A stretch of 64,000 nt of DNA from Deltaproteobacteria bacterium (GTDB lineage: Bacteria > SAR324 > JACQKK01), in the NCBI GenBank assembly GCA_029858505.1, contig JAOUEW010000001.1:558001-622000 (forward strand), read 5' to 3'. Below, piece by piece: positions 1 to 64,000 of the stretch. The translations under genes and the position numbers were made by a program. Each line of letters starts with the position of its first letter. Position 1 is the first letter of the stretch. The notes under the pieces were generated by a model that saw only the letters and a list, made by a program, of their open reading frames with translations, did not search any database and was not told where the DNA came from.

Positions 1-3000
1 CTCCAGGTTTTCGATTCCCCACAGGGTCAAGCCGGGCAGCAACCACTGGGCGGCTTGGGCGCTCCATTCCAGCCACATCACCGCCGGAATCACCGGCTCT
101 GGGGCACCAAAGGCATTCTCCAAGGCGTGGTCCTTCAGCCAGGGAGACTGGGCGGGGTCCAGCGCAAACCGCAGCTCGGCCAGGGCGCCGGGCCGCCAAC
201 CCAACACCTGTTCAAAAGGCGGGGGCAAGGGCGGCAATACAGCCCCGGCAGGCAGGGGCGGCACCAACGGCCAGGCCCCGTCGGTCAACTCTGAGGAAAG
301 GTCTCCCGTCCGGCCAGACAGCACCACTTCCAGGGGGGGGCGGCCCCACCCCAATTCTTGCAGCAACAGGTCCACTCCCCGCTGGGGGGTCATGGGGGTC
401 ACGTTCCGTTCCATCAGCAGCCGGTCCGCGCCACCGCGGGCGGCCATGCCCACCTCGGCCCACAGGGTGTAATCCAGGGCCGCCACCCGGGTGCCAGGGT
501 GCACCGCTTGATAGGCCTGGGCCAGCCCCACGGCCACCCCGTTGCCGGCGGCGTAGTCGGCCTGGCCAGGGTTGCCCAGCCGGCCCGCCAATGAAGTAAA
601 CACAATACAAAACTTAGGAGACTCCCGCTGAAAGGCGTGGAGCAGATGGAACAACCCCCTGGCTTTCACATCCATCACCCGGTCAAAAGATTCGGGGGTC
701 TTGTTCTCCAGGGCTTGGTCTTCAATGCTGCCCGCGGCAAACACCAGCCCCTGCACCGGGCCCAGCCCCCCCGCCACCGCCGCCGACAGGGCCAAGGCTT
801 GGTCCGGGTCCCGCACATCGCAAGATAGATAATGGGCCTCGGCGCCTTGGCGGCGCAGGTCTTCCAGGGTGGCCCGGATATCCCGGCGGGCGTCCTCGCT
901 GCCGGGCTGTTCGCCCTGGGGATGCAGGGAGGTGCGCCCCAGCAAAATCAACCGCCGGCAGCCCAGGGCCGCCAACTGACGGGCGGTTTGGGCACCCGCC
1001 CCCCGCCCGCCCCCGGCCACCACCACGGCCCCCAGGGGGTCCAAACTCCAGGCCGGGGGGGCCGATAGGTCCAGGGGGTCTGGCTGAAGTTGAAACGCAA
1101 ACCGGCCCTGGGGTCCCAGGCCCACCTCCACCGGGGTCTCCCGGCCCGCTTCGGCCAGAATCCAGGCGGCGGTCTGGGCGGGGTCTGCCGCCGGGTGGCC
1201 GTGAATCACCTTGGCCCGCAGGCTGGCCCATTCCCGGGCCAGGGTTTTCACCACCCCGGCCATGCCTTGGGCCAAGGCTTGCTCTGGTCCCACGGGCGTG
1301 GACCCGGCGCCTTCCAGGCCCAGGGTTTCTCCCCCGGCGGTGGCCGCCACAAACAGCCCACCAGCCAGGTCTGCCTCCAGGGCCCGGGCCAGCCACCAGG
1401 CGCTCTTGACCCCCAGGTTCAGCCGTTTCTCCCAGGTGCGGGGTTCCATGGCCAACCAGTGAATTTCCTCCGTCCGCGCGCCCAGGGGAGCCAGGTGAAA
1501 CACCCAGGCCACCGGCCCCAGGCTTTCGCGAACGCGCTCGGCCAGCAAGACGGCATCTTCTGGGCCGTTCCAGGCCATGGGGAAGGTGTGAATCTCCCCG
1601 GAGGATTCCGCCAGGGTTTCGGTCAAGGTTTCGGATGAGAGATTCCCTTGCGTTTGTTGTTCCACCGCCAGGGCCACCCGGGCCCCCTGTTGGGCCAGGG
1701 AGCGAGCCAGGGCCAGGGCCGCGCCCTGGGGGTCCGCGGTGATCAGCACCACGCCCTGGGGCATGACCAGCGGGCCGGGGCTGGTTTCCGGCAGGGGGGT
1801 GGGGGTGATTTTCCAGCGGATGACCGGCTGGGCCATGGGGCCGGGGCAAGGTTCTGCGGCCAGAGTGGCGTCCACGGGTTCAACATTCCGTGATTCTAGA
1901 GAAGCACCGGCGGCTGGTGAGGAAGAAATGGATTCTGACAGGCCCCCCAGGGCGTGGACCACCTGCCGGCTGAGGGCCCGCAGGGTGGGGGCGTCTTTCA
2001 GGCGCAGGTTGTTTTGGGGGGGCAGGGCGTATTCCTGGCGGAGCCGGGCGGCCACCTGGGCCTGCTTGATGGTGTCAATGCCCAGGTCGGTTTCCAGGTC
2101 CAGGTCCGGCCCCAACAGGGCCGGGTCATACCCGGTCTGTTCCGCCACCAATGCGGTCACCCGGGCCAATACCTGGGTTTCTTGTTCAGAGTCTTCCTCG
2201 TTCTCCCAGTCCTCCGTGATCCCCGTCTCCTCTTTCTCTTCTTTCTCTCCTTGAGCCATGGCCCAGGCTGGCTTTCCGGGCAGTTCCTCTGGGGCCGAAA
2301 CCTGCAGGGCCACGGGGGCTTCCGGCGCTTCCGGCGCTTCCGGCGCTTCTCCCTGGGGTTCCGCCACAGGATGTTGATCCCACCAAGAGGCGTCTCGGGG
2401 ATCCAGCTCTGAGGTTGTTTCTGCCTGGGGTTCCACCGGCAGGGGGGCCAGGGGGGGCAGTTCCACCGGGCCGCTCCAGGGTTCTGGGGTTTCCGGCGCG
2501 GGGATTTCTAGGGCGAGCTTGACCAACGGCTTGTCTTTGGCTGGCAGCACCCAGTTGTCGGTGCGTTCGATCACTTCGATAGGCCCCAGGGTCAGGGCGG
2601 CCAGCTCTCGGTCTTCGTTCGTCAGGGCGGGGTCTTCCTGGGATGGGCTGGGAACGGTGGACAGTTCCGCCGCCAGGTCCATCACCGAATGGTCGGACAG
2701 GCTGGGGGTTTCGCCCCATTCTTCGCTGATCTTTGGGGTTGCATGAACGGCAGATGGCACCTGGGGTTGGTACAGCGTGATGGGAAGGGGTTTCCCCTGC
2801 TCTGGGCTGCCGGGGGTCACCCGCAGGGTGCGCTGCTCCACCGAAGCCTTGGGCCAGGGGTATCCGGTCATCAGGGCCAGCCAGCCCCGATAGGTCTCGG
2901 GGTGGATGATCCGGTCTTCGTGGCGGCTCTCTCGCCGCACCAGGGTGAAGGCCGTTTGCGAGCCAAACCCGGCGGCAAAGCGCAGGGCGTATTCCAGGTT

Positions 3001-4500
3001 TTGGTTTTCTCCCCGAGACAAGCGGATGCCCTCCAGGGCCGGGTCGGCGGTCACATGGGCGGGAACTGGCGGGGCCTTTCCCGCTTGCAGGGCCCTCAGG
3101 GCCATCACGTCTTCAATCCCGGCCCCCTGGGCGTGACCGGTCAGGGCCTTGGTGTTGGTCACGGTGATTTGGGTCCAGTTTTGGCCAAACACCCGTTGCA
3201 GGGCCTGGACCTCGGTTTGGGCGCAGCCGCCTTTGGCCGGGGTGTAGGGTTCGTGAGACATATACAACAAGGCGGGGGCCATGGCGGCCCGGTTCAGGCC
3301 GTGTTCCTGTTCCATCTGGCGGATGAACCGCTCCATCTCATCGGCCACATGGGCCGGGTCCAGGTTGGTGAGATGATGGGCGCTGTTGGCCAAGTGGGTT
3401 CCCAGCAGCGTAGCCATGGGTTCCACCCCCCGTGCCAGGGCCGACGAGGCCCGCTCCACCACCAGGGCGGTGGCCCCCATGCCTAGCACCGTGCCGTGGC
3501 GGCGGGGGTCAAACGGCAGCGCGGCAAGTTCTGGGGTGCCTTCGGTGGAGGCTATGCCAGCGGCCTGAAAGGCCGGGCCGAACCACTCCAACAAGGTGGG
3601 AGACGTCACGTCGTCGGCGGCCAGCACCACCACCCGTTCGGCTCGGCCCGCCGTCAGCAGGTCTTGGGCCAGGGCCAGGGCCGCGGCCGAGGAGGCGCAG
3701 GCGGCGTTGATTTGCAGGTTGGGCCCCTGGGCCTTCACCAGTTGGGCGAACAGGCTGTTGCCCATGCAAACGTATTCTTTTAGCAGGCGGTTGTTGAACC
3801 GATAGCTCGGTTCGGTATCGGGGCTGGCATGCAGCTGCTCCCACTTGGCCCAGGCCCGGATAAACCAGCGGTCGGCGGTTTCTCGCTCTTCCACCGTGGC
3901 GGCGGAACGCAGGCGGTCCAGGTAGGCCATGCGCAGGTCTTCGGCGGGAACACGGTTGCCCGCCTGATGAAACCGGTTCACCTCTCCAATCAGTTTATCC
4001 AGCCCCGGATAAATGGAGGCGAACACCACGGCGGTGCCTTCCCGCAGGGGGACAGGCAAAGCCCACCCCTCTGGCAGGCGGCTGCCATCGCTTAAGGTGC
4101 GGGTTTGGTCTTGCAAAGGAATACCGGCGTCGCGCAGGGCTTCCAGCCCCGCCGCCACGGCCAGTTGATAGGCGGGGTCCGCCTGGTGCAGCCAGTCGTG
4201 GGGCAGCCCCCAATCCGTCAGGTCAAACGTTCCCCGGCGGCTGGCCAGTTTCACGGCCTGCTCTGGGGTGGTTACGTCCACCAGCCGCCCTTCGCCGTCT
4301 TCGTCTTTTTCCAGGCGTTGAATGTTTTTGGCCACCATCCGGTTCACGTCTTCCGAGGGCAGGGATTCCATCCTGTGTTCTCCGGCCAGCAGGCTGGCGG
4401 CCCCCTGGGGGTCGAACATGTCCCGCTCCCGCCCGGGCAAACCCAGGGCGGCTCCGGTAATAACCAATGGATCGTTTGAACCGAAGGGAAAGGTTTTCAC
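1..4500 (-). CDS. Type I polyketide/fatty-acid synthase subunit, KS-ACP-KR-DH (partial, runs off left edge)
   Basis: Open frame from a GTG at 4500 to the window edge (1500 codons, no stop). The GTG overlaps the TGA of the upstream KS-KS-AT gene (GTGA), so the two are translationally coupled. Domain order: a divergent ketosynthase with Cys268 in NAACASSAAA, His in YMSHEPYT and His in TNTKALTGHAQGAG; a Pro/Glu-rich linker; a carrier domain near residue 810 with motif DLGIDTIKQAQ; a ketoreductase with a structural subdomain (GVVLITADPQG), a cofactor loop (VVVAGGGRGAGAQ) and a catalytic stretch FTSLAGRLGNPGQADYAAGN; and the beginning of a hotdog dehydratase-like domain (SPWLKDHALENAFG). It should elongate, reduce and dehydrate acyl chains with its partner. 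Odd: the carrier site carries Thr (bases 2071-2073) instead of the usual phosphopantetheinylated Ser. The architecture recalls PfaA/PUFA-type synthases, but the product is unknown. Confidence 0.9.
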   Translation of the reverse strand, partial: MKTFPFGSNDPLVITGAALGLPGRERDMFDPQGAASLLAGEHRMESLPSEDVNRMVAKNIQRLEKDEDGEGRLVDVTTPEQAVKLASRRGTFDLTDWGLPHDWLHQADPAYQLAVAAGLEALRDAGIPLQDQTRTLSDGSRLPEGWALPVPLREGTAVVFASIYPGLDKLIGEVNRFHQAGNRVPAEDLRMAYLDRLRSAATVEERETADRWFIRAWAKWEQLHASPDTEPSYRFNNRLLKEYVCMGNSLFAQLVKAQGPNLQINAACASSAAALALAQDLLTAGRAERVVVLAADDVTSPTLLEWFGPAFQAAGIASTEGTPELAALPFDPRRHGTVLGMGATALVVERASSALARGVEPMATLLGTHLANSAHHLTNLDPAHVADEMERFIRQMEQEHGLNRAAMAPALLYMSHEPYTPAKGGCAQTEVQALQRVFGQNWTQITVTNTKALTGHAQGAGIEDVMALRALQAGKAPPVPAHVTADPALEGIRLSRGENQNLEYALRFAAGFGSQTAFTLVRRESRHEDRIIHPETYRGWLALMTGYPWPKASVEQRTLRVTPGSPEQGKPLPITLYQPQVPSAVHATPKISEEWGETPSLSDHSVMDLAAELSTVPSPSQEDPALTNEDRELAALTLGPIEVIERTDNWVLPAKDKPLVKLALEIPAPETPEPWSGPVELPPLAPLPVEPQAETTSELDPRDASWWDQHPVAEPQGEAPEAPEAPEAPVALQVSAPEELPGKPAWAMAQGEKEEKEETGITEDWENEEDSEQETQVLARVTALVAEQTGYDPALLGPDLDLETDLGIDTIKQAQVAARLRQEYALPPQNNLRLKDAPTLRALSRQVVHALGGLSESISSSPAAGASLESRNVEPVDATLAAEPCPGPMAQPVIRWKITPTPLPETSPGPLVMPQGVVLITADPQGAALALARSLAQQGARVALAVEQQTQGNLSSETLTETLAESSGEIHTFPMAWNGPEDAVLLAERVRESLGPVAWVFHLAPLGARTEEIHWLAMEPRTWEKRLNLGVKSAWWLARALEADLAGGLFVAATAGGETLGLEGAGSTPVGPEQALAQGMAGVVKTLAREWASLRAKVIHGHPAADPAQTAAWILAEAGRETPVEVGLGPQGRFAFQLQPDPLDLSAPPAWSLDPLGAVVVAGGGRGAGAQTARQLAALGCRRLILLGRTSLHPQGEQPGSEDARRDIRATLEDLRRQGAEAHYLSCDVRDPDQALALSAAVAGGLGPVQGLVFAAGSIEDQALENKTPESFDRVMDVKARGLFHLLHAFQRESPKFCIVFTSLAGRLGNPGQADYAAGNGVAVGLAQAYQAVHPGTRVAALDYTLWAEVGMAARGGADRLLMERNVTPMTPQRGVDLLLQELGWGRPPLEVVLSGRTGDLSSELTDGAWPLVPPLPAGAVLPPLPPPFEQVLGWRPGALAELRFALDPAQSPWLKDHALENAFGAPEPVIPAVMWLEWSAQAAQWLLPGLTLWGIENLE

Positions 4501-7500
4501 GTGGACCTGTGGTGAATGCGTTGAGGGGTTCCGGCACGCCAGCCCAGCGGCAGCCGTTCCTCCCGAAGGTGAAGGCCCGCTTGACGCAGCCCTTCCAGAA
4601 ACCGCTTGAAAAACGCTTCTTCTCCCCCTTTGGGATGCAGCATGGACAAGGCGGCGTGGGGCTCCAGGGGGTGGAGGTCCTGTTTGCCTCGGGTATCCAG
4701 GGTATCGGCCACAAACGAAGCCAGGGCCTTCTTGGGACCCACTTCAATGAACACCCGGGTGCCGTCATCGTACAACGAATTGACCATCCGAATGAAGTCT
4801 ACAGGTTTTTCCAGTTGATCCAGCAAATTTTCCAACATGCGCTCCCGGCAGTCTTCTCCCGGCATGTAATAACGCCCATCCACCGAAGACAGCACGGGAA
4901 CCCGTGGGCTGCGGGGGTGAAGCCCCGCCAACCCCTGGGCCATGGCGGGGCGCAGGGCCCCCGCCAGTTGAGAGTGAAACGCCCCATGGATGGGCAGGGG
5001 AAAGGCTTCCAGACCCTCTTCGCTCAGGCGGGCCACGGCGGCCTGAACCGCTGGGGTCTCGCCAGAAAGCACGGTTTGGTGGGGGCTGTTGCGGTTGGCC
5101 ACGGCCACGTATCCCTTCAGCCCAGCCAACAGGGGTTCCACCTGGGCCGCCGGGGCCATCACCACCGCCATGATGCCGGCATCGGCCCCCCGGGCGGCCA
5201 GGGCCCAGCTCTCCCGCCCCCGCAGGGCCGTGACCCGCAGGGCCTGCCCAAAGGGCACCGCTCCGGCGGCCACCAGGGCGGCGTATTCTCCCAGGCTGTG
5301 CCCGGCCATGGCGTCTGGCACAATGCCCAGCCATTCCAACAGCCGCTGGCAGGCCACCTCCACCGCCAGCAGCACGGGCTGCAAAACGCCCCCTTCCAAC
5401 AAGCGCTCCTCCACCCATTGGGAGGATTCTCCCGGCGCTGGCAGCAGAAGTTGTTCCAGGGTGCGCCCCAGCAGGGGAAGCAGCACTTCATCGGCTTCCT
5501 CGAAGGTTTCCCGCACCAGGGGGAATTTTTCCAGCAGCAGGTGGGCCATGCCCGCGTATTGCGAGCCCTGCCCAGGGAACAAGAACACCACCCGCAGGGG
5601 GTCGGCGGGGGCCAGCGGGGCGGACCCCCCGGCAGATTCTAGCACGGCGTGCCAGTTGGTGCCCCCAAAACCAAAGGCCGAAACCCCCGCCCGCAGGGGC
5701 ATGGCCGGGGGCTGCTCAGAACCTGGATTGCGGACGGGAAACCAGGGACCCGCCATCAGGGGCAGGCGAAAGCGGCCCTCGGCCCCCAGGCGTTCCACTT
5801 GCAGCAGGGGGTGGGGCAGCCTGTGCAAAGGGGGAAGGAGCTGGTGGTGAATGGCCAGCACGGCCTTCAACACCCCGGCGGCCCCGGCGGCCCCCAGGGT
5901 GTGGCCAATGCTCCCCTTCACCGCCCCCAGGGCCGGGGGGGGGAAATTCCGTGCCCCCTCGGGGGGGGAAAACACGCGCTCCACCGCCAACAGTTCGGCG
6001 GCGTCACCGGCCTGGGTGCCGGTGGCATGGCATTCCACCAGCCCCGCCGAGGCCGGGGGCAGCCCGGCTTGGTGCCAGGCCCGCTCCATGGCCAACATTT
6101 GACTAGCCGTGTCTGGCGTCATCATGGCGTGGCCGCGGCCGTCGCTGGACCCCCCCACCCCCTTCAGGCAGGCGTACACCCGGTCTCCGGCGGCCCGAGC
6201 ATCGGCCAGCCGCTTTAGCACAAACACCACGGCGCCCTCCCCCGGCACCACCCCATCGGCCCAGGCGCTCAAGGGGGGCTCGCCTTGGGAGGACAGGGCC
6301 CGGCAGCGGGCAAACTCCACAAAGGTGGTGGGGGTGGTGCCCGCCGAGAACCCCCCGGCCAGCACCCGGTTCCACTTGCCCAGCCGCAGCCCCCGCGCCG
6401 CCCAGTCCAGGGCGGCCAGCCCAGAGCCGCAGGCCGCATCCACCACCACATGGGGGCCTTTGATGTCCAGGGCCTTGGCCAGCCGGGCCGGGCCAATGCT
6501 GGGAGAATACCCCAGAATGGTGTCTTCGTTGATCTCTGGGTGCCCGGCCAGCACCTGGGCCTGGGCCTGGCTCGCCAGCACAGCCCAGTCGGCGGGAGAC
6601 AGCCCCGCCAGGGGCGCCCTGGCCGCCCAGGCCTGGAAGCGCTGGGCGTTTAACCGCAGAGCCGTGGACCAGGCTTGCTCCAGGCAGCCCCCGGTGTTCC
6701 CCAGCACCAGGGCGGTGTGGTGGGGATGGTTGGTGGGGTGAGCGTGCTCCTCTTGCGGATGGGCGGAGTCGTCCAGGGCTTGCTGGGCGGCGTGGAGGAA
6801 CAGCTTCTGGGCCCGGTCGGTGCGCAGCCGAGCCGAGGGCGCCAGGGGGATATGGGTGGCGATCTCTGGGGTTTCAGCCACCACCGCACCGATGCACCCA
6901 TAAGACGTGTCGGGCCGGGCCGGGTCCAGTTGATGAAACAGTTCCACTTTGTTGAACCACCGTTCCGCCGGCAGGGGCCCCATGGCCGAGTGATGCCGGG
7001 TGAGGTTCTCCCAAAATTCCTGGGGGTTCGCTGCCCCCGGCAGCAGGGCCCCCAGCCCCACCACGGCCACGGGTTCTCTGGAGGCCGGAGCTTGCCGCTG
7101 GGGCGGGTCTGACCGGTCGGCAGTTGTGGGGGGCCGGGGTGCCCGTGCCGGCCAAGCGGGGGAGGGCCAGCCCTCCAGAATGGCGTGGAAGTAACTGCCC
7201 CCAAAGCCGAAGGACGAAACCCCCGCCAGCCGGGGCCGGGCGGTGGTGTCTCCGGCCTGGGGTTTGGGCCAGGGCAGGGGGCGGGTGGCCACCCGCGGGG
7301 CCCCCGGCCGGGCCAAGGCGGCGATGGGGCTGTGGTGGTTGCGGGTGGGGGGAATGACCCCCTGGTGCAGGGCCAGCACGGCCTTCATCATGCCAGCGGC
7401 ACCGGCCCCCCCCATCAGGTGGCCCAGCTGGCTTTTCACCGCCCCCAGCCACAGGGCGCCCCCAGGCCGCCCCCCGGCCTCTAACTGATAGGCCAGGGCC

Positions 7501-8678
7501 AGGGCTTGCAGTTCCAGGGGGTCCCCCACCGGGGTGCCCGCCCCATGGGCCTCCACAAAATCCACCGCCTGGGGAGACACCCCGGCGGCGGCCAAGGCCC
7601 GGCTCATGGCCAGGGCCTGAGAGGCCGGGTTGGGGGCGGCCATGCCCCCGGCCCGTCCGTCGCTGGCGGAACCCACCCCCCGCACCAGGGCGTAAATGGG
7701 GTTGCCGTCGGTCAGGGCATCTTCCAGCCGCTTCAGCAAAAAGAACCCGGCCCCCTCCCCCAGCACAAAGCCGTCGGCGTTCTGATCAAACGGCTTCACG
7801 CAACTGGGAGACATGCCCTGAAACTTGGAAAAACTCACGAAGAACCGGGGGTCCATCATGGCGTTGGCCCCTCCGGCCAGGGCCAGGTCCCAGTCTCCCG
7901 CCAGCAGGCCGTCTACCGCGGCGTCTACCGCCGCCAGGCTGGAGGCACAGGCGGCATCCACCACAAAGCTGGGGCCCCGCAGGCCAAACACCCCCGCCAC
8001 CCGCCCCGCCGCCACGTTGGGCAGCACCCCCGCCAGGCTGTCTTCGGTCAACTCTGGCAGCCCTTCGGTCAGCCCGGCCTGGGCTTGGCGAAAGGCTTCC
8101 TCCGCCAGGCTTTTTTCCACCCCGTGTTGCAGCAGGGCCGCGCGCAGGGCATCGGCGAACAGGGGGCTTTGCATCCGCCAGTCATACAGGCCGTCCCGCT
8201 CCACCCGCCCCGACGCTGCCCCCAAAATCACCGCCGTGCGCTCCCGGGGCAGTTCCAGGCTCCAGGTGTCTTCTCCCGGTGTGCCCCCGGCCTTGCGGGG
8301 GGCCTCCATGGCGGGAAAGGGGCGGTAGCCCCCCCGGCGCAGGGCCTCTAAGGCCGCCGCCACCGCCATCACCTGCAGCCGGTCCAGTTGCGCCGCGGTG
8401 CGGGGGGGAACCCGCAGGGCCGCCGGGTCCAGGGGAATCTCTGAAACGAACCCACCCATTTTTCCCAGGCTTTTTTCCGGGGCCTGGGGGTTGGGGTCAT
8501 AAAATATATCCGTGTCCCAACGGTCGGGGGGAACCTCGGACAAGCAGCTTTCTCCCTTCTTCAGGCGCTCCCAAAAAGCCGCCACGTCGGGGGCCTTGGG
8601 AAACACGCACCCCAGACCCACCACCGCGATGGGCTGGGGCTGCCGCCACAACAAAGAAGGTGCGCCGGAAGAGGGCAT
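4497..8678 (-). CDS. Type I polyketide/fatty-acid synthase subunit, KS-KS-AT
   Basis: 1393 residues, ATG start. Two tandem ketosynthase domains and a C-terminal acyltransferase are visible. KS1 (about 15-505) has Cys244 in VDAACASSLAA, His378 in EAHGAGT and His420 in GHLMGGAGAAG. KS2 (about 535-1020) has Cys750 in VDAACGSGLAA, His884 in ECHATGT and His926 in GHTLGAAGAAG. Both triads look complete. The AT (about 1030-1340) has FLFPGQGSQYAGM, Ser1128 in GHSLGEYAAL and GAFHSQ. No carrier domain is present in this protein, so it must use a carrier in trans, most simply that of the overlapping downstream gene. Tandem KS domains with one AT are seen in PUFA-type and related iterative synthases; one KS may serve initiation or chain-length control (inference). 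It acts in the cytoplasm. It is the first gene of the visible operon. Confidence 0.92.
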   Translation of the reverse strand: MPSSGAPSLLWRQPQPIAVVGLGCVFPKAPDVAAFWERLKKGESCLSEVPPDRWDTDIFYDPNPQAPEKSLGKMGGFVSEIPLDPAALRVPPRTAAQLDRLQVMAVAAALEALRRGGYRPFPAMEAPRKAGGTPGEDTWSLELPRERTAVILGAASGRVERDGLYDWRMQSPLFADALRAALLQHGVEKSLAEEAFRQAQAGLTEGLPELTEDSLAGVLPNVAAGRVAGVFGLRGPSFVVDAACASSLAAVDAAVDGLLAGDWDLALAGGANAMMDPRFFVSFSKFQGMSPSCVKPFDQNADGFVLGEGAGFFLLKRLEDALTDGNPIYALVRGVGSASDGRAGGMAAPNPASQALAMSRALAAAGVSPQAVDFVEAHGAGTPVGDPLELQALALAYQLEAGGRPGGALWLGAVKSQLGHLMGGAGAAGMMKAVLALHQGVIPPTRNHHSPIAALARPGAPRVATRPLPWPKPQAGDTTARPRLAGVSSFGFGGSYFHAILEGWPSPAWPARAPRPPTTADRSDPPQRQAPASREPVAVVGLGALLPGAANPQEFWENLTRHHSAMGPLPAERWFNKVELFHQLDPARPDTSYGCIGAVVAETPEIATHIPLAPSARLRTDRAQKLFLHAAQQALDDSAHPQEEHAHPTNHPHHTALVLGNTGGCLEQAWSTALRLNAQRFQAWAARAPLAGLSPADWAVLASQAQAQVLAGHPEINEDTILGYSPSIGPARLAKALDIKGPHVVVDAACGSGLAALDWAARGLRLGKWNRVLAGGFSAGTTPTTFVEFARCRALSSQGEPPLSAWADGVVPGEGAVVFVLKRLADARAAGDRVYACLKGVGGSSDGRGHAMMTPDTASQMLAMERAWHQAGLPPASAGLVECHATGTQAGDAAELLAVERVFSPPEGARNFPPPALGAVKGSIGHTLGAAGAAGVLKAVLAIHHQLLPPLHRLPHPLLQVERLGAEGRFRLPLMAGPWFPVRNPGSEQPPAMPLRAGVSAFGFGGTNWHAVLESAGGSAPLAPADPLRVVFLFPGQGSQYAGMAHLLLEKFPLVRETFEEADEVLLPLLGRTLEQLLLPAPGESSQWVEERLLEGGVLQPVLLAVEVACQRLLEWLGIVPDAMAGHSLGEYAALVAAGAVPFGQALRVTALRGRESWALAARGADAGIMAVVMAPAAQVEPLLAGLKGYVAVANRNSPHQTVLSGETPAVQAAVARLSEEGLEAFPLPIHGAFHSQLAGALRPAMAQGLAGLHPRSPRVPVLSSVDGRYYMPGEDCRERMLENLLDQLEKPVDFIRMVNSLYDDGTRVFIEVGPKKALASFVADTLDTRGKQDLHPLEPHAALSMLHPKGGEEAFFKRFLEGLRQAGLHLREERLPLGWRAGTPQRIHHRST

Positions 8679-8792
8679 GGGCTTTCCTTTGAAAAGCCGG
8701 GTTGAGGGGGGTTCAATCCCCTACCATACGGGAGGTGCCACGGCGATGCCAGAGGGGGGGATTGGAGGCAGCGGGCGGCTGGGGGGAGAAAA

Positions 8793-8820
8793 AAAGCCCA
8801 GGGGGTTAGCCCTGGGCTTT
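8793..8820 (-). terminator. Rho-independent terminator of the repeat lipoprotein gene
   Basis: An 11-bp perfect stem, AAAGCCCAGGG paired with CCCTGGGCTTT, encloses a 6-base loop. On the minus strand a T-run follows the stem. It lies 27 bp past the stop of the lipoprotein gene and separates it from the megasynthase operon. Confidence 0.85.
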
Positions 8821-8847
8821 GATGGGATGATGAAGCAAAGCGTGTTG

Positions 8848-11421
8848 TTACGGGTTGATGGTATAGGGAACCGCGGATGAAAGGACCCATGCTTTCATGT
8901 AAATTGTGATATTGGGATCGTAGGTGGTTATCCTGCAAAAGAGTTCGTTTGAATATAAATTAGTGGCACAACCTCCATAATCCCGCTGAACGAATGCTGG
9001 ATCGCCATAATATAACAAAATCACGGAATTAGGCACATTGGTTAGGGTCATCGTGTACGTACCCGCGGTGGGATAAGTGATCGCATAGAAGGAATTTGCT
9101 GTGGTTACCACCGATCCCGCAGAGGAAACCCCTGGCGTTAACACAACAGGACTAGCGAGAGTACCTTCGCCCACAGCAGAATGTGCTATCGGAAAGACAG
9201 TATATGTCACGCCTACACCTGGGGTAGCCAAACCCGCGGAGGCATCCTTGATGGTTAAATATACCGTGGTATTGGCGGTCGCAGTAGTCACCGTGCAGGA
9301 ATCCCAAAACCTGCCAACGTTGTACTGACAATTGCCAGTTAAGGTGGTAAATCCCGCATCGGAATATAACGTGGGGTCAGCGTTTTCGGTCATGTTTTTT
9401 ACAATCACCGAGTAAGTACCTGGGTTTGCATAGGTGATTTTATAATACGAGATCCCACTGGATCCCACCATTCCGGCCGTGGCTGTTCCCGGGGTTAGCG
9501 CAATGGGGACCGTTTTGGTGCCCTGATTTGCGATCGAGGTTGTCACTGCCGTAATGGTATAGGAACTTCCACTCCTATTACTTGCCACATTAATATAGAC
9601 CGTTGCGCCAGCAGTCACAGTGACTAAGCAAACATCAAAATTTGAGCGCAGGGGATCGCCGCACTTTCCAGTGGCGGTGGTGAAGGTGTTATTGGAAAAA
9701 GTTGCCTCAACAATAAAGTCCGAATAATTTGAGACAATAATCTGATAGGTTCCGGCTGCCGGAAAAGTCACTTGATAATAGGAAACCCCGGCGGGAGCTA
9801 CCGTACCGGCATAAGGGGTTCCCGCAGTCAGCACAACTGGGCCTCCAAGGCCGGTGGCCCCTTGGTTGACAAGCGGTGCTGCCCTCGCAGTGATGGTATA
9901 AACACTGCCAGCTGCCGCAGACCTTACATAAATATAAACCGTGGTGTTGGCCGCCACGGTTGTGACCGTGCAGTTGGTGATAAAGCAGGTTCCCGTTGCG
10001 GTTCGGAAACCCGAATCGGAAAATGTAAAGAGCGACTCACCTCCCGGCGCGCCACTCAGGGAAATGGCATACACTCCAGCATTAGGATAGGTGACTTGAT
10101 AATAGGATGTTCCCGAGTCTACGAAACTGTTATACGGGGTGCCAGGGGTCAACACAACCGGATTGCCAATGCCGGGGGCACCCTCAGCATCGAGAGAAGC
10201 AATCGCCTTAATGGTATAGGTCACGTTTAGCCCCGCGTTTTCCCACACTTTAATGTAACTTGTGGAACCGGCCGCTACGGTTATTTTACAAATAGTCTCT
10301 CTCCCTGTGGTCATTGTCCAACAGTTTCCAATCATCGTGCCAAAAGCCGCATCGGAATATACGTTCAGTGAGATATTAGAAGACATGTGGTGCACGAGCA
10401 CCGTATATGTTCCAGCAACAGGATAGGCGACTTGATAATAGGATGTTCCCCGAGAATTTACATAACCGTTATAAGGAACTCCTGGGGTCAACACAATTGG
10501 ATTGCCAACGCCGGGGGCACCTTCGGCGATGGTTGTTGTCCCAGCCGTAATCGTATAATTCGCGCTTGCTACGCCATAAACTCTTATATAAATGGGGGCA
10601 CCAGCACCAACGGTTATCGTGCAGGTATCTGCGATTGTGCCAGCATTGGCGGAGCAATTGCTGTTCGCTAGAGACATAAAAGCCGCATCGGTGTATATGT
10701 CGGGCTGCACATCTGCCGACAAGCCGTTTACGGTAATCACGTAGGTTCCAGAGGTTGGATAGGTCACCTGATAATATGAAGATCCCCACAAATTGACTAC
10801 GCCGTTGTGGGCCACCCCGGGGGTTAGAACAAAGGGGTTTCCAACGCCGGTAGCACCTTCGGCAATGGGTGCGCCACTTGCCGTGATGGTATAGGTGGCT
10901 CCGCCAAAGGGGTCCCAATTCGTTACTTTCAGATAAACCGTGGTGCCAGCAAGGACGGTCATTTTACAGGTGTCTGGTGTGGTGCCAAAATTAAAGGTAC
11001 AGTTGCCCATGGGTACCGTAAATGCCGCATCGGAATAAGCAGCCAGATCCACGTTCCCCAACATGGCACCCACGGTAACATCATGGGTACCCGTTGTTGG
11101 AAACGTGACCTGATAATAGGATTTTCCGATCCAACCGACCATGCCGTTATAGGCCACTCCTGGGGTTAGCACGATGGGCCCCGCAACGGAACCTTCGCTG
11201 GTAATGACAACCCCGCCACCAGTTCCCCCACCAGTTCCGCCAGTCCCCCCTGTTCCACCCGTCCCGCCTGTCCCGCCAGTTCCACCGGTGGTTCCCCCAG
11301 TGGTCCCCCCAGTACTCCCGCCAGAACTTCCACCACCCCCCCCACAAGCCGTGAGGGCCACCAGAACAAACCCCGCAACCAAATACACCGGCAATTTTTT
11401 CCAAGGATATGCGCTTGTCAT
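8848..11421 (-). CDS. Lipoprotein with Gly/Thr linker and seven Cys-paired beta repeats
   Basis: 857 residues when started at the ATG at 11421, which has a GGGGAGA ribosome site; an upstream in-frame start at 11499 would bury the signal. The N-terminus is Lys-rich, then hydrophobic, then a lipobox LTAC followed by a Gly run, so it is predicted to be lipid-anchored outside the inner membrane. A GGT/GGTGG low-complexity linker follows. The rest is seven repeats of about 100 residues. Each opens with a version of VVLTPGxPYNGxV, continues SYYQVTYPxxGTY and YSDAAF, and ends TVYIKV...YTI. Each repeat holds two Cys about 5-12 residues apart, suggesting one disulfide per repeat. The pattern resembles pre-peptidase C-terminal (PPC-like) beta domains, but no enzymatic domain is visible. 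Likely a surface binding or adhesive protein (inference). Base composition is more AT-rich than the neighbouring megasynthase genes. Confidence 0.85.
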   Translation of the reverse strand: MTSAYPWKKLPVYLVAGFVLVALTACGGGGGSSGGSTGGTTGGTTGGTGGTGGTGGTGGTGGTGGGTGGGVVITSEGSVAGPIVLTPGVAYNGMVGWIGKSYYQVTFPTTGTHDVTVGAMLGNVDLAAYSDAAFTVPMGNCTFNFGTTPDTCKMTVLAGTTVYLKVTNWDPFGGATYTITASGAPIAEGATGVGNPFVLTPGVAHNGVVNLWGSSYYQVTYPTSGTYVITVNGLSADVQPDIYTDAAFMSLANSNCSANAGTIADTCTITVGAGAPIYIRVYGVASANYTITAGTTTIAEGAPGVGNPIVLTPGVPYNGYVNSRGTSYYQVAYPVAGTYTVLVHHMSSNISLNVYSDAAFGTMIGNCWTMTTGRETICKITVAAGSTSYIKVWENAGLNVTYTIKAIASLDAEGAPGIGNPVVLTPGTPYNSFVDSGTSYYQVTYPNAGVYAISLSGAPGGESLFTFSDSGFRTATGTCFITNCTVTTVAANTTVYIYVRSAAAGSVYTITARAAPLVNQGATGLGGPVVLTAGTPYAGTVAPAGVSYYQVTFPAAGTYQIIVSNYSDFIVEATFSNNTFTTATGKCGDPLRSNFDVCLVTVTAGATVYINVASNRSGSSYTITAVTTSIANQGTKTVPIALTPGTATAGMVGSSGISYYKITYANPGTYSVIVKNMTENADPTLYSDAGFTTLTGNCQYNVGRFWDSCTVTTATANTTVYLTIKDASAGLATPGVGVTYTVFPIAHSAVGEGTLASPVVLTPGVSSAGSVVTTANSFYAITYPTAGTYTMTLTNVPNSVILLYYGDPAFVQRDYGGCATNLYSNELFCRITTYDPNITIYMKAWVLSSAVPYTINP

Positions 11422-11983
11422 TTTTCTCCCCTTTTTTTGAAAGTATACGGGCTTACCCCGCAGTTCATGAGAACCCAGGCACGCGGCGACTTTCCCCACT
11501 CATTTTTTGGCTGGAAGTCCCCCACTCGCAAATGGCTATCACAATTTAGGACGTTTTTCCACCCCCCCCTGATATTTCTAGCTCACAGGCAAGGAGGGGG
11601 CGGGAAGCAATGAGAGGCTGGGGGTTCGGGAGAAGGGATTGCGGGAACGTTGTAGACTTGTGATGGGAAATTCGGCTGGGAGAGAACTGCCCCCTGAAAA
11701 CAAACACGGCGGAGAGCCCCGAAGAGCCGCTCCGCCATGATTGGTTGGCATCGGCCCGTTGGCCGCCGCCTCGTCCATGAGGGGCTGGTTGGCCTGGGCC
11801 GGAAGGAAAACCGGTGAAGTTCCGCTCCGGAAACAGGAGAGGCAGGGGGTGCCTTCCTTGGCTTGAGAAGCTTCCTTGCTTCTCCCCGCTGCTTCCGGAA
11901 AAGTTCTGCCCGAACGGTCGAGTCGTTCTGGGGCAACGTATCTCTTACCTATCTTGTCGGCGGGAGAAGGAGAAACTTGAGAA
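11422..11983. other. Intergenic region, no gene supported
   Basis: About 560 bp between the lipoprotein start and the terminator of the DUF2269 gene. Short minus-strand frames of 117-142 codons exist here, but they have no domain signature, no good ribosome site, and overlap each other. The region should contain the lipoprotein promoter, though I could not fix one. A stretch near 11874-11940 faintly resembles half of the fold-back repeat described elsewhere. Confidence 0.4.
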
Positions 11984-12020
11984 AAAACCCCGCCGGTGGT
12001 TTCCACCCGCGGGGGTTCTT
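11984..12020 (-). terminator. Rho-independent terminator of the DUF2269 gene (copy 1 of a duplicated module)
   Basis: A GC-rich stem, AACCCCGCCGGTGG / CCACCCGCGGGGGTT, is flanked by A-rich sequence on the left, giving a U-tract in the minus direction. It lies about 30 bp past the stop at 12050. The stem and its right flank (TTCTTGTTTGTAAGG) recur almost exactly at 12743-12793. Confidence 0.75.
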
Positions 12021-12049
12021 GTTTGTAAGGCGAGGGCGAAACGGCTGGG

Positions 12050-12604
12050 CTATTTCAACACCATCACAAACAGCGCAACAAACGGAGTGATGGTGGCCAG
12101 AATGCCCCAGAAGTACCAACGGTGAACAGCGCGAAAGAATTCAGGCGGCAGGGGCTTTCCCTCGGCCCCAGCCGCAGAAAGCCTGACCATTTTGTTTTGC
12201 AAGGGGATACAAAAAACCACCCAAAGAAATCCCGCTATGCTGAACAGCACAAATGCCGTCAACAGCCAAGGCGTGCCGGTAAAGCCGCCAAAACCATTCG
12301 ACAAAAACAACCCGTTCAGCGCCAACAGCACCACCCCAGGCGCGGTAAACCACACATCCGCCCAATCCACCATCTTGGCGGCAAAAGAGATCACCCGCGG
12401 ATCGCCCGTGCGTTCAGCCGTGAACATCCAAAAGCCAGTGACGATAATATTGCCCATCAACAGCATCATGCCCGTCAGGTGCAGGGATTTGTGCCATAGG
12501 TAGGGCAAGGGTGGCTCGGCTTGCCAGCCCAGGACTAAAATCACGTTACAGATCAGCGTGCCCGTGGTTACGATGCCGATAGTCCATTTGGTTGATGGTT
12601 GCAT
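12050..12604 (-). CDS. DUF2269 family integral membrane protein
   Basis: 184 residues with four to five hydrophobic segments (about 8-28, 35-60, 80-105, 115-140, 160-182). Matches the DUF2269 pattern: a histidine-rich first loop LWHKSLHLTGMMLLMGN, then TAERTGDPRVI and WFTAPGVVLL, and a last helix after AVHRWYFWG. Function of the family is unknown; it is a small inner-membrane protein. The gene stands alone, with its own terminator (11984-12020) and a conspicuous dyad at 12653-12702 just upstream, so it is probably switched by a dedicated repressor or activator. ATG at 12604 is preceded by GGAG. No enzymatic residues are evident. Confidence 0.8.
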   Translation of the reverse strand: MQPSTKWTIGIVTTGTLICNVILVLGWQAEPPLPYLWHKSLHLTGMMLLMGNIIVTGFWMFTAERTGDPRVISFAAKMVDWADVWFTAPGVVLLALNGLFLSNGFGGFTGTPWLLTAFVLFSIAGFLWVVFCIPLQNKMVRLSAAGAEGKPLPPEFFRAVHRWYFWGILATITPFVALFVMVLK

Positions 12605-12652
12605 GGCGGCTCCATGTGGTGGTTAAAAGCATGGGAATCTTCACTTCGGACG

Positions 12653-12702
12653 TAACATTAAGTTATATGAACAAATAACTTAATGTTATATGAGCGTATA
12701 AC
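12653..12702. promoter_or_regulatory. Compound dyad operator upstream of the DUF2269 gene
   Basis: A perfect 14-bp inverted repeat, TAACATTAAGTTAT (12653-12666) and ATAACTTAATGTTA (12675-12688), has an 8-base spacer. A second overlapping dyad, GTTATA-N6-TATAAC, spans 12685-12702. The region is AT-rich in a GC-rich genome and lies 49-98 bp upstream of the DUF2269 start. This is typical of a binding site for a dimeric winged-helix regulator (MarR/ArsR/HxlR-like); the regulator is not in the window. Confidence 0.65.
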
Positions 12703-12742
12703 ACAATGCCCTTTGAGTTGCAATCGTTTGGGGATTGAAAGC

Positions 12743-12781
12743 AAGAACCCCCGCCGGTGGTTTCCACCCGCGGGGGTTCTT
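12743..12781 (-). terminator. Rho-independent terminator of the dinD-like gene (copy 2 of the duplicated module)
   Basis: Stem AAGAACCCCCGC...GCGGGGGTTCTT with loop region CGGTGGTTTCCACCC. It sits 18 bp past the stop at 12799 in the minus direction. Nearly identical to the terminator at 11984-12020, including sequence beyond the stem. Confidence 0.75.
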
Positions 12782-12798
12782 GGTTGTAAGGTGAGAAT

Positions 12799-13653
12799 TT
12801 ACTCTTCTTTGATTGCTGGCTTTTGATGCTTTTTATTATGATTCTCGATTTGTTTGATGCTCGTTTCGGGGGTGGGAAGATTCTCCGGCATCACGCCCCC
12901 CAGTTCCTGGATCGTCTGGCGGACTTTTTTCCCCACGTCAAAATGGGTTTGATTGGCGTTCTGTTTTCCTCGCACTTGGTCTCGGCGCAGTTTTTCTTCG
13001 GTTTGGGTCGCGCGGAACAAGTTGGCCGCCAATTCCGTGCTGCCCATGTGGTCCAGAATTTTCTGGGATTTTTTGAGCCCTTTCAACGCATGTATGTCTT
13101 TGGCTCCACGCCCACCATACAGTCCCTTGTAACCGTGGTCCTGAAAAATGGCGTAATCAAGGGGGGCTTCAACCCCCGCGTCTTTGGCCGCCGCGGCAAG
13201 TTCTTTGTTGTGCTGCGCCAGTTCGTTGCGGATGGCGATGCGTTTTTCCTCTTCTGTTAGCCCAGAAAAAGATTTTTCATCCCGCAATTCCTGACGGCGG
13301 GTTTGAATGGCAAAATAGGTTTGTCCGTTGGCGATGACCGGTTTGGAAGGGTCTCCGTTTTGAACGATCAGGTAACAGGCGTAGCGGGAGAGGCGAAAAT
13401 CCTCGATTTCTCTTTTCGCTCCTGAACCAATTTCGACCATTTTTCCCGTTTGGGAAAAATGGTTTTCAATTTCACGATGGGCCAAACGGCACGCCTCCAT
13501 GGCTTTTTCAATCACACGTTTGAATTTATCCCAGGAGTTGTAATCCAACAGCGGCTGAAGGTCTCGTGCGTTCCAAAATTCATTTCCATCCTCATCGCTA
13601 TGCCGGATGCTCTCAAACGTTTTATGGTGCTGGGCGGTAATATTCTTGTCCAT
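12799..13653 (-). CDS. dinD: DinD-like DNA damage-inducible protein
   Basis: 284 residues, close to the usual DinD length of about 275. The N-terminus carries a BRO-N/ANT-type segment (FWNARDLQPLLDYNSWDKF), followed by the family signatures DFRLSRYACYLIVQNGDP and QTYFAIQTRRQEL and the later KGLYGGRGAKDIHALKG. In E. coli DinD is SOS-induced and binds RecA, inhibiting strand exchange; that role is transferred here by homology only. I see no obvious LexA box upstream. The gene is less GC-rich than its neighbours and sits alone between two terminators in an accessory-looking stretch, consistent with horizontal acquisition. Its terminator is shared in sequence with that of the DUF2269 gene. Confidence 0.85.
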   Translation of the reverse strand: MDKNITAQHHKTFESIRHSDEDGNEFWNARDLQPLLDYNSWDKFKRVIEKAMEACRLAHREIENHFSQTGKMVEIGSGAKREIEDFRLSRYACYLIVQNGDPSKPVIANGQTYFAIQTRRQELRDEKSFSGLTEEEKRIAIRNELAQHNKELAAAAKDAGVEAPLDYAIFQDHGYKGLYGGRGAKDIHALKGLKKSQKILDHMGSTELAANLFRATQTEEKLRRDQVRGKQNANQTHFDVGKKVRQTIQELGGVMPENLPTPETSIKQIENHNKKHQKPAIKEE

Positions 13654-13709
13654 GGGAAATCTCAGAGGTTTGCGCTAGGGAAACTCACGACCAGTTTTAA
13701 TTTCTCAAA

Positions 13710-13747
13710 AAAAAACCCGGTCAGCCTCTTGGCGAACCGGGTTTTTT
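13710..13747. terminator. Bidirectional rho-independent terminator between dinD and groEL
   Basis: A 12-bp perfect stem, AAAAAACCCGGT (13710-13721) / ACCGGGTTTTTT (13736-13747), with T-runs on both strands. It ends groEL transcription on the minus strand. Confidence 0.8.
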
Positions 13748-13824
13748 CGTCGAAAACCAATTCTTTTTCAAGAAATGTTTTATCGCCATTCAGGTTTCCT
13801 GTGGTTAACGGCTTGGGTGGAGAA

Positions 13825-13848
13825 CAGGCGCCCCACTTAGGGCGCCTG
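13825..13848 (-). terminator. GC-rich hairpin just downstream of groEL
   Basis: A 9-bp perfect stem CAGGCGCCC / GGGCGCCTG with a 6-base loop starts 34 bp past the groEL stop. It lacks a T-run, so it is more likely a 3' stabilising or attenuating hairpin placed ahead of the true terminator at 13710-13747. Confidence 0.5.
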
Positions 13849-13881
13849 CTGACCAACCGTCAGGCAGTTTGGCAGACACGA

Positions 13882-15579
<1,698 letters not shown>

Positions 15580-15641
15580 TTACCGGTGTTGTGGGATGGT
15601 GTTTCTGTTAGCGCCCCGGCCCGGCCGGGAGACCCTGGGGT

Positions 15642-15926
15642 TTACAGCACGCCCAGAATGTCTTCCTCGCGCATAATCAGGTATTCCTTGCCGTCAATGG
15701 TCACCTCGGTGCCGCTGTATTTGCCAAACAGCACCCGGTCGCCTTCCTTCACGTCGGGGGGAATCAAATTGCCGTCTTCTTTGCGCTTGCCTTTCCCCAC
15801 GGCAATCACCTTGCCCTGCTGGGGTTTTTCTTTGGCGGAGTCTGGAATGAAGATGCCACCGGCGGTCTTGGTGTCAGCCTCGATCCGCTCAACGATCACA
15901 CGGTCGTGCAACGGTCTGAGTTTCAT
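15642..15926 (-). CDS. groES: Co-chaperonin GroES (10 kDa, Cpn10)
   Basis: 94 residues, typical size. It starts [18 protein letters not shown] and carries the mobile-loop region [20 protein letters not shown] and the roof segment [20 protein letters not shown]. It caps the GroEL ring to close the folding cavity. It is the first gene of the operon, directly downstream of the CIRCE operator. Confidence 0.98.
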
Positions 15927-16052
15927 GCTCCCTTTGCGTATGGAAATGTTGAAGTGAAAGAACCCCTGGGGTCCGTGAAAAAAACTTCGCTGCCCCCCGA
16001 GGTTGGGGAACCATTCCCTGAAAAAGCCAGCTGGGGAGGCATCGAATGATAG

Positions 16053-16079
16053 TTAGCAATCTATTATGGCGAGTGCTAA
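16053..16079 (-). promoter_or_regulatory. CIRCE element (HrcA operator) of groES-groEL
   Basis: TTAGCAATC, nine bases, GAGTGCTAA. This is the consensus TTAGCACTC-N9-GAGTGCTAA with a single mismatch in the left arm. It lies 127 bp upstream of groES, where HrcA would block transcription until heat shock. No hrcA gene is in the window. Confidence 0.92.
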
Positions 16080-16373
16080 ATGTCAAGCCCCCGTACAATG
16101 GGCCATGGCTCGGCCTTTGGTTCGCCCCATGTTCCAGCCCTCACCACCGGGGCACATGCCCGTAAACCTGGGGATTCTCAACCTGGCCCAGCCAACAAGA
16201 ACCCATGGAATGGCAACTGGGAACACCAACTGGTGCGGGCAAAAACCACTGCACGCAAAAAATGGGATTGAGAAATTTTTGGAGATTTCTTATGTTGGTG
16301 AAGGACACCGCCTGGCCCATGGGTTTCCCTTCCGCCGTTTCAGGGCATTTGTTGTGACCCACCTTCTATCCCC

Positions 16374-17825
16374 ATGAACCTTCCCGCCATTATCCGAATC
16401 CTTTCCATCCTGCTGGGGGTGGTGGGGGTTGCGGTGATGCTGCCAGCCCTGGTGGCCTTGAATTATGGAGAAGACGACTGGAAGGTCTTTTTGACCGTGG
16501 GCGGCAGTGTGGCGGCTACGGGGGCGGTGGTGTCTTTTCTGTTCCGCCGCCACAGCGAGCTGCGGGTGAAAGACGGCTTTCTGCTGGTGACCCTGGTGTG
16601 GCTCACCGCCCCCATGGTGGGGGCCCTGCCATTTTATTTCCTGGGCACATTCCCTTCTTATATCGACGCCCTGTTCGAGGCCGTTTCGGGGTTTTCCACC
16701 ACGGGGGCTTCGGTGCTGGTGGATTTCGACCACACCAGCCACGCGGTGTATTTCTGGCGCAGCCTGATCTTGTGGATTGGGGGGATGGGGATCATCGTGC
16801 TGGGGGTGGTGATTCTGCCCACCCTGGGCATCAGCGGCATGCATTTGTTCCGGCGAGAGGTGTCTGGCGGCCCCATGGCCGACAAAATGACCCCCCGCCT
16901 GCGCGACACCGCCATGGCCACCTGGTCCATCTACGCCGTGCTGACGGCGGCCCAAACCACCACCTTGTTTCTGCTGGGCATGCCCCTGTTCGACGCGGTC
17001 AACCACTCCATGGCCACCATGGCCACGGCGGGTTTTGGGGTGAAGGCCGACTCCTTTGCCGGTTACAACAGCCCGGCCATTGAATGGGCCACCATTTTTT
17101 TCATGGCGGTGGCGGCCACCAACTTCTCCCTCCATTACTTTTATGTCATTGGGCGGGGAAACCTGAAGGTGTATCTGAAAGACCGCGAGTTCCGCTGGTT
17201 CATGGTGGGGCTGACCACGGCTTCGCTGGCGGTATCATTGTATTTGTTTCTAAAGGCGGGGTACGGGTGGGAGAAAGCCCTGACCAAGGGCACCTTTCAG
17301 GTGGTGTCCATTATGTCTACCACTGGCTTTGCCAGCGATGACTTCGCCCTGTGGGGGCCCTTCCCCCAGTTGATCTTGTTCCTGAGCATGATCGTGGGGG
17401 GAATGGCGGGCTCTACCGCTGGGGCGGTGAAGTGGATGCGGGTGATGCTGATGTTCAAGTTTATCCGGGTAGAGCTGATTCGGCTGCTGCACCCCAGGGT
17501 GGTGGTGCATGCCAAAATCGGCCACGCCCAGGTAACCCCCGCCATCATCAACAACGTGTTCGCGTTTTTTTTCTTGTACATGACCGTGCTGGCTTTTTCT
17601 ACCCTGGCCCTGACTTGGTATGGCATCGACCTGGTCACCGCGGCCTCGGCGGTGGCCACCTGCCTGGGGGGCGTGGGGCCGGGGTTTGGCAGCGTGGGGC
17701 CCATGGGGAACTTCTCCGCCATGCCAGACGGGGTGAAGCTGATCTTAAGCGGGGATATGATTCTGGGGCGCCTGGAACTGATGACCGCCATGGCCTTGTT
17801 CCTGCCCCAATACTGGACCAAGTAG
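16374..17825 (+). CDS. trkH: TrkH/KtrB-type potassium uptake channel subunit
   Basis: 483 residues with about ten membrane segments. Four selectivity-filter-like pore loops are visible in order: STTGAS, ATAGFGV, STTGFAS and GGVGPGFG. LILWIGGMGIIVLGV matches the TrkH signature near the first pore. The protein forms the K+-conducting dimer of the Trk system in the inner membrane and normally needs the NAD-binding partner TrkA, which is not in this window. The gene stands alone on the plus strand, about 290 bp from the divergent groES operon. It is followed directly by a fold-back repeat element instead of an obvious terminator. Confidence 0.93.
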   Translation: MNLPAIIRILSILLGVVGVAVMLPALVALNYGEDDWKVFLTVGGSVAATGAVVSFLFRRHSELRVKDGFLLVTLVWLTAPMVGALPFYFLGTFPSYIDALFEAVSGFSTTGASVLVDFDHTSHAVYFWRSLILWIGGMGIIVLGVVILPTLGISGMHLFRREVSGGPMADKMTPRLRDTAMATWSIYAVLTAAQTTTLFLLGMPLFDAVNHSMATMATAGFGVKADSFAGYNSPAIEWATIFFMAVAATNFSLHYFYVIGRGNLKVYLKDREFRWFMVGLTTASLAVSLYLFLKAGYGWEKALTKGTFQVVSIMSTTGFASDDFALWGPFPQLILFLSMIVGGMAGSTAGAVKWMRVMLMFKFIRVELIRLLHPRVVVHAKIGHAQVTPAIINNVFAFFFLYMTVLAFSTLALTWYGIDLVTAASAVATCLGGVGPGFGSVGPMGNFSAMPDGVKLILSGDMILGRLELMTAMALFLPQYWTK

Positions 17826-17846
17826 GGAAAAGCACCCCTCACCTTT

Positions 17847-18082
17847 ACTCGAATCCTCCGGCTATTCTGTTCAACCGTTCGGAAAATATAGACTGGAAGG
17901 AAGCAAGCACCCAACGCTTCGGCTTCACGCTGTTCCCAACAGCACCCCTCCCCAACGCCCTGCGGGCGTTTGCCCCTCCCCTTCGTGGAGGGACAATAGG
18001 GCTTAGGCCGAAGAGTGGAGAATAGGATTCGTTCGGTGGGCGAAGCCGGAAGGAAGCAAGTGCATTACTCATCGGATTCGAG
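17847..18082 (+). repeat. Fold-back intergenic repeat, copy A
   Basis: A 236-bp non-coding element bounded by inverted repeats ACTCGAATCC (17847-17856) and GGATTCGAG (18074-18082). Inside are two versions of a module that ends in GGAAGGAAGCAAG, plus short hairpins such as CCCTCCCC/GGAGGGA and a GGCTTAGGCCGAAG segment. Related copies occur at 27634-27907, 50106-50304 and 62665-62839. Downstream (18083-18251) are further GC-rich hairpins, including GCTACCTGAAAGGTAGC, and no gene. Confidence 0.75.
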
Positions 18083-18251
18083 CCATTCCCCCCTCCCTGA
18101 ATGGGGAGGGGGGCAGGGGGGAGAGGTGCTGTTGGGATGCCCGAAGGGCAGGGGAGGGGTGTTTTTCGGGGATGCTACCTGAAAGGTAGCGGGGAGGGGG
18201 AGCAAAACGCACAGGGGGTAATATATAGAGGTGGGCTAAACTTTTGGTAGC

Positions 18252-19073
18252 TCATGGGTCAATGTGAACCGTTCTGACCCCGTTATCCGCATTAAAATAA
18301 AAAATTAACGTACCCTTTTTCCGTTCGACTTTCTCCAACAGGCCGATGGCCGTGAACATATCTCCAAAACTGGCTTTATATTTTTTCTTTTTTTCGGAAA
18401 AAACATGCCCGTAATAAATATTCTCGTGGTTTTCGTCGAGTTGGACAAAAAAACCATCTTCAAAATACCACATGAAATCCATCACAAAAAAAACAGAAAT
18501 ACCCTCGTGGCTGGGCTGAATAAAATACACATATGAGTTCGTGCCGGGAGTTTGAATGGACGACACGACAAATAAATCATTGTTCACCCGTTTAATTCTT
18601 TGTTGGGCCACATAATCCGCGGCGACCTTGACCTCTGTTGCGGTCTGCTTTGCTTTATCCAACACCCATATTTTTGAAAAGGAAGTCGAATCAAAATCCG
18701 GAAAATCCTCTTCCTCGTTGTTCAGCCATATTTGTTTTGTGGGGCATGACCAAGCTGAAAAGGAAAGCAGGTCATATTGGTCTCCGTTTATGTATTTAAC
18801 CGCAACCACACCGGGGACCATGTTCGGTGAAGAACGATTTTTGTATTTCGCATAGGGAAATATTTTCACCCCCAGGTTGTATGTTCGATTCTTGTAGTAC
18901 AAAACATCCTCTCGCACCATAAAGTCTTCTGGCGAAATCACGCCATGTGCGTCATCCATGTCGGCGGAAAACCCCTTCTGCTCTTCTTGCTTGTGATTCG
19001 ACGGCCCTGCTGCAACCGCAAAGAACCCAGGGCATATCAAACACAGTACGATGATGAGTTTAACTTTCGACAT
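18252..19073 (-). CDS. Secreted hypothetical protein, AT-rich gene
   Basis: 273 residues. The N-terminus MSKVKLIIVLCLICPGFFAV is a classical signal peptide with likely cleavage after AVA, so the protein is periplasmic or exported. No known domain is recognised. The mature part is rich in Tyr, Phe, Asp and Lys, with beta-like strands such as NSYVYFIQPSHEGISVFFVM and FVQLDENHENIYYG, which could be a beta-propeller-like or lipocalin-like fold, but this is only an impression. The gene is clearly more AT-rich and uses A/T-ending codons more than its neighbours, suggesting acquisition by transfer. It is isolated, with a repeat element beyond its 3' end. Confidence 0.75.
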   Translation of the reverse strand: MSKVKLIIVLCLICPGFFAVAAGPSNHKQEEQKGFSADMDDAHGVISPEDFMVREDVLYYKNRTYNLGVKIFPYAKYKNRSSPNMVPGVVAVKYINGDQYDLLSFSAWSCPTKQIWLNNEEEDFPDFDSTSFSKIWVLDKAKQTATEVKVAADYVAQQRIKRVNNDLFVVSSIQTPGTNSYVYFIQPSHEGISVFFVMDFMWYFEDGFFVQLDENHENIYYGHVFSEKKKKYKASFGDMFTAIGLLEKVERKKGTLIFYFNADNGVRTVHIDP

Positions 19074-19246
19074 GGTATGTTCTCCGCGGAATTTTTAGCG
19101 GGCCTTCAGGGTGGAGTTGCCTAAAATTAAACTCCTTCTCGTCCGCGCAAAAGCCAGGGCTGAGTACCGTTGAAAAACAGAGTGAAGCCAATCGGGAAAA
19201 TAGAAGAGCCGATGGATGCGAGACGGAGAGGTTGAAAGCGACTGCA

Positions 19247-19747
19247 TTAGCCAAACAAAGAGCCAATCAGGTCGTCCACTTGGTTTTGGCTTAATTTCTG
19301 CCAGTCATCAAACTGCAGTTCGCCCCCAAACCGACTGGCCAGATCGGTATCCAACTCATCGGCCACCTCTTGCAATTGCAGCACGTGGCGCTGCACCACC
19401 GAGGGCAAGGCCAGTTCCAGTTCCAGGGTGTATTTCATTAAAATGGAGGGCCTGCCCTGAATGTCCATCAGCCCTAGGGCTTCCCGGCGCTGCAGGGCGT
19501 TGTAGGCCAGCAGGTGGCTGTACATTTGTTCCGAGGGAACCACCCCGGTGACCAGAATGGAATAAAACGTGATGTTGTGAAGTTCTGGGTTTACCCGGAT
19601 GACCATTTGGGCTGATCCCCGGCGCCAGGTCATCAGGTCTTGGCTCACCCGGTGGGGGGAATCCACGTTGCAGGTGTTCAGGCAGTCCCAATAAATATCG
19701 CACAGCTTGTGAAAGCGGCTGGGGTCGGAGAGATAGTGACTCATCAC
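19247..19747 (-). CDS. YbjN-like / secretion-chaperone-fold protein
   Basis: 166 residues, cytoplasmic, no signal. The layout resembles YbjN/CesT-like folds: a helix with an odd WDCLNTCNVD stretch, a strand pair (AQMVIRVNPELHNITFYSIL), a helix (EQMYSHLLAYNALQR), further strands ending MKYTLELEL, and a long C-terminal helix (VLQLQEVADELDTDLASRFG). Members of this fold bind partner proteins or, for YbjN, affect stress and motility in enterobacteria; no role can be assigned here. It lies about 200 bp downstream of the RelA/SpoT homologue on the same strand and might be co-transcribed. Assignment to the fold is tentative. Confidence 0.7.
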   Translation of the reverse strand: MMSHYLSDPSRFHKLCDIYWDCLNTCNVDSPHRVSQDLMTWRRGSAQMVIRVNPELHNITFYSILVTGVVPSEQMYSHLLAYNALQRREALGLMDIQGRPSILMKYTLELELALPSVVQRHVLQLQEVADELDTDLASRFGGELQFDDWQKLSQNQVDDLIGSLFG

Positions 19748-19948
19748 GGGCCTTGGGGGTTAAGCGGTGGAGGATGGGCTGCCTGCTGTGGTTTGATGTG
19801 ATAGCCGAATCTATAACCATCTGCCCCCCAGAAGCAACCAGGGTTTACACCCCCAGGCTCCCTTCTCTCTCCCTCTGTTCCCGCCTCCCCCCGCGTTTTC
19901 GTTTGGCGTGGGTCTTTACTCTCTAGAACCCTGCCCCCCGTCATTGCC

Positions 19949-22126
19949 CTAAGAGACCTTGAGCACTTCGCTGATGCTTCGCAGGCGGTGAATGATTTTC
20001 TGGTACACCCGGGTGTCCACCGGCTCGATATCGATCACCGCCGCGGCAAACCCCGGATCGCGGGGTTCAATGGTCAGGTTGCGAATGCTTACCTTCAGGC
20101 TGGCCATCACCTTGCTGATTTTGTAGATCACCCCTGGGCGGTCCCTGGCCTCCACGGTCAGGGTATAGGCGGCCTTGACCGGGGTGGATTCCCACCCCAC
20201 ATGCAGGAAGTTCTCTGGGTCGTGCTGGGCCAGGTTGGGGCAGTTTTCCCGGTGAATCATCACCTCCGATCCTTTATGCACCCCCACAATGGCGTCTCCC
20301 TCCATGGGCGAGCAGCAGCGGGCCATCACCACCAGTTGGTCTTTGCGCCCCACCTTTAGGTTTGGCGAGGAGGCCCCAAACATGCCCCCCAAATACCGAG
20401 ACAGCAGCGAGCGCTCCCAGTTTTCTTGGCGCTTTAATTTTTTAGGCTCCACCAGCCCAGACTCGGCCAAAAAGGGCCGCAGGGCCAACCGGCGGGTGCC
20501 CACTTCTTGGTAAAACTGATCCAGCCCCAGCCCCCGGGCTTTTAGGGCCAACTGAAAGGCCGGCAGGGCCAGCAGCCGCTCAGGGTTTTCTCCCAACCGG
20601 CGGACTTCCACCGGAAACAATTCCATTCCCAACTGGCGGGCCTTGGCTTGGTCTTGCAGGCGCAGGGCCCGGTGCAGGGCCATGCGGGCCCGGGTGGTGT
20701 GCACGTGGTCTAGCCAGGTTTCATCGGGCGCCACGTCCTGGGCGGTGACAATTTCCACCAGGTCGCCGTCTTTCAGGGCGTGTTCACGGGTCACCGGGTG
20801 GTCGGCAATTTGGGCCCCCAGGCACTTCAACCCCAGGTCCGAGTGAATGGCAAAGGCGAAATCAATCACCGTGGCCCCGGCGGGAAAGGTGAGCATGTCT
20901 CCCTTGGGGGTAAAGGCTTGCAGGGTTTCCATTTGGGCGTGGCGCAGCACGTCCTCCATCTTCAAATCCTGATCGCCCTCCAGCCGGTCCATCAAGTCCA
21001 GATAGTTTTGATAGTAGCGGGTCAGGTCGGCATTGTTTCCTTTCCAGTCGGCCAAAATGCCCCACTTGTCAAAATGGGCCATGGCCTGCCAGGTAATTTC
21101 CACCTTCACCGGCTTCTGGCCGATGAACACCTGGGTTTCCAGCCCCTGATAGCGGGTGGGCTTGGGGTTCGAGATGTAATCGCGGATGGCCATGGGCACG
21201 GCCCGGCACTTGGTGTGAATCGCCCCCAGGGCCGGGTAGCAGTCGGCCTGAGAGGGAACGATCACCCGAAAGCCCCCAAAGGATCCAGCGGCCGCTTCCG
21301 GCTGATAGATAAAGTCGGCCACTTGGTGTTGAACCGCCACCAGAGAAAACCCCTGGTCTTCCGCCCAGGGAAGGGCCGCCAGGGCCGTTTCTAGAATTTT
21401 CCCCATGGCGTTTACTTTTCGCCGCTCGGTTTTCACCAGCCCCCTCAGCAGGGCCAGGGTGCGTTTGAACCGGTGGGGGTACAAAAACCGGAAGGCCAGG
21501 GTGGTCAATTCTCCGGCAATCTCCATCAGCCCCAGCCGCTGGGCCATGGGCACGTACACCACCAGGGTTTCCATGCTGATCCGCCGCTGGCGGCCACGGT
21601 CCAGGGGGGCCAGGTCCCGCATGTTGTCCAGCCGGTCGAAGATTTTGACCAACAGGGTGCGGATGTCTTTCACCGAAGACGTCAGCAGCTTGCGATAGGT
21701 TTCCAAAGAGACCAGATCGGCGCTTTTGCCCTGGCGAGAGGCCTTGGTCAGCCCGTCCACCGCGTCGGCCAGCCAAGTTCCGTAAAACTGGCTGATTTCT
21801 TTTTTGGTCAGGTCCGTGTCTTCGATGATGTCGTGCAGCAGGGCAATGATGACCCCCTCCACGTCCAAGCCCGCGTCGCTGGCCAGCAGCGCCACCCGGT
21901 AGGGGTGAATGATGGCGGGCAGCCCCGACTTACGCATTTGGCCGTGGTGATAATGCTCCACATCGTGAAAGGCTTGTTCCAGCAGGGCGTGGCGGGGGGT
22001 GGTTTCTTTGGGATAGCGCTTGCGCAGGGTGTCTTTGATCCGCCGCAACTGGCCATTCACCGGACTACGCCGCTCTTCTCCCCCAACGGGAAGGGCCCCC
22101 GGTTGAGGTGGGCGGTCGTGGCTGGC
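19949..22126 (-). CDS. RelA/SpoT homologue with intact hydrolase and degenerate synthetase domain
   Basis: 725 residues from the ATG at 22126 (MASHDRPP); in-frame ATG 22189 and TTG 22204 lie in AT-rich, promoter-like sequence. Domain order: HD hydrolase (HPYRVALLAS, LLHDIIEDTD, KIFDRLDNMRDL, with the metal-site H, HD and D kept), pseudo-synthetase, TGS (FTPKGDMLTFPAGATVIDFA), helical and zinc-finger-like region (VMARCCSPMEGDAIVG), C-terminal ACT (EARDRPGVIYKISKVMA). In the synthetase region the catalytic motifs are lost: the Asp of the usual DLxAxR is Ser (SFGGFR), YQSLHT is YQGLET, EIQIRT is EITWQA and the last motif reads KWGILADW. The protein should therefore hydrolyse (p)ppGpp but not make it. 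It is longer than small alarmone hydrolases and keeps the regulatory C-terminus. Confidence 0.93.
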   Translation of the reverse strand, partial: ASHDRPPQPGALPVGGEERRSPVNGQLRRIKDTLRKRYPKETTPRHALLEQAFHDVEHYHHGQMRKSGLPAIIHPYRVALLASDAGLDVEGVIIALLHDIIEDTDLTKKEISQFYGTWLADAVDGLTKASRQGKSADLVSLETYRKLLTSSVKDIRTLLVKIFDRLDNMRDLAPLDRGRQRRISMETLVVYVPMAQRLGLMEIAGELTTLAFRFLYPHRFKRTLALLRGLVKTERRKVNAMGKILETALAALPWAEDQGFSLVAVQHQVADFIYQPEAAAGSFGGFRVIVPSQADCYPALGAIHTKCRAVPMAIRDYISNPKPTRYQGLETQVFIGQKPVKVEITWQAMAHFDKWGILADWKGNNADLTRYYQNYLDLMDRLEGDQDLKMEDVLRHAQMETLQAFTPKGDMLTFPAGATVIDFAFAIHSDLGLKCLGAQIADHPVTREHALKDGDLVEIVTAQDVAPDETWLDHVHTTRARMALHRALRLQDQAKARQLGMELFPVEVRRLGENPERLLALPAFQLALKARGLGLDQFYQEVGTRRLALRPFLAESGLVEPKKLKRQENWERSLLSRYLGGMFGASSPNLKVGRKDQLVVMARCCSPMEGDAIVGVHKGSEVMIHRENCPNLAQHDPENFLHVGWESTPVKAAYTLTVEARDRPGVIYKISKVMASLKVSIRNLTIEPRDPGFAAAVIDIEPVDTRVYQKIIHRLRSISEVLKVS

Positions 22127-22193
22127 CATCGGGGAAAATCCATAGGTTAGAGTGAACACATCTTCCAATTCTCTACCAAAATACCACATCTCA

Positions 22194-22209
22194 AAGGATT
22201 GCAATCCTT
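22194..22209. promoter_or_regulatory. Perfect 16-bp palindrome upstream of the RSH gene
   Basis: AAGGATTGCAATCCTT, a perfect self-complementary site with no spacer, sits 68-83 bp upstream of the preferred RSH start. It is a candidate operator for a dimeric regulator. If translation started at the upstream TTG (22204) or ATG (22189), the site would overlap the start region. Confidence 0.4.
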
Positions 22210-22693
22210 ACGCCGGGTTTTCTTTTGGCAAAAAGAAACGAAGGGCTGCTTAGGAATATGTAGGGGGGGGTAACCCCAATAAATAATGATTATCCCGTAA
22301 GGGCGTGACGCAAAAAAACACTATCCTTTTGGAGATAGATTGCGTATATAAACGCTAGCAATTGCGTTTGTCTAAAAATAACCATTATATTACGGCTCGT
22401 GCTTACGGGGGGGGCCACAAAAGGGGAGGAAGGATAAAGAAAGAAGTAGAAGATAAGGCTTGGTTGCCATTGTTGAGCTTGAGCTTGAACTAGAAACGGG
22501 AGGAGTACGTTTACCCTTTGCATCGGTCTTTTGGGGGGCATAAGTCCTCCGGAGACCATATGGCTTGTGGGGGCTAGGGGAAGCCATCAAACAACCCTGA
22601 CCCTTTCGGCAACTCAACACGGATGTGTCGGCCATGGGGAAGACAGGACGCCCGGGGGATGGGCCCAACCCAAATCAGGGGGAGAACCAGAAT
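22210..22693. other. Intergenic region between divergent RSH and hybrid-kinase genes
   Basis: AT-rich in its middle third. It contains an imperfect two-step hairpin at 22308-22345: ACGCAA pairs with TTGCGT (22340-22345), enclosing CTATC / GATAG. I see no recognisable riboswitch and no gene. The promoters of both divergent genes should lie here. Confidence 0.35.
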
Positions 22694-25495
<2,802 letters not shown>

Positions 25496-25585
25496 TTCAT
25501 TTTTTCCCGGAGTTCGTGGTATAAAATAATATCATGATTGTAAAGCAGCCCCTTGGGGCATTTCAATCGTTCATCAGGGAAGATC

Positions 25586-25885
25586 ATGGCAAATCCCCGG
25601 GTAGAGGTTGACAAGGAATTGGAACCCCTGGTGGCCGAGTTTTTAGAGCGGCGGCGCCAGGACATGCCCCTGCTGAAGGCGGCCTTGGCCAAGGGCGATT
25701 TTGAAACCCTGCGCACCAAAGGCCACCAGGTCAAGGGGGCGGGGGGCGGTTATGGCTTCGATCACCTCAGCCAAATCGGCCGGGCCATTGAAGAGGCCGC
25801 CAAGGTTAAAAACGGGCCTGCCATCCAAACCCAGCTCGACGATATGGAGTCTTACCTGGCGGGTGTAGAGGTGATTTATCAGTAA
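25586..25885 (+). CDS. Free-standing histidine phosphotransfer (Hpt) protein
   Basis: 99 residues from the ATG at 25586, preceded by CAGGGAAG. The phospho-acceptor His is in KGHQVKGAGGGYGFDHLSQI, the canonical Hpt helix motif. It is a single-domain cytoplasmic relay that would move phosphate from the receiver of the adjacent hybrid kinase (90 bp upstream) to a response regulator elsewhere. The stretch before it includes a TATAAAATAAT segment that could be a separate promoter. Together the two genes make most of a phosphorelay; the output regulator is not in the window. Confidence 0.88.
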   Translation: MANPRVEVDKELEPLVAEFLERRRQDMPLLKAALAKGDFETLRTKGHQVKGAGGGYGFDHLSQIGRAIEEAAKVKNGPAIQTQLDDMESYLAGVEVIYQ

Positions 25886-25923
25886 TCTTGCTTTGCGGTG
25901 GTTGATTCCCAGAGACATCCCTT

Positions 25924-27603
25924 ATGCCCACATCTTTTCCAGCTCCCGACCCCACCCCGATGGATTCCTTCCAAACCCTTACCCGCTTGGCCCAACACCC
26001 CTTTGACCTGACGGCTCCTGGCGCCCTGACGGCCCAGCGGGTTTTGGACCTGCAGGCCCAGGCCTGCGGGTTTCAACTGCTGTATGGCACCCAGCGGGTG
26101 AACCAGGAAACCCTGGCGGCCCTGGCAGGCCTGGCCAAGGAAACCCAGGCGGTGGAACGAATGGCCCAGTTGATGGCTGGGGCCCGAGCGAACCGAATTG
26201 AAGGCTGGCCCAGCGAAGACCGCCAAGTGCTGCACCATGCCACCCGCGACTTGTTCTCGGACATGCCCGAACCCCCGCTGTTGACCAGGGTTCGGGAACG
26301 CCTTGCCCCGGCCGAGGCCGACGCCGCCCGGGCCGCCCGAGAGGAAGCCGTGAAACAAATGGAACACCTGAGGGTGTTTCTGGATGACGTGATGATGGGG
26401 CGGATCACCAACAACCGGGGAGAAACTTTTACCGACTTGGTGAACGTGGGCATTGGCGGGTCCGACCTGGGACCCAGGGCCGTGTACATGGCCGTGGGCC
26501 CCCACCGCCTGCGGGGCCGCCAAGTGCATTACGTCAGCAACCTCGACTCCGACGACATGTCTCGCCACCTGGCGGGGCTGAATCTTTCTCGCACGCTGGT
26601 GAACGTGGTGTCGAAAAGCGGCACCACCCTGGAGACCCTGACCAACGAAACCCTGGCCCGCCGGTTTTTCCGCGAGGCGGGGCTGGACCCGGCCCAGCAC
26701 TTTATTTGCGTGACCGGCCAGGGCAGCCCCATGGACAACCCCGCCGCCTACCGGGCCTGCTTTCACATGTTCGATTACATTGGGGGGCGCTACTCGGTTA
26801 CCTCCATGGTGGGGGGGGTCAGCCTGGGGTTTGCCATGGGCTACGCGGGGTTCGTGGAATTTCTGCGAGGGGCCCGGGCCATGGACCTGGCCTCGCTGGA
26901 GCCAGACCCGCTGAACAACCTGCCCCTGCTGGCGGCTTTGCTGGGGGTGTGGAACCGCTCGTTCTTGGGGCATGAAACCCTGGCGGTGCTGCCTTACAGC
27001 CAGGGGCTGTTGCGGTTTGTGGCTCACCTGCAGCAGCTCGACATGGAATCCAACGGCAAGGGGGTCACCCGCCTGGGGCAAGAGGCCCCCTATCCCACCG
27101 GCCCGGTGGTGTGGGGAGAACCCGGCACCAACGGCCAGCACGCCTTCTATCAGTTGCTGCACCAAAGCAAAACCGTGGTGCCCTGCGAGTTCATCGCCTT
27201 CCGGCGCTGCCAATGGAACGCCGATATCGAAGTAGAGGGCACCACCAGCCAGCAAAAAGTGTTGGCCAACGTGCTGGCCCACGCCATGGCCCTGGCCCTG
27301 GGCCAAACCCATGAAAACCCCAACAAGCGTTTCCCCGGCAACCGCCCCAGTTGGCTGATGGTTCACGACCGGCTGACCCCCTATTCTTTGGGCAGCCTGC
27401 TGGCCTTTTATGAAAACAAGGTGGCCTTTCAGGGGCTGCTGTGGAACATCAACTCTTTCGACCAGGAAGGCGTGCAGTTGGGCAAGGTGTTGGCCCAGCG
27501 GTTTCTTTCTCACTTACAAAACCCCACCGGGGCCCAGGCCAAGGCCGACCCCTTGGGGTTGGCCATGCTGCAGGCCGCTGGAATGCTAGAGGATTCAACT
27601 TAA
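25924..27603 (+). CDS. pgi: Glucose-6-phosphate isomerase
   Basis: 559 residues, full length for the large bacterial PGI class. Interconverts glucose 6-phosphate and fructose 6-phosphate in the cytoplasm. Visible signatures: VGIGGSDLGPRAV (phosphate loop), VVSKSGTTLETL, SVTSMVGGVSLGFAMGYAGF, GTNGQHAFYQLLHQ (catalytic His region), NKRFPGNRPS and GSLLAFYENKVAFQGLLWNI, ending with the Lys of EGVQLGK. Starts ATG 25924; a second in-frame ATG at 25960 is possible. It lies 38 bp after the Hpt gene on the same strand, so the three may share transcripts, with no obvious functional link. Confidence 0.97.
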   Translation: MPTSFPAPDPTPMDSFQTLTRLAQHPFDLTAPGALTAQRVLDLQAQACGFQLLYGTQRVNQETLAALAGLAKETQAVERMAQLMAGARANRIEGWPSEDRQVLHHATRDLFSDMPEPPLLTRVRERLAPAEADAARAAREEAVKQMEHLRVFLDDVMMGRITNNRGETFTDLVNVGIGGSDLGPRAVYMAVGPHRLRGRQVHYVSNLDSDDMSRHLAGLNLSRTLVNVVSKSGTTLETLTNETLARRFFREAGLDPAQHFICVTGQGSPMDNPAAYRACFHMFDYIGGRYSVTSMVGGVSLGFAMGYAGFVEFLRGARAMDLASLEPDPLNNLPLLAALLGVWNRSFLGHETLAVLPYSQGLLRFVAHLQQLDMESNGKGVTRLGQEAPYPTGPVVWGEPGTNGQHAFYQLLHQSKTVVPCEFIAFRRCQWNADIEVEGTTSQQKVLANVLAHAMALALGQTHENPNKRFPGNRPSWLMVHDRLTPYSLGSLLAFYENKVAFQGLLWNINSFDQEGVQLGKVLAQRFLSHLQNPTGAQAKADPLGLAMLQAAGMLEDST

Positions 27604-27633
27604 AGCCCCCCTTTCCCCTCATTCAAACCTAGC

Positions 27634-27907
27634 ACTCGAAGCCAGCGGATGATCTTTTCCCAAACAGCCCCCTTCTCCACCGCCCTACGGGCGGCTGCCC
27701 TTCCCCGTCGTAGAGGGGCAATGCTCGAAGCCATCGGCTATTCACTTCGACCGTTTGGATGGAGAAGACTGATCGGAAGCAAGCAACGCACAATCGCAAT
27801 TGAACTCCCCCTCTCTTCGGGAGAGGGGGGCGAGGTCTCATTGTTCTTCAACCCTTCGGTGGGAGAAAACTGGACGGAAACAGGCGCGTAACCTGTCGGC
27901 TTCGAGT
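27634..27907 (+). repeat. Fold-back intergenic repeat, copy B
   Basis: Non-coding, with outer ends ACTCGAAGCC (27634-27643) and GGCTTCGAGT (27898-27907), and an inner second start GCTCGAAGCC (27723-27732). Two internal modules recall copy A: CGGCTATTCACTTCGACCGT...GGAAGCAAG, and ACCCTTCGGTGGGAGAAAAC. The ends pair as CGAAGCC/GGCTTCG, whereas copies A and C pair as CGAATCC/GGATTCG, so both arms have changed together. It fills most of the gap between pgi and the metal-efflux operon; 27908-28058 holds no gene. Confidence 0.7.
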
Positions 27908-28058
27908 CAATGCCCCCTGGCTTTTCTTCTTTCTCTCCCGTAAGAAAGGGATTATGCTAAAAATAGAATCGCTTGATTGGGGCAAGTACCGGTTGGGCGA
28001 ATCTCTTGGGTGAACATGGCACCCAGATAAAAGTGAATACGGTTATCCGTAAGGGCCT

Positions 28059-28457
28059 ATGCGGCAACAATCTTCCCGATGGCTAAGAATGGGTTCCGTG
28101 GCGTTGGCCGCGGTATGGATGGGATTGTCTTTGCACCCCTGTTTGGATGCCTTCCGTTCTTCCGGCCCGGTTTCTGCCACCGCGGCCCATGGCGGTTCCC
28201 ACTCCCATGCTCGTGAGCTGCCCCGCCCCAGCGCCATGCCGGTGGGCACGGCCTGCCCGCCCGTAAGCTGCACCCTCAGTTCCCCCATGGCGGCGTCTGC
28301 TCAGGAAGAATCCTCCACCCAGCAGCAATCTGCCGAAAGAACAGAAAAGACCACTCCCCGGCAAGATTTCTCCCCAGCCCTCCAAGTTTCCCACGCTTCC
28401 CAACCCTCTCCCGTTCAGCCGCAGTTGTGGCTGCGTCATCGGTCGTTGCGCACCTGA
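28059..28457 (+). CDS. Small exported His/Ser/Pro-rich protein ahead of the Cu/Ag efflux operon
   Basis: 132 residues. A hydrophobic N-terminal segment after Arg/Lys (RWLRMGSVALAAVWMGLSL) suggests a signal peptide or anchor. The rest is low-complexity, with a His cluster HGGSHSHARE and three Cys (HPCLD, TACPPVSC). No known domain. Its position 130 bp upstream of the CusC-like gene, and its His/Cys content, suggest a periplasmic metal-binding accessory (inference). The ribosome site AAGGG is close to the ATG. It could also be an unconstrained frame, so confidence is moderate. Confidence 0.5.
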   Translation: MRQQSSRWLRMGSVALAAVWMGLSLHPCLDAFRSSGPVSATAAHGGSHSHARELPRPSAMPVGTACPPVSCTLSSPMAASAQEESSTQQQSAERTEKTTPRQDFSPALQVSHASQPSPVQPQLWLRHRSLRT

Positions 28458-28587
28458 TTTCTCCCCCTTCGTTTCAAGTCATCCTTTCGGGGTGGTAAAC
28501 CACCCTTGAGCAGCCACACGTTCGCGGACCGGTCCACCGGGTACCGTTGAACAAGGGCATGAACAAACGATGGACAGGAGAATTCCC

Positions 28588-30021
28588 ATGAACCCACGGG
28601 TATGGTTCCCCGTATCGCAACGCATTCACTTTCGGCCCCCCTGGCTGTGGGCTTTGGCACTGGGCATTGTGCCAGCCATAGTGTTGATTCTGGCGCTGGG
28701 GGTTGGGCCTGCCTGGGCAGAGCAAGCCGTTCCCCAGGCCATTCCAGAGAGCAAGCCACAGGACGCCACGCCACCAGAAACCAAGCCGCCGGAATCCAAA
28801 CCCGAAGCCATCCCCCAGGGCTTCACGGCGGAATCCGCCGTGGCCCAGGCCCTGGAAAACAATCCGGGTTTGGCGGCCCGCATGTCGCAGGCACGGGCGG
28901 CGGCTGAAATCCCCGCTCAGGTCGGGGCTTGGCCGGACCCCATGGTGCGCCTGGGAGACGTGAACGTGCCCACGGAGGGAGACCCCAACGGGGACCCCAT
29001 GACCATGAAAGAAATTATGGTGGAACAGCGGATTCCCTTCCCTGGGAAAACCGCCTATCGCTCGGGGGCGGCCCGGGCCGAGGCCGGAGCGGCCATGGAA
29101 ATGGCCAGGGATGCCCGGCTGCGGCTGATCCGCGACGTGAAGGTAAGCTGGTGGCGGCTGTTCCAACTGGAGCGGGGGTTGGAAAACGTTCACCGCAATC
29201 AGGAACTGCTTCGCCAACTGGTGCAGGTGGCCTCGACCAAATACAAGGTGGGCAAGGGCCTGCAACAGGATGTGCTGATGGCCCAGCTGGAACTCTCCCG
29301 CATGTTGGAAACGGAACTCACCCTGAAAAACCAATGGGAGCGGGAGAAGATCAACTTTCGGCGGTTGCTGAGTTTGGAAGACAGTGACCCGGTGGCGCTG
29401 GCCCCCCTGCAGGACCCCAAGATCCCCCCCCTGACCCCCCAGCAGGAACAAGCGCTGGCCGATGCCCTGCCTGGCGGTGGGGAGCGGCCGGGCTTGGCCG
29501 CCCGCCGCCTGGAGCTGCAAGCCGCCGAAGACCGTGAAACCCTGGCCGCCCTGGAATGGCTCCCCGACCTGACGGTGGGGCTGGCCTACGCCAAACGTCC
29601 CGGCCCCATGTCGGGGATGCCCCAACCCCCGGTGCGCTCGGTGTATGTGGGGGTCAACCTGCCGCTGTACGGTTGGAAGCAATCCGCCAAAGCGTCGATG
29701 CGGGGAGAAGAACGCCTGATGCGGGAGCAAGGGCTGGAAAGCGAGCGGGATCAGGGCGAGGCAGAAGGCCGGATGGCTCTGGCCGATTATCGGCGGGCCG
29801 TTCAGGTGGTGGAGTTGTTTTCTGCCGGCATTTTGCCCCAGGCCCAACAAATGGTGGCCTCCATGCACGGGGCCTATCAGGTGAACAAGGTGGATTTCTT
29901 GAACCTGATGCGGGCCCAGGTAACCCAATACAACAATGAAAACGAATACTGGAAAGCCGTGGGAGAAGCCCATCAGGCCTTGGCCCGGCTGGCCTACGCC
30001 ATCGGAAAGGAATCGCTATGA
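28588..30021 (+). CDS. TolC-family outer-membrane efflux protein (CusC-like)
   Basis: 477 residues from the ATG at 28588 with AGGAGAA eight bases upstream; an in-frame ATG at 28570 lacks this. Signal sequence ends at PAWAEQA. A Pro/Lys/Glu-rich spacer precedes two OEP repeats with long helices: FTAESAVAQALENNPGL... and the second repeat PGLAARRLELQAAEDRETLA. EQRIPFPGKTAYRSGAARAE is typical of heavy-metal efflux TolC proteins. It forms the trimeric outer-membrane duct of the pump. First core gene of the tolC-adaptor-RND operon; its stop overlaps the next start (ATGA). Confidence 0.92.
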   Translation: MNPRVWFPVSQRIHFRPPWLWALALGIVPAIVLILALGVGPAWAEQAVPQAIPESKPQDATPPETKPPESKPEAIPQGFTAESAVAQALENNPGLAARMSQARAAAEIPAQVGAWPDPMVRLGDVNVPTEGDPNGDPMTMKEIMVEQRIPFPGKTAYRSGAARAEAGAAMEMARDARLRLIRDVKVSWWRLFQLERGLENVHRNQELLRQLVQVASTKYKVGKGLQQDVLMAQLELSRMLETELTLKNQWEREKINFRRLLSLEDSDPVALAPLQDPKIPPLTPQQEQALADALPGGGERPGLAARRLELQAAEDRETLAALEWLPDLTVGLAYAKRPGPMSGMPQPPVRSVYVGVNLPLYGWKQSAKASMRGEERLMREQGLESERDQGEAEGRMALADYRRAVQVVELFSAGILPQAQQMVASMHGAYQVNKVDFLNLMRAQVTQYNNENEYWKAVGEAHQALARLAYAIGKESL

Positions 30022-31610
30022 AAAAGAAAACACGCAAGAAAAATATCTCTTGGGTCCAACGGCTGAATTCCGCCTGGGAGGAAACCTGGAATGCCCTGCG
30101 CTATCCCCCACCCTGGGGGAAATGGGTGGCGGTGGCACTGTTGGTGGCGGCCACCGGGCTGCTGGGGGTCTGGGGGGGCTATCAGTGGGCGCGGCAGTCG
30201 GGTTCTTCCAGCACGGCTGGCTCTTCCGCACCTCCCAGAGAGCGGCGCATCCTGTTTTACCGAAATCCCATGGACCCCCAGGTCACCTCTCCCGTGCCGG
30301 CCAAAGACAACATGGGCATGGATTTCATTCCCGTGTATGCCGATGAAGGCACCGAGAACGGCAGGCAGGACCCCGCGGGCACCGTGCGCATTGACCCCGA
30401 CGTGGTGCAAAACATTGGGGTGCGTACTGGCCGGGTGGAAAAACACACCCTGTCCAATACCATTCAAACCCTGGGGCTGGTGGCCTACAACGAGGAAAAA
30501 CTGGCCCGCCTCCACCCCAAATCCGACGGCTGGGTGGAAAAATTGTTCGTGGACAAAACCGGCGAGCGGGTGAAGAAGGGCACCATCTTGTTGTCGGTGT
30601 ATTCGCCAGACTTGGTGAGCGCCCAAGAGGAATACCTGTTGGCCCTAAAGCAATTGACCACCCTGGGAAACAATACCTTCCCCGACATCCGCAAAGGCGC
30701 TGAAAACATGCTGCGCACCAGCCGGGAAAAATTGGAGTGGTTAGACGTTCCCGCCCACCAGATCAAAAACCTGGAAGCCACCGGGAAGATCACCAAGAAC
30801 CTGCATATTCACTCTCCGTTTTCCGGGGTGGTGACCCGGGTAGGGGTGCGCGAGGGCATGCGTATTACCCCCCAAACCGAGTTGTACACCCTGGCGGACC
30901 TGAGCCAAGTGTGGGTGCTGGCCGACGTGTACGAGGCCCAGATTCCCTGGGTACGGTTGGGTGACCAGGCCGACATCCGCCTGACGGCCATTCCGGGGAA
31001 GACCTACCGGGGGCGCATCTCGTATGTGTATCCCTATCTAGACCCGGCCACCCGCACGGTGAAGGTCCGGGTGGCGGTCGACAATCCTGGCTTGGCCCTG
31101 AAGCCTGATATGTTCGCCGACGTGACCCTGCACACCGACCGGCAGGTGAACATATTGGCCATTCCCAGCGAAGCCGTGGTGCGCACGGGCACCCGGGAGC
31201 AGGTGTACGTGGTGCGGGGAGGCGGCAAGTTCGAGCCCCGGCCCGTGCGCCTGGGGGTGGCCAGCCAAGGGTTGGTGCAGGTGCTGGAGGGTTTGAGCGA
31301 GGGAGAAGTGGTGGTGACCTCGGCGCAGTTTCTGATCGACTCCGACTCCAGCCTGCGAGAGGCCGCCGGGAAAATGTCGGCCCCCGGCCCGGTGCCAGTG
31401 CCCGTGCCGGTACCCGTGCCTTCTACCCGGCCTGGCGCAGAGGACCGTTCCCGCTTTCGGGAGGAACCGGCTCCGCGATCCGTTCCTCAATCTGGTCCCA
31501 GGTCGGTTCCCAGGTCCGCTCCGGCACCCCAGCCCCCCACCGAGCATAGCGGGCACGATGCGGGGAGCATGGAAGACATGGAGGACATGGACGATATGAA
31601 CCACAACTAA
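30018..31610 (+). CDS. cusB: Heavy-metal efflux periplasmic adaptor (CusB-like, HlyD family)
   Basis: 530 residues. An N-terminal membrane anchor (WVAVALLVAATGLLGVWGGY) is followed by a heavy-metal-binding module (FYRNPMDPQ, KDNMGMDFIPVY) like that of CusB, then barrel-sandwich, beta-barrel and hairpin domains (LHPKSDGWVEKLFVDKTGER, HSPFSGVVTRVGVREGMRI). It links the inner-membrane RND pump to the TolC duct and binds Cu+/Ag+ in the periplasm. The C-terminus is unusual: a VPVPVPVP run, a Ser/Arg/Pro stretch, then HSGHDAGSMEDMEDMDDMNH, a Met/Asp/His tail that could bind metal. ATG overlaps the preceding stop. Confidence 0.93.
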   Translation: MKKKTRKKNISWVQRLNSAWEETWNALRYPPPWGKWVAVALLVAATGLLGVWGGYQWARQSGSSSTAGSSAPPRERRILFYRNPMDPQVTSPVPAKDNMGMDFIPVYADEGTENGRQDPAGTVRIDPDVVQNIGVRTGRVEKHTLSNTIQTLGLVAYNEEKLARLHPKSDGWVEKLFVDKTGERVKKGTILLSVYSPDLVSAQEEYLLALKQLTTLGNNTFPDIRKGAENMLRTSREKLEWLDVPAHQIKNLEATGKITKNLHIHSPFSGVVTRVGVREGMRITPQTELYTLADLSQVWVLADVYEAQIPWVRLGDQADIRLTAIPGKTYRGRISYVYPYLDPATRTVKVRVAVDNPGLALKPDMFADVTLHTDRQVNILAIPSEAVVRTGTREQVYVVRGGGKFEPRPVRLGVASQGLVQVLEGLSEGEVVVTSAQFLIDSDSSLREAAGKMSAPGPVPVPVPVPVPSTRPGAEDRSRFREEPAPRSVPQSGPRSVPRSAPAPQPPTEHSGHDAGSMEDMEDMDDMNHN

Positions 31611-31619
31611 GGAACGATT

Positions 31620-34600
31620 ATGATCGAAGCCATCATCCGATTTTCCATCCGGCGGCGATATGACGTGATCGGGGCGGCCCTGCTGCTGGCCCTGGCCGGG
31701 GTGGTTGCCCTGCGCTCGACCCCCTTAGACGCCATTCCGGACCTGTCCGACATTCAGGTCATCGTGTACAGCCCCTATCCGGGCCAATCTCCCCAGGTGG
31801 TGGAAGACCAAGTCACCTATCCCATTTCCACCGGGTTGTTGTCGGTGCCCAAGGCCAAGGTGGTGCGGGGATATTCCTACTTCGGGTTTTCTTTGGTGTA
31901 CGTCATTTTCGAGGAAGGCACCGACCTGTACTGGGCCCGCTCTCGGGTGTTGGAAAACCTGAATGCCATGGGCGACCGCATGCCCGAAGGCGTTATGAGC
32001 CGCCTGGGCCCCGACGCCACCGGGGTGGGATGGATTTATGAATACGCCCTGGTGGACCGCACCGGAAAACATGACTTGGCTCAGCTGCGTTCCATTCAAG
32101 ATTGGTACCTGCGGTTTCAATTGCAGGTGATTCCTGGGGTGGCCGAAACCGGAAGCGTGGGGGGCTACGTGAAGCAATACCAAGTGGAGGTGAACCCCAA
32201 CGCCCTGGCCGCTTATGGCATTCCCCTGGCCCGGGTGCGGGCGGCCCTGGCGCGCTCCAACCGAGACGCCGGGGGGGGCGTGGTGGAAATGGGCGAAACC
32301 GAATACATGGTGTGGGGAAAGGGCTACATCCGCTCTATCGAAGACATTTACAACACCCAGGTGGGAACCGACCGCCGGGGAACTCCCATTCCCCTGCGGT
32401 CGGTGGCCGATGTGCATTTGGGCCCCCAGCTGCGCCGGGGGCTTTCCGAACTGGACGGCCAGGGAGAAGTGGTGGGGGGCATTGTGGTGATGCGTTACGA
32501 GGAAGACGCCCTGAAAACCATTCAACGGGTGCGCGACAAACTGGAGGAGTTGAAAACCACCCTGCCGGAAGGGGTGGAACTGATCACCGTGTATGACCGG
32601 GGAACCCTGATTGAACGGGCGGTGGAAAACCTGTGGAGCAAACTGCTGGAGGAATCCATCGTGGTGGCCCTGCTATGCCTGGCCTTTTTGCTCCACGCCC
32701 GCTCGGCCCTGGTGGTGGTAATCACCCTGCCCATGGGCATTCTGGCGGCCTTTGTGATGATGCGCCTGGAGGGCATCAACGCCAATATCATGAGCCTGGG
32801 GGGCATCGCCATCGCCATCGGGGCCATGGTAGACGGGGCCGTGGTGCTGGTGGAAAACAGCCATAAGCGGCTGGTGGGGGAACAAGACCGCCTGGGCAGG
32901 TCACTCACTCCAACCGAACACTGGAAAACCATTGGCGAAGCCGCCGCCGAGGTGGGCCCGGCCCTGTTCTTTTCCCTGGCCATCATCACGGTGAGTTTCA
33001 TTCCCGTGTTTAGCCTGCAAGCCCAAGAAGGGCGGCTGTTCGCCCCCCTGGCCTACACCAAAACCTTTGCCATGGCGGCGGCGGCGGTGCTGGCCATTAC
33101 CCTCACCCCGGTGCTGCTGGGCTTTTTGGTCACCGGCAAGCTGCGGCGGGAGGAAGACAACCCCATCAACCGCTGGCTGCAAGCCCGCCACCGACCCCTG
33201 CTCAACTGGGCCATGGCCCGCCCCCGGGCCACCGTGGCCGTGGCCCTGGCCCTGATGGTGGTGACCCTGTGGCCCCTGGCCCGGGTGGGCAGCGAATTCA
33301 TGCCGCCCCTGGATGAGGGAGACATTCTGTACATGCCCACCACCTTCCCCGGCATTTCCATTTCCAAAGCCAGGGAACTGACCCAGCAGACCGATAAAAT
33401 TTTAATGCAATTCCCCGAGGTGCTGCACGTGTTTGGCAAGGTGGGCCGCGACGACATGGCCACCGACCCCGCCCCGCTGTCCATGCTGGAATCCATCATC
33501 CAGCTCAAGCCCAGGGAGCAATGGCCCGACTCCTCCAAGTCTATCCGAGAGCTGATGAGCGAAATGGACCGGGCCATTCAGTTTCCTGGGGTGGCCAACG
33601 CCTGGACCATGCCCATCAAAACCCGCATCGACATGCTCACCACCGGCATTCGCACCCCCATCGGGGTGAAGTTGTCTGGCCCCAGCATGGAAGTGCTGGC
33701 TGGCCTGGCCGAGCAAGTGGAAGGGGCCCTGAAAACCCTGCCCGAGACCACCTCGGCCTATGGCGACCGGGCCGTGGGGGGGTATTACATTGAAATAGAG
33801 ATTGACCGGGTGATGGCCGCCCGGTTTGGGCTGCTGGTCAACGACATTCAAGAAGTCATCACCACCGCCATTGGGGGCATGAACGCCACCTGGACGGTGG
33901 AGGGCCTGGAACGCTACGCGGTGAACGTGCGCTACCCACGGGAACTCCGCGACAGCGTGGAGGCCCTGCAGCGGGTGCTGATTACTTCTCCCATCGGCCG
34001 GCCAGTGACCCTGGGCCAAGTGGCCCGCATTGAAACCCGCCGGGGGCCGCCGGTGATTAAAAGCGAAGGGGGCCGCCCCAACGCCTGGGTGTACGCCGAC
34101 CTGCAGGGAGAAGACATTGGCGGCTACGTGGAAAAAGCCAAGCGGGCGGTGAAAGAACGGGTGGTGCTGCCCCCCGGCTATACCCTGACTTGGTCCGGGC
34201 AGTTTGAATACATGGAGCGGGCCGCCCAGCGTTTGCGGATTCTCATCCCGATCACTCTGTTGCTGATTTTTGGGCTGTTGTATTTCAACTTCCGCAACCT
34301 CACCGCCCCGGCGGTGGTAATGCTGTCCATTCCCTTCGCGGTTACCGGGGGGTTTTGGCTGGTGTACCTGGCAGGCTACAACCTGTCGGTGGCGGTGGGG
34401 GTGGGGTTCATCGCCCTGGCGGGGGTGGCGGCTGAAATTGGCGTGCTGGTGATTACCTTCATTGACCACGAGGTGGCCGCCCGCCGGGCCAAACTGGGGG
34501 GTCGGGCCCTGACCCGGGCGGAACTTAAAGAAGCCGCCCGCCACGGCGCGGCGGAACGGGTTCGGGCGGTGGCCATGACCAGTGCGGCTATCTTCGCGGG

Positions 34601-34802
34601 CCTGCTGCCCATTTTCTGGGGCCAGGGGGCCGGCACCGATGTGATGTCGCGCATTGCCGCCCCCATGGTGGGGGGGGTCATCACCACCACGGTATTGTCA
34701 CTGGTGGTGCTTCCGGTGGTATATTACTTGGTACTGGCTTGGCAGGAGGAGCGGCGGAACCCCCCCGCTCCCCCCCGGCCCTCCAAATCCACTTCTTCCT
34801 AA
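31620..34802 (+). CDS. cusA: Heavy-metal RND efflux pump, Cu/Ag type (CusA-like)
   Basis: 1060 residues, full-length HME-RND transporter with 12 membrane segments and two periplasmic halves. TM4 reads IAIAIGAMVDGAVVLVENSH, closer to CusA (GAMVDAAIVMVENAHK as I recall it) than to CzcA. Met residues in DILYMPTTFPG and RIDMLTTGIRTP match positions of the CusA periplasmic Met cluster, supporting monovalent Cu/Ag. The PDLSDIQVIVYSPYPGQSPQ opening is the family signature. It extrudes metal driven by proton import together with the two preceding gene products. It lies nine bases after the adaptor gene. Confidence 0.94.
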   Translation: MIEAIIRFSIRRRYDVIGAALLLALAGVVALRSTPLDAIPDLSDIQVIVYSPYPGQSPQVVEDQVTYPISTGLLSVPKAKVVRGYSYFGFSLVYVIFEEGTDLYWARSRVLENLNAMGDRMPEGVMSRLGPDATGVGWIYEYALVDRTGKHDLAQLRSIQDWYLRFQLQVIPGVAETGSVGGYVKQYQVEVNPNALAAYGIPLARVRAALARSNRDAGGGVVEMGETEYMVWGKGYIRSIEDIYNTQVGTDRRGTPIPLRSVADVHLGPQLRRGLSELDGQGEVVGGIVVMRYEEDALKTIQRVRDKLEELKTTLPEGVELITVYDRGTLIERAVENLWSKLLEESIVVALLCLAFLLHARSALVVVITLPMGILAAFVMMRLEGINANIMSLGGIAIAIGAMVDGAVVLVENSHKRLVGEQDRLGRSLTPTEHWKTIGEAAAEVGPALFFSLAIITVSFIPVFSLQAQEGRLFAPLAYTKTFAMAAAAVLAITLTPVLLGFLVTGKLRREEDNPINRWLQARHRPLLNWAMARPRATVAVALALMVVTLWPLARVGSEFMPPLDEGDILYMPTTFPGISISKARELTQQTDKILMQFPEVLHVFGKVGRDDMATDPAPLSMLESIIQLKPREQWPDSSKSIRELMSEMDRAIQFPGVANAWTMPIKTRIDMLTTGIRTPIGVKLSGPSMEVLAGLAEQVEGALKTLPETTSAYGDRAVGGYYIEIEIDRVMAARFGLLVNDIQEVITTAIGGMNATWTVEGLERYAVNVRYPRELRDSVEALQRVLITSPIGRPVTLGQVARIETRRGPPVIKSEGGRPNAWVYADLQGEDIGGYVEKAKRAVKERVVLPPGYTLTWSGQFEYMERAAQRLRILIPITLLLIFGLLYFNFRNLTAPAVVMLSIPFAVTGGFWLVYLAGYNLSVAVGVGFIALAGVAAEIGVLVITFIDHEVAARRAKLGGRALTRAELKEAARHGAAERVRAVAMTSAAIFAGLLPIFWGQGAGTDVMSRIAAPMVGGVITTTVLSLVVLPVVYYLVLAWQEERRNPPAPPRPSKSTSS

Positions 34803-34810
34803 AGGCGGCT

Positions 34811-35080
34811 ATGCCTCTCGACGCGATTACGGTTGTGTTCTTGTCCATCACGGTGTTTGTGTGGCTGCAATATTCTCGGGTGCGGGGCGTGGGCCATGGC
34901 CGCCGCTACTTCGTGGCGGGCATGTTAATGCTCACTGGCGTGGCCATGGTGGAATTGTTCTTCCCCCGCTCCAGCCCCCCCGTTCTTCAACAATCGGCGG
35001 TGCAAGCCCCGGCGCCAGAACCCGTGCAAACAAGCAAGACCCTTCCCACCCAACCCGGCTCGGCCCCCCTGCCAAAATAA
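34811..35080 (+). CDS. Small two-helix membrane protein at the end of the efflux operon
   Basis: 89 residues, ATG at 34811 with AAAGGCGG just upstream, 8 bp after cusA. Two predicted membrane segments (ITVVFLSITVFVWLQYS and FVAGMLMLTGVAMVELFF) are separated by a short basic loop (RVRGVGHGRR), followed by a Pro/Gln-rich tail. No known family. Its tight spacing and its placement just before the operon terminator argue that it is real and belongs to the pump operon, perhaps as a small stabilising subunit (inference). Confidence 0.72.
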   Translation: MPLDAITVVFLSITVFVWLQYSRVRGVGHGRRYFVAGMLMLTGVAMVELFFPRSSPPVLQQSAVQAPAPEPVQTSKTLPTQPGSAPLPK

Positions 35081-35082
35081 AA

Positions 35083-35115
35083 AAAACCGCCCTGGGAAAA
35101 ACCCAGGGCGGTTTT
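35083..35115. terminator. Bidirectional terminator between the efflux operon and the barrel genes
   Basis: A 14-bp perfect stem AAAACCGCCCTGGG / CCCAGGGCGGTTTT with a 5-base A loop. T-rich flanks on both strands make it usable by both the plus-strand pump operon and the minus-strand barrel genes. The right arm alone recurs at 36058-36070. Confidence 0.88.
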
Positions 35116-35137
35116 GGAATTGCGCCAACACTCGGTC

Positions 35138-36007
35138 TTAGAACAACAGGGCCAACGACACTCCGTTGAGGGAGGCGTCAAAATAACTGGTAGAGGGTCC
35201 CGATTGTCCCCGAATGGCGAAGTAGTTGATGGCAAACCCTTCCCGGGGGGAATAGCCAATGGTGCCGGTTTGAATATCCGTCCCACCGCCATTGGAAGAG
35301 GTATATTTCCGTTCCCAGGCCAGCAGCACATTGTTAAACACCACTTCGATCACCGACTGCGAACGGTGTTCACCGGGATTTTTTGTGGTGGAAGTATCGG
35401 GGAGATACACGTCGAAGTTGTATTCCAGGTGATACATCATCCCTTTGTCGCTGCCGCCCCGCAGGCCCAAGCCATAGCGGGAAAAGTCCCGTTTTTCCTC
35501 GGGGGCCGCGCTGTCGTTTGTGAATTCCCGGCCATACACATAACCCAGGTAAAACGTCTCCGACAGGGCAAACGACAACCCGCCATAATTTTCGGTGACG
35601 TCCATATTGGGCACCCCGCTGTAGCGGTTGGTGGTGACCCCAAAGCCCAGCCCCAGCCGTTCGCCCAGCTTTAACCCCAGGGAGCCCCGCCGTTGATCAT
35701 TCGTGAGGGTCCCGTAGGAGGTATCCGCGGCAAAGGCCCAGCTGCCTTTTTCAGGCACAATGCGGAATCCATAAAAGCTTTCGGTAACGTTCCCCAGCGG
35801 GGTGCGAATACCACCAACCACGTCGGTCAACGTACCTTGGGCTTTCGATACCTCGATGCTGGAGGGAGACCCCCACACCGTGGAAGCCGGGTTGCTGGTG
35901 GCCAAATCGCGCCCGGCGGTGTTGATTTTGGGAACGGCCACCTGGGCCGATGCCACCCCAGCCACAAGGGCCATCGCAAACAGCGTGGCAAAAATAAAGT
36001 TACGCAT
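35138..36007 (-). CDS. Outer-membrane beta-barrel protein, paralogue 1
   Basis: 289 residues. Signal peptide MRNFIFATLFAMALVAGVAS with cleavage before AQVAVPKINT. The mature part alternates amphipathic strands with Gly/Tyr/Phe and ends in Leu-Leu-Phe, the usual BAM-recognition C-terminus. The conserved opening GRDLATSNPASTVWGSPSSI and FDVYLPD are shared with both paralogues. No named family is recognised; it may be an outer-membrane porin-like or structural protein with about 12 strands. Read on the minus strand toward the bidirectional terminator. Its closest relative is the next gene. Confidence 0.85.
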   Translation of the reverse strand: MRNFIFATLFAMALVAGVASAQVAVPKINTAGRDLATSNPASTVWGSPSSIEVSKAQGTLTDVVGGIRTPLGNVTESFYGFRIVPEKGSWAFAADTSYGTLTNDQRRGSLGLKLGERLGLGFGVTTNRYSGVPNMDVTENYGGLSFALSETFYLGYVYGREFTNDSAAPEEKRDFSRYGLGLRGGSDKGMMYHLEYNFDVYLPDTSTTKNPGEHRSQSVIEVVFNNVLLAWERKYTSSNGGGTDIQTGTIGYSPREGFAINYFAIRGQSGPSTSYFDASLNGVSLALLF

Positions 36008-36093
36008 GATGAACTCCTGGTTTGAGCATGAACGATTCCCGCCTTTTCAGGGAATCACCCAGGGCGGTTTTGGAATTGCGCCAACACTCGGTC

Positions 36094-36966
36094 TTAGAAC
36101 AACAGGGCCAACGATACCCCGCTAAGGGAGGCATCCACGTGAGTGCCTGTGGAGGGTCCCAATTGTCCCTGGGTGGCAAAGTAGTTGATGGAAAACCCTT
36201 CCCGGGGGGAATAACCGATGGTGCCGGTTTGCAGATCAACCCCGACACCAGAGGGATTTGAATATTTCCGCTCCCAGGCCAGCAGCACATTGTTAAACAC
36301 CACTTCGATCACCGACTGCGAACGGTGTTCACCAACTTTTTTGCTGGTGGATGTATCGGGGAGATACACGTCGAAGTTGTATTCCAGGTGATACATCATC
36401 CCCTTGTCGCTGCCGCCCCGCAGGCCCAAGCCATAGCGGGAAAAGTCCCGCTTTTCCTCAGGGGCTGTGCTGTCGTTTTGGAATTCCCGGCCATACACAT
36501 AACCCAGGTAAAACGTCTCCGACAGGGCAAACGACAACCCGCCATAATTTTCAGTGTTGTCTACACTAGGGATATTTGTGCTTCGGTTGGTGGTCACCCC
36601 AAAGCCCAGCCCCAGCCGTTCGCCCAGCTTTAACCCCAGGGAACCCCGCCGTTGGTCATTCGGGTATTTTCCGTAGTTGGTATCCGCGGCAAAGGCCCAA
36701 CTGCCTTTTTCGGGAACAATGCGGAATCCATAAAAGCTTTCAGAGGCTTTCGTTGCCGGGAGGCGAACGCCACCAACCACGTCGGTCAACGTACCTTGGG
36801 CTTTCGATACCTCGATGCTGGAGGGAGACCCCCACACCGTGGAAGCCGGGTTGCTGGTGGCCAAATCGCGCCCGGCGGTGTTGATTTTGGGAACGGCCAC
36901 CTGGGCCGACGCCGCCCCAGCCACAAGGGCCATCGCAAACAGCGTGGCAAAAATAAAGTTACGCAT
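36094..36966 (-). CDS. Outer-membrane beta-barrel protein, paralogue 2
   Basis: 290 residues, nearly the same as paralogue 1 except in about seven short blocks (for example VRLPATKASE versus IRTPLGNVTE, and NRSTNIPSVDN versus NRYSGVPNMDV). These blocks fall between predicted strands, as loops would. Signal peptide and C-terminal LALLF are kept. It lies 86 bp upstream of paralogue 1 on the same strand, with only half of a terminator between them, so the two are probably co-transcribed. Confidence 0.85.
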   Translation of the reverse strand: MRNFIFATLFAMALVAGAASAQVAVPKINTAGRDLATSNPASTVWGSPSSIEVSKAQGTLTDVVGGVRLPATKASESFYGFRIVPEKGSWAFAADTNYGKYPNDQRRGSLGLKLGERLGLGFGVTTNRSTNIPSVDNTENYGGLSFALSETFYLGYVYGREFQNDSTAPEEKRDFSRYGLGLRGGSDKGMMYHLEYNFDVYLPDTSTSKKVGEHRSQSVIEVVFNNVLLAWERKYSNPSGVGVDLQTGTIGYSPREGFSINYFATQGQLGPSTGTHVDASLSGVSLALLF

Positions 36967-37158
36967 GATGAACTCCTGGTTTGAGCATGAACGATTCCTT
37001 CCTTTTCGGGGAAACGCCCTCCCCTGGTTGGTTTATAAAGGAATTGTGTAAGGTGATACAAAATTCAGGCCAAACCAAGCAAAATGCGGCTCTATTTTTA
37101 CGCCTAAGGCAGAGTGTCGAGGCCTTTGTACCGTCAAGGTTTTCCCCTGAATGCGCGA

Positions 37159-38052
37159 TTAAAACGCCAGGGCCAGGGCAACCCCGTTGAGGCGATAATC
37201 GGTATACACGGTGGCGACCGTGGTGCTGGCCCGGGCCATCATGGTGAAGCCGCTGAAAGACAACCCTTCCCGGGGGGAATATCCCAGAGTGTAGGTTTCT
37301 GCCTCGGTATGGGGCGTGGAATAAAACACCTGCCGCTCCCAGCCGAACAGCACATTGAAAAACACCATTTCGGCCACGGCCTGAGAGCGGGTTTCCTTCG
37401 GATTGTTATGAAGAACCACCTTGTCCGGCAAGTACACATCGGTGTTGTACTCAAAGTGATACAGCATGGTTTTGTCGCTGACCCCCCGCACGGCTATCCC
37501 ATAGCGGGCAAAATCTCGATACCCATTGGGCTGATTTCGAATTTCCCGTGTTTCGCGCCCCCCAACATACCCCAAATACAAAAACTCTCCCAAGTTCAGG
37601 GAAAGCCCTAGGTCCGCTTCGGTACGGTTGACGCTGGGGCTGCCAAATGTGGGATTGTTTTTATACCAGTTGGTGGTCACACCCACCCCCACCCCCAACC
37701 GTGGGTTCAGGCGGAAGGCCAGGTCTCCACGCCGCCGGTCGTTGTAAATCGCCCCATAGTTGGTGTCGGCGGCAAAGGCCCAGGGGCTTTTGTCTGGCAC
37801 CCAGCGAAAACCGTAATACCGGTCCTTGACCACGGTGCCGGGGCCATGAAGTTTGGTGGTGCTGTCATAGGAGGAAGAGGTTCCCTCGGCGAAGGACGCC
37901 GACACGCTGGTTGGCGCCCCCCAAACAATGGCGCTGGGATTGCTAGAGGCCAAGTCACGGCTGGAGGTGTTGATCTTTGGAACGGCGACTTGGGCCTGCA
38001 CAGCCCCAACCATGGAAAGAAAAAGACAACCTGTGGCATAAACGCTACGCAT
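37159..38052 (-). CDS. Outer-membrane beta-barrel protein, paralogue 3 (divergent)
   Basis: 297 residues. Signal peptide MRSVYATGCLFLSMVGAVQA, then AQVAVPKINTSSRDLASSNP as in the other two. Roughly half of the positions match paralogues 1 and 2, including FAADTNYGAIYNDRRRGDLA, HFEYNTDVYLPD and GYSPREGLSF, ending in Leu-Ala-Phe. An older duplicate in the same array. It has its own upstream leader (38053-38191, with no gene) and could be the first gene of a three-barrel transcript. Confidence 0.83.
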   Translation of the reverse strand: MRSVYATGCLFLSMVGAVQAQVAVPKINTSSRDLASSNPSAIVWGAPTSVSASFAEGTSSSYDSTTKLHGPGTVVKDRYYGFRWVPDKSPWAFAADTNYGAIYNDRRRGDLAFRLNPRLGVGVGVTTNWYKNNPTFGSPSVNRTEADLGLSLNLGEFLYLGYVGGRETREIRNQPNGYRDFARYGIAVRGVSDKTMLYHFEYNTDVYLPDKVVLHNNPKETRSQAVAEMVFFNVLFGWERQVFYSTPHTEAETYTLGYSPREGLSFSGFTMMARASTTVATVYTDYRLNGVALALAF

Positions 38053-38191
38053 GGGTGGTTCCTGTGAGTCATGATGCCCTGGCCCTGAGCAGACTCAACG
38101 ATGAAAACCGTCTGAACATCCCGTGATATCAATGAATTTTATTTATTGTAGCATCCCCTGGAAATACCCCGGCCAGGGTTAGCTTCAAGAA

Positions 38192-39463
38192 TCAGGCCAG
38201 CGGATCGGCGGGAGAGGAGGTAGGAAGTTCATCGGCCCCATGGGTGACCCGCTGGTTCAGGATCAGGGCCACCAAGGCCAGCAGAGCGGCACTGGCAAAC
38301 AACACCCGGAAGCCGCTCCATTCCAGCAACAGGCCCCCCAGCAGGGGGAACAACCCGGTGCCAGCGGTGAAGGCCCCCATGTATAAAATGGCCGCCCGCC
38401 CCAGCCGGGCTGTGCTGAACATGGAAAAGAACCGCACGTTCAGCATGGGGTAGAGCACCCCATGGCTAAGGCCATACACCAGCCCGCTGGCCGCCAGCAG
38501 GGGGTAGCCTGCGGCCCCAGCCAGCAGCAGTTGGCTGAGCCCCAGCCCCCCCAACCCCAGGCGGATGAGACGCCCAGGGGGGACGCGGTGCATCAGGGGC
38601 CGGATGAAGGCCCGGCTGAACAAGGCGCCGGTGGTGTGGGCCATATAAATCGTTCCCGCCACGGTCAGCCCCAGAGCCATGGTGTAATTTTTCCCAAAGG
38701 AAGTGACCACCCCGAACACGCCCCCAAAGCACAGGGTCACCGCCAGCACCAGCCGGGGCTGGGTGCCCGCCAGCAGTTCCAACAGCCCGCCGCCGCTCCC
38801 GGCTTCCTCGTTTTTTCCCCCTTTGGATCTCACCAGCAGAAAAAACATTTGGGCTGCCGTGGCCAGCAGGGCCGCCGCCAGAAACACCAGCCGATAGGCT
38901 TCGGGCCGGTTCCCCAATCCCTGGGCCGCCACCAGAGACTCTCCCAGCACCACCCCCAGGCTGTTGGCAATCAACCCGGCAATGCCCAAATAGGCCACCG
39001 CTTCGGTGCGGCGGGAGGAGGGAGAAATATCCACCGCCCAGGTGAAAATGAGCGGAAACGCCAGGGCCAAGCTGACCCCATGGCAGGCCCGCACCAGAAA
39101 ATACCAAGCGGGGTCTTGGTCGGCCGCCCACCAGGCCAGCAGGCTGCCCGCCAAGCCGGGGGTCATCAGCAGGTTCACCGAAACCTTGCGGCGAAAATGA
39201 TCACCAAAGCGCCCGGCCAGCGCCAGGGTGGCCATGCCCGCCAGCCCGATGGTGCCCGCCACCGCCCCGTAATAGCCCTTGCTCACCCCCCGCAGTTCCA
39301 AAAAATACGGCAGTAGAAAGAACAGCGACAGATTCATCATGAAGGCAAACAGACCAGCGAACATCAGCAGGTAATCCCGGCTGAGCATGGCAGGCACGGC
39401 TGGCGCCTGGCCTGCCGAGGAGGGGGAAGTCATGGAGGGGGGAGTTCCTTCGGCGGGATCCAT
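38192..39463 (-). CDS. Major facilitator superfamily transporter
   Basis: 423 residues with about 12 hydrophobic helices in two halves joined by a charged loop (RSKGGKNEEAGSGGG). The loop 2-3 motif A is recognisable as GRFGDHFRRKVSVN. Substrate cannot be inferred. ATG at 39463 lies four bases after the stop of the secreted zincin gene, so the two are translationally linked; menF lies 72 bp further upstream on the same strand. The leader before the first helix is Ser/Pro-rich and the true start could be an internal Met (MTSPSSAG or MLSRDYLL). Confidence 0.85.
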   Translation of the reverse strand: MDPAEGTPPSMTSPSSAGQAPAVPAMLSRDYLLMFAGLFAFMMNLSLFFLLPYFLELRGVSKGYYGAVAGTIGLAGMATLALAGRFGDHFRRKVSVNLLMTPGLAGSLLAWWAADQDPAWYFLVRACHGVSLALAFPLIFTWAVDISPSSRRTEAVAYLGIAGLIANSLGVVLGESLVAAQGLGNRPEAYRLVFLAAALLATAAQMFFLLVRSKGGKNEEAGSGGGLLELLAGTQPRLVLAVTLCFGGVFGVVTSFGKNYTMALGLTVAGTIYMAHTTGALFSRAFIRPLMHRVPPGRLIRLGLGGLGLSQLLLAGAAGYPLLAASGLVYGLSHGVLYPMLNVRFFSMFSTARLGRAAILYMGAFTAGTGLFPLLGGLLLEWSGFRVLFASAALLALVALILNQRVTHGADELPTSSPADPLA

Positions 39464-39467
39464 CGGA

Positions 39468-40553
39468 TCAATCGGCCAGGGCCGCTTGCACCAGCCCAGC
39501 CTTGGCCGTGCATGTGCCGCGCTCGATGCAAGAGCGCAGGATGAACAGTGATTGGCCGTCGCGGAGAACTTCTACCCGGTAAGGTTTGTTCAGCAGGCGG
39601 GTGTGAACGTACACCACGAACGATTCGGCAAAGTCATCGTACAAATTGGTGGCCCCGTACAGCGAGGGGAAATCGCTGCCCGCCACCGATTTATACGCCT
39701 TCAGGGCCTGGTCCAGGCTTAAGCGGGCTTTTTCAAATTCATAATAATCCAACTGCCCCAGCAGCGGGTATTTCTCTTTCCAAACCGAAACCGCCTTGCC
39801 GTTCTCCAGCCGCCAGCTAATGGGCAAAATGGAGACGGATTTCTTTTTTTCAAAGTCTTGGGGGGTCAGGGGGGCGCTGTCTTCCCAAGAAGGGTGAATG
39901 CCCCTGGCCTGCCCCACCACATGCCCCATCTCGTGCAGAAAAATAAACCGGATGGCTCCCCGCAGGTCATCGGTCTTGGCGGTCTCCAGGGTCATCCGCA
40001 GGGTATAGCCGGGGGCGGCGCGGAAGGCGGAGCTTTCCTTCCAGGTGCCCCACTGGTTGGCGGTTTTGTCGAGGGCAGACAGATTCAGCACGATGTACGA
40101 CAACCGCCAGCGGCCGTCTTTGTCTCGCACGGCTTCGGTGGTGGCGGTGCCATGGTCGCCCTCCACCAAATACACCGCCGTTAGATAACGATCGGCCAGT
40201 TTACGCACATCGGGGGGCAGTTCCTCCAGCATGGCTTTCACTTCCGCTGCCAGGGGGTGGTTCAGCGAAGCCGCCTTGGGGCGCAGGTCATGGCCAAAGT
40301 CGCGGTTGGTTTGCTGTTGGCGGTCCAGCACGGCCTCATCGGCGGGCAGCACCCGCTGGGTTAACGGCAGGGCCAAGTGGGCCTGATGATAGGCATAGGT
40401 TTGGGCGGTAAAGGTTTTGGGTTGGTCTGCCCAGGCCGGACTACTTAAGCTGAAACACCCCAGGACCGCCAGCATGAGCCCTCGCGGCAAGGGATGGGTC
40501 ATGGAGGTTTGCCAACCCATCCAAACATGGACCGCCACAGAGGATATTCTCAT
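39468..40553 (-). CDS. Secreted zinc metallopeptidase-like protein (HExxH)
   Basis: 361 residues. ATG at 40553 has AGGAAA eight bases upstream. A long N-region and signal sequence (GLMLAVLGCFSLSSPAWADQ) direct export. The zinc site is RFIFLHEMGHVVGQ, with a likely third ligand Glu in YDDFAESFVVYVH, as in gluzincins. Two Cys near the C-terminus (RSCIERGTC) may form a disulfide. No named peptidase family is recognised. Substrate unknown; it is probably periplasmic. It is co-directional with menF (72 bp upstream) and the MFS gene (4 bp downstream). Confidence 0.8.
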   Translation of the reverse strand: MRISSVAVHVWMGWQTSMTHPLPRGLMLAVLGCFSLSSPAWADQPKTFTAQTYAYHQAHLALPLTQRVLPADEAVLDRQQQTNRDFGHDLRPKAASLNHPLAAEVKAMLEELPPDVRKLADRYLTAVYLVEGDHGTATTEAVRDKDGRWRLSYIVLNLSALDKTANQWGTWKESSAFRAAPGYTLRMTLETAKTDDLRGAIRFIFLHEMGHVVGQARGIHPSWEDSAPLTPQDFEKKKSVSILPISWRLENGKAVSVWKEKYPLLGQLDYYEFEKARLSLDQALKAYKSVAGSDFPSLYGATNLYDDFAESFVVYVHTRLLNKPYRVEVLRDGQSLFILRSCIERGTCTAKAGLVQAALAD

Positions 40554-40625
40554 GATTCGTTTCCTGGAAGGACCTGCGAACAGGCAGATGGATGGATATG
40601 GGTTTCCCCCTGACTTTTCCCGGCG

Positions 40626-42050
40626 TTAGCCCAACGGCATGGCATCCAGCAGCGGCTGCAATTTCAACTGGGTTTCAAAATATTCGGTTTCCGGGTCAGA
40701 GCCAGAAACAATTCCAGCACCGGTGAACAGCCGGGCACGGCCTGGCCCAATGGTGCCCGAGCGCAAGGCCACGGCGAATTCTGCTGCCCCCTGGGCCGTC
40801 ATCCAGCCCACCGGGCCCGCGTACCACCCCCGCTGAAAGCGCTCCAACAAGCCGATCAATTCCAGTGCCCTTTGGGTGGGGTGCCCCCCCACCGCCGGGG
40901 TGGGGTGCAGCCGCCCCAGCAGTTCCAGCACGGGCAAGGGCTGGGCGGTTTTCAAGGTAAAGGGGGTGTACAGATGCTGCACGTTGTTCAGCCGCAACAA
41001 CCCTGGCCGTTCCGGGGCATCCAGGTCTCCCCGATAGGGGCTCACCGCCGCCTTGACCGCGTTGACCACCAGTTGATGCTCCCACAATTCTTTCTGGCTG
41101 GAAAGCAGCCGCAGCCCCAACAGCTCATCGGCGTTCGGTTCTTCCCCCCGGGGGGCCGTGCCCGCCAGGGCCCCCAGCCGCGCCACAGACCCGCCACCGG
41201 TGGGCCGCACCCGCACCAGCCGCTCTGGAGAGGCCCCTAAGAAGACCAACCCTTGGCCGGGGTCCACCAAAAAATGAAAACAATTGGGGTAGGCTGGCCG
41301 CAGCCGACGCAGCAGCCCAAACGGAGACAGGGCCCCCGACCCAGCCAGTTCCACCGCCCGGGCCAGCACCACCTTGTCCACTTCTTTTTTGCGAATGGCC
41401 TCCAACCCCTGCTGCATCATGTCTAGCCAATGGCGGTGGCCCTCCAGGTCGCCCTCTCGGCGGAACACCGGGGGGGGGATCTCTGGGCTGAACACGGGCA
41501 CCCCGCTGGCCGCCCGGGCCTGCAATCGCTGGGTTTTTTCGGCCAGCTCCTCCAGCCCTCGGGCTAGGTCGTCAGCATTGGCACCGGGCCGCGCGGGCAG
41601 GCACACCACCCCCCAGGCTTGCCCGCCCTGGCGCACCACCATCCATTCCGGAATCACCATCAGGGCTGGGGGAAAGCCCTCCCACCCCGCCTGGGGGTTG
41701 TTTGGAAAAAAAGAAAATCCCCCCAGGGCATAGGGCCCCGGAGCCTCGGGCAAAAGAGCCTCGCCCGCGGGAGAATTTTCCAGAGCATGGGTCACCTCCC
41801 TGGCCAGCCGTTGAAACCGCTGGGGGCCCTCAGCCGAGAACACCATGGCCTTGCCCCCCGCCGCCAGGGAAAATTCATCCTTGGGCCGCTCCCAGTAAAA
41901 GCGAAAGCTCTCTCCCTCGGCCATTTCAATCAGGGTCAGGTTATCGGCGGGGGGCAGGGTAAACCGGTGGCAGGCCAGCACAGGCCCGCCTGCCCGGCGG
42001 GCAGCGGCCAACGCCCCAAGGGCGGCTTGCTGAAATGGGGCTTTGGACAT
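40626..42050 (-). CDS. menF: Isochorismate synthase
   Basis: 474 residues. The C-terminal chorismate-binding domain carries DKVVLARAVELAG, FLGASPERLVRV, ALAGTAPRGE, the isochorismate-synthase mark LHPTPAVGGHPTQRAL, and the active-site stretch RGWYAGPVGW...GAAEFAVALRS, then ARLFTGAGIVSGSDPETE with Mg-binding acidic residues. It converts chorismate to isochorismate, the first step of classical menaquinone synthesis. It is close to menB (42279), which supports the menaquinone role over a siderophore role (EntC/PchA), though those share the fold. Confidence 0.92.
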   Translation of the reverse strand: MSKAPFQQAALGALAAARRAGGPVLACHRFTLPPADNLTLIEMAEGESFRFYWERPKDEFSLAAGGKAMVFSAEGPQRFQRLAREVTHALENSPAGEALLPEAPGPYALGGFSFFPNNPQAGWEGFPPALMVIPEWMVVRQGGQAWGVVCLPARPGANADDLARGLEELAEKTQRLQARAASGVPVFSPEIPPPVFRREGDLEGHRHWLDMMQQGLEAIRKKEVDKVVLARAVELAGSGALSPFGLLRRLRPAYPNCFHFLVDPGQGLVFLGASPERLVRVRPTGGGSVARLGALAGTAPRGEEPNADELLGLRLLSSQKELWEHQLVVNAVKAAVSPYRGDLDAPERPGLLRLNNVQHLYTPFTLKTAQPLPVLELLGRLHPTPAVGGHPTQRALELIGLLERFQRGWYAGPVGWMTAQGAAEFAVALRSGTIGPGRARLFTGAGIVSGSDPETEYFETQLKLQPLLDAMPLG

Positions 42051-42278
42051 TCTACCCGCCTAAAAGAGGGAATAGAAAATAGAGGCTCAAAAATAGAAAA
42101 TCAATCCGAATGAAGAAACAGAAAAATAACGAGAACAAAGAAATTTAGAATTCTGCCGTTTTCCCTGGGAAATGATATAACATACCCCGAAAACCGGTGG
42201 AAACAAACCGTGGAGGCGTTCTCCTGAGTTTCCGCCATCCACCGCTTTCTTTCGCTCACTTTCTTTCAAGAGATTCCC

Positions 42279-43103
42279 ATGCCTGCTTCTGCCAAAACGC
42301 CCCCCACGGCCTACGAAGACATTCTCTACACCAAGGAACGTGGCTTGGCCACGGTGACCATGAACCGGCCCAAGGTGATGAACGCCTTTCGTCCCCAAAC
42401 CATTGATGAGATGATCCACGCCTTTGAGGACGCCTGGCACGATGATTCGGTGGGGGTGATTGCCCTGACCGGCGCGGAGGGGAACTTTTGCACCGGCGGC
42501 GACCAAAAGATACGGGGCGAGGAAGGCTACGTGGATGCCCGCACCGGTCACGGGCGGCTGCATGTGCGGCAGTTCCAGCGGGTCATCCGCGAAGTGCCAA
42601 AGCCGGTCATTGCCGCGGTAGACGGCTGGGCGGTGGGCGGCGGGCACATTTTGCACCTGCTGTGCGACCTCACCATTTGCACCAGCCGGGCCAAGTTTGG
42701 CCAAACCGGCCCCCGAGTGGGATCCTTCGATGCCGGGTTCGGCACGGTGCTGCTCAGCCGCATTGTGGGAGAAAAGAAAGCCCGGGAAATTTGGTTTCTG
42801 TGTGATTTTTACGAGGCCGCCGAGGCGCTGAACATGGGGCTGGTGAACAAAGTGGTGGAGCCGGATCAACTGGCGGCGGAGACCCGGGCCTGGGCCGACA
42901 AGATGCTGAAAAAAAGCCCCACGGCTTTGCGGTTTTTAAAAGCCTCGTTCAACGCCGATACCGACTGGGTGTACGGCCTGCAGGCCGTGGCCCATGGGGC
43001 CACCCATTTGTTTTATGGCACCGAAGAAGCCGCCGAAGCCCGGGCCGCCTACAAAGAAAAGCGCGACCCGGACTTTGAAAAGTTCAGAAGAACGCCTTGG
43101 TAG
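42279..43103 (+). CDS. menB: 1,4-Dihydroxy-2-naphthoyl-CoA synthase
   Basis: 274 residues, crotonase fold. Closes the naphthoquinone ring from o-succinylbenzoyl-CoA. Family-specific marks: FCTGGDQKIRGEEGYVD, WAVGGGHILHLLCDLTI, GQTGPRVGSFDAGFG, and the C-terminal YKEKRDPDFEKF close to the MenB ending. The Asp/Gly and Tyr positions expected for MenB are in place. Divergent from menF with 228 bp between them, AT-rich and promoter-like. Its stop is one base from the stop of the convergent UPF0182 gene, with no terminator between. Confidence 0.95.
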   Translation: MPASAKTPPTAYEDILYTKERGLATVTMNRPKVMNAFRPQTIDEMIHAFEDAWHDDSVGVIALTGAEGNFCTGGDQKIRGEEGYVDARTGHGRLHVRQFQRVIREVPKPVIAAVDGWAVGGGHILHLLCDLTICTSRAKFGQTGPRVGSFDAGFGTVLLSRIVGEKKAREIWFLCDFYEAAEALNMGLVNKVVEPDQLAAETRAWADKMLKKSPTALRFLKASFNADTDWVYGLQAVAHGATHLFYGTEEAAEARAAYKEKRDPDFEKFRRTPW

Positions 43104-43104
43104 A

Positions 43105-45801
43105 TTACTTCTTCCCCTGGGCCAGGTCTTTCAGCACTTCGCCCAGCTTGCGTTGTTCCTCGCCATACTTGGCCCAGTCGCCAGCGCGGGCGGCCCGTTC
43201 CATGGCCTCGTAGTGCCGCAGGGCCTGCTGAGACTTTCCCCCGCCAGAGGCCTGGGGGGTGGCTTCCAGAGCGGTGGCTTTGCGCTTGCCGCTGAAAATT
43301 TGATTCAGGGCGTCCTCCAGGTCTACCCCCATGGCAATGTCGTTCTGGTAACCCGCGATCACCCGCTTCAGTTCGGGGATGCGCCCGTCTTCAGCCTTGA
43401 GGTAGATGGGCTGAATGTACACCAGAGAGTTGTTGATGGGGATCACCAGCAGGGTGCCCCGGATAACGCTGGAGCCGCTTTGGTCCCACAGGGTGAGCTG
43501 TTGAGAGACCAGGGGGTCCTGGTTGATGCGGGCCACCATTTGGCGGGGGCCATACACCAAGCTTTGCTTGGGAAACCGATACACCACCAGCTTTCCGTAG
43601 TTGGCGCCGTCGGAACGGGCGGCCATCCAGGCGGCCAGGTTGTCTTTCAACTGGGGGGTAAAGGGAATCATCAAGATAAACTCTTCGGTGGCCCCGCCGG
43701 GAAGTTTCATCACCGTGTAATAGGGGTCCATGCGTTTTTGTCCCACCACGGGGATCTCCCACTGGTCTTCTTTGTTATAGAACGTGACCGGGTCGTGCAT
43801 GTGATAGGTGGCATACATGCCGGCCTGCACCGAGAAATACCCCTCGGGATGGCGCAGGTGGGCCCGCAGCCCTTCTGGCATTTGGGCCACGGGCTTCAGC
43901 AGCCCAGGGAACACCTGGGCAAACCCCTGGGTGATGGGGTCTTTGCTGTCCACCACATAAAACGTAACGGTTCCATCGTAGGCATCTACCGTGGCCTTCA
44001 CCGGGTTACGCATGTAGTTGCCCACCCCAGACACCATTCGTGAGTAGGGGTATCGGCGGGTGGTGGTGTACACATCGAACACCCACACCAGTCTTCCTTG
44101 ATGCACCACCAGGTAGGGGTCCGAGTCGTATTCGAAAAAAGGCGCGATGGCTTCAATCCGTTGGGCCGCGTTGCGGACCATCAGAATGCGGGTCTCAGGG
44201 GTAAAGTCATCGGCCAGCAAGATTTTCATGTCCTTCAGGCGCACGGCCAGCAGCAGCCGTTTCCAGAAGCTGTCTAGCACCACCCCGCCGGTTCCATGGT
44301 AGTTGCTGCTGACGTAGGTTTCTCCTTCCGGGTAGTCAAACTCCGGTTGGCGGGTTTTCACGAACACGTAATCGTGAACCAATTCCCCAAAGTAGATTTC
44401 TGGCCGGGTCACGGCCAGTTCCGGGTATTTGGTTTGGGGGGGAATATCCTTCACGAACAGCACCGGCAGGCCCTGCTCGTTCACCCGGTTCACGGGGCCC
44501 AGGGTAACCCCATAGCCATGGGTAAAGGTGATCCGTTCGTTCACCCAGGTGCGGCTAGGGAGGGCCGTCTTTTGAAGTTCCCGAGGAGACAACATGGTCT
44601 GCCGAAGTTCCCCCCCCAGGCGGTAGCGGTCGTTGTCTACCGACATGAACTCGTATTGGGTGCGGATTTCTTGAATCTGGCTGAAGGTATCCAGCAGGGG
44701 GTCGTGGTCCCATAACCGCACGTTGTTCAATGTGGCGGCGTTGGCGCGCAGGTCGGTGGAGGTTAGACCCTCACCCTCTTTTAGCGAGCGCTCTTCGACC
44801 TGGTCCAGGGCAAAGGCTTGGTTGGTGGCCTGAATATGATGGGCCAGGTAGGGGGCCTCTTTGGCGGTGGCGTTGGGGTCCACCACAAACCGCTGCAAAC
44901 CGGTCACATACAACCCGCTGCCAATTCCCACGGTCATCAACAACCCCAGGGCCCCAATCAACATCCGGGGGCGGCCAGACAGCAGCCCATAGCCCAGCAA
45001 ACCCGCCGACACCACGGACACCAGAGCCTTCAGGTATTGGAGAGGAATGGTGCCGTGAATATCGGCGTAACCCGGGCCGGCGTATAAGTTGTGCTGGGAA
45101 TACATCAGGGCGTAACGGTCCAGCAGGTCTCCCATGGCCATCCACAACAGCAGTCCGCCCCCCAGCACGGCCATGTGCACCCGAGAGGGCCGCGACACCG
45201 AATGGAGATCCACCACGCCTGGTTGTTGCCGTTGAACCAAACGCTCGCCCTGAACTTTCAGAAAGTACAGGAACCCCGTTCCCATCACCGCCAAAATGCC
45301 CAGCACCCAGCCCATCCCCCGCACATGATCCAGCCAAGGCAGGGTAAACACGTAAAAGGAGATGTCTTTCCCAAACACAGGGTCCACTTGGCCAAATTCT
45401 GGCCCGTTCAAAAACAGCATCCAGGTTTGCCAGCTTTCGGCCCCGGCCAATCCCAACAGCAAAGAAATCATCAGGGTGAAGGACAGCAGCACCCGCTTGA
45501 ATTGAGAACGGATAAACCAGCGCCCAAAGGGGGTAGAAAGCACTTCCGGGGGAACCAACGCGGCGGGATCGCCGATATGGCGCAGGGCCACGAGAAAGTT
45601 GCCGTACAAGAAGACAAACGCCACCAAGCCCTCGGCCAACCCCAGGGTCCAGCGGGCCTGGAAAATGGTTTGAAACACCGAAAGGTACCCCTCCGACTCG
45701 AACCACAGCCAATCCACCATCCAGGCCACCCCATCCAACAGGGTGGTCAGTCCAATCAGGACCAGCAGTGTCCACAGCCATACCGACGAGCGTTGATTCA
45801 T
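43105..45801 (-). CDS. UPF0182 family membrane protein
   Basis: 898 residues from the ATG at 45801 (MNQRSSVWLW); the longer frame to 46002 would place 67 non-conserved residues before the first helix and overlap the divergent gene. About seven N-terminal membrane segments end near residue 300, followed by a large extracytoplasmic region with family motifs: VDPNATAKEAPYLAHHI (normally ELxxExPYIxxNI), LWDHDPLL, QEIRTQYEFMSVDNDRY, WVNERITFTHGYGVTLGPVN, YFGELVHDYVFVKT and NLAAWMAARSDG. Biological role is unknown. A Gly/Ser/Gln-rich C-terminus ends in Lys. It is divergent from the 1381-residue orphan gene. Confidence 0.93.
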   Translation of the reverse strand: MNQRSSVWLWTLLVLIGLTTLLDGVAWMVDWLWFESEGYLSVFQTIFQARWTLGLAEGLVAFVFLYGNFLVALRHIGDPAALVPPEVLSTPFGRWFIRSQFKRVLLSFTLMISLLLGLAGAESWQTWMLFLNGPEFGQVDPVFGKDISFYVFTLPWLDHVRGMGWVLGILAVMGTGFLYFLKVQGERLVQRQQPGVVDLHSVSRPSRVHMAVLGGGLLLWMAMGDLLDRYALMYSQHNLYAGPGYADIHGTIPLQYLKALVSVVSAGLLGYGLLSGRPRMLIGALGLLMTVGIGSGLYVTGLQRFVVDPNATAKEAPYLAHHIQATNQAFALDQVEERSLKEGEGLTSTDLRANAATLNNVRLWDHDPLLDTFSQIQEIRTQYEFMSVDNDRYRLGGELRQTMLSPRELQKTALPSRTWVNERITFTHGYGVTLGPVNRVNEQGLPVLFVKDIPPQTKYPELAVTRPEIYFGELVHDYVFVKTRQPEFDYPEGETYVSSNYHGTGGVVLDSFWKRLLLAVRLKDMKILLADDFTPETRILMVRNAAQRIEAIAPFFEYDSDPYLVVHQGRLVWVFDVYTTTRRYPYSRMVSGVGNYMRNPVKATVDAYDGTVTFYVVDSKDPITQGFAQVFPGLLKPVAQMPEGLRAHLRHPEGYFSVQAGMYATYHMHDPVTFYNKEDQWEIPVVGQKRMDPYYTVMKLPGGATEEFILMIPFTPQLKDNLAAWMAARSDGANYGKLVVYRFPKQSLVYGPRQMVARINQDPLVSQQLTLWDQSGSSVIRGTLLVIPINNSLVYIQPIYLKAEDGRIPELKRVIAGYQNDIAMGVDLEDALNQIFSGKRKATALEATPQASGGGKSQQALRHYEAMERAARAGDWAKYGEEQRKLGEVLKDLAQGKK

Positions 45802-45942
45802 GGGCGATCCATGGGGAAAGAGGGTTGCAGCCAATTCGGGGTTATTTTCGGGCTTGTCCCAGAGGACTGGAATTAGGTAGCATTGAGCGTACCTCAACTT
45901 CCCCGTAAAGGGCCAGCGCGAAAGAAAAACCAGGCATCCCCC

Positions 45943-48900
45943 ATGAGCGAGTCCATATCCTCCCAGCCTAGTTCCGCGCCCGTCTCCAGCGGGTTGACCC
46001 ACCTATTGCGCTTGGTGAGCAACAAACCCCCCCAGGGGGTCACCGGCTTGGATGACTTTCTGGCCTCGTTCAACACCGGAGACTTTCAGGCCGTCATTGC
46101 TCCCTTCCGTCATATTATCCAAAGAAAATCCCGCCGAACCATGGGGGGGAAGTTCGGCAAGGGGCTCACCCACGAGGTCACCGATAACGTGGAGGTTTCT
46201 CCCAACGAAGACCTGGTGGCCCTGCGGCGCTGGCTGGGGGTGATCCGCCCGGACCCCCAGGCCATCATGTTGTTGCAAACCGGCAAGGTAAAGGAAGATT
46301 CCCTGGCGGCGCCATTGATATTTTCCGAGTTGTTCCGCGCCAAGAAGCCCATTCTCATCACGGGGTTAGACGCCCTCTCTCGCGACCAGTTGCTCTGCCC
46401 CATTGATATTTCCTGCAAAACCATGCCGGCTGAGGTGAAAAACAACCCGGCCCTCAAGGCCAGCCTGGTCTCTCGTCCCCAGCGCAAAAAGGGGTTCATG
46501 TCCTCCATGCGCAACCTGATGGAGCTGAACTTCATCGACTCGGAAATTCGCGACAAAATCGTGAACATTGCCACCGGGGCCGACTCGGAACTGACGCAGA
46601 ACGAAATCGTTAATCTGTCGCTGCTGGCAGATTTGGTCTCCCGCTATCAGGTGGCCCTATCCAACTACAAAGAGGCCATCCGCACCAACAGCCTGCAGGT
46701 TCCCCAACTGCGGCATTTGTTCGACGTGGTTACCGCCGATATCCCCGTTCCCGCCACCGTGCAGGCATTCCAAAACTTCATCAACACCGAAAAGGTGGAG
46801 TTAAGCCAGATCACCAGCAAAGAAACTTTGTTTGCCCATGCTTATAGCTATATCGCCGGGGAAGACGCGGGAAAAGACAAAGTAGACCGCAAAGATTTGT
46901 TTCACAAAACGCTCTTCTCCCTGGTCATCCGCTGGCGGGTGAATGTGGACGCCAAGCTGTGGGGGCGCTGCCTGTTTTTAGAAGCCCGTGAGCCCGATGA
47001 AGAGCCCGTGCTGGCGGGCATCCGCCCCTTTGTCGAGTCTTTGGAACCCTACGTGGGCAACGACGAGGGCGGCAGTGCCGACGCCCTGGCGGAGGACGCC
47101 ATCCGCAATGCCGTGGGTCGGCAGATTTACACCCTGATCAAACTGGCCAACCAAGACCCTTCCCGAATGCGTGAACCGGCGGAACTGGCCCGGCAAAAAT
47201 TGGGCAACCGGCTGCTGCCCCTGTTCCGTTTGAAGGGGTTTAACACCCTGCCGTTTATTTTTACCGGCAAGCCCAACCCAGACGTTCCCGCGGCCATGGG
47301 AGATTTTCTGAAAGCGTTTTCCAAGGTCAGCGTGACCCAGGGTGATTTGAGCCGGCTGGAAAAATCCCTGCGGTCGGTGTTGTTCAATCACCAATTCATT
47401 ACCCTGGACATCCGTGAAAAAATGTTTCACGTGATTTCCCATCATGCCAGGGAAAAAGTTCAGGACCTGTCTAAAATTTATCTTCGTCACCTGCCCGAGC
47501 AGATTCCCCATTTTTTCTTTGCCCTGGACCCCCGCAGTCTGTCTCCCCTCGAGATGCGTCTTTCGGCCACGGCCATGGAAACCCTGCTGGGGCTGGAAGT
47601 GGGCACCCCCGCCCCCAACCAAGACGCGGTGCTGCTGTTTCACGGTGGCCGCCCCAAGGGGGGAAAGCTCCGCCATACCCCCGAGCAAATTGGCCGGGCC
47701 TATCGCGATTTGCTGGGGGGGCGGGTCAGCCGGGCGGCGGATGACTTGGTGGAAAACAAGTTGAACTACCAAATGGCCAAATACGGATCCACCTTTGGCG
47801 AGGCCCTGCATTTTTTTATCGCCAAGCGCCACGGCCTGGGGGTGTCGAGAATGCAATTGGTGGCGTTGATGAAGGAAAAGGGCCCGCTGAAAAACCTCAC
47901 CCTGCAAAACATGGATCCCGTTCGGCTGTTGGAAATGGCCGACCCCTTTATTCCGCTGCGCAAGTCTGAACTGGGGAAAAACCCCCCAGAGGATTATTCT
48001 CCGGTGGTGGGGTATCACGATTTTGGGCCCCAGTTTCAACAGTCGTCCTCTAACTTTTTGCAATTGCTGGGCGACTATCAATCCTCCCACAACCAGGACC
48101 CCTCGCCGGGAAATCCCTCCTCGCTGATCTGGCGGATGATTGCCAAGGGTATTTTTAACCCACTGTCAGACAGAGGCCGGGCCTTTTTCCAAGAAAGCGG
48201 CCATCAGCGGGCCTTGGCCGGGGTGGTGGCCGACATTTGCACCCGCAATGCTGAAGCGATTTTGGGGGAAAACCCCCAAGATGGCGTGGAAATTCGTCTG
48301 CCCATGGCCTGGCATCATTTGATCATGGTGGCCGACCGCATTCCCCTGCTCACGGGATCCCAGGCGATTCAAATCCGACTGGTTCCCGATTTCTACCTGG
48401 GAGAAAAAGAAAAGGAACCCAGTGAAAGCACCCGGGTGTTTCTGACGGAACTGGAGCAGATCATGGCCTCGCCCGAGGCCCCCCCTGAGTTATCTTCGCT
48501 GCGGGGTCTGGGTTTGGAAATGGAGCGCTTTTTAGAACAATGGCGCGGGTACAGTCGGCTGTTGGCCGTGTGGCTGTTAGACGAAATTTTGACCCGGATA
48601 GAAGCCCGGGCCACCGAACCATTTTGGGCCCAAAGCAAGAACCTGTTTTTCCTGCCAGACGAAGTGAAGCTTTGCCTGGGCCGCCCGGTGAAGGGGCTGG
48701 AGGCCGCGCCCTTTGGCCGTATTTTGAAACGGCCGGACAACCTGGGCAGCCTGTCTCGCAACCCACGGGTGGCCAGTACCACGGTGGATGAAATGACCGT
48801 GGAAAGTTACAAAATCACCAAGCTGGAGGAGGACCTGCAGAAGCTGCGCCGGTTATGCCTAGACGTAGCCGACAGCGTGATGTTGTTGTCGCTGTCTGCC

Positions 48901-50088
48901 GATGAAGCGGAGTTGTTTTCTCAGTTAAGCCAGTTGCTGGGGCACATGGCCACCATTTTGGGAAAACCGCTGAAACAATTTCGGGACGATGACCTTCAAA
49001 TGCTGCACCAGTTGGCCGAGGGTTTGAAAATGACCATACAAAGCATGATGGACCTTCCGGGGGCGGCCAAATCCAAAGCCATTTACCGGTTGTTAGACCG
49101 GGTGCAGTCTTTGCGCAGCGATGGTTCTACCTTTCGGTTTAACTTGTTCGAATCCTTTATTCTGCCCCCCCATTTGGTGAAAAACAAAAAGGGCGGCCCA
49201 CCGCCCCAGGCCGCCATGGTGTCGGCGGAGGGGGACGGCCAGGGGCAGTCCTATCCCCAGCGGATCAGCGAATTCCTCACCCTCAAGGCCGTGTTGGATC
49301 AGAAACATTTCATCGTGGTGGCCCCAGACGGCCACCGGCGCTCTCAGGTAGATCACGCGCTCCACATCGTGAACACCTTTATTAAAATTCGCGGGCTAGA
49401 CATTCAACTCTACCTGGACCGCAGCAGCATTTCTGAAGAGGGATTGGCCGACATGGCCACCCGGATCAACCCGGTCAATATTTTTCATCACGACCAGTTA
49501 AGCCTGGAGCCCCTGCCCGGCATGAAGTATAGCGGAGAGATGGACCCCATGACCGGGCGGCCCAAAGCGCCGGACATGACCCTGGAAACCTTCTCCGTTT
49601 TGCGGAAAAAATCCCTGCCGGTCATTCCCCAGCCGCCCCCCAAGGCCCCCAAACCCCAAACGCTACCCCAAGCGCCAGCTCAAGGGCCCAAACTTCAAGC
49701 GATCCCGGCCCCTGGGGGGGGCGGTGAGGAAGGGGCCAAACCAGCGTTGTTGCGCGACAAAACCGGGCAAACGGCGTTTATTTACAGCCCCGCGGGCAAG
49801 CGATTTTTGTTCCCCATGGGTAACCAGCGCATTCCCGCCATGCCCCTGCCGATACCGGGCATGAACCCAGGCACCAGCCTGGTTCTGGCCACCAAGCTGC
49901 CGAATGGCCGGATTCTGTTCCATGGGCTGCATCAGCGCGAAATCATTCTCCCCCTGGAAAAAGCTGAAACGCCCCCCCTGCTGGCCCGCTTTCAACTGGG
50001 CGAAACCCTGGTGCAGGTGGTGAACGAGGGCGGCAAACCCGTGGTCAAAGCCGGGAAGGCCCAACCCCTGGCCGGGGCCCAGCCATAA
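45943..50088 (+). CDS. Giant orphan protein, 1381 residues
   Basis: Starts at the ATG at 45943; a TTG frame begins at 45883. No signal peptide and no membrane helix, so cytoplasmic. No domain is recognised. The first 1050 residues are mostly helical with leucine-rich stretches. There is a possible coiled coil near 970-1080 (KITKLEEDLQKLRRLCLDVA). The segment around 1100-1200 has an alternating strand/helix look (QKHFIVVAPDGHRRS, IRGLDIQLYLDRSSI), resembling a receiver/PilZ-like or Rossmann-like fold (weak). A Pro/Lys linker (PKAPKPQTLPQAPAQGPKLQ) and a small beta-rich C-terminal part follow. Codon use is like the neighbours, so it is a resident gene. It is monocistronic, followed by a fold-back repeat. 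Confidence 0.85.
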   Translation: MSESISSQPSSAPVSSGLTHLLRLVSNKPPQGVTGLDDFLASFNTGDFQAVIAPFRHIIQRKSRRTMGGKFGKGLTHEVTDNVEVSPNEDLVALRRWLGVIRPDPQAIMLLQTGKVKEDSLAAPLIFSELFRAKKPILITGLDALSRDQLLCPIDISCKTMPAEVKNNPALKASLVSRPQRKKGFMSSMRNLMELNFIDSEIRDKIVNIATGADSELTQNEIVNLSLLADLVSRYQVALSNYKEAIRTNSLQVPQLRHLFDVVTADIPVPATVQAFQNFINTEKVELSQITSKETLFAHAYSYIAGEDAGKDKVDRKDLFHKTLFSLVIRWRVNVDAKLWGRCLFLEAREPDEEPVLAGIRPFVESLEPYVGNDEGGSADALAEDAIRNAVGRQIYTLIKLANQDPSRMREPAELARQKLGNRLLPLFRLKGFNTLPFIFTGKPNPDVPAAMGDFLKAFSKVSVTQGDLSRLEKSLRSVLFNHQFITLDIREKMFHVISHHAREKVQDLSKIYLRHLPEQIPHFFFALDPRSLSPLEMRLSATAMETLLGLEVGTPAPNQDAVLLFHGGRPKGGKLRHTPEQIGRAYRDLLGGRVSRAADDLVENKLNYQMAKYGSTFGEALHFFIAKRHGLGVSRMQLVALMKEKGPLKNLTLQNMDPVRLLEMADPFIPLRKSELGKNPPEDYSPVVGYHDFGPQFQQSSSNFLQLLGDYQSSHNQDPSPGNPSSLIWRMIAKGIFNPLSDRGRAFFQESGHQRALAGVVADICTRNAEAILGENPQDGVEIRLPMAWHHLIMVADRIPLLTGSQAIQIRLVPDFYLGEKEKEPSESTRVFLTELEQIMASPEAPPELSSLRGLGLEMERFLEQWRGYSRLLAVWLLDEILTRIEARATEPFWAQSKNLFFLPDEVKLCLGRPVKGLEAAPFGRILKRPDNLGSLSRNPRVASTTVDEMTVESYKITKLEEDLQKLRRLCLDVADSVMLLSLSADEAELFSQLSQLLGHMATILGKPLKQFRDDDLQMLHQLAEGLKMTIQSMMDLPGAAKSKAIYRLLDRVQSLRSDGSTFRFNLFESFILPPHLVKNKKGGPPPQAAMVSAEGDGQGQSYPQRISEFLTLKAVLDQKHFIVVAPDGHRRSQVDHALHIVNTFIKIRGLDIQLYLDRSSISEEGLADMATRINPVNIFHHDQLSLEPLPGMKYSGEMDPMTGRPKAPDMTLETFSVLRKKSLPVIPQPPPKAPKPQTLPQAPAQGPKLQAIPAPGGGGEEGAKPALLRDKTGQTAFIYSPAGKRFLFPMGNQRIPAMPLPIPGMNPGTSLVLATKLPNGRILFHGLHQREIILPLEKAETPPLLARFQLGETLVQVVNEGGKPVVKAGKAQPLAGAQP

Positions 50089-50105
50089 ACCAACAGCACC
50101 CATTT

Positions 50106-50304
50106 ACTCGAATCCATCGGTTATTCTGTTCATCCGTTCAGGAAACATAGACCAAAAGGAAGCAAATAAATAACTCACCGGCTTCGATTTATTTCCCCTC
50201 CCCGATGGGAGGGACAAAATCGCTCAGGCCGAAGGATAGAGATATCATCCGCTCGGTTGGTGAAAACTGGACGGAAGCAAGTGCGTAACTTGCCGGATTC
50301 GAGT
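50106..50304 (+). repeat. Fold-back intergenic repeat, copy C
   Basis: A 199-bp element with perfect 10-bp terminal inverted repeats ACTCGAATCC (50106-50115) and GGATTCGAGT (50295-50304). It contains two internal modules (CGGTTATTCTGTTCATCCGT...AAGGAAGCAAA, and CGCTCGGTTGGTG...GGACGGAAGCAAGTGC) and a CCCTCCCC/GGGAGGGA hairpin. It is the cleanest of the copies. It starts 18 bp after the orphan-gene stop; the rest of the gap to dapA (50305-50570) is AT-rich and holds the dapA promoter. Confidence 0.8.
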
Positions 50305-50482
50305 TTAGGGATGCCCCGTCAGGGGCAGGGGTGGGGTGTTGTTCGGAAGGGTGTTTCAGAAATGTACCCTACGAGAGTGAGAGTGGCGCTTGAACAGTCA
50401 AAACCAAAAATCACAATTAACCCAAGTTAAGCAATGGGTTAATCGTCATCTTCACGGATGATCTGAGACAGCCCTAAAAATA

Positions 50483-50511
50483 TTGACCCGCAGAAGGCCC
50501 GATAGTATCAA
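50483..50511 (+). promoter_or_regulatory. Sigma70-type promoter of dapA
   Basis: TTGACC (50483-50488), a 17-base spacer, and TATCAA (50506-50511), 60 bp upstream of the dapA ATG. Spacing is optimal and five of six -35 bases match consensus. Confidence 0.5.
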
Positions 50512-50570
50512 AGAAGAACCCCATCTGTTTCCTTGTCACGATCCACGTATTTTTCCGGAGAGCACCGCCC

Positions 50571-51473
50571 ATGGCATCCCCTTCCACCCCCAGCCCGTTT
50601 CATGGCCTGGGCACGGCCCTCATCACCCCCTTTCAGGCCGATGGTGAATTGGACCTTCCCAGCCTGGATCGGCTGGTGGAACAACAGTTGAGCCGCGGGG
50701 TGAACTTTCTGGTGCCCCTGGGCAGCACGGGCGAAAGTGCCACCCTTAGCGAAGCCGAACAGCTTCGGCTGCTGGACCGGGTGCGGGAAAAAACCGCGGG
50801 GCGTCTTCCGCTGCTGGCGGGCTGCGGCGGCAACAACACCCGGGCGGTCATCCAGCGGGGCAAAGCGTTTCAAAAAGAAGGCATCACCCACATTCTAAGC
50901 GTGACCCCCTATTACAATCGGCCCACCCAACAGGGCATCTTTCAGCATTTTCAGGCCATCCGGCAAGAAACCGGGCTGAACCTCATGGCCTACACCGTTC
51001 CCGTGCGTACGGGGATTAACCTGGAGCCAGACACCGTGTGCCGGCTGGCGGAAGAAGGCATTGCCTTCGCCGTGAAAGAGGCCTCGGGCAACCCCGCTCA
51101 AATTCAGAAAATCTTGGCCCAGGCCCCGGCGGGATTCCAGGTGTTTTCCGGAGACGACTCCCTCACCCTGCCCATCATGGCCATGGGGGGCGTGGGTGTG
51201 ATCTCGGTGGCCTCCAATGTCATCCCCGGCCCCATGAGCCGCTGGGTGGGGCACATGGCCCAGGGAGATTACCAGGCGGCCCGGGCCATGCTGCCCCAAC
51301 TGATTCGGTTGTTCGACGCGCTGTTCGTGGAATCGAACCCCATCCCGGTGAAGGGGGCCGCCCAGTTGCTGGGGTTGGCTCAACACCACCTGCGCCTTCC
51401 CCTCACCTCTCCGGGGGCGGCCACCCTGGACCGCCTGAAGAAAGCCCTGGAACCATTTCAGAACGGGGAATAA
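50571..51473 (+). CDS. dapA: 4-Hydroxy-tetrahydrodipicolinate synthase
   Basis: 300 residues, TIM barrel. It condenses pyruvate with aspartate semialdehyde for lysine and diaminopimelate synthesis. Marks: TALITPFQADGELDL, VPLGSTGESATLSEAEQ, VTPYYNRPTQQGIFQHF, AYTVPVRTGINL (where YNVPxRT is usual) and the Schiff-base Lys in FAVKEASGNPAQIQ, then GDDSLTLPIMAMGGVGVIS. ATG at 50571 follows CGGAGAG. It is a single gene with its own promoter and a downstream hairpin. An N-acetylneuraminate-lyase-type relative is conceivable but the length and motifs favour DapA. Confidence 0.95.
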   Translation: MASPSTPSPFHGLGTALITPFQADGELDLPSLDRLVEQQLSRGVNFLVPLGSTGESATLSEAEQLRLLDRVREKTAGRLPLLAGCGGNNTRAVIQRGKAFQKEGITHILSVTPYYNRPTQQGIFQHFQAIRQETGLNLMAYTVPVRTGINLEPDTVCRLAEEGIAFAVKEASGNPAQIQKILAQAPAGFQVFSGDDSLTLPIMAMGGVGVISVASNVIPGPMSRWVGHMAQGDYQAARAMLPQLIRLFDALFVESNPIPVKGAAQLLGLAQHHLRLPLTSPGAATLDRLKKALEPFQNGE

Positions 51474-51478
51474 AAAAA

Positions 51479-51508
51479 ATCCCGTGGGCTGTGCCAGCCC
51501 ACGGGATC
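51479..51508 (-). terminator. Hairpin terminator behind dapA, T-run oriented for minus-strand transcripts
   Basis: A 13/14-bp perfect stem ATCCCGTGGGCTG / CAGCCCACGGGAT with loop TGC. The A-run precedes the stem on the plus strand, so the U-tract forms only in minus-strand RNA. It probably stops transcription from the small minus-strand gene at 51787-51981; it may also stabilise the dapA 3' end. Confidence 0.65.
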
Positions 51509-51786
51509 TAAGGAGGAACATCAAAGGAACAACAGCAAAAGAACAATACAAGAAACACTCAAAATCATCCGAACAAATTTAAAAACATAAATCCAAGGCC
51601 AACCCTCAAGATTCAATCTGAAATGAAAGCCGCGATTAAAAAGCCAGAATTTAAACCATGACCCTGGCAAAGGTTTTTTCTTCGTTGCTCTTCGCCCCTA
51701 AACTTCTTCCATAGGGTGCTGCTTGGGGGGCCAACGTTCACGGGCAACGGAGGGAAGCTTGCCCCGCTGTTGATCTCTGGCCCCCG
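51509..51786. other. AT-rich gap between dapA and the small zinc-binding gene
   Basis: About 280 bp, A-rich around 51540-51660, with no coding frame supported and no RNA gene recognised. It would be the 3' untranslated part of the small minus-strand gene. Confidence 0.35.
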
Positions 51787-51981
51787 TTATTTCCCCTGAC
51801 GCAGGTGTTGGTGGCACCGGTTGCGGTCGTCCAAGTAAGGGAAATACAAATCAATCTCCACCGCCTGATGGGTGCACCCCGGCACCGCGCACAGGGCTGG
51901 TTCCGGCTGGCCTTGCTCCCACAATAAGCTAAGAGACACCACCGCCGAGGGCGAAGCCTGGGGCTTGGATGAACCAATCAT
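51787..51981 (-). CDS. Small putative zinc-binding protein
   Basis: 64 residues from the ATG at 51981, which has AAAGGA at good spacing; a longer frame begins at 52032. The C-terminal half reads CAVPGCTHQAVEIDLYFPYL and then RCHQHLRQ, giving C-x4-C and C-x-H-like spacing suitable for one zinc ion. Such short CxxC/CxH proteins are common and mostly uncharacterised. It is divergent from the RlmM-like gene. Reality is supported by the ribosome site and the terminator facing it, but not proven. Confidence 0.5.
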   Translation of the reverse strand: MIGSSKPQASPSAVVSLSLLWEQGQPEPALCAVPGCTHQAVEIDLYFPYLDDRNRCHQHLRQGK

Positions 51982-52202
51982 AGGAAATCCTTTCAACACA
52001 GGAATCCGGATTCTTGGGAAGCGGGCAGGCACGCTGGCGCGTGAGGCAAATCCGAATCCCCTGGGAACATCGGGTGGCAGGCCAATCCCGGAAGGCCAGC
52101 ACCAAAGCGTTTGTTTGGGGGAATGACACGAGAATGCCCCCGACCTGAAATGGAGTCTAATGAGAGGCGGTGATGAAGTGATGAACAGATTGTGGAAAAA
52201 CC

Positions 52203-53261
52203 ATGACTAATTCATGGAACCCGCTGTCGGAAGAAGCGGTTCGGGTGATGATCTGCCGCCGGGGGATGGAAGACGACCTGCTGGAGGAAGCCGCTCGGGC
52301 TGGGTGGCCAGCTTGCCTGGGCCGAGGAGAAGGTTGGCTGGTGCTGCCGGGGGTTCCCGTGGGAACGGTTGGCAAAGGCTTTCTGGTGTTTGAGCGGCAG
52401 CGGATGGACCAGGCCAGGGGTTTTGCCTCCCGCCCCCTGGGGGAAGGCGCCCGCCAGGCGGCAGCCTGGGCGGCGGAACGGTTGGATAGCCAAGCCGGTG
52501 GATGGACCTTGCAGGCGTTTGCTCCAGACCCCGCGGGGAAGGGGGCCGGGCAGGCCCAGGCGGCGGCCCGCCGCTGGCGGGAAGAACTGGCCCGCCGCTC
52601 GCCAAACGTTGCCGCCAGAGAATCCGGCCCTGGGGGTACCCCATGGGTGGTGCAACTGTGCCTGACGGAAGAACACCTGTGGTGTTCGGTGAACCGCTGG
52701 GAGCAACTGGCCAGCACCCACCCTGGGGGGGCCTATCAGGCTCCCCACGACCCCGCTGCCCCCTCTCGGTCGTACCTAAAAATGGAGGAAGCCCTGGACC
52801 TGTTGGCCGACCCCCCACGACACGGCCAAAAGGTGGTGGACCTGGGGGCCGCGCCGGGGGGTTGGAGTTATGCTTTTCTAAAACGCGGCTGCCGGGTGCT
52901 GGCCGTGGACCGGGGGCCACTAAAAATTTCTGGAATCGATCAGCTTCCGGGTCAGTTAACCCACCTGCGAGAGGACGGCCTGACCTTTACCCCGCCCAAA
53001 GGGTGGCTGCCCGCCGACTGGCTGGTGAGCGACATGCTGGTGGCGCCGGGGCAGGCCCTGGGGCTGTTCCGCCGCTGGGTGGAGGAACGACGGATGAAAC
53101 GATTTGTGATCAACGTGAAACTTCCTCAAAAACACCCCGCCGCCGCCCTGATGCCCCTGGAGGCCTATTTGGCCAAATTAAGCGGCCGCCGGGCGTTCGG
53201 GCGGCTGCGGCAGTTGTATCATGACCGGCGGGAGGTAACCCTGGTGGGCCGCCTGGAATAA
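52203..53261 (+). CDS. rlmM: RlmM-like 23S rRNA 2'-O-ribose methyltransferase
   Basis: 352 residues. The C-terminal FtsJ-type Rossmann domain has the Lys of SRSYLKMEEAL, SAM-binding VVDLGAAPGGWSYAFLKRG, an acidic motif VDRGP, catalytic Asp in VSDMLVAPG and Lys in FVINVKLPQK, giving the K-D-K catalytic set; the N-terminal half corresponds to the THUMP-like targeting domain. RlmM methylates C2498 of 23S rRNA in E. coli; transfer of that site is by homology. The next gene, 75 bp on, is another RNA methyltransferase. Confidence 0.88.
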   Translation: MTNSWNPLSEEAVRVMICRRGMEDDLLEEAARAGWPACLGRGEGWLVLPGVPVGTVGKGFLVFERQRMDQARGFASRPLGEGARQAAAWAAERLDSQAGGWTLQAFAPDPAGKGAGQAQAAARRWREELARRSPNVAARESGPGGTPWVVQLCLTEEHLWCSVNRWEQLASTHPGGAYQAPHDPAAPSRSYLKMEEALDLLADPPRHGQKVVDLGAAPGGWSYAFLKRGCRVLAVDRGPLKISGIDQLPGQLTHLREDGLTFTPPKGWLPADWLVSDMLVAPGQALGLFRRWVEERRMKRFVINVKLPQKHPAAALMPLEAYLAKLSGRRAFGRLRQLYHDRREVTLVGRLE

Positions 53262-53336
53262 CCCTTCTCTTTCTGGCTTGTTTGCCCCCACAATAGGGAA
53301 CACCCTGCTTTTCCACCCTTTTCGATAAACCCGCCC

Positions 53337-54404
53337 ATGACTGGCCAGAAACCCCCGCGCCCCAGCCTGAACCCCCGGCGGAAGAAACCGCCCGCCGGTG
53401 AGCAATCCGGTTCCAGGGCCCAAGAAGACCGCTCCCCCCGGGGTGACAGCCCTTACCGGGAGAGATCACGGCCAGAACGGGCCAAGCCCTTCCCCAATCG
53501 AGAAAAATCCCCCCGGCGCGACAGCCCCCCGCCGTCACGGGCCAGGCCCTACCCGGCCAGAGAGGATTCTCCCCGGCGCGACAGCCCACCGCCCACACGG
53601 TCCAGGCCCCCCGTTGGAGATTCCCCCCGGCGGGAGAGCGCCGAATCCCTCCCCCCTCAAGAGTTCACCCTGGACGCGGGGGACACCCAAACCCTGTTCG
53701 GGCAAAAGGCTTGCTTGGCGGTGTTTCGCCACCGGCCCGAAGCCATTGTGCGGGTGTACCATACCGCCGTGGCCCGCAAGGTGGCTGCCCCGCTGCTCAG
53801 TTGGGCGGCGGCACAGCACATTCCCTATCGTGAACTCCCCCCGGAAGACATGGTGCGGGCGGCGGGGTCGCCCCACCACGAGGGGCTGGCGCTGGCGGCC
53901 CGGCCCTTGCGGCTGGCCCCCCTGGATGGCGTGACCCCCGAAGGGGTGTGGTTAGCCCTGGACGGCGTGGAGAACCCCTACAACCAGGGGGCTATTCTGC
54001 GCACCGCGGCTTTCTTTGGGCTGAACGGGGTGATTATCGGGGGCGCCCGCCCAGGAGACAAACTAAACGCCGCCGCCTGGCGGTCTTCCGAAGGCGGTGC
54101 CGAGGGGCTGGCCTTGTATGGCGAGCAGGTGTTGTCTCTGCGGCTGGCCCAATGGCGCAAGGAAGGGGTGTTTGTGGCCGGGCTGGAAACCGGTGGAAAG
54201 CCCCTGCCCGGCACCCCCCCCGGCCCCCTGGTGCTGGCCCTGGGCAGCGAAGCCCAGGGGCTTTCAACCGCCCTGCGAAAAACCTGTTCCGAGGTGTGGG
54301 GCATTGCCCCCCTGCCCTCGCCAGAAGGCGGCCCCGCCGCCGTGACCTCCCTCAACGTTTCAGTGGCCGCCGCCATTGCCATGGCCTGGGCCCGGCGGGG
54401 CTAA
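53337..54404 (+). CDS. TrmH/SpoU-family RNA 2'-O-methyltransferase with SR-like N-terminal tail
   Basis: 355 residues. The C-terminal half is a SPOUT domain with its three motifs: DGVENPYNQGAILRTAAFFG, LVLALGSEAQGLS and AVTSLNVSVAAAIAMA, which build the knotted SAM site. A substrate-binding L30e-like domain (about 110-190) precedes it. The first ~105 residues are disordered and made of imperfect repeats such as SPRRDSPPPSRARPYPARED, rich in Arg, Ser and Pro; this could bind RNA non-specifically. The repeats are visible at the DNA level (53510-53620). Target nucleotide unknown. It may be co-transcribed with the RlmM-like gene. Confidence 0.88.
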   Translation: MTGQKPPRPSLNPRRKKPPAGEQSGSRAQEDRSPRGDSPYRERSRPERAKPFPNREKSPRRDSPPPSRARPYPAREDSPRRDSPPPTRSRPPVGDSPRRESAESLPPQEFTLDAGDTQTLFGQKACLAVFRHRPEAIVRVYHTAVARKVAAPLLSWAAAQHIPYRELPPEDMVRAAGSPHHEGLALAARPLRLAPLDGVTPEGVWLALDGVENPYNQGAILRTAAFFGLNGVIIGGARPGDKLNAAAWRSSEGGAEGLALYGEQVLSLRLAQWRKEGVFVAGLETGGKPLPGTPPGPLVLALGSEAQGLSTALRKTCSEVWGIAPLPSPEGGPAAVTSLNVSVAAAIAMAWARRG

Positions 54405-54412
54405 ACCTTTCG

Positions 54413-54580
54413 TTCTCCATCACCCCTGCCCCTGGCGGGGCACCCAATTGCAACCCTCCACTACTCGCCTTCGGCAAGCACCACGCTGGCTTCCCTCTCG
54501 TGTTCTCATCCCCACAAATTCTGTTCTCCTTCCTTTGGTTTAGGCCGAAAGGAACAGGTGCTGTTGGGTGAGTGGGGGCT
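54413..54580. repeat. Degenerate fragment related to the intergenic repeat family
   Basis: Non-coding. Shares short pieces with other copies: CCCCTGCCCCTGGCGGGG, TTTAGGCCGAAAGGA and GGTGCTGTTGGG (the last also near 18150). The terminal ACTCGAA ends are not recognisable, so it is a decayed or partial copy. The rest of the 54405-54918 gap is AT-rich with a large palindrome. Confidence 0.4.
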
Positions 54581-54775
54581 AGGTATGTGGGTTGCCCCGT
54601 AGAAACAATGCGTGATGAGACGTTAATAAATACGATTTAAAAAATAGAAAATAGTGACACAGCCGTGCCCGTAACTTGTGGCGGGGCTTGAACGCTGGAT
54701 ACCGTCATAAAAACTCAATAATTCGTAAACCCTATTGTTTGGCGGTAAGAATAACCATCTATATCTTGATGCGCG

Positions 54776-54808
54776 GACATTTTTGCTAGTAATACTAGCA
54801 AAAATGTC
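54776..54808. promoter_or_regulatory. Perfect 33-bp palindrome upstream of the propeller lipoprotein gene
   Basis: Arms of 15 bp (54776-54790 and 54794-54808), each the exact reverse complement of the other, around a 3-base AAT spacer; the core is TTTTTGCTAGT-AAT-ACTAGCAAAAA. It lies 110 bp upstream of the preferred start. It could be an operator or a hairpin; it lacks the GC-rich stem usual for terminators here. Confidence 0.6.
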
Positions 54809-54918
54809 ACAAATAATACGCCACACAGCGCATTTTTGGTCGTGACTTTATTGCGAAGATGGGGTATATACAGAGCTTCGGTGCTTCTTCAGCTCAACCC
54901 CTATACGAGCGTTCCGCC

Positions 54919-57573
54919 ATGTTTACCCCCCGTGTTGCCCCTGTGTGGCTAGCCCTGCTGGCCCTGACCAGCGCCCTGTCTAGCTGCAATATCCCCAAGG
55001 CGTACAGGGGAACGGAGTTCCTGCTGCCCACCTGCGGCTACTGCCCAGACATCGCCCCCCCGGCGGCGGTGACCACCCCCGCCAACGTGCCGGTGACCCT
55101 CACCTACACGGTCACCGACACCGACAGCCCGGTGGTGACCCTGGCGGCCGTCAAGGCCCCCACCAAGGGCACGCTCTCGGCGTTTACCCTGGCCACCACC
55201 ACGGGCAACATGACCAGCGGTTATACGTTTACCTTCACGGGCACCTATACTCCTAACACGGCGTTAAGCGGGGCGGATTCCTTCGACCTGCAGGCCACCG
55301 ACAATTCCCCCACCCCCAACGTGTCGCTGGTACCCACGGTGAATGTGACCGTGACTCCCTACCTCACCGGCATCACGGTGGCTCCGGCGAATCCTTTGGT
55401 GCCCAGGGGAACCACCAAGCAATTCAGCGCGTCGGGGGCCTACAACGATGGCATGAATCGCGCTCTGCCAAACGCCTACAACGCCATCACCTGGAGCAGC
55501 GGCACCCCGGCCAACGCCACCATCAACAGCACGGGGCTGGCTTCATTGCCGGCCACCGGCACCATCACGGGCACGTCGGCCATCACCGCCACCAGCGGGC
55601 TCATCTCTGGCAGTGCCACCCTTACCGTGGGCATGCCCACCCTGGTGAGTCTTGCTGTCACCCCTGGCAATGTCACCGTGCCCAGGGGCACCAGCCAGCA
55701 ATTCACCGCCACGGGAACGTTCACCGACAACACCACGGGAGTCATCACCACCCTGATGACCTGGACCAGCGGCACCGCCACCAACGCCACCATTACCGCT
55801 GGGGGGTTGGCCACCGCCATCAACACCGGCAACATCACGGGTACTTCCCTCATCACCGCCACCGACCCGGCCAGCGGGAAGACAGGCACCGCCACCCTTA
55901 CCGTGGGCAACCCCAATCTGCTGTCCATCGCCGTGACTCCCGGCAACGCTGTCAACCTAGCTGGCCTTACCCAGCAGTTCACCGCCACGGGAACCTACTC
56001 CGATACCCAGGCGTTGACCTTGCCCAGCATTTACACCGCCGCCCCCACCTGGTCTAGCAACAACATTGCTACGGCCACCATCAACGCTTCGGGTCTGGCA
56101 TCTGGTGTGGGGGTAGGCACAACGTCTATCACGGCCAGCATCGGCACGGTCGTTTCCCCCGCTACCGTATTATCGGTCAACGCCACTGCCGTCAAATCCA
56201 TTCAAGTGACCCCGGCAACGCGGTCCTTCCCGCAAGGCATGCTGCAAAATTTCGTGGCCATTCTCACGCAGTGGGGCGGCCTCGTGGTCAATGCCACTAA
56301 CACGGTTACCTGGGCCAGCAGTAACATGGCTGTTGCTACGGTGAGCGCCAACGGAATCGCCAGCGGTGTTGCCTCTGGCTCCACCAGCATCACCGCCAGC
56401 AGCGGTGGAGTCATTTCCCAAGCGGTTGCGGTAACGGTGACGGCAGCTCCGGCGGCTACTTTCGCCTATGTGGCCAACATGAGCGGAAATGACGTGTCGG
56501 CCTACAGCATTGCCCCCACAACCGGTGTGCTGACCCAGATTGACGCTGATCCGCTGACGGCAGGCATCCAGAATTATGCGGCGGGCACGATGCCTTCTAT
56601 TATTACGGTGGACCTCACCGGCAAGTTCGCCTACGTGGGAAATTTATCTACCAACAACGTGTCGGCCTACAGCATCGCCTCCACCACCGGGGCCTTGTCA
56701 GCCGTGACTGGATCGCCCTTCGCGGCGGGCTTAGGGGCTTACGGCGCGACGGTGGAACCAACCGGCAGGTTCGCCTATGTGGCCAATCGAAACAGCAACG
56801 ACGTATCGGCCTACAGCATCGACCCCACCACCGGGGTGCTGACTCAGATTGACGCCGACCCGGTGGCGGCAGGCATTCAGAATTATGCGGCGGGCACGCA
56901 GCCTTTTTCCGTGGCGGTGGATCCCACAAGCCAATTCGCCTACGTAACCAACTTTACCAGCAACAACATGACGGCTTTCACCATCGACCCTACCAGCGGT
57001 GTGTTGAAACAGATTGACGCTGACCCACTGACGGCAGGCATTCAGAATTATGCAGCGGGCACGGGGCCTTACATCGTGACGGTGGACCCCACCGGCAGGT
57101 TCACCTATGTAGCCGGCGGCAGCGGAGTGTCGGCCTTCACCATCGCCCCCACCACTGGGACGTTGACAGCCGTGACTGGCTCGCCCTTCGCGGCGGGCAC
57201 GGGGCCTACCTCTGTGGCGGTGGACCCCAGCGGAAAGTTCGCCTACGTATCCAACCAAGCCAGCAACAACGTGTCGGCCTTTACCATCGACCCCACCACC
57301 GGGGTGCTGACTCAGATTGACGCCGACCCGGTGGCGGTAGGCATTCAGAACTTCCCGGCGGGCACGTTGCCTCAATCAGTGACGGTGGACTACAGCGGCA
57401 AGTACGTCTACGTGTCCAACAGTCTCAGCAATAACGTATCGGCCTACAGCATCGCCCCCACCACCGGTGTGCTGACTCAGATTGACGCTGACCCACTGAC
57501 GGCAGGCATCCAGAACTTCCCAACAGGCACGGGGCCTCGGACTGTGACCGTGTGGGGAGGGCTGAGACAGTAG
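54919..57573 (+). CDS. Lipoprotein with Ig-like domains and a seven-bladed beta-propeller
   Basis: 884 residues from the ATG at 54919; the signal ends in a lipobox LSSC, while an in-frame ATG at 54859 would precede it. Domain order: a cadherin-like segment (about 40-150), four BIG2-type Ig-like repeats with VPRGTTKQFSASGAY and ATAxGLAS patterns (about 155-510), then seven propeller blades of the lactonase/YVTN type (GKFAYVxNxxSNNVSAYSI ... TGVLTQID). The last four-fifths of the propeller repeat nearly word for word at the DNA level, for example the block around 56520-56590 against 56830-56900 and 57470-57530. Likely surface-exposed and binding; no catalytic residues are assigned. Confidence 0.88.
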   Translation: MFTPRVAPVWLALLALTSALSSCNIPKAYRGTEFLLPTCGYCPDIAPPAAVTTPANVPVTLTYTVTDTDSPVVTLAAVKAPTKGTLSAFTLATTTGNMTSGYTFTFTGTYTPNTALSGADSFDLQATDNSPTPNVSLVPTVNVTVTPYLTGITVAPANPLVPRGTTKQFSASGAYNDGMNRALPNAYNAITWSSGTPANATINSTGLASLPATGTITGTSAITATSGLISGSATLTVGMPTLVSLAVTPGNVTVPRGTSQQFTATGTFTDNTTGVITTLMTWTSGTATNATITAGGLATAINTGNITGTSLITATDPASGKTGTATLTVGNPNLLSIAVTPGNAVNLAGLTQQFTATGTYSDTQALTLPSIYTAAPTWSSNNIATATINASGLASGVGVGTTSITASIGTVVSPATVLSVNATAVKSIQVTPATRSFPQGMLQNFVAILTQWGGLVVNATNTVTWASSNMAVATVSANGIASGVASGSTSITASSGGVISQAVAVTVTAAPAATFAYVANMSGNDVSAYSIAPTTGVLTQIDADPLTAGIQNYAAGTMPSIITVDLTGKFAYVGNLSTNNVSAYSIASTTGALSAVTGSPFAAGLGAYGATVEPTGRFAYVANRNSNDVSAYSIDPTTGVLTQIDADPVAAGIQNYAAGTQPFSVAVDPTSQFAYVTNFTSNNMTAFTIDPTSGVLKQIDADPLTAGIQNYAAGTGPYIVTVDPTGRFTYVAGGSGVSAFTIAPTTGTLTAVTGSPFAAGTGPTSVAVDPSGKFAYVSNQASNNVSAFTIDPTTGVLTQIDADPVAVGIQNFPAGTLPQSVTVDYSGKYVYVSNSLSNNVSAYSIAPTTGVLTQIDADPLTAGIQNFPTGTGPRTVTVWGGLRQ

Positions 57574-57621
57574 CGGCAAAAGAAAATAGGGTGTGAGTAA
57601 CCCCGTAGTCACCGTAAAACT

Positions 57622-57688
57622 GAAAACCAGCAGGCAGATTCCAGGTCCCTCCCTCCCGGAATTCTGCCCGCTGGTTTTCTTTTTTTTT
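57622..57688 (+). terminator. Rho-independent terminator of the propeller lipoprotein gene
   Basis: GAAAACCAGC with an AGGCAGA extension pairs with TCTGCCC and GCTGGTTTTC across a 20-odd base interior, followed by a run of about nine T. It lies about 50 bp past the stop. Confidence 0.8.
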
Positions 57689-57823
57689 GGGGGAAAGGTG
57701 GTTGAGTCGAACAGCCTGGGTGTTCCTGACATGATTATTTCTTGCTTTCGGAGAACAAAAAGAAGAGAAAGAAAGAAACCAAAAAATATAAAGCCACAGA
57801 ATAGCAAGAAAGGAGCGTGAGCC

Positions 57824-58966
57824 ATGCCTCATTTTCAATATATGTTTTCCGCACGGCGGGCCGGATGGGCGCTGGCGGTTGTGCTGTGCGTTTGGGCTGG
57901 CGGGGCCATGGCGGGCGAGCGGCTTTCCAGGGACAAACTGGTGGATAGCCCCCGTTTTAAGGAAATTGAGAAACGGGTGCTGGAGGAGGATATTCCCTGG
58001 TGGGTTCAAGACAGCCCAGACAAACTGGCCGAATACATCACCCGGGATCTGGACAAAGACGAGGAGAAAGCCTGGGCCCTGTACCGCTGGATTGGGCATA
58101 ACATTACCTACGATTGGGACGCATTCTTGGGGAACTCGGCCCAGTGGTACACCCCCAGCCAAATATTGGATCGCAAGAAGGGCGTGTGCGCCAACTATAG
58201 CACCCTGTTTACCGCCATGGGGCGCACCGCCGGGCTGGAAGTGCAATACATTGAGGGCAACGCCAAAGGATACCCCCTGGCCACCGATGTGCCGGGCGCC
58301 ACGAACCATGCTTGGAACGTGATTAAGATTGGAGAAGAGTGGTATCCCATCGACGTGACTTGGGGTGCTGGCTACGCGCCGGGTGAAACCGACCACCGGG
58401 GGCACCGCTATGCCTTTGAGTCCACCTATTTCCTCACCCCGCCGGAAGAACTGATTTTCAACCACCGCCCAGAAAATCCACGCTGGCAGCTGCTGGAAAA
58501 CGCCGTGACCATGCAGACGTATCTGGACATGCCCGCGGTAACTCCCCGGTTCTTCAAACTGGGGATCAACCTGGACAACGTTCGCAAGCGGGAAGTGGAG
58601 GTGGGCCAAACCTTTACCCTGAAGCTGGAAGCCCCGGAAGATCTGGGCATGATGGCCGACCTGAAGAAAAAAACGGAAAGCGGCAGTACCCAGTTGAAAG
58701 TAAACCGCAGCGGAAAGCAGGTATCCATTCCCTTGGCGTTTTCTGCCCCTGGAACCTACGAGGTAGAGATTTTTGCTGGACGGGGAGGGTTGTATCACGG
58801 CGTGGGATCGTTTTACTTGCTGGCCCAGTTTGAGCCGGGCAAAACGCCTGCCCCCAAGGCAGAACAACCCAAAGCGCCCAAAGCGGTAGAACCGAAGGGG
58901 AAAAAGAAGGGTGCTGCCGGGGCCAAAGACAAGACAACCAAGTCGGCTAAAAAAGAGAAGAAGTAA
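57824..58966 (+). CDS. Secreted transglutaminase-like (kyphoscoliosis-type) protein
   Basis: 380 residues. Signal peptide ends at GGAMAGERL. The papain-like core has the triad Cys in KKGVCANYSTLF, His in NHAWNVIKIG and Asp in YPIDVTWGAG, arranged as in KY/transglutaminase-like peptidases. A beta-sandwich follows (VGQTFTLKLEAPEDL, FSAPGTYEVEIFAGRGG), then a Lys/Ala/Pro tail. Ribosome site GAAAGGAG precedes the ATG. Expected to act in the periplasm or outside as a peptidase or cross-linking enzyme; substrate unknown. Confidence 0.88.
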   Translation: MPHFQYMFSARRAGWALAVVLCVWAGGAMAGERLSRDKLVDSPRFKEIEKRVLEEDIPWWVQDSPDKLAEYITRDLDKDEEKAWALYRWIGHNITYDWDAFLGNSAQWYTPSQILDRKKGVCANYSTLFTAMGRTAGLEVQYIEGNAKGYPLATDVPGATNHAWNVIKIGEEWYPIDVTWGAGYAPGETDHRGHRYAFESTYFLTPPEELIFNHRPENPRWQLLENAVTMQTYLDMPAVTPRFFKLGINLDNVRKREVEVGQTFTLKLEAPEDLGMMADLKKKTESGSTQLKVNRSGKQVSIPLAFSAPGTYEVEIFAGRGGLYHGVGSFYLLAQFEPGKTPAPKAEQPKAPKAVEPKGKKKGAAGAKDKTTKSAKKEKK

Positions 58967-58975
58967 CCAGTGGAG

Positions 58976-59061
58976 TGCCCGGGGCGGGACTCGAACCCGC
59001 ACGGCGCTTGCGCACCAAGGGATTTTAAGTCCCTTGCGTCTACCTGTTCCGCCACCCGGGC
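58976..59061 (-). tRNA. tRNA-Leu (anticodon UAA)
   Basis: 86 nt with a 7-bp acceptor stem GCCCGGG/CCCGGGC, a long variable arm, T-loop GGTTCGAGTCC, and an anticodon stem AGGGA enclosing CTTAAAA, giving UAA. CCA is not encoded. It lies ten bases past the transglutaminase-like gene but on the opposite strand. Confidence 0.95.
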
Positions 59062-59089
59062 TACCATGAGGAGGGCTATGTTGGAAGAG

Positions 59090-59160
<71 letters not shown>

Positions 59161-59237
59161 CTAAACTTGTATTGAACCACCTGGGAAGTTACTAGGATAT
59201 GAACCCGCCGGGGGGGAAGTCAAGAAACCCAAACACA

Positions 59238-59275
59238 AACCGCCTCCGGAAAGCCTGGGCTCTGCGGAGGCGGTT
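59238..59275 (-). terminator. Terminator of the F0 operon (after atpE)
   Basis: An 11-bp perfect stem AACCGCCTCCG / CGGAGGCGGTT with a 16-base loop. In the minus direction a T-rich stretch follows. It lies about 20 bp past the atpE stop. Confidence 0.8.
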
Positions 59276-59295
59276 CGTGTTTTGTGGCGGGAGAA

Positions 59296-59625
59296 TTACA
59301 GCTTGGTGTAAAGCATGAAGGCAATCACCAGAGCGTAAATCACGGCCGATTCCACGAAGGCAATCCCCAGAATCATGGGGGTGAACACCTTGCCGGAAGC
59401 GTTGGGGTTGCGGGCAATGCCAGACACGGCGTTACCGGCGGTGAGGCCGATGCCAATGCCGCCGCCCAGGGCGGCAAAACCGATGGCCACGCCAGCGCCG
59501 ATGGCCAGACCCATTTTGGTTAACTCACCGTTGCCAGAGGCAGCGCCTTCAGCGGCCTGGGCGAACACGGGGGAAGCCAACAGCATCAACGACAGGTTTA
59601 CGAACAGGTTTTTCAATTTGCTCAT
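59296..59625 (-). CDS. atpE: ATP synthase F0 subunit c
   Basis: 109 residues: two membrane hairpin helices (MGLAIGAGVAIGFAALGGGI and the helix with FVESAVIYALVIAF) joined by the polar loop ARNPNASGK. The ion-binding carboxylate is Glu in FVESAVIY. The Gln of sodium-type rings is replaced by Ile (GGIGIGLTAG), so proton coupling is favoured. There is an N-terminal extension with signal-peptide character (NLFVNLSLMLLASPVFAQAA), as in some deltaproteobacterial c subunits. It is last in the F0 operon, before a terminator. Confidence 0.96.
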   Translation of the reverse strand: MSKLKNLFVNLSLMLLASPVFAQAAEGAASGNGELTKMGLAIGAGVAIGFAALGGGIGIGLTAGNAVSGIARNPNASGKVFTPMILGIAFVESAVIYALVIAFMLYTKL

Positions 59626-59650
59626 GGTGTTTTTCCGAGGCAGTTAGGGT

Positions 59651-60367
59651 TTAGTGGGGATGATCCAGCGCGTCTTGAAAATAGACGGCCGCGAGGAGTA
59701 CGAACACGAAGGCCTGGATGCCGGCCACCATCAACCCAAGCCCCAAAAAGGGAATGGGCAGGCCCAGCGCCAGAAACGACGCGAAAATGGTGATCACCTT
59801 ATGATCGCCAAACATATTGCCGAACAAACGAACAGACAGAGACACCGGGCGCATCAGATTGCTCATCAGCTCGATGGGGAAGAGCAGGGGGGTAATCCAC
59901 CAGATGGGCCCCAGGAATTTTTTGATGTATCCAAACCCATGCTCGCGAATGCCAATGAAGTGCGAGGTAAGGTAAACAATGATGGCCAGGGTGAAGGTCA
60001 GGTTGAATTGGTCGGTGGGGGGCAGAAAGCCGGGAATCAGCCCCAGCAGGTTGCTCACCAGAATAAACAGAGAGAACGTGGCCAGCACCATGAACAGCCG
60101 GCCCAGGTGGTGCTGCACCACTCCTTCAAAAAACGAGTGCATGGCCCCCAGGGCAGACTCGGTCATGAAGGTTAAAGAGGCCCGTCCGTCGGGCTCGACC
60201 ATGGCGGCCTTGCGAAAGGGGCGACCTGCCAGCCAGGCGAATACCACCAGCAACGCGGCCACGATCAGGGAGTGAGTTCCCGTGACCGGATCAATGCCGT
60301 ATTGGGCCATGATTTGGGCGACCGGGGCCATCCACATCGGCCCCCACAACACTCCGTGCCCTTCCAT
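59651..60367 (-). CDS. atpB: ATP synthase F0 subunit a
   Basis: 238 residues, five to six membrane helices. The essential Arg is in SLSVRLFGNMFGDH, and partner residues in GIQAFVFVLLAAVYFQDAL are kept. It forms the half-channels next to the c-ring. The start ATGGAAGG follows AGGATATC. It is 25 bp upstream of atpE in a separate F0 operon; subunit b and the F1 genes are not in the window. Confidence 0.96.
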   Translation of the reverse strand: MEGHGVLWGPMWMAPVAQIMAQYGIDPVTGTHSLIVAALLVVFAWLAGRPFRKAAMVEPDGRASLTFMTESALGAMHSFFEGVVQHHLGRLFMVLATFSLFILVSNLLGLIPGFLPPTDQFNLTFTLAIIVYLTSHFIGIREHGFGYIKKFLGPIWWITPLLFPIELMSNLMRPVSLSVRLFGNMFGDHKVITIFASFLALGLPIPFLGLGLMVAGIQAFVFVLLAAVYFQDALDHPH

Positions 60368-60441
60368 GAGATATCCTATCGAAAAAATGAACGTGATCGG
60401 GTTTAATTCCAGGGGTCAGACTTTACACTGCTTATGACTGT

Positions 60442-60990
60442 TTATGTCTTTTCTTTGCCCTTCTTTTTCCCTGTCTTTTTTCCTGCGTCTATCTTCCTCT
60501 TTCGTGCCGTCTTGTCTTTTTCCGGCTTTTTCTCAGATTTTTTCTGACCTGCGGTTTCGCGGCTTCCGTTTGCCCGTTTGGTTTTTTGGTCAGGACCAAT
60601 CGGCAGCAGGGATACCGTGACGGCAGTCAGGGGCATGGCCGACAACCCAGCCAGTAACCCAATGGGATCCACCCCGTATTCGGTGATGCCCAAAAACAAC
60701 ACCATCCCGGTGAGAGTCAGCCGAAGCAGGTAAGAAAACGTGAGCCTGCCCTGTAACGCGGATGGCGGGCCATCGGTCGAACCTTGCCCCGGAAGGGGCC
60801 AGGCCCCCTGCAGGGCTGAATGAAGCCCAAAAATGTTGAATCCAACAATCCCACAGCCTATCAATACCGCCCTGAAAAAGTCAACCCCCACCCCCACCCA
60901 GGCCAGGGAGGCCAGGGCGGCGGAATACAGCAGATACACCCCCAAGAATCGGCGCAGCAGGGGGTCTTGAGGAAGGGACAGACGGGCCAT
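60442..60990 (-). CDS. AtpI-like ATP synthase accessory membrane protein
   Basis: 182 residues from the ATG at 60990, two bases after the atpZ stop; a longer frame to 61119 overlaps atpZ and is rejected. About four membrane helices (FLGVYLLYSAALASLAWVGV, AVLIGCGIVGFNIFGLHSAL, and two more), then a strongly basic Lys-rich tail of about 50 residues. Matches the position and general shape of ATP synthase subunit I, which aids c-ring assembly and Mg2+ uptake. Sequence identity to the family is weak by eye. Confidence 0.75.
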   Translation of the reverse strand: MARLSLPQDPLLRRFLGVYLLYSAALASLAWVGVGVDFFRAVLIGCGIVGFNIFGLHSALQGAWPLPGQGSTDGPPSALQGRLTFSYLLRLTLTGMVLFLGITEYGVDPIGLLAGLSAMPLTAVTVSLLPIGPDQKTKRANGSRETAGQKKSEKKPEKDKTARKRKIDAGKKTGKKKGKEKT

Positions 60991-60992
60991 GG

Positions 60993-61241
60993 TTAGTCTT
61001 TGTAGGGGGTGTTCCGATCGTCTTCTTTGAGCTGGCGCAGCAGGCGGGAGAGGTTTTTGATGGACACCCCAATGCCCACGGCGAACCCCCACACCTTGCC
61101 CCAGGGGTCCAGGCCCCAATACTCATCGGCCTTGTTGCCCAGCCACATGCCCGCCAGCAGGGCCATCCCGGCCTCGATGCCCAGGGTGCTGAACCGCAGG
61201 TACTGCCGCATGATGCCGTAATCGTCTTTTTTGTTGGCCAT
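60993..61241 (-). CDS. atpZ: AtpZ-like F0 accessory protein
   Basis: 82 residues with two membrane helices (LRFSTLGIEAGMALLAGMWL and GKVWGFAVGIGVSIKNLSRL) around a DEYWGLDPWG loop, the signature of the AtpZ/AtpI small subunit proposed to help Ca2+/Mg2+ transport or ring assembly. It starts the F0 group, 55 bp downstream of hemL. Confidence 0.85.
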   Translation of the reverse strand: MANKKDDYGIMRQYLRFSTLGIEAGMALLAGMWLGNKADEYWGLDPWGKVWGFAVGIGVSIKNLSRLLRQLKEDDRNTPYKD

Positions 61242-61296
61242 GGGTTCTGGGATGGGAGGGTGCCGCTCCTGGCTGCGGGATTTCTCCCCAGGCGGG

Positions 61297-62595
61297 TTAA
61301 GCCGGAACTTGGGCGGCTTGGGCCATGGCCTTGCGGGCGGCGGCCAGGGTTTTGGCGATGTCGTCCTCGCCGTGGGCCTCGGACACGAACAGGGCCTCGA
61401 AGGCCGAGGGAGCCAAATACACGCCTTCGGCCAGCATGGCCTGAAAGAATGCCACGTAACGCTTGCTGTGGCTGGCCAGGGCCTGGGTATAGTCTTTCAC
61501 GGGCTGCTGGGCGAAGAAGAACCCCATCATTCCCCCGGCGTACAGGGTTTGCAGAGGAAGGTTTTGTTCTTTGGCTGCCTGGGCAAAGCCGTCCATCAGC
61601 CGCTTGCTTTTGGCCTCTAGCCGTTGGAAAAAGCCGGGCTCGCGAATCACCCGCAGGGTGGCCATGCCAGCGGCCATGGCCACCGGATTTCCCGAGAGGG
61701 TTCCCGCTTGGTACACCGGCCCCAGGGGGGCTACTTTTTCCATGATGTCCCGGCGGCCGCCATAAGCCCCCACCGGCATGCCACCGCCGATGACCTTGCC
61801 AAAAATGGACAGGTCGGGCTTCAGGCCCAACAAGCCTTGGGCACCGGTGAGCCCCACCCGGAAGCCAGTCATCACTTCATCGCAGATCAGCACAATGCCT
61901 TCCCGGTCGCACAGGGCCCGCAAGCCTTTGAGGAAGGATTCGTCCGGCCAGATCATGCCCATGTTTCCGGGAATGGCCTCCAGAATCACGGCGGCAATGC
62001 GGCCGGGGTTTTGGGCGGCCAGGGCTTCGACCTGGGCCAGGTTGTTAAAGTCGGCCAGCAGGGTATCGGCGGCCACCCCGGCGGTTACCCCGGCCGAGTC
62101 GGGCACCCCCAGGGTGGTGGCGCCAGAGCCCGCCTTGACCAGCAGGGCATCCACCGCGCCGTGATAGCACCCCGCGAACTTGATGATTTTCTCCCGCCCG
62201 GTGAACCCCCGGGCCACCCGCAGGGCCGCCATGGCGGCTTCGCTGCCAGAACTGACAAACCGAACCAGATCCAACCCAGGCACGATTTCCTTCACCATTT
62301 CGGCCAGGGTGGTTTCCAACTGGGTGGGGGCACCAAAGGAGGTTCCCCGCTCCAGGGCCTCGCGCACGGCGGCCAGAATCCGCTCATCGGCATGGCCCAA
62401 AATCAGCGGCCCCCAAGACCCCACATAGTCCACGTAGGCGTTGCCGTCGGCATCATAGAGCCAAGCCCCCTTGCCCCGCTCGATAAACAGCGGGTTGCCC
62501 CCCACCGATTTAAAGGCCCGCACGGGTGAGTTGACCCCCCCGGGGATGGATTTCTGGGCCCGTTGAAACAACTCGGCGGATCGTTGGGTGTTCAC
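61297..62595 (-). CDS. hemL: Glutamate-1-semialdehyde 2,1-aminomutase
   Basis: 432 residues. Converts glutamate-1-semialdehyde to 5-aminolevulinate for haem synthesis, PLP-dependent. Marks: PGGVNSPVRAFKSVGGNPLF, VRFVSSGSEAAMAALRVARG, GCYHGAVDALLVKAGSG, LICDEVMTGFRVG, and PLP Lys in SIFGKVIGGGMPVGAYGG, then GTLSGNPVAMAAG. Upstream of and co-directional with the F0 genes, presumably in one transcript. Confidence 0.98.
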   Translation of the reverse strand: MNTQRSAELFQRAQKSIPGGVNSPVRAFKSVGGNPLFIERGKGAWLYDADGNAYVDYVGSWGPLILGHADERILAAVREALERGTSFGAPTQLETTLAEMVKEIVPGLDLVRFVSSGSEAAMAALRVARGFTGREKIIKFAGCYHGAVDALLVKAGSGATTLGVPDSAGVTAGVAADTLLADFNNLAQVEALAAQNPGRIAAVILEAIPGNMGMIWPDESFLKGLRALCDREGIVLICDEVMTGFRVGLTGAQGLLGLKPDLSIFGKVIGGGMPVGAYGGRRDIMEKVAPLGPVYQAGTLSGNPVAMAAGMATLRVIREPGFFQRLEAKSKRLMDGFAQAAKEQNLPLQTLYAGGMMGFFFAQQPVKDYTQALASHSKRYVAFFQAMLAEGVYLAPSAFEALFVSEAHGEDDIAKTLAAARKAMAQAAQVPA

Positions 62596-62664
62596 GGTTT
62601 AAGCTCCGGTGAATTGAAAATCAAACGTCAAATTATTTTTGAAATGGGATGAACGGAATAAACG

Positions 62665-62839
62665 GCGCCCCTCCCCTGCCCCCTGGCCGAAGAGTTGTAC
62701 TCTTGCTTCCTTTCAGTCTTTTATTCCGCACGGATTCTATTCTCCACCCATCGGCCTAGGCCGTCTTGTCCCTCCACGATGGGGAGGGACAGGCACCGCA
62801 GGTGCCAGGGAGGGGTGCCGTTTGGAACAACTCGAAGCC
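62665..62839 (-). repeat. Fold-back intergenic repeat, copy E (reverse orientation)
   Basis: Read on the minus strand it gives GGCTTCGAGT (62839-62830), a CCCTCCCC/GGAGGGACAA hairpin, GGCCTAGGCCGATGGGTGGA, GAATAGAATCCGTGCGG and AAAGGAAGCAAG, matching the second half of copy A in order. It is inverted relative to the other copies and lies between hemL and the porin-like gene, whose stop is 6 bp from its end. Confidence 0.65.
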
Positions 62840-62844
62840 AGTGC

Positions 62845-64000
62845 CTAGAAATGGTACAGAAACCGCGCTTGCAGCCGGTAGAGACCGCCGGTTTGTGTGG
62901 CCAGGGCCCAGGTATCGGGGTAGCGGAAAGCCGGGCCTTTGCTGAACATATCCAGTTCCATCTCAAACTGAAGCTCTTCGGCAAAGTAAAACGTCATGAT
63001 TCCGTCCAGTTCGACTCCCAGGTTTTTTTGGGGTTTCAGGGTGGCGTCCATGGTGGGCTGCACCAAGCTTAGTCCATATAACCCCACCAAGAATTTCTTT
63101 TTGGAATCTTTGGGGTCGTCGTAGGTGTACACCAGCCCCGTCACTTGCGTGTTGGAAATGGAGTTGCCCAATCCGGTGCCATCGCCCACCTGGGAGGAAA
63201 ACCCGTTGAAGTAATAGCGAGGCCCCGCAAAGGTGTTGTTGGTAATGGGGTAATACCCCTGCAGGGTGCGGGTGTATACCCCCGCTGTGGCCGGGTCTAC
63301 GTAGGGGTCGCCGTTGGCCTGCAGAAACTGAAGAGAAAATTTTTGCACCCCGCCTTGAATCCCGGTTTCTACCTGCAGCACGCCACCGCTCACCGAGGCG
63401 ATTTCGTAGGTGTTGCCGGTGGAAAGCGCCGCGGTGGGCAGACCGGTGACGGGGTCGCGGTACCGGTGATATTTTCGTTTCCCCTGGCCAGAGGTGACGT
63501 CGGTGTCGAGGAAGAACCATCCGCTTTCCCATTCCACCCGCAGGCCAAAGTATTCCATGCCATTCACGTCATAAAAGACCGCATTGGGGGTGCCTCCATC
63601 GGCCATTTGAGTGCTGTTGGCCGTGCCGGGGGTTGCGGCGGTATACACCGACGGCCCCAGGTTTTTCCCCAGGGGCACGTTGGATTCATCATAGACCAGC
63701 CGGAAGATACTCACCTTCAACCGGTCTCGGCTGCCGGGGGCCTCGCCTTCTTCCCAGGCCGTGTAGCCAAATCCAATGTTGGTCATCCAGTTTCCGTTGT
63801 CGGATCCGGTGCGGGCAACGGATACGGGAAAGTCCCAGGTGCCCATTTTGCACTCGCACGACAGCCCGGTGGTGAGGCCTTGAAACACCTTGCCGTGGGC
63901 GTCGCCCAGGGTGAGCGCCTGTTTGCCCATCACCAACCCAGACAGCGGATTGAACCTCCAGCGAAAGTAGGCCTCCCGCGCGGTCAAGGCCAAGTTCAGG
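62845..64000 (-). CDS. Porin-like outer-membrane protein (partial, runs off right edge)
   Basis: At least 385 residues; the frame stays open to the window edge, and a TTG at 63993 is not a credible start (REAYFRWRFNPLSGLVMGKQ already reads as barrel). Alternating amphipathic strands with many Tyr/Trp/Gly and a C-terminal LYRLQARFLYHF ending in Phe point to a beta-barrel of porin or carbohydrate/alginate-export type. TSGQGKRKYHRYRDPVTGLP and similar stretches would be loops. Substrate unknown. Confidence 0.8.
   Translation of the reverse strand, partial: LNLALTAREAYFRWRFNPLSGLVMGKQALTLGDAHGKVFQGLTTGLSCECKMGTWDFPVSVARTGSDNGNWMTNIGFGYTAWEEGEAPGSRDRLKVSIFRLVYDESNVPLGKNLGPSVYTAATPGTANSTQMADGGTPNAVFYDVNGMEYFGLRVEWESGWFFLDTDVTSGQGKRKYHRYRDPVTGLPTAALSTGNTYEIASVSGGVLQVETGIQGGVQKFSLQFLQANGDPYVDPATAGVYTRTLQGYYPITNNTFAGPRYYFNGFSSQVGDGTGLGNSISNTQVTGLVYTYDDPKDSKKKFLVGLYGLSLVQPTMDATLKPQKNLGVELDGIMTFYFAEELQFEMELDMFSKGPAFRYPDTWALATQTGGLYRLQARFLYHF

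What the first reader, a model, noticed from the sequence alone, without database searches (positions are those of the whole stretch)
19949..22126. RSH protein with intact hydrolase and dismantled synthetase
HD-site ligands are all present, while four separate synthetase motifs are altered (SFGGFR, YQGLET, EITWQA, KWGILADW). TGS, zinc-finger-like and ACT regions are retained. It would be a hydrolase-only long RSH, with SpoT-like function specialised to removing (p)ppGpp. A second, active synthetase must exist elsewhere if the stringent response operates.
Basis: partly seen in the sequence, partly recalled or inferred. Interest (0 to 1): 0.5.

Follow-up and report, generated by a model that had tools for sequence, protein, structure and literature searches.

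The report
Hydrolase-only long RSH in SAR324
This gene encodes a long RelA/SpoT-type protein that, judged by its sequence, should only destroy the alarm nucleotide (p)ppGpp, while a second long protein in the same genome keeps only the site that makes it; this division of labour recurs across the SAR324 group of bacteria and seems to have arisen apart from the well-known RelA/SpoT pair.

Summary
On the minus strand, 22129-19949, lies a 726-aa long RSH with 8 of 8 HD catalytic residues and 1 of 9 synthetase residues. The predicted second synthetase exists: the same genome (SAR324 group, inferred) holds a 717-aa long RSH with 9/9 synthetase and 2/8 HD residues. Of 52 held genomes of the phylum, 43 have both, including the 15 listed at >=90% completeness and <=5% contamination; no bifunctional Rel was seen among 95 proteins read. 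Window-type: HD 8/8 in 48 of 48, synthetase 0-2 of 9 in the 47 that hold that domain. Partner: synthetase 8-9 of 9 in 47 of 47; R44 and N148 of the HD site lost in 47 of 47, but 4-5 of 8 HD residues remain in seven relatives of the window's family. Domain constraint crosses over between the two. The function resembles Acinetobacter SpoT[Hs] plus RelA. Trees favour an origin outside the beta/gamma RelA/SpoT pair but do not settle it. A similar split was seen in 15 of 60 Pseudomonadota genomes (8 pairs read), probably Magnetococcia. No activity was measured.

The parts
19949..22129 (-). long RSH gene, 726 codons plus stop; HD site intact, synthetase site lost (Hs)
   Evidence: 46 of 52 genomes of the phylum carry it
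21527..21958 (-). HD hydrolase domain with 8 of 8 catalytic residues (R66, H75, H99, D100, E103, D104, D165, N169)
   Evidence: Pfam HD_4 7e-28; residue columns
21041..21481 (-). pseudo-synthetase domain (fold predicted to be kept, 8 of 9 catalytic residues lost); the Pfam match covers 21041-21274, the wider limit is from the model
   Evidence: Pfam RelA_SpoT partial match; residue columns; model and Foldseek
21266..21283 (-). SFGGFR: catalytic Asp replaced by Ser
21134..21151 (-). YQGLET: canonical YQSLHT changed, His replaced by Glu
21083..21100 (-). EITWQA: canonical EVQIRT region; catalytic Gln and Arg lost here and the Glu lost two residues before it
21044..21067 (-). KWGILADW: canonical AExGxAAHW region changed
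20744..20917 (-). TGS domain
   Evidence: Pfam 5e-17; conserved TGS His kept
20240..20317 (-). zinc-finger-like CC...H...C motif
19955..20167 (-). ACT domain
   Evidence: Pfam ACT_4 1.5e-10

Best explanation
The protein is a dedicated (p)ppGpp hydrolase of the long-RSH architecture. The HD domain removes the 3'-pyrophosphate (inferred from full conservation of the site). The synthetase domain no longer catalyses (inferred from loss of its catalytic residues) and is kept as a structural or regulatory partner of the HD domain, as reported for Acinetobacter baumannii SpoT. Synthesis is done by a second long RSH (717 aa) in the same genome, whose HD site is broken, so that the alarmone level is set by two separate proteins (shown at sequence level, inferred for activity). 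The split is old in the sampled SAR324 group and is best explained by duplication of a bifunctional Rel, or gain of a second copy, followed by reciprocal loss, independently of the RelA/SpoT pair of Beta- and Gammaproteobacteria (inferred; trees favour it but do not settle it).
For: HD 8/8 in 48 of 48 window-type proteins and SYNTH 0-2 of 9 in 47 of 47 that hold the domain; the catalytic Asp in 0 of 47. Partners: SYNTH 9/9 in 41 and 8/9 in 6 of 47; HD R44 and N148 in 0 of 47. Constraint crosses over: HD identity higher in the window type for 842 of 861 genome pairs, SYNTH identity higher in the window type for only 38 of 861. Only two RelA_SpoT domains and two HD_4 domains in the window's genome, in the same two proteins. 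Both proteins in 43 of 52 genomes. Classifier behaves on controls: E. coli SpoT 8/8 and 9/9, E. coli RelA 0/8 and 9/9. Predicted fold matches solved Rel N-terminal fragments, TM 0.66-0.81 by target length, and the SpoT fragment 7qps, 0.60-0.66. Partner has the R-x-K-D type (KD in 46 of 47), not the E-x-D-D of RelA (11 of 11). All synthetase-only groups as one clade rejected, p 0.00015.
Against: No activity data. The partner's HD site is not equally broken everywhere: in seven of nine partners of the window's family 4-5 of 8 residues remain, and in G002, G004, G005, G006 and G008 the two His and two Asp that I recall as Mn ligands are all present, so residual hydrolysis there is not excluded; in the window's own genome the partner keeps 2 of 8. 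HD counts are lower bounds for 11 of 47 partners that have a gap in an HD column, one of them (G003) cut by its contig end. Deep tree nodes are weak: partner plus RelA as one clade gave p 0.388 on SYNTH+TGS, 0.0275 on SYNTH to zinc finger, 0.086 with Myxococcota protein L211 joined; window type plus gamma SpoT gave 0.0388, or 0.229 with L147 joined, and 0.0096 with L147 on the C-terminal part. Neither paralogue always came out as one clade, although one clade was not rejected (p 0.615, 0.667, 0.179). The two paralogues did not come out as sisters; W+S was rejected with L147 left out (p 0.026), not with it (0.397). Of three linker lengths tied to hydrolase specialisation in the SpoT structure paper, only the Core is shorter here.
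Confidence: 0.82

Rival explanations
1. The pair is a true RelA/SpoT pair, by common descent or transfer from Beta/Gammaproteobacteria, with SpoT further reduced as in Moraxellaceae.
For: Same functional partition; some AU tests do not reject grouping with RelA (p 0.388; 0.086) or SpoT (p 0.229).
Against: Rejected at p 0.0275 and 0.0096 with longer or other columns; partner lacks the RelA E-x-D-D type; far below the SpoT and RelA equivalog cut-offs (325 against 947 and 210 against 728 bits for the window protein; 491 and 426 for the partner).
Confidence: 0.12
2. The HD domain has shifted to another nucleotide, for example (p)ppApp or a phosphorylated cofactor, and (p)ppGpp is removed by something else.
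For: Some HD hydrolases act on other substrates (title of PMC7644958 in the listing; (p)ppApp hydrolase 7smg; MESH1-PAPS complex 9chy).
Against: No other HD_4 protein in the genome besides the two long RSHs; the site is 8/8 in 48 of 48. Other hydrolase families were not searched.
Confidence: 0.07
3. The altered synthetase still works with a different set of residues.
For: Part of the G-loop is conserved, e.g. D317 in 47 of 48, and position 325 (Asn in 42 of 48, but Thr in the window protein).
Against: Catalytic Asp absent in 47 of 47, replaced by V19, I17, A7, L2, S1, P1; the Glu kept in 2 of 47.
Confidence: 0.03
4. One lineage of hydrolase-only RSH is shared by SAR324, the Magnetococcia-like genomes and some Myxococcota, spread by transfer rather than arisen repeatedly.
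For: The HD+TGS tree joins them (99) and the union of the SAR324 and Magnetococcia-like types is not rejected (p 0.502).
Against: The program warned that long branches meet; their synthetase partners as one clade are rejected (p 0.0095).
Confidence: 0.2

Closest known systems
SpoT[Hs] of Moraxellaceae (Acinetobacter baumannii SpoT, PDB 7qpr; PMC9974481, passages read)
   Same: Full-length long RSH with working HD and dead synthetase, beside a synthetase-only long RSH; the catalytic Asp is Ser in both that protein and this window protein.
   Different: Another bacterial group, not inside gamma SpoT in the trees. Ser at that place is found in only 1 of 47 SAR324 proteins. Two of three linker changes are absent. 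Sister families lack the zinc finger and ACT.
Beta/Gammaproteobacterial RelA[hS] + SpoT[HS]
   Same: Two long RSHs, one with a dead HD domain.
   Different: SpoT there is largely bifunctional (PMC3153485, passages); RelA carries E-x-D-D, the partner here R-x-K-D.
RshD and other second-copy long RSHs (PMC3153485, passages read)
   Same: A second long RSH beside another long RSH, in former Deltaproteobacteria and Magnetococcus.
   Different: Listed there as [HS]; the proteins here each lack one site. SAR324 is not named in the passages I saw.
Bifunctional Rel[HS]
   Same: Domain order HD, SYNTH, TGS, helical, zinc finger, ACT.
   Different: Both sites intact in one protein.

Membership tests
Long RSH (RelA/SpoT homologue) | HD, SYNTH, TGS and ACT domains in one chain | tested here: met
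   Pfam, all four above cut-off
Long RSH (RelA/SpoT homologue) | NCBIfam TIGR00691 cut-off of 499.2 bits | tested here: not met
   412.9 bits for the window protein over nearly its full length; partner 587. This is NCBI's naming threshold, not part of the definition of the architecture.
Hydrolase-only long RSH [Hs] (functional class) | all HD catalytic residues present | tested here: met
   8 of 8
Hydrolase-only long RSH [Hs] (functional class) | synthetase catalytic residues lost | tested here: met
   1 of 9 kept; Asp, Glu, Gln, Arg lost
Hydrolase-only long RSH [Hs] (functional class) | measured hydrolysis without synthesis | not testable with these tools
   needs an assay
SpoT (Beta/Gammaproteobacteria) | groups with gamma SpoT in trees | tested here: inconclusive
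   not grouped; AU p 0.0388, 0.229, 0.0096
SpoT (Beta/Gammaproteobacteria) | NCBIfam SpoT equivalog cut-off of 947 bits | tested here: not met
   325 bits
RelA, for the partner protein | E-x-D-D in place of R-x-K-D (recalled as a RelA mark; columns checked here) | tested here: not met
   KD in 46 of 47 partners, DD in 11 of 11 RelA rows
RelA, for the partner protein | groups with RelA in trees | tested here: inconclusive
   not grouped; AU p 0.388, 0.0275, 0.0864

The most novel reading that the evidence does not exclude
Complete separation of (p)ppGpp synthesis and hydrolysis into two long RSHs is not a peculiarity of Moraxellaceae but a recurrent outcome, fixed in the SAR324 group, in what is probably the class Magnetococcia and in single Myxococcota, with at least two and probably three origins of the synthetase-only partner. 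In SAR324 the dead synthetase domain has a rebuilt, conserved G-loop (D317, S320, N321, P322, G329) and may act as a nucleotide-sensing switch for the hydrolase.
Probability: 0.35. Interest if true: 0.68.

Novelty: new variant of a known kind. Interest (0 to 1): 0.52.

Why it matters
In the passages I read of the 2011 survey (PMC3153485), complete partition is described for Moraxellaceae, and Rel[HS] is the typical form in most other groups. If the partition is old in the SAR324 group, it gives natural pairs, apart from RelA/SpoT, with which to test why bacteria separate the two activities and what a dead synthetase domain does for a hydrolase. The families in which the hydrolase protein has also lost zinc finger and ACT, or the synthetase has lost ACT, show which regulatory domains each activity can do without.

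Tried and rejected
Annotation artefact or misaligned motifs: rejected, since the pattern recurs in relatives and the predicted fold aligns with solved Rel and SpoT N-terminal fragments. Decaying gene: rejected, the frame is open and the HD domain is the best conserved part among the domains compared. Other alarmone enzymes in the genome: no further RelA_SpoT or HD_4 match. Linker-length model of hydrolase specialisation: only the Core fits (43, once 44, against 50 residues in the window's family). Plasmid search for named relatives: 82 records, none at 60% identity or more. 16S to name genomes: no match in 8 of 9 genomes; for the one hit, G088, the best-ranked records are Alphaproteobacteria at about 87% over 39% of the query. 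Sphingomonadales and Rhodobacterales as carriers of the second split pair: one plasmid-borne protein of each was an ordinary [HS], which does not exclude them. Literature: SAR324 with ppGpp gave 0 papers, with 'stringent response' 1, on drinking water, with 'SpoT' 27, of which I saw 8 in the listing, none by title or abstract start about the protein.

Rows left out: the trees used at most 16 SAR324 genomes per paralogue out of 48 and 47 extracted proteins. Long rows (L041, L113, L115, L212, L213, the G041 proteins) and the Magnetococcia-like hydrolases were left out of some trees, and near-duplicate rows; the first trees hold the long rows. Three AU tests did not finish and are not used: RelA+AlphaS and SARS+AlphaS (both asked again on other columns) and AlphaH+alpha Rel (not repeated). 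Groups were partly chosen after the first trees and no correction for the number of tests was made. In the tree calls the Magnetococcia-like rows are labelled 'Alpha'.

Full report
OBSERVATION. The minus strand of 22129-19949 encodes a 726-aa protein. Pfam finds HD_4, a weak partial RelA_SpoT domain, TGS and ACT, all above cut-off. I aligned it with E. coli SpoT and RelA and with relatives and read residues at columns known to me as catalytic from RelSeq numbering (recalled; E. coli SpoT has 8 of 8 HD and 9 of 9 SYNTH, E. coli RelA 0 of 8 and 9 of 9). The window protein has 8 of 8 HD residues and 1 of 9 SYNTH residues.

ORGANISM. The window's genome is 2.79 Mb in 14 contigs, listed as 97% complete. 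Five genomes of its family have contigs equal in length to named records that encode the same protein: G002, G005 and G007 to SAR324 cluster MAGs, G004 to a Lambdaproteobacteria MAG, G003 to a MAG titled Deltaproteobacteria. I therefore call the group SAR324; the name is inferred from these matches.

PARTNER. The genome has two RelA_SpoT domains and two HD_4 domains, in the same two proteins. The partner at G000:C1:74327-76477 (717 aa) has 9 of 9 SYNTH and 2 of 8 HD residues.

DISTRIBUTION. Of 52 held genomes of the phylum, 46 have the window type (W) and 48 the synthetase type (S; that of G035 is a 375-aa open frame, not motif-checked); 43 have both, 3 only W, 5 only S, one (54% complete) neither. 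The 15 genomes listed, in rounded figures, at 90 or more complete and 5 or less contaminated all have both. Seven of 52 also have a third RelA_SpoT match in open frames of 361-434 aa. I extracted 48 W proteins (46 genomes, the named MAG UBA11222, and a second 238-aa fragment of G044) and 47 S proteins. W: HD 8/8 in 48 of 48; SYNTH 0-2 of 9 in the 47 that hold the domain. S: SYNTH 9/9 in 41 and 8/9 in 6 of 47; HD 0-1 of 8 in 39, 2 in one (the window's), 4-5 in seven. Eleven S proteins have a gap in at least one HD column, one because its contig ends; among the 36 without gaps the counts are 0 in 19, 1 in 9, 2 in 1, 4 in 4, 5 in 3. R44 and N148 are absent in 47 of 47. The seven with 4-5 all belong to the window's family, and five of them (G002, G004, G005, G006, G008) still have the two His and two Asp that I recall as Mn ligands. 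No protein read was bifunctional by this test. In families f3 and f4 the nine main W open frames are 471-510 aa and their match ends near residue 500 or before, ahead of zinc finger and ACT; in f2 S frames are 599-702 aa (one, cut by a contig end, 498) and their match to the partner ends at or before residue 645, ahead of ACT.

CONSTRAINT. For the 42 genomes with both proteins extracted, HD identity is higher in W in 842 of 861 genome pairs (mean 0.55 against 0.33) and SYNTH identity is higher in W in only 38 of 861 (0.42 against 0.54); TGS is similar (0.52 against 0.55). The dead synthetase of W keeps 18 columns at 85% or more, so it is not drifting freely.

MECHANISM. The nearest tested protein is A. 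baumannii SpoT: hydrolase-only in vivo, with a pseudo-synthetase that the authors call regulatory and whose catalytic Asp is Ser (PMC9974481; passages by term search and section 8 read). The window protein has the same Asp-to-Ser change, but it is the only one of 47 SAR324 proteins with Ser there. I infer the same division: HD catalyses; pseudo-SYNTH, TGS and C-terminal domains hold and tune it. Of the three linker features in that paper only a shorter Core is found here, so the conformational part is not established. A model from six sequences has pLDDT 67 and pTM 0.47; by Foldseek the best matches are ribosome-bound RelA, full-length SpoT 7qpr and B. subtilis Rel with low whole-chain TM (0.36-0.45 by query), and Rel N-terminal fragments with TM 0.66-0.81 by target. 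This supports the fold of HD plus pseudo-SYNTH only.

ORIGIN. On SYNTH+TGS, S is not with RelA, which is a starred group. S carries R-x-K-D rather than RelA's E-x-D-D. AU tests: all synthetase-only proteins as one clade p 0.00015, S with the Magnetococcia-like type 0.0095, RelA with that type 0.0006; S with RelA 0.388, 0.0275 or 0.086 depending on columns and rows. W with gamma SpoT: 0.0388, 0.229, 0.0096. W and S as one clade: 0.026 without L147, 0.397 with it, 0.141 with L147 and L211, so an in-group duplication is allowed, not shown. S itself was split in some trees, with the f2 proteins beside Myxococcota protein L211 (96); one clade is not rejected (0.615, 0.179). These are quick trees, groups were partly chosen after seeing them and several tests were made, so p values near 0.03 are weak.

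OTHER CASES. In 60 Pseudomonadota genomes, 15 have a second RSH in an open frame of 623-720 aa that matches SpoT only over about its first 480 residues. Eight such pairs were read: 8 of 8 have one protein with HD 8/8 and SYNTH 0-3 of 9 and another with HD 0-1 of 8 and SYNTH 9/9. I think these are Magnetococcia, a class of Pseudomonadota: G060 is one contig of 4,719,581 bases, the size I recall for Magnetococcus marinus MC-1, and the sample seems drawn evenly over classes. That naming is inference. The 2011 survey lists Magnetococcus as Rel[HS] plus RshD[HS] (PMC3153485, outline and passages read). In the sample of 57 genomes of G053's phylum (Myxococcota by the title of L042's record) I read 34 proteins: 29 are ordinary (8/8 and 9/9); G115 has a hydrolase-type protein (L147, 8/8 and 0/9) with a partner at 4/8 and 9/9 (L211); G053 has a hydrolase-type copy (L115/L214, 8/8 and 1/9) beside L113 (7/8 and 9/9); L212 and L213 are synthetase-type (1/8 and 0/8, with 9/9) with no hydrolase-type mate found by that search. 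L211 grouped with S but with Myxococcota Rel.

NOVELTY. A hydrolase-only long RSH is a known kind. I found no report of it in SAR324, nor of this pairing there, in three searches of open-licence PMC papers; subscription papers and preprints were not searched. Hence: new variant of a known kind.

Noticed in passing
window 25924-27603 (+) and 19949-22129 (-): A gene that I recognise by eye as glucose-6-phosphate isomerase lies beside the window-type RSH in 6 of 9 distinct loci of the window's family type (G002, G004, G005, G007, G008, UBA11222), and in none of the 10 family-f2 loci tested; in the window a hybrid histidine kinase sits between them. Flanks were cut short in some loci.
   Followed up: partly
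window 19247-19747 (-): A YbjN/T3SS-type peptide-binding chaperone (TY-Chap1) gene follows the RSH; a 53% identical gene lies about 2 kb downstream of the RSH in L037.
   Followed up: partly
G013, G020, G024, G032, G045, G047, G009: Seven of 52 SAR324 genomes carry a third RelA_SpoT match in open frames of 361-434 aa, possibly a small alarmone synthetase.
   Followed up: no
L177-L190, L215, L216: Eight reciprocal hydrolase-only and synthetase-only long RSH pairs in what are probably Magnetococcia; the hydrolase member has Arg for Lys at the R-x-K-D place in 8 of 8, as 37 of 48 SAR324 ones do.
   Followed up: partly
L147, L211 (genome G115 of the Myxococcota sample): A pair resembling the SAR324 one, near it but not for L211; transfer or misbinned contigs not tested.
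   Followed up: partly
L212 (G114), L213 (G146): Synthetase-type long RSHs with broken HD sites in two genomes of the Myxococcota sample where the search with the window protein found no other RSH.
   Followed up: no
L120 (Pseudomonadota genome G065): A SpoT-like protein with HD 8/8 but 6 of 9 synthetase residues, maybe another lineage losing synthesis.
   Followed up: no
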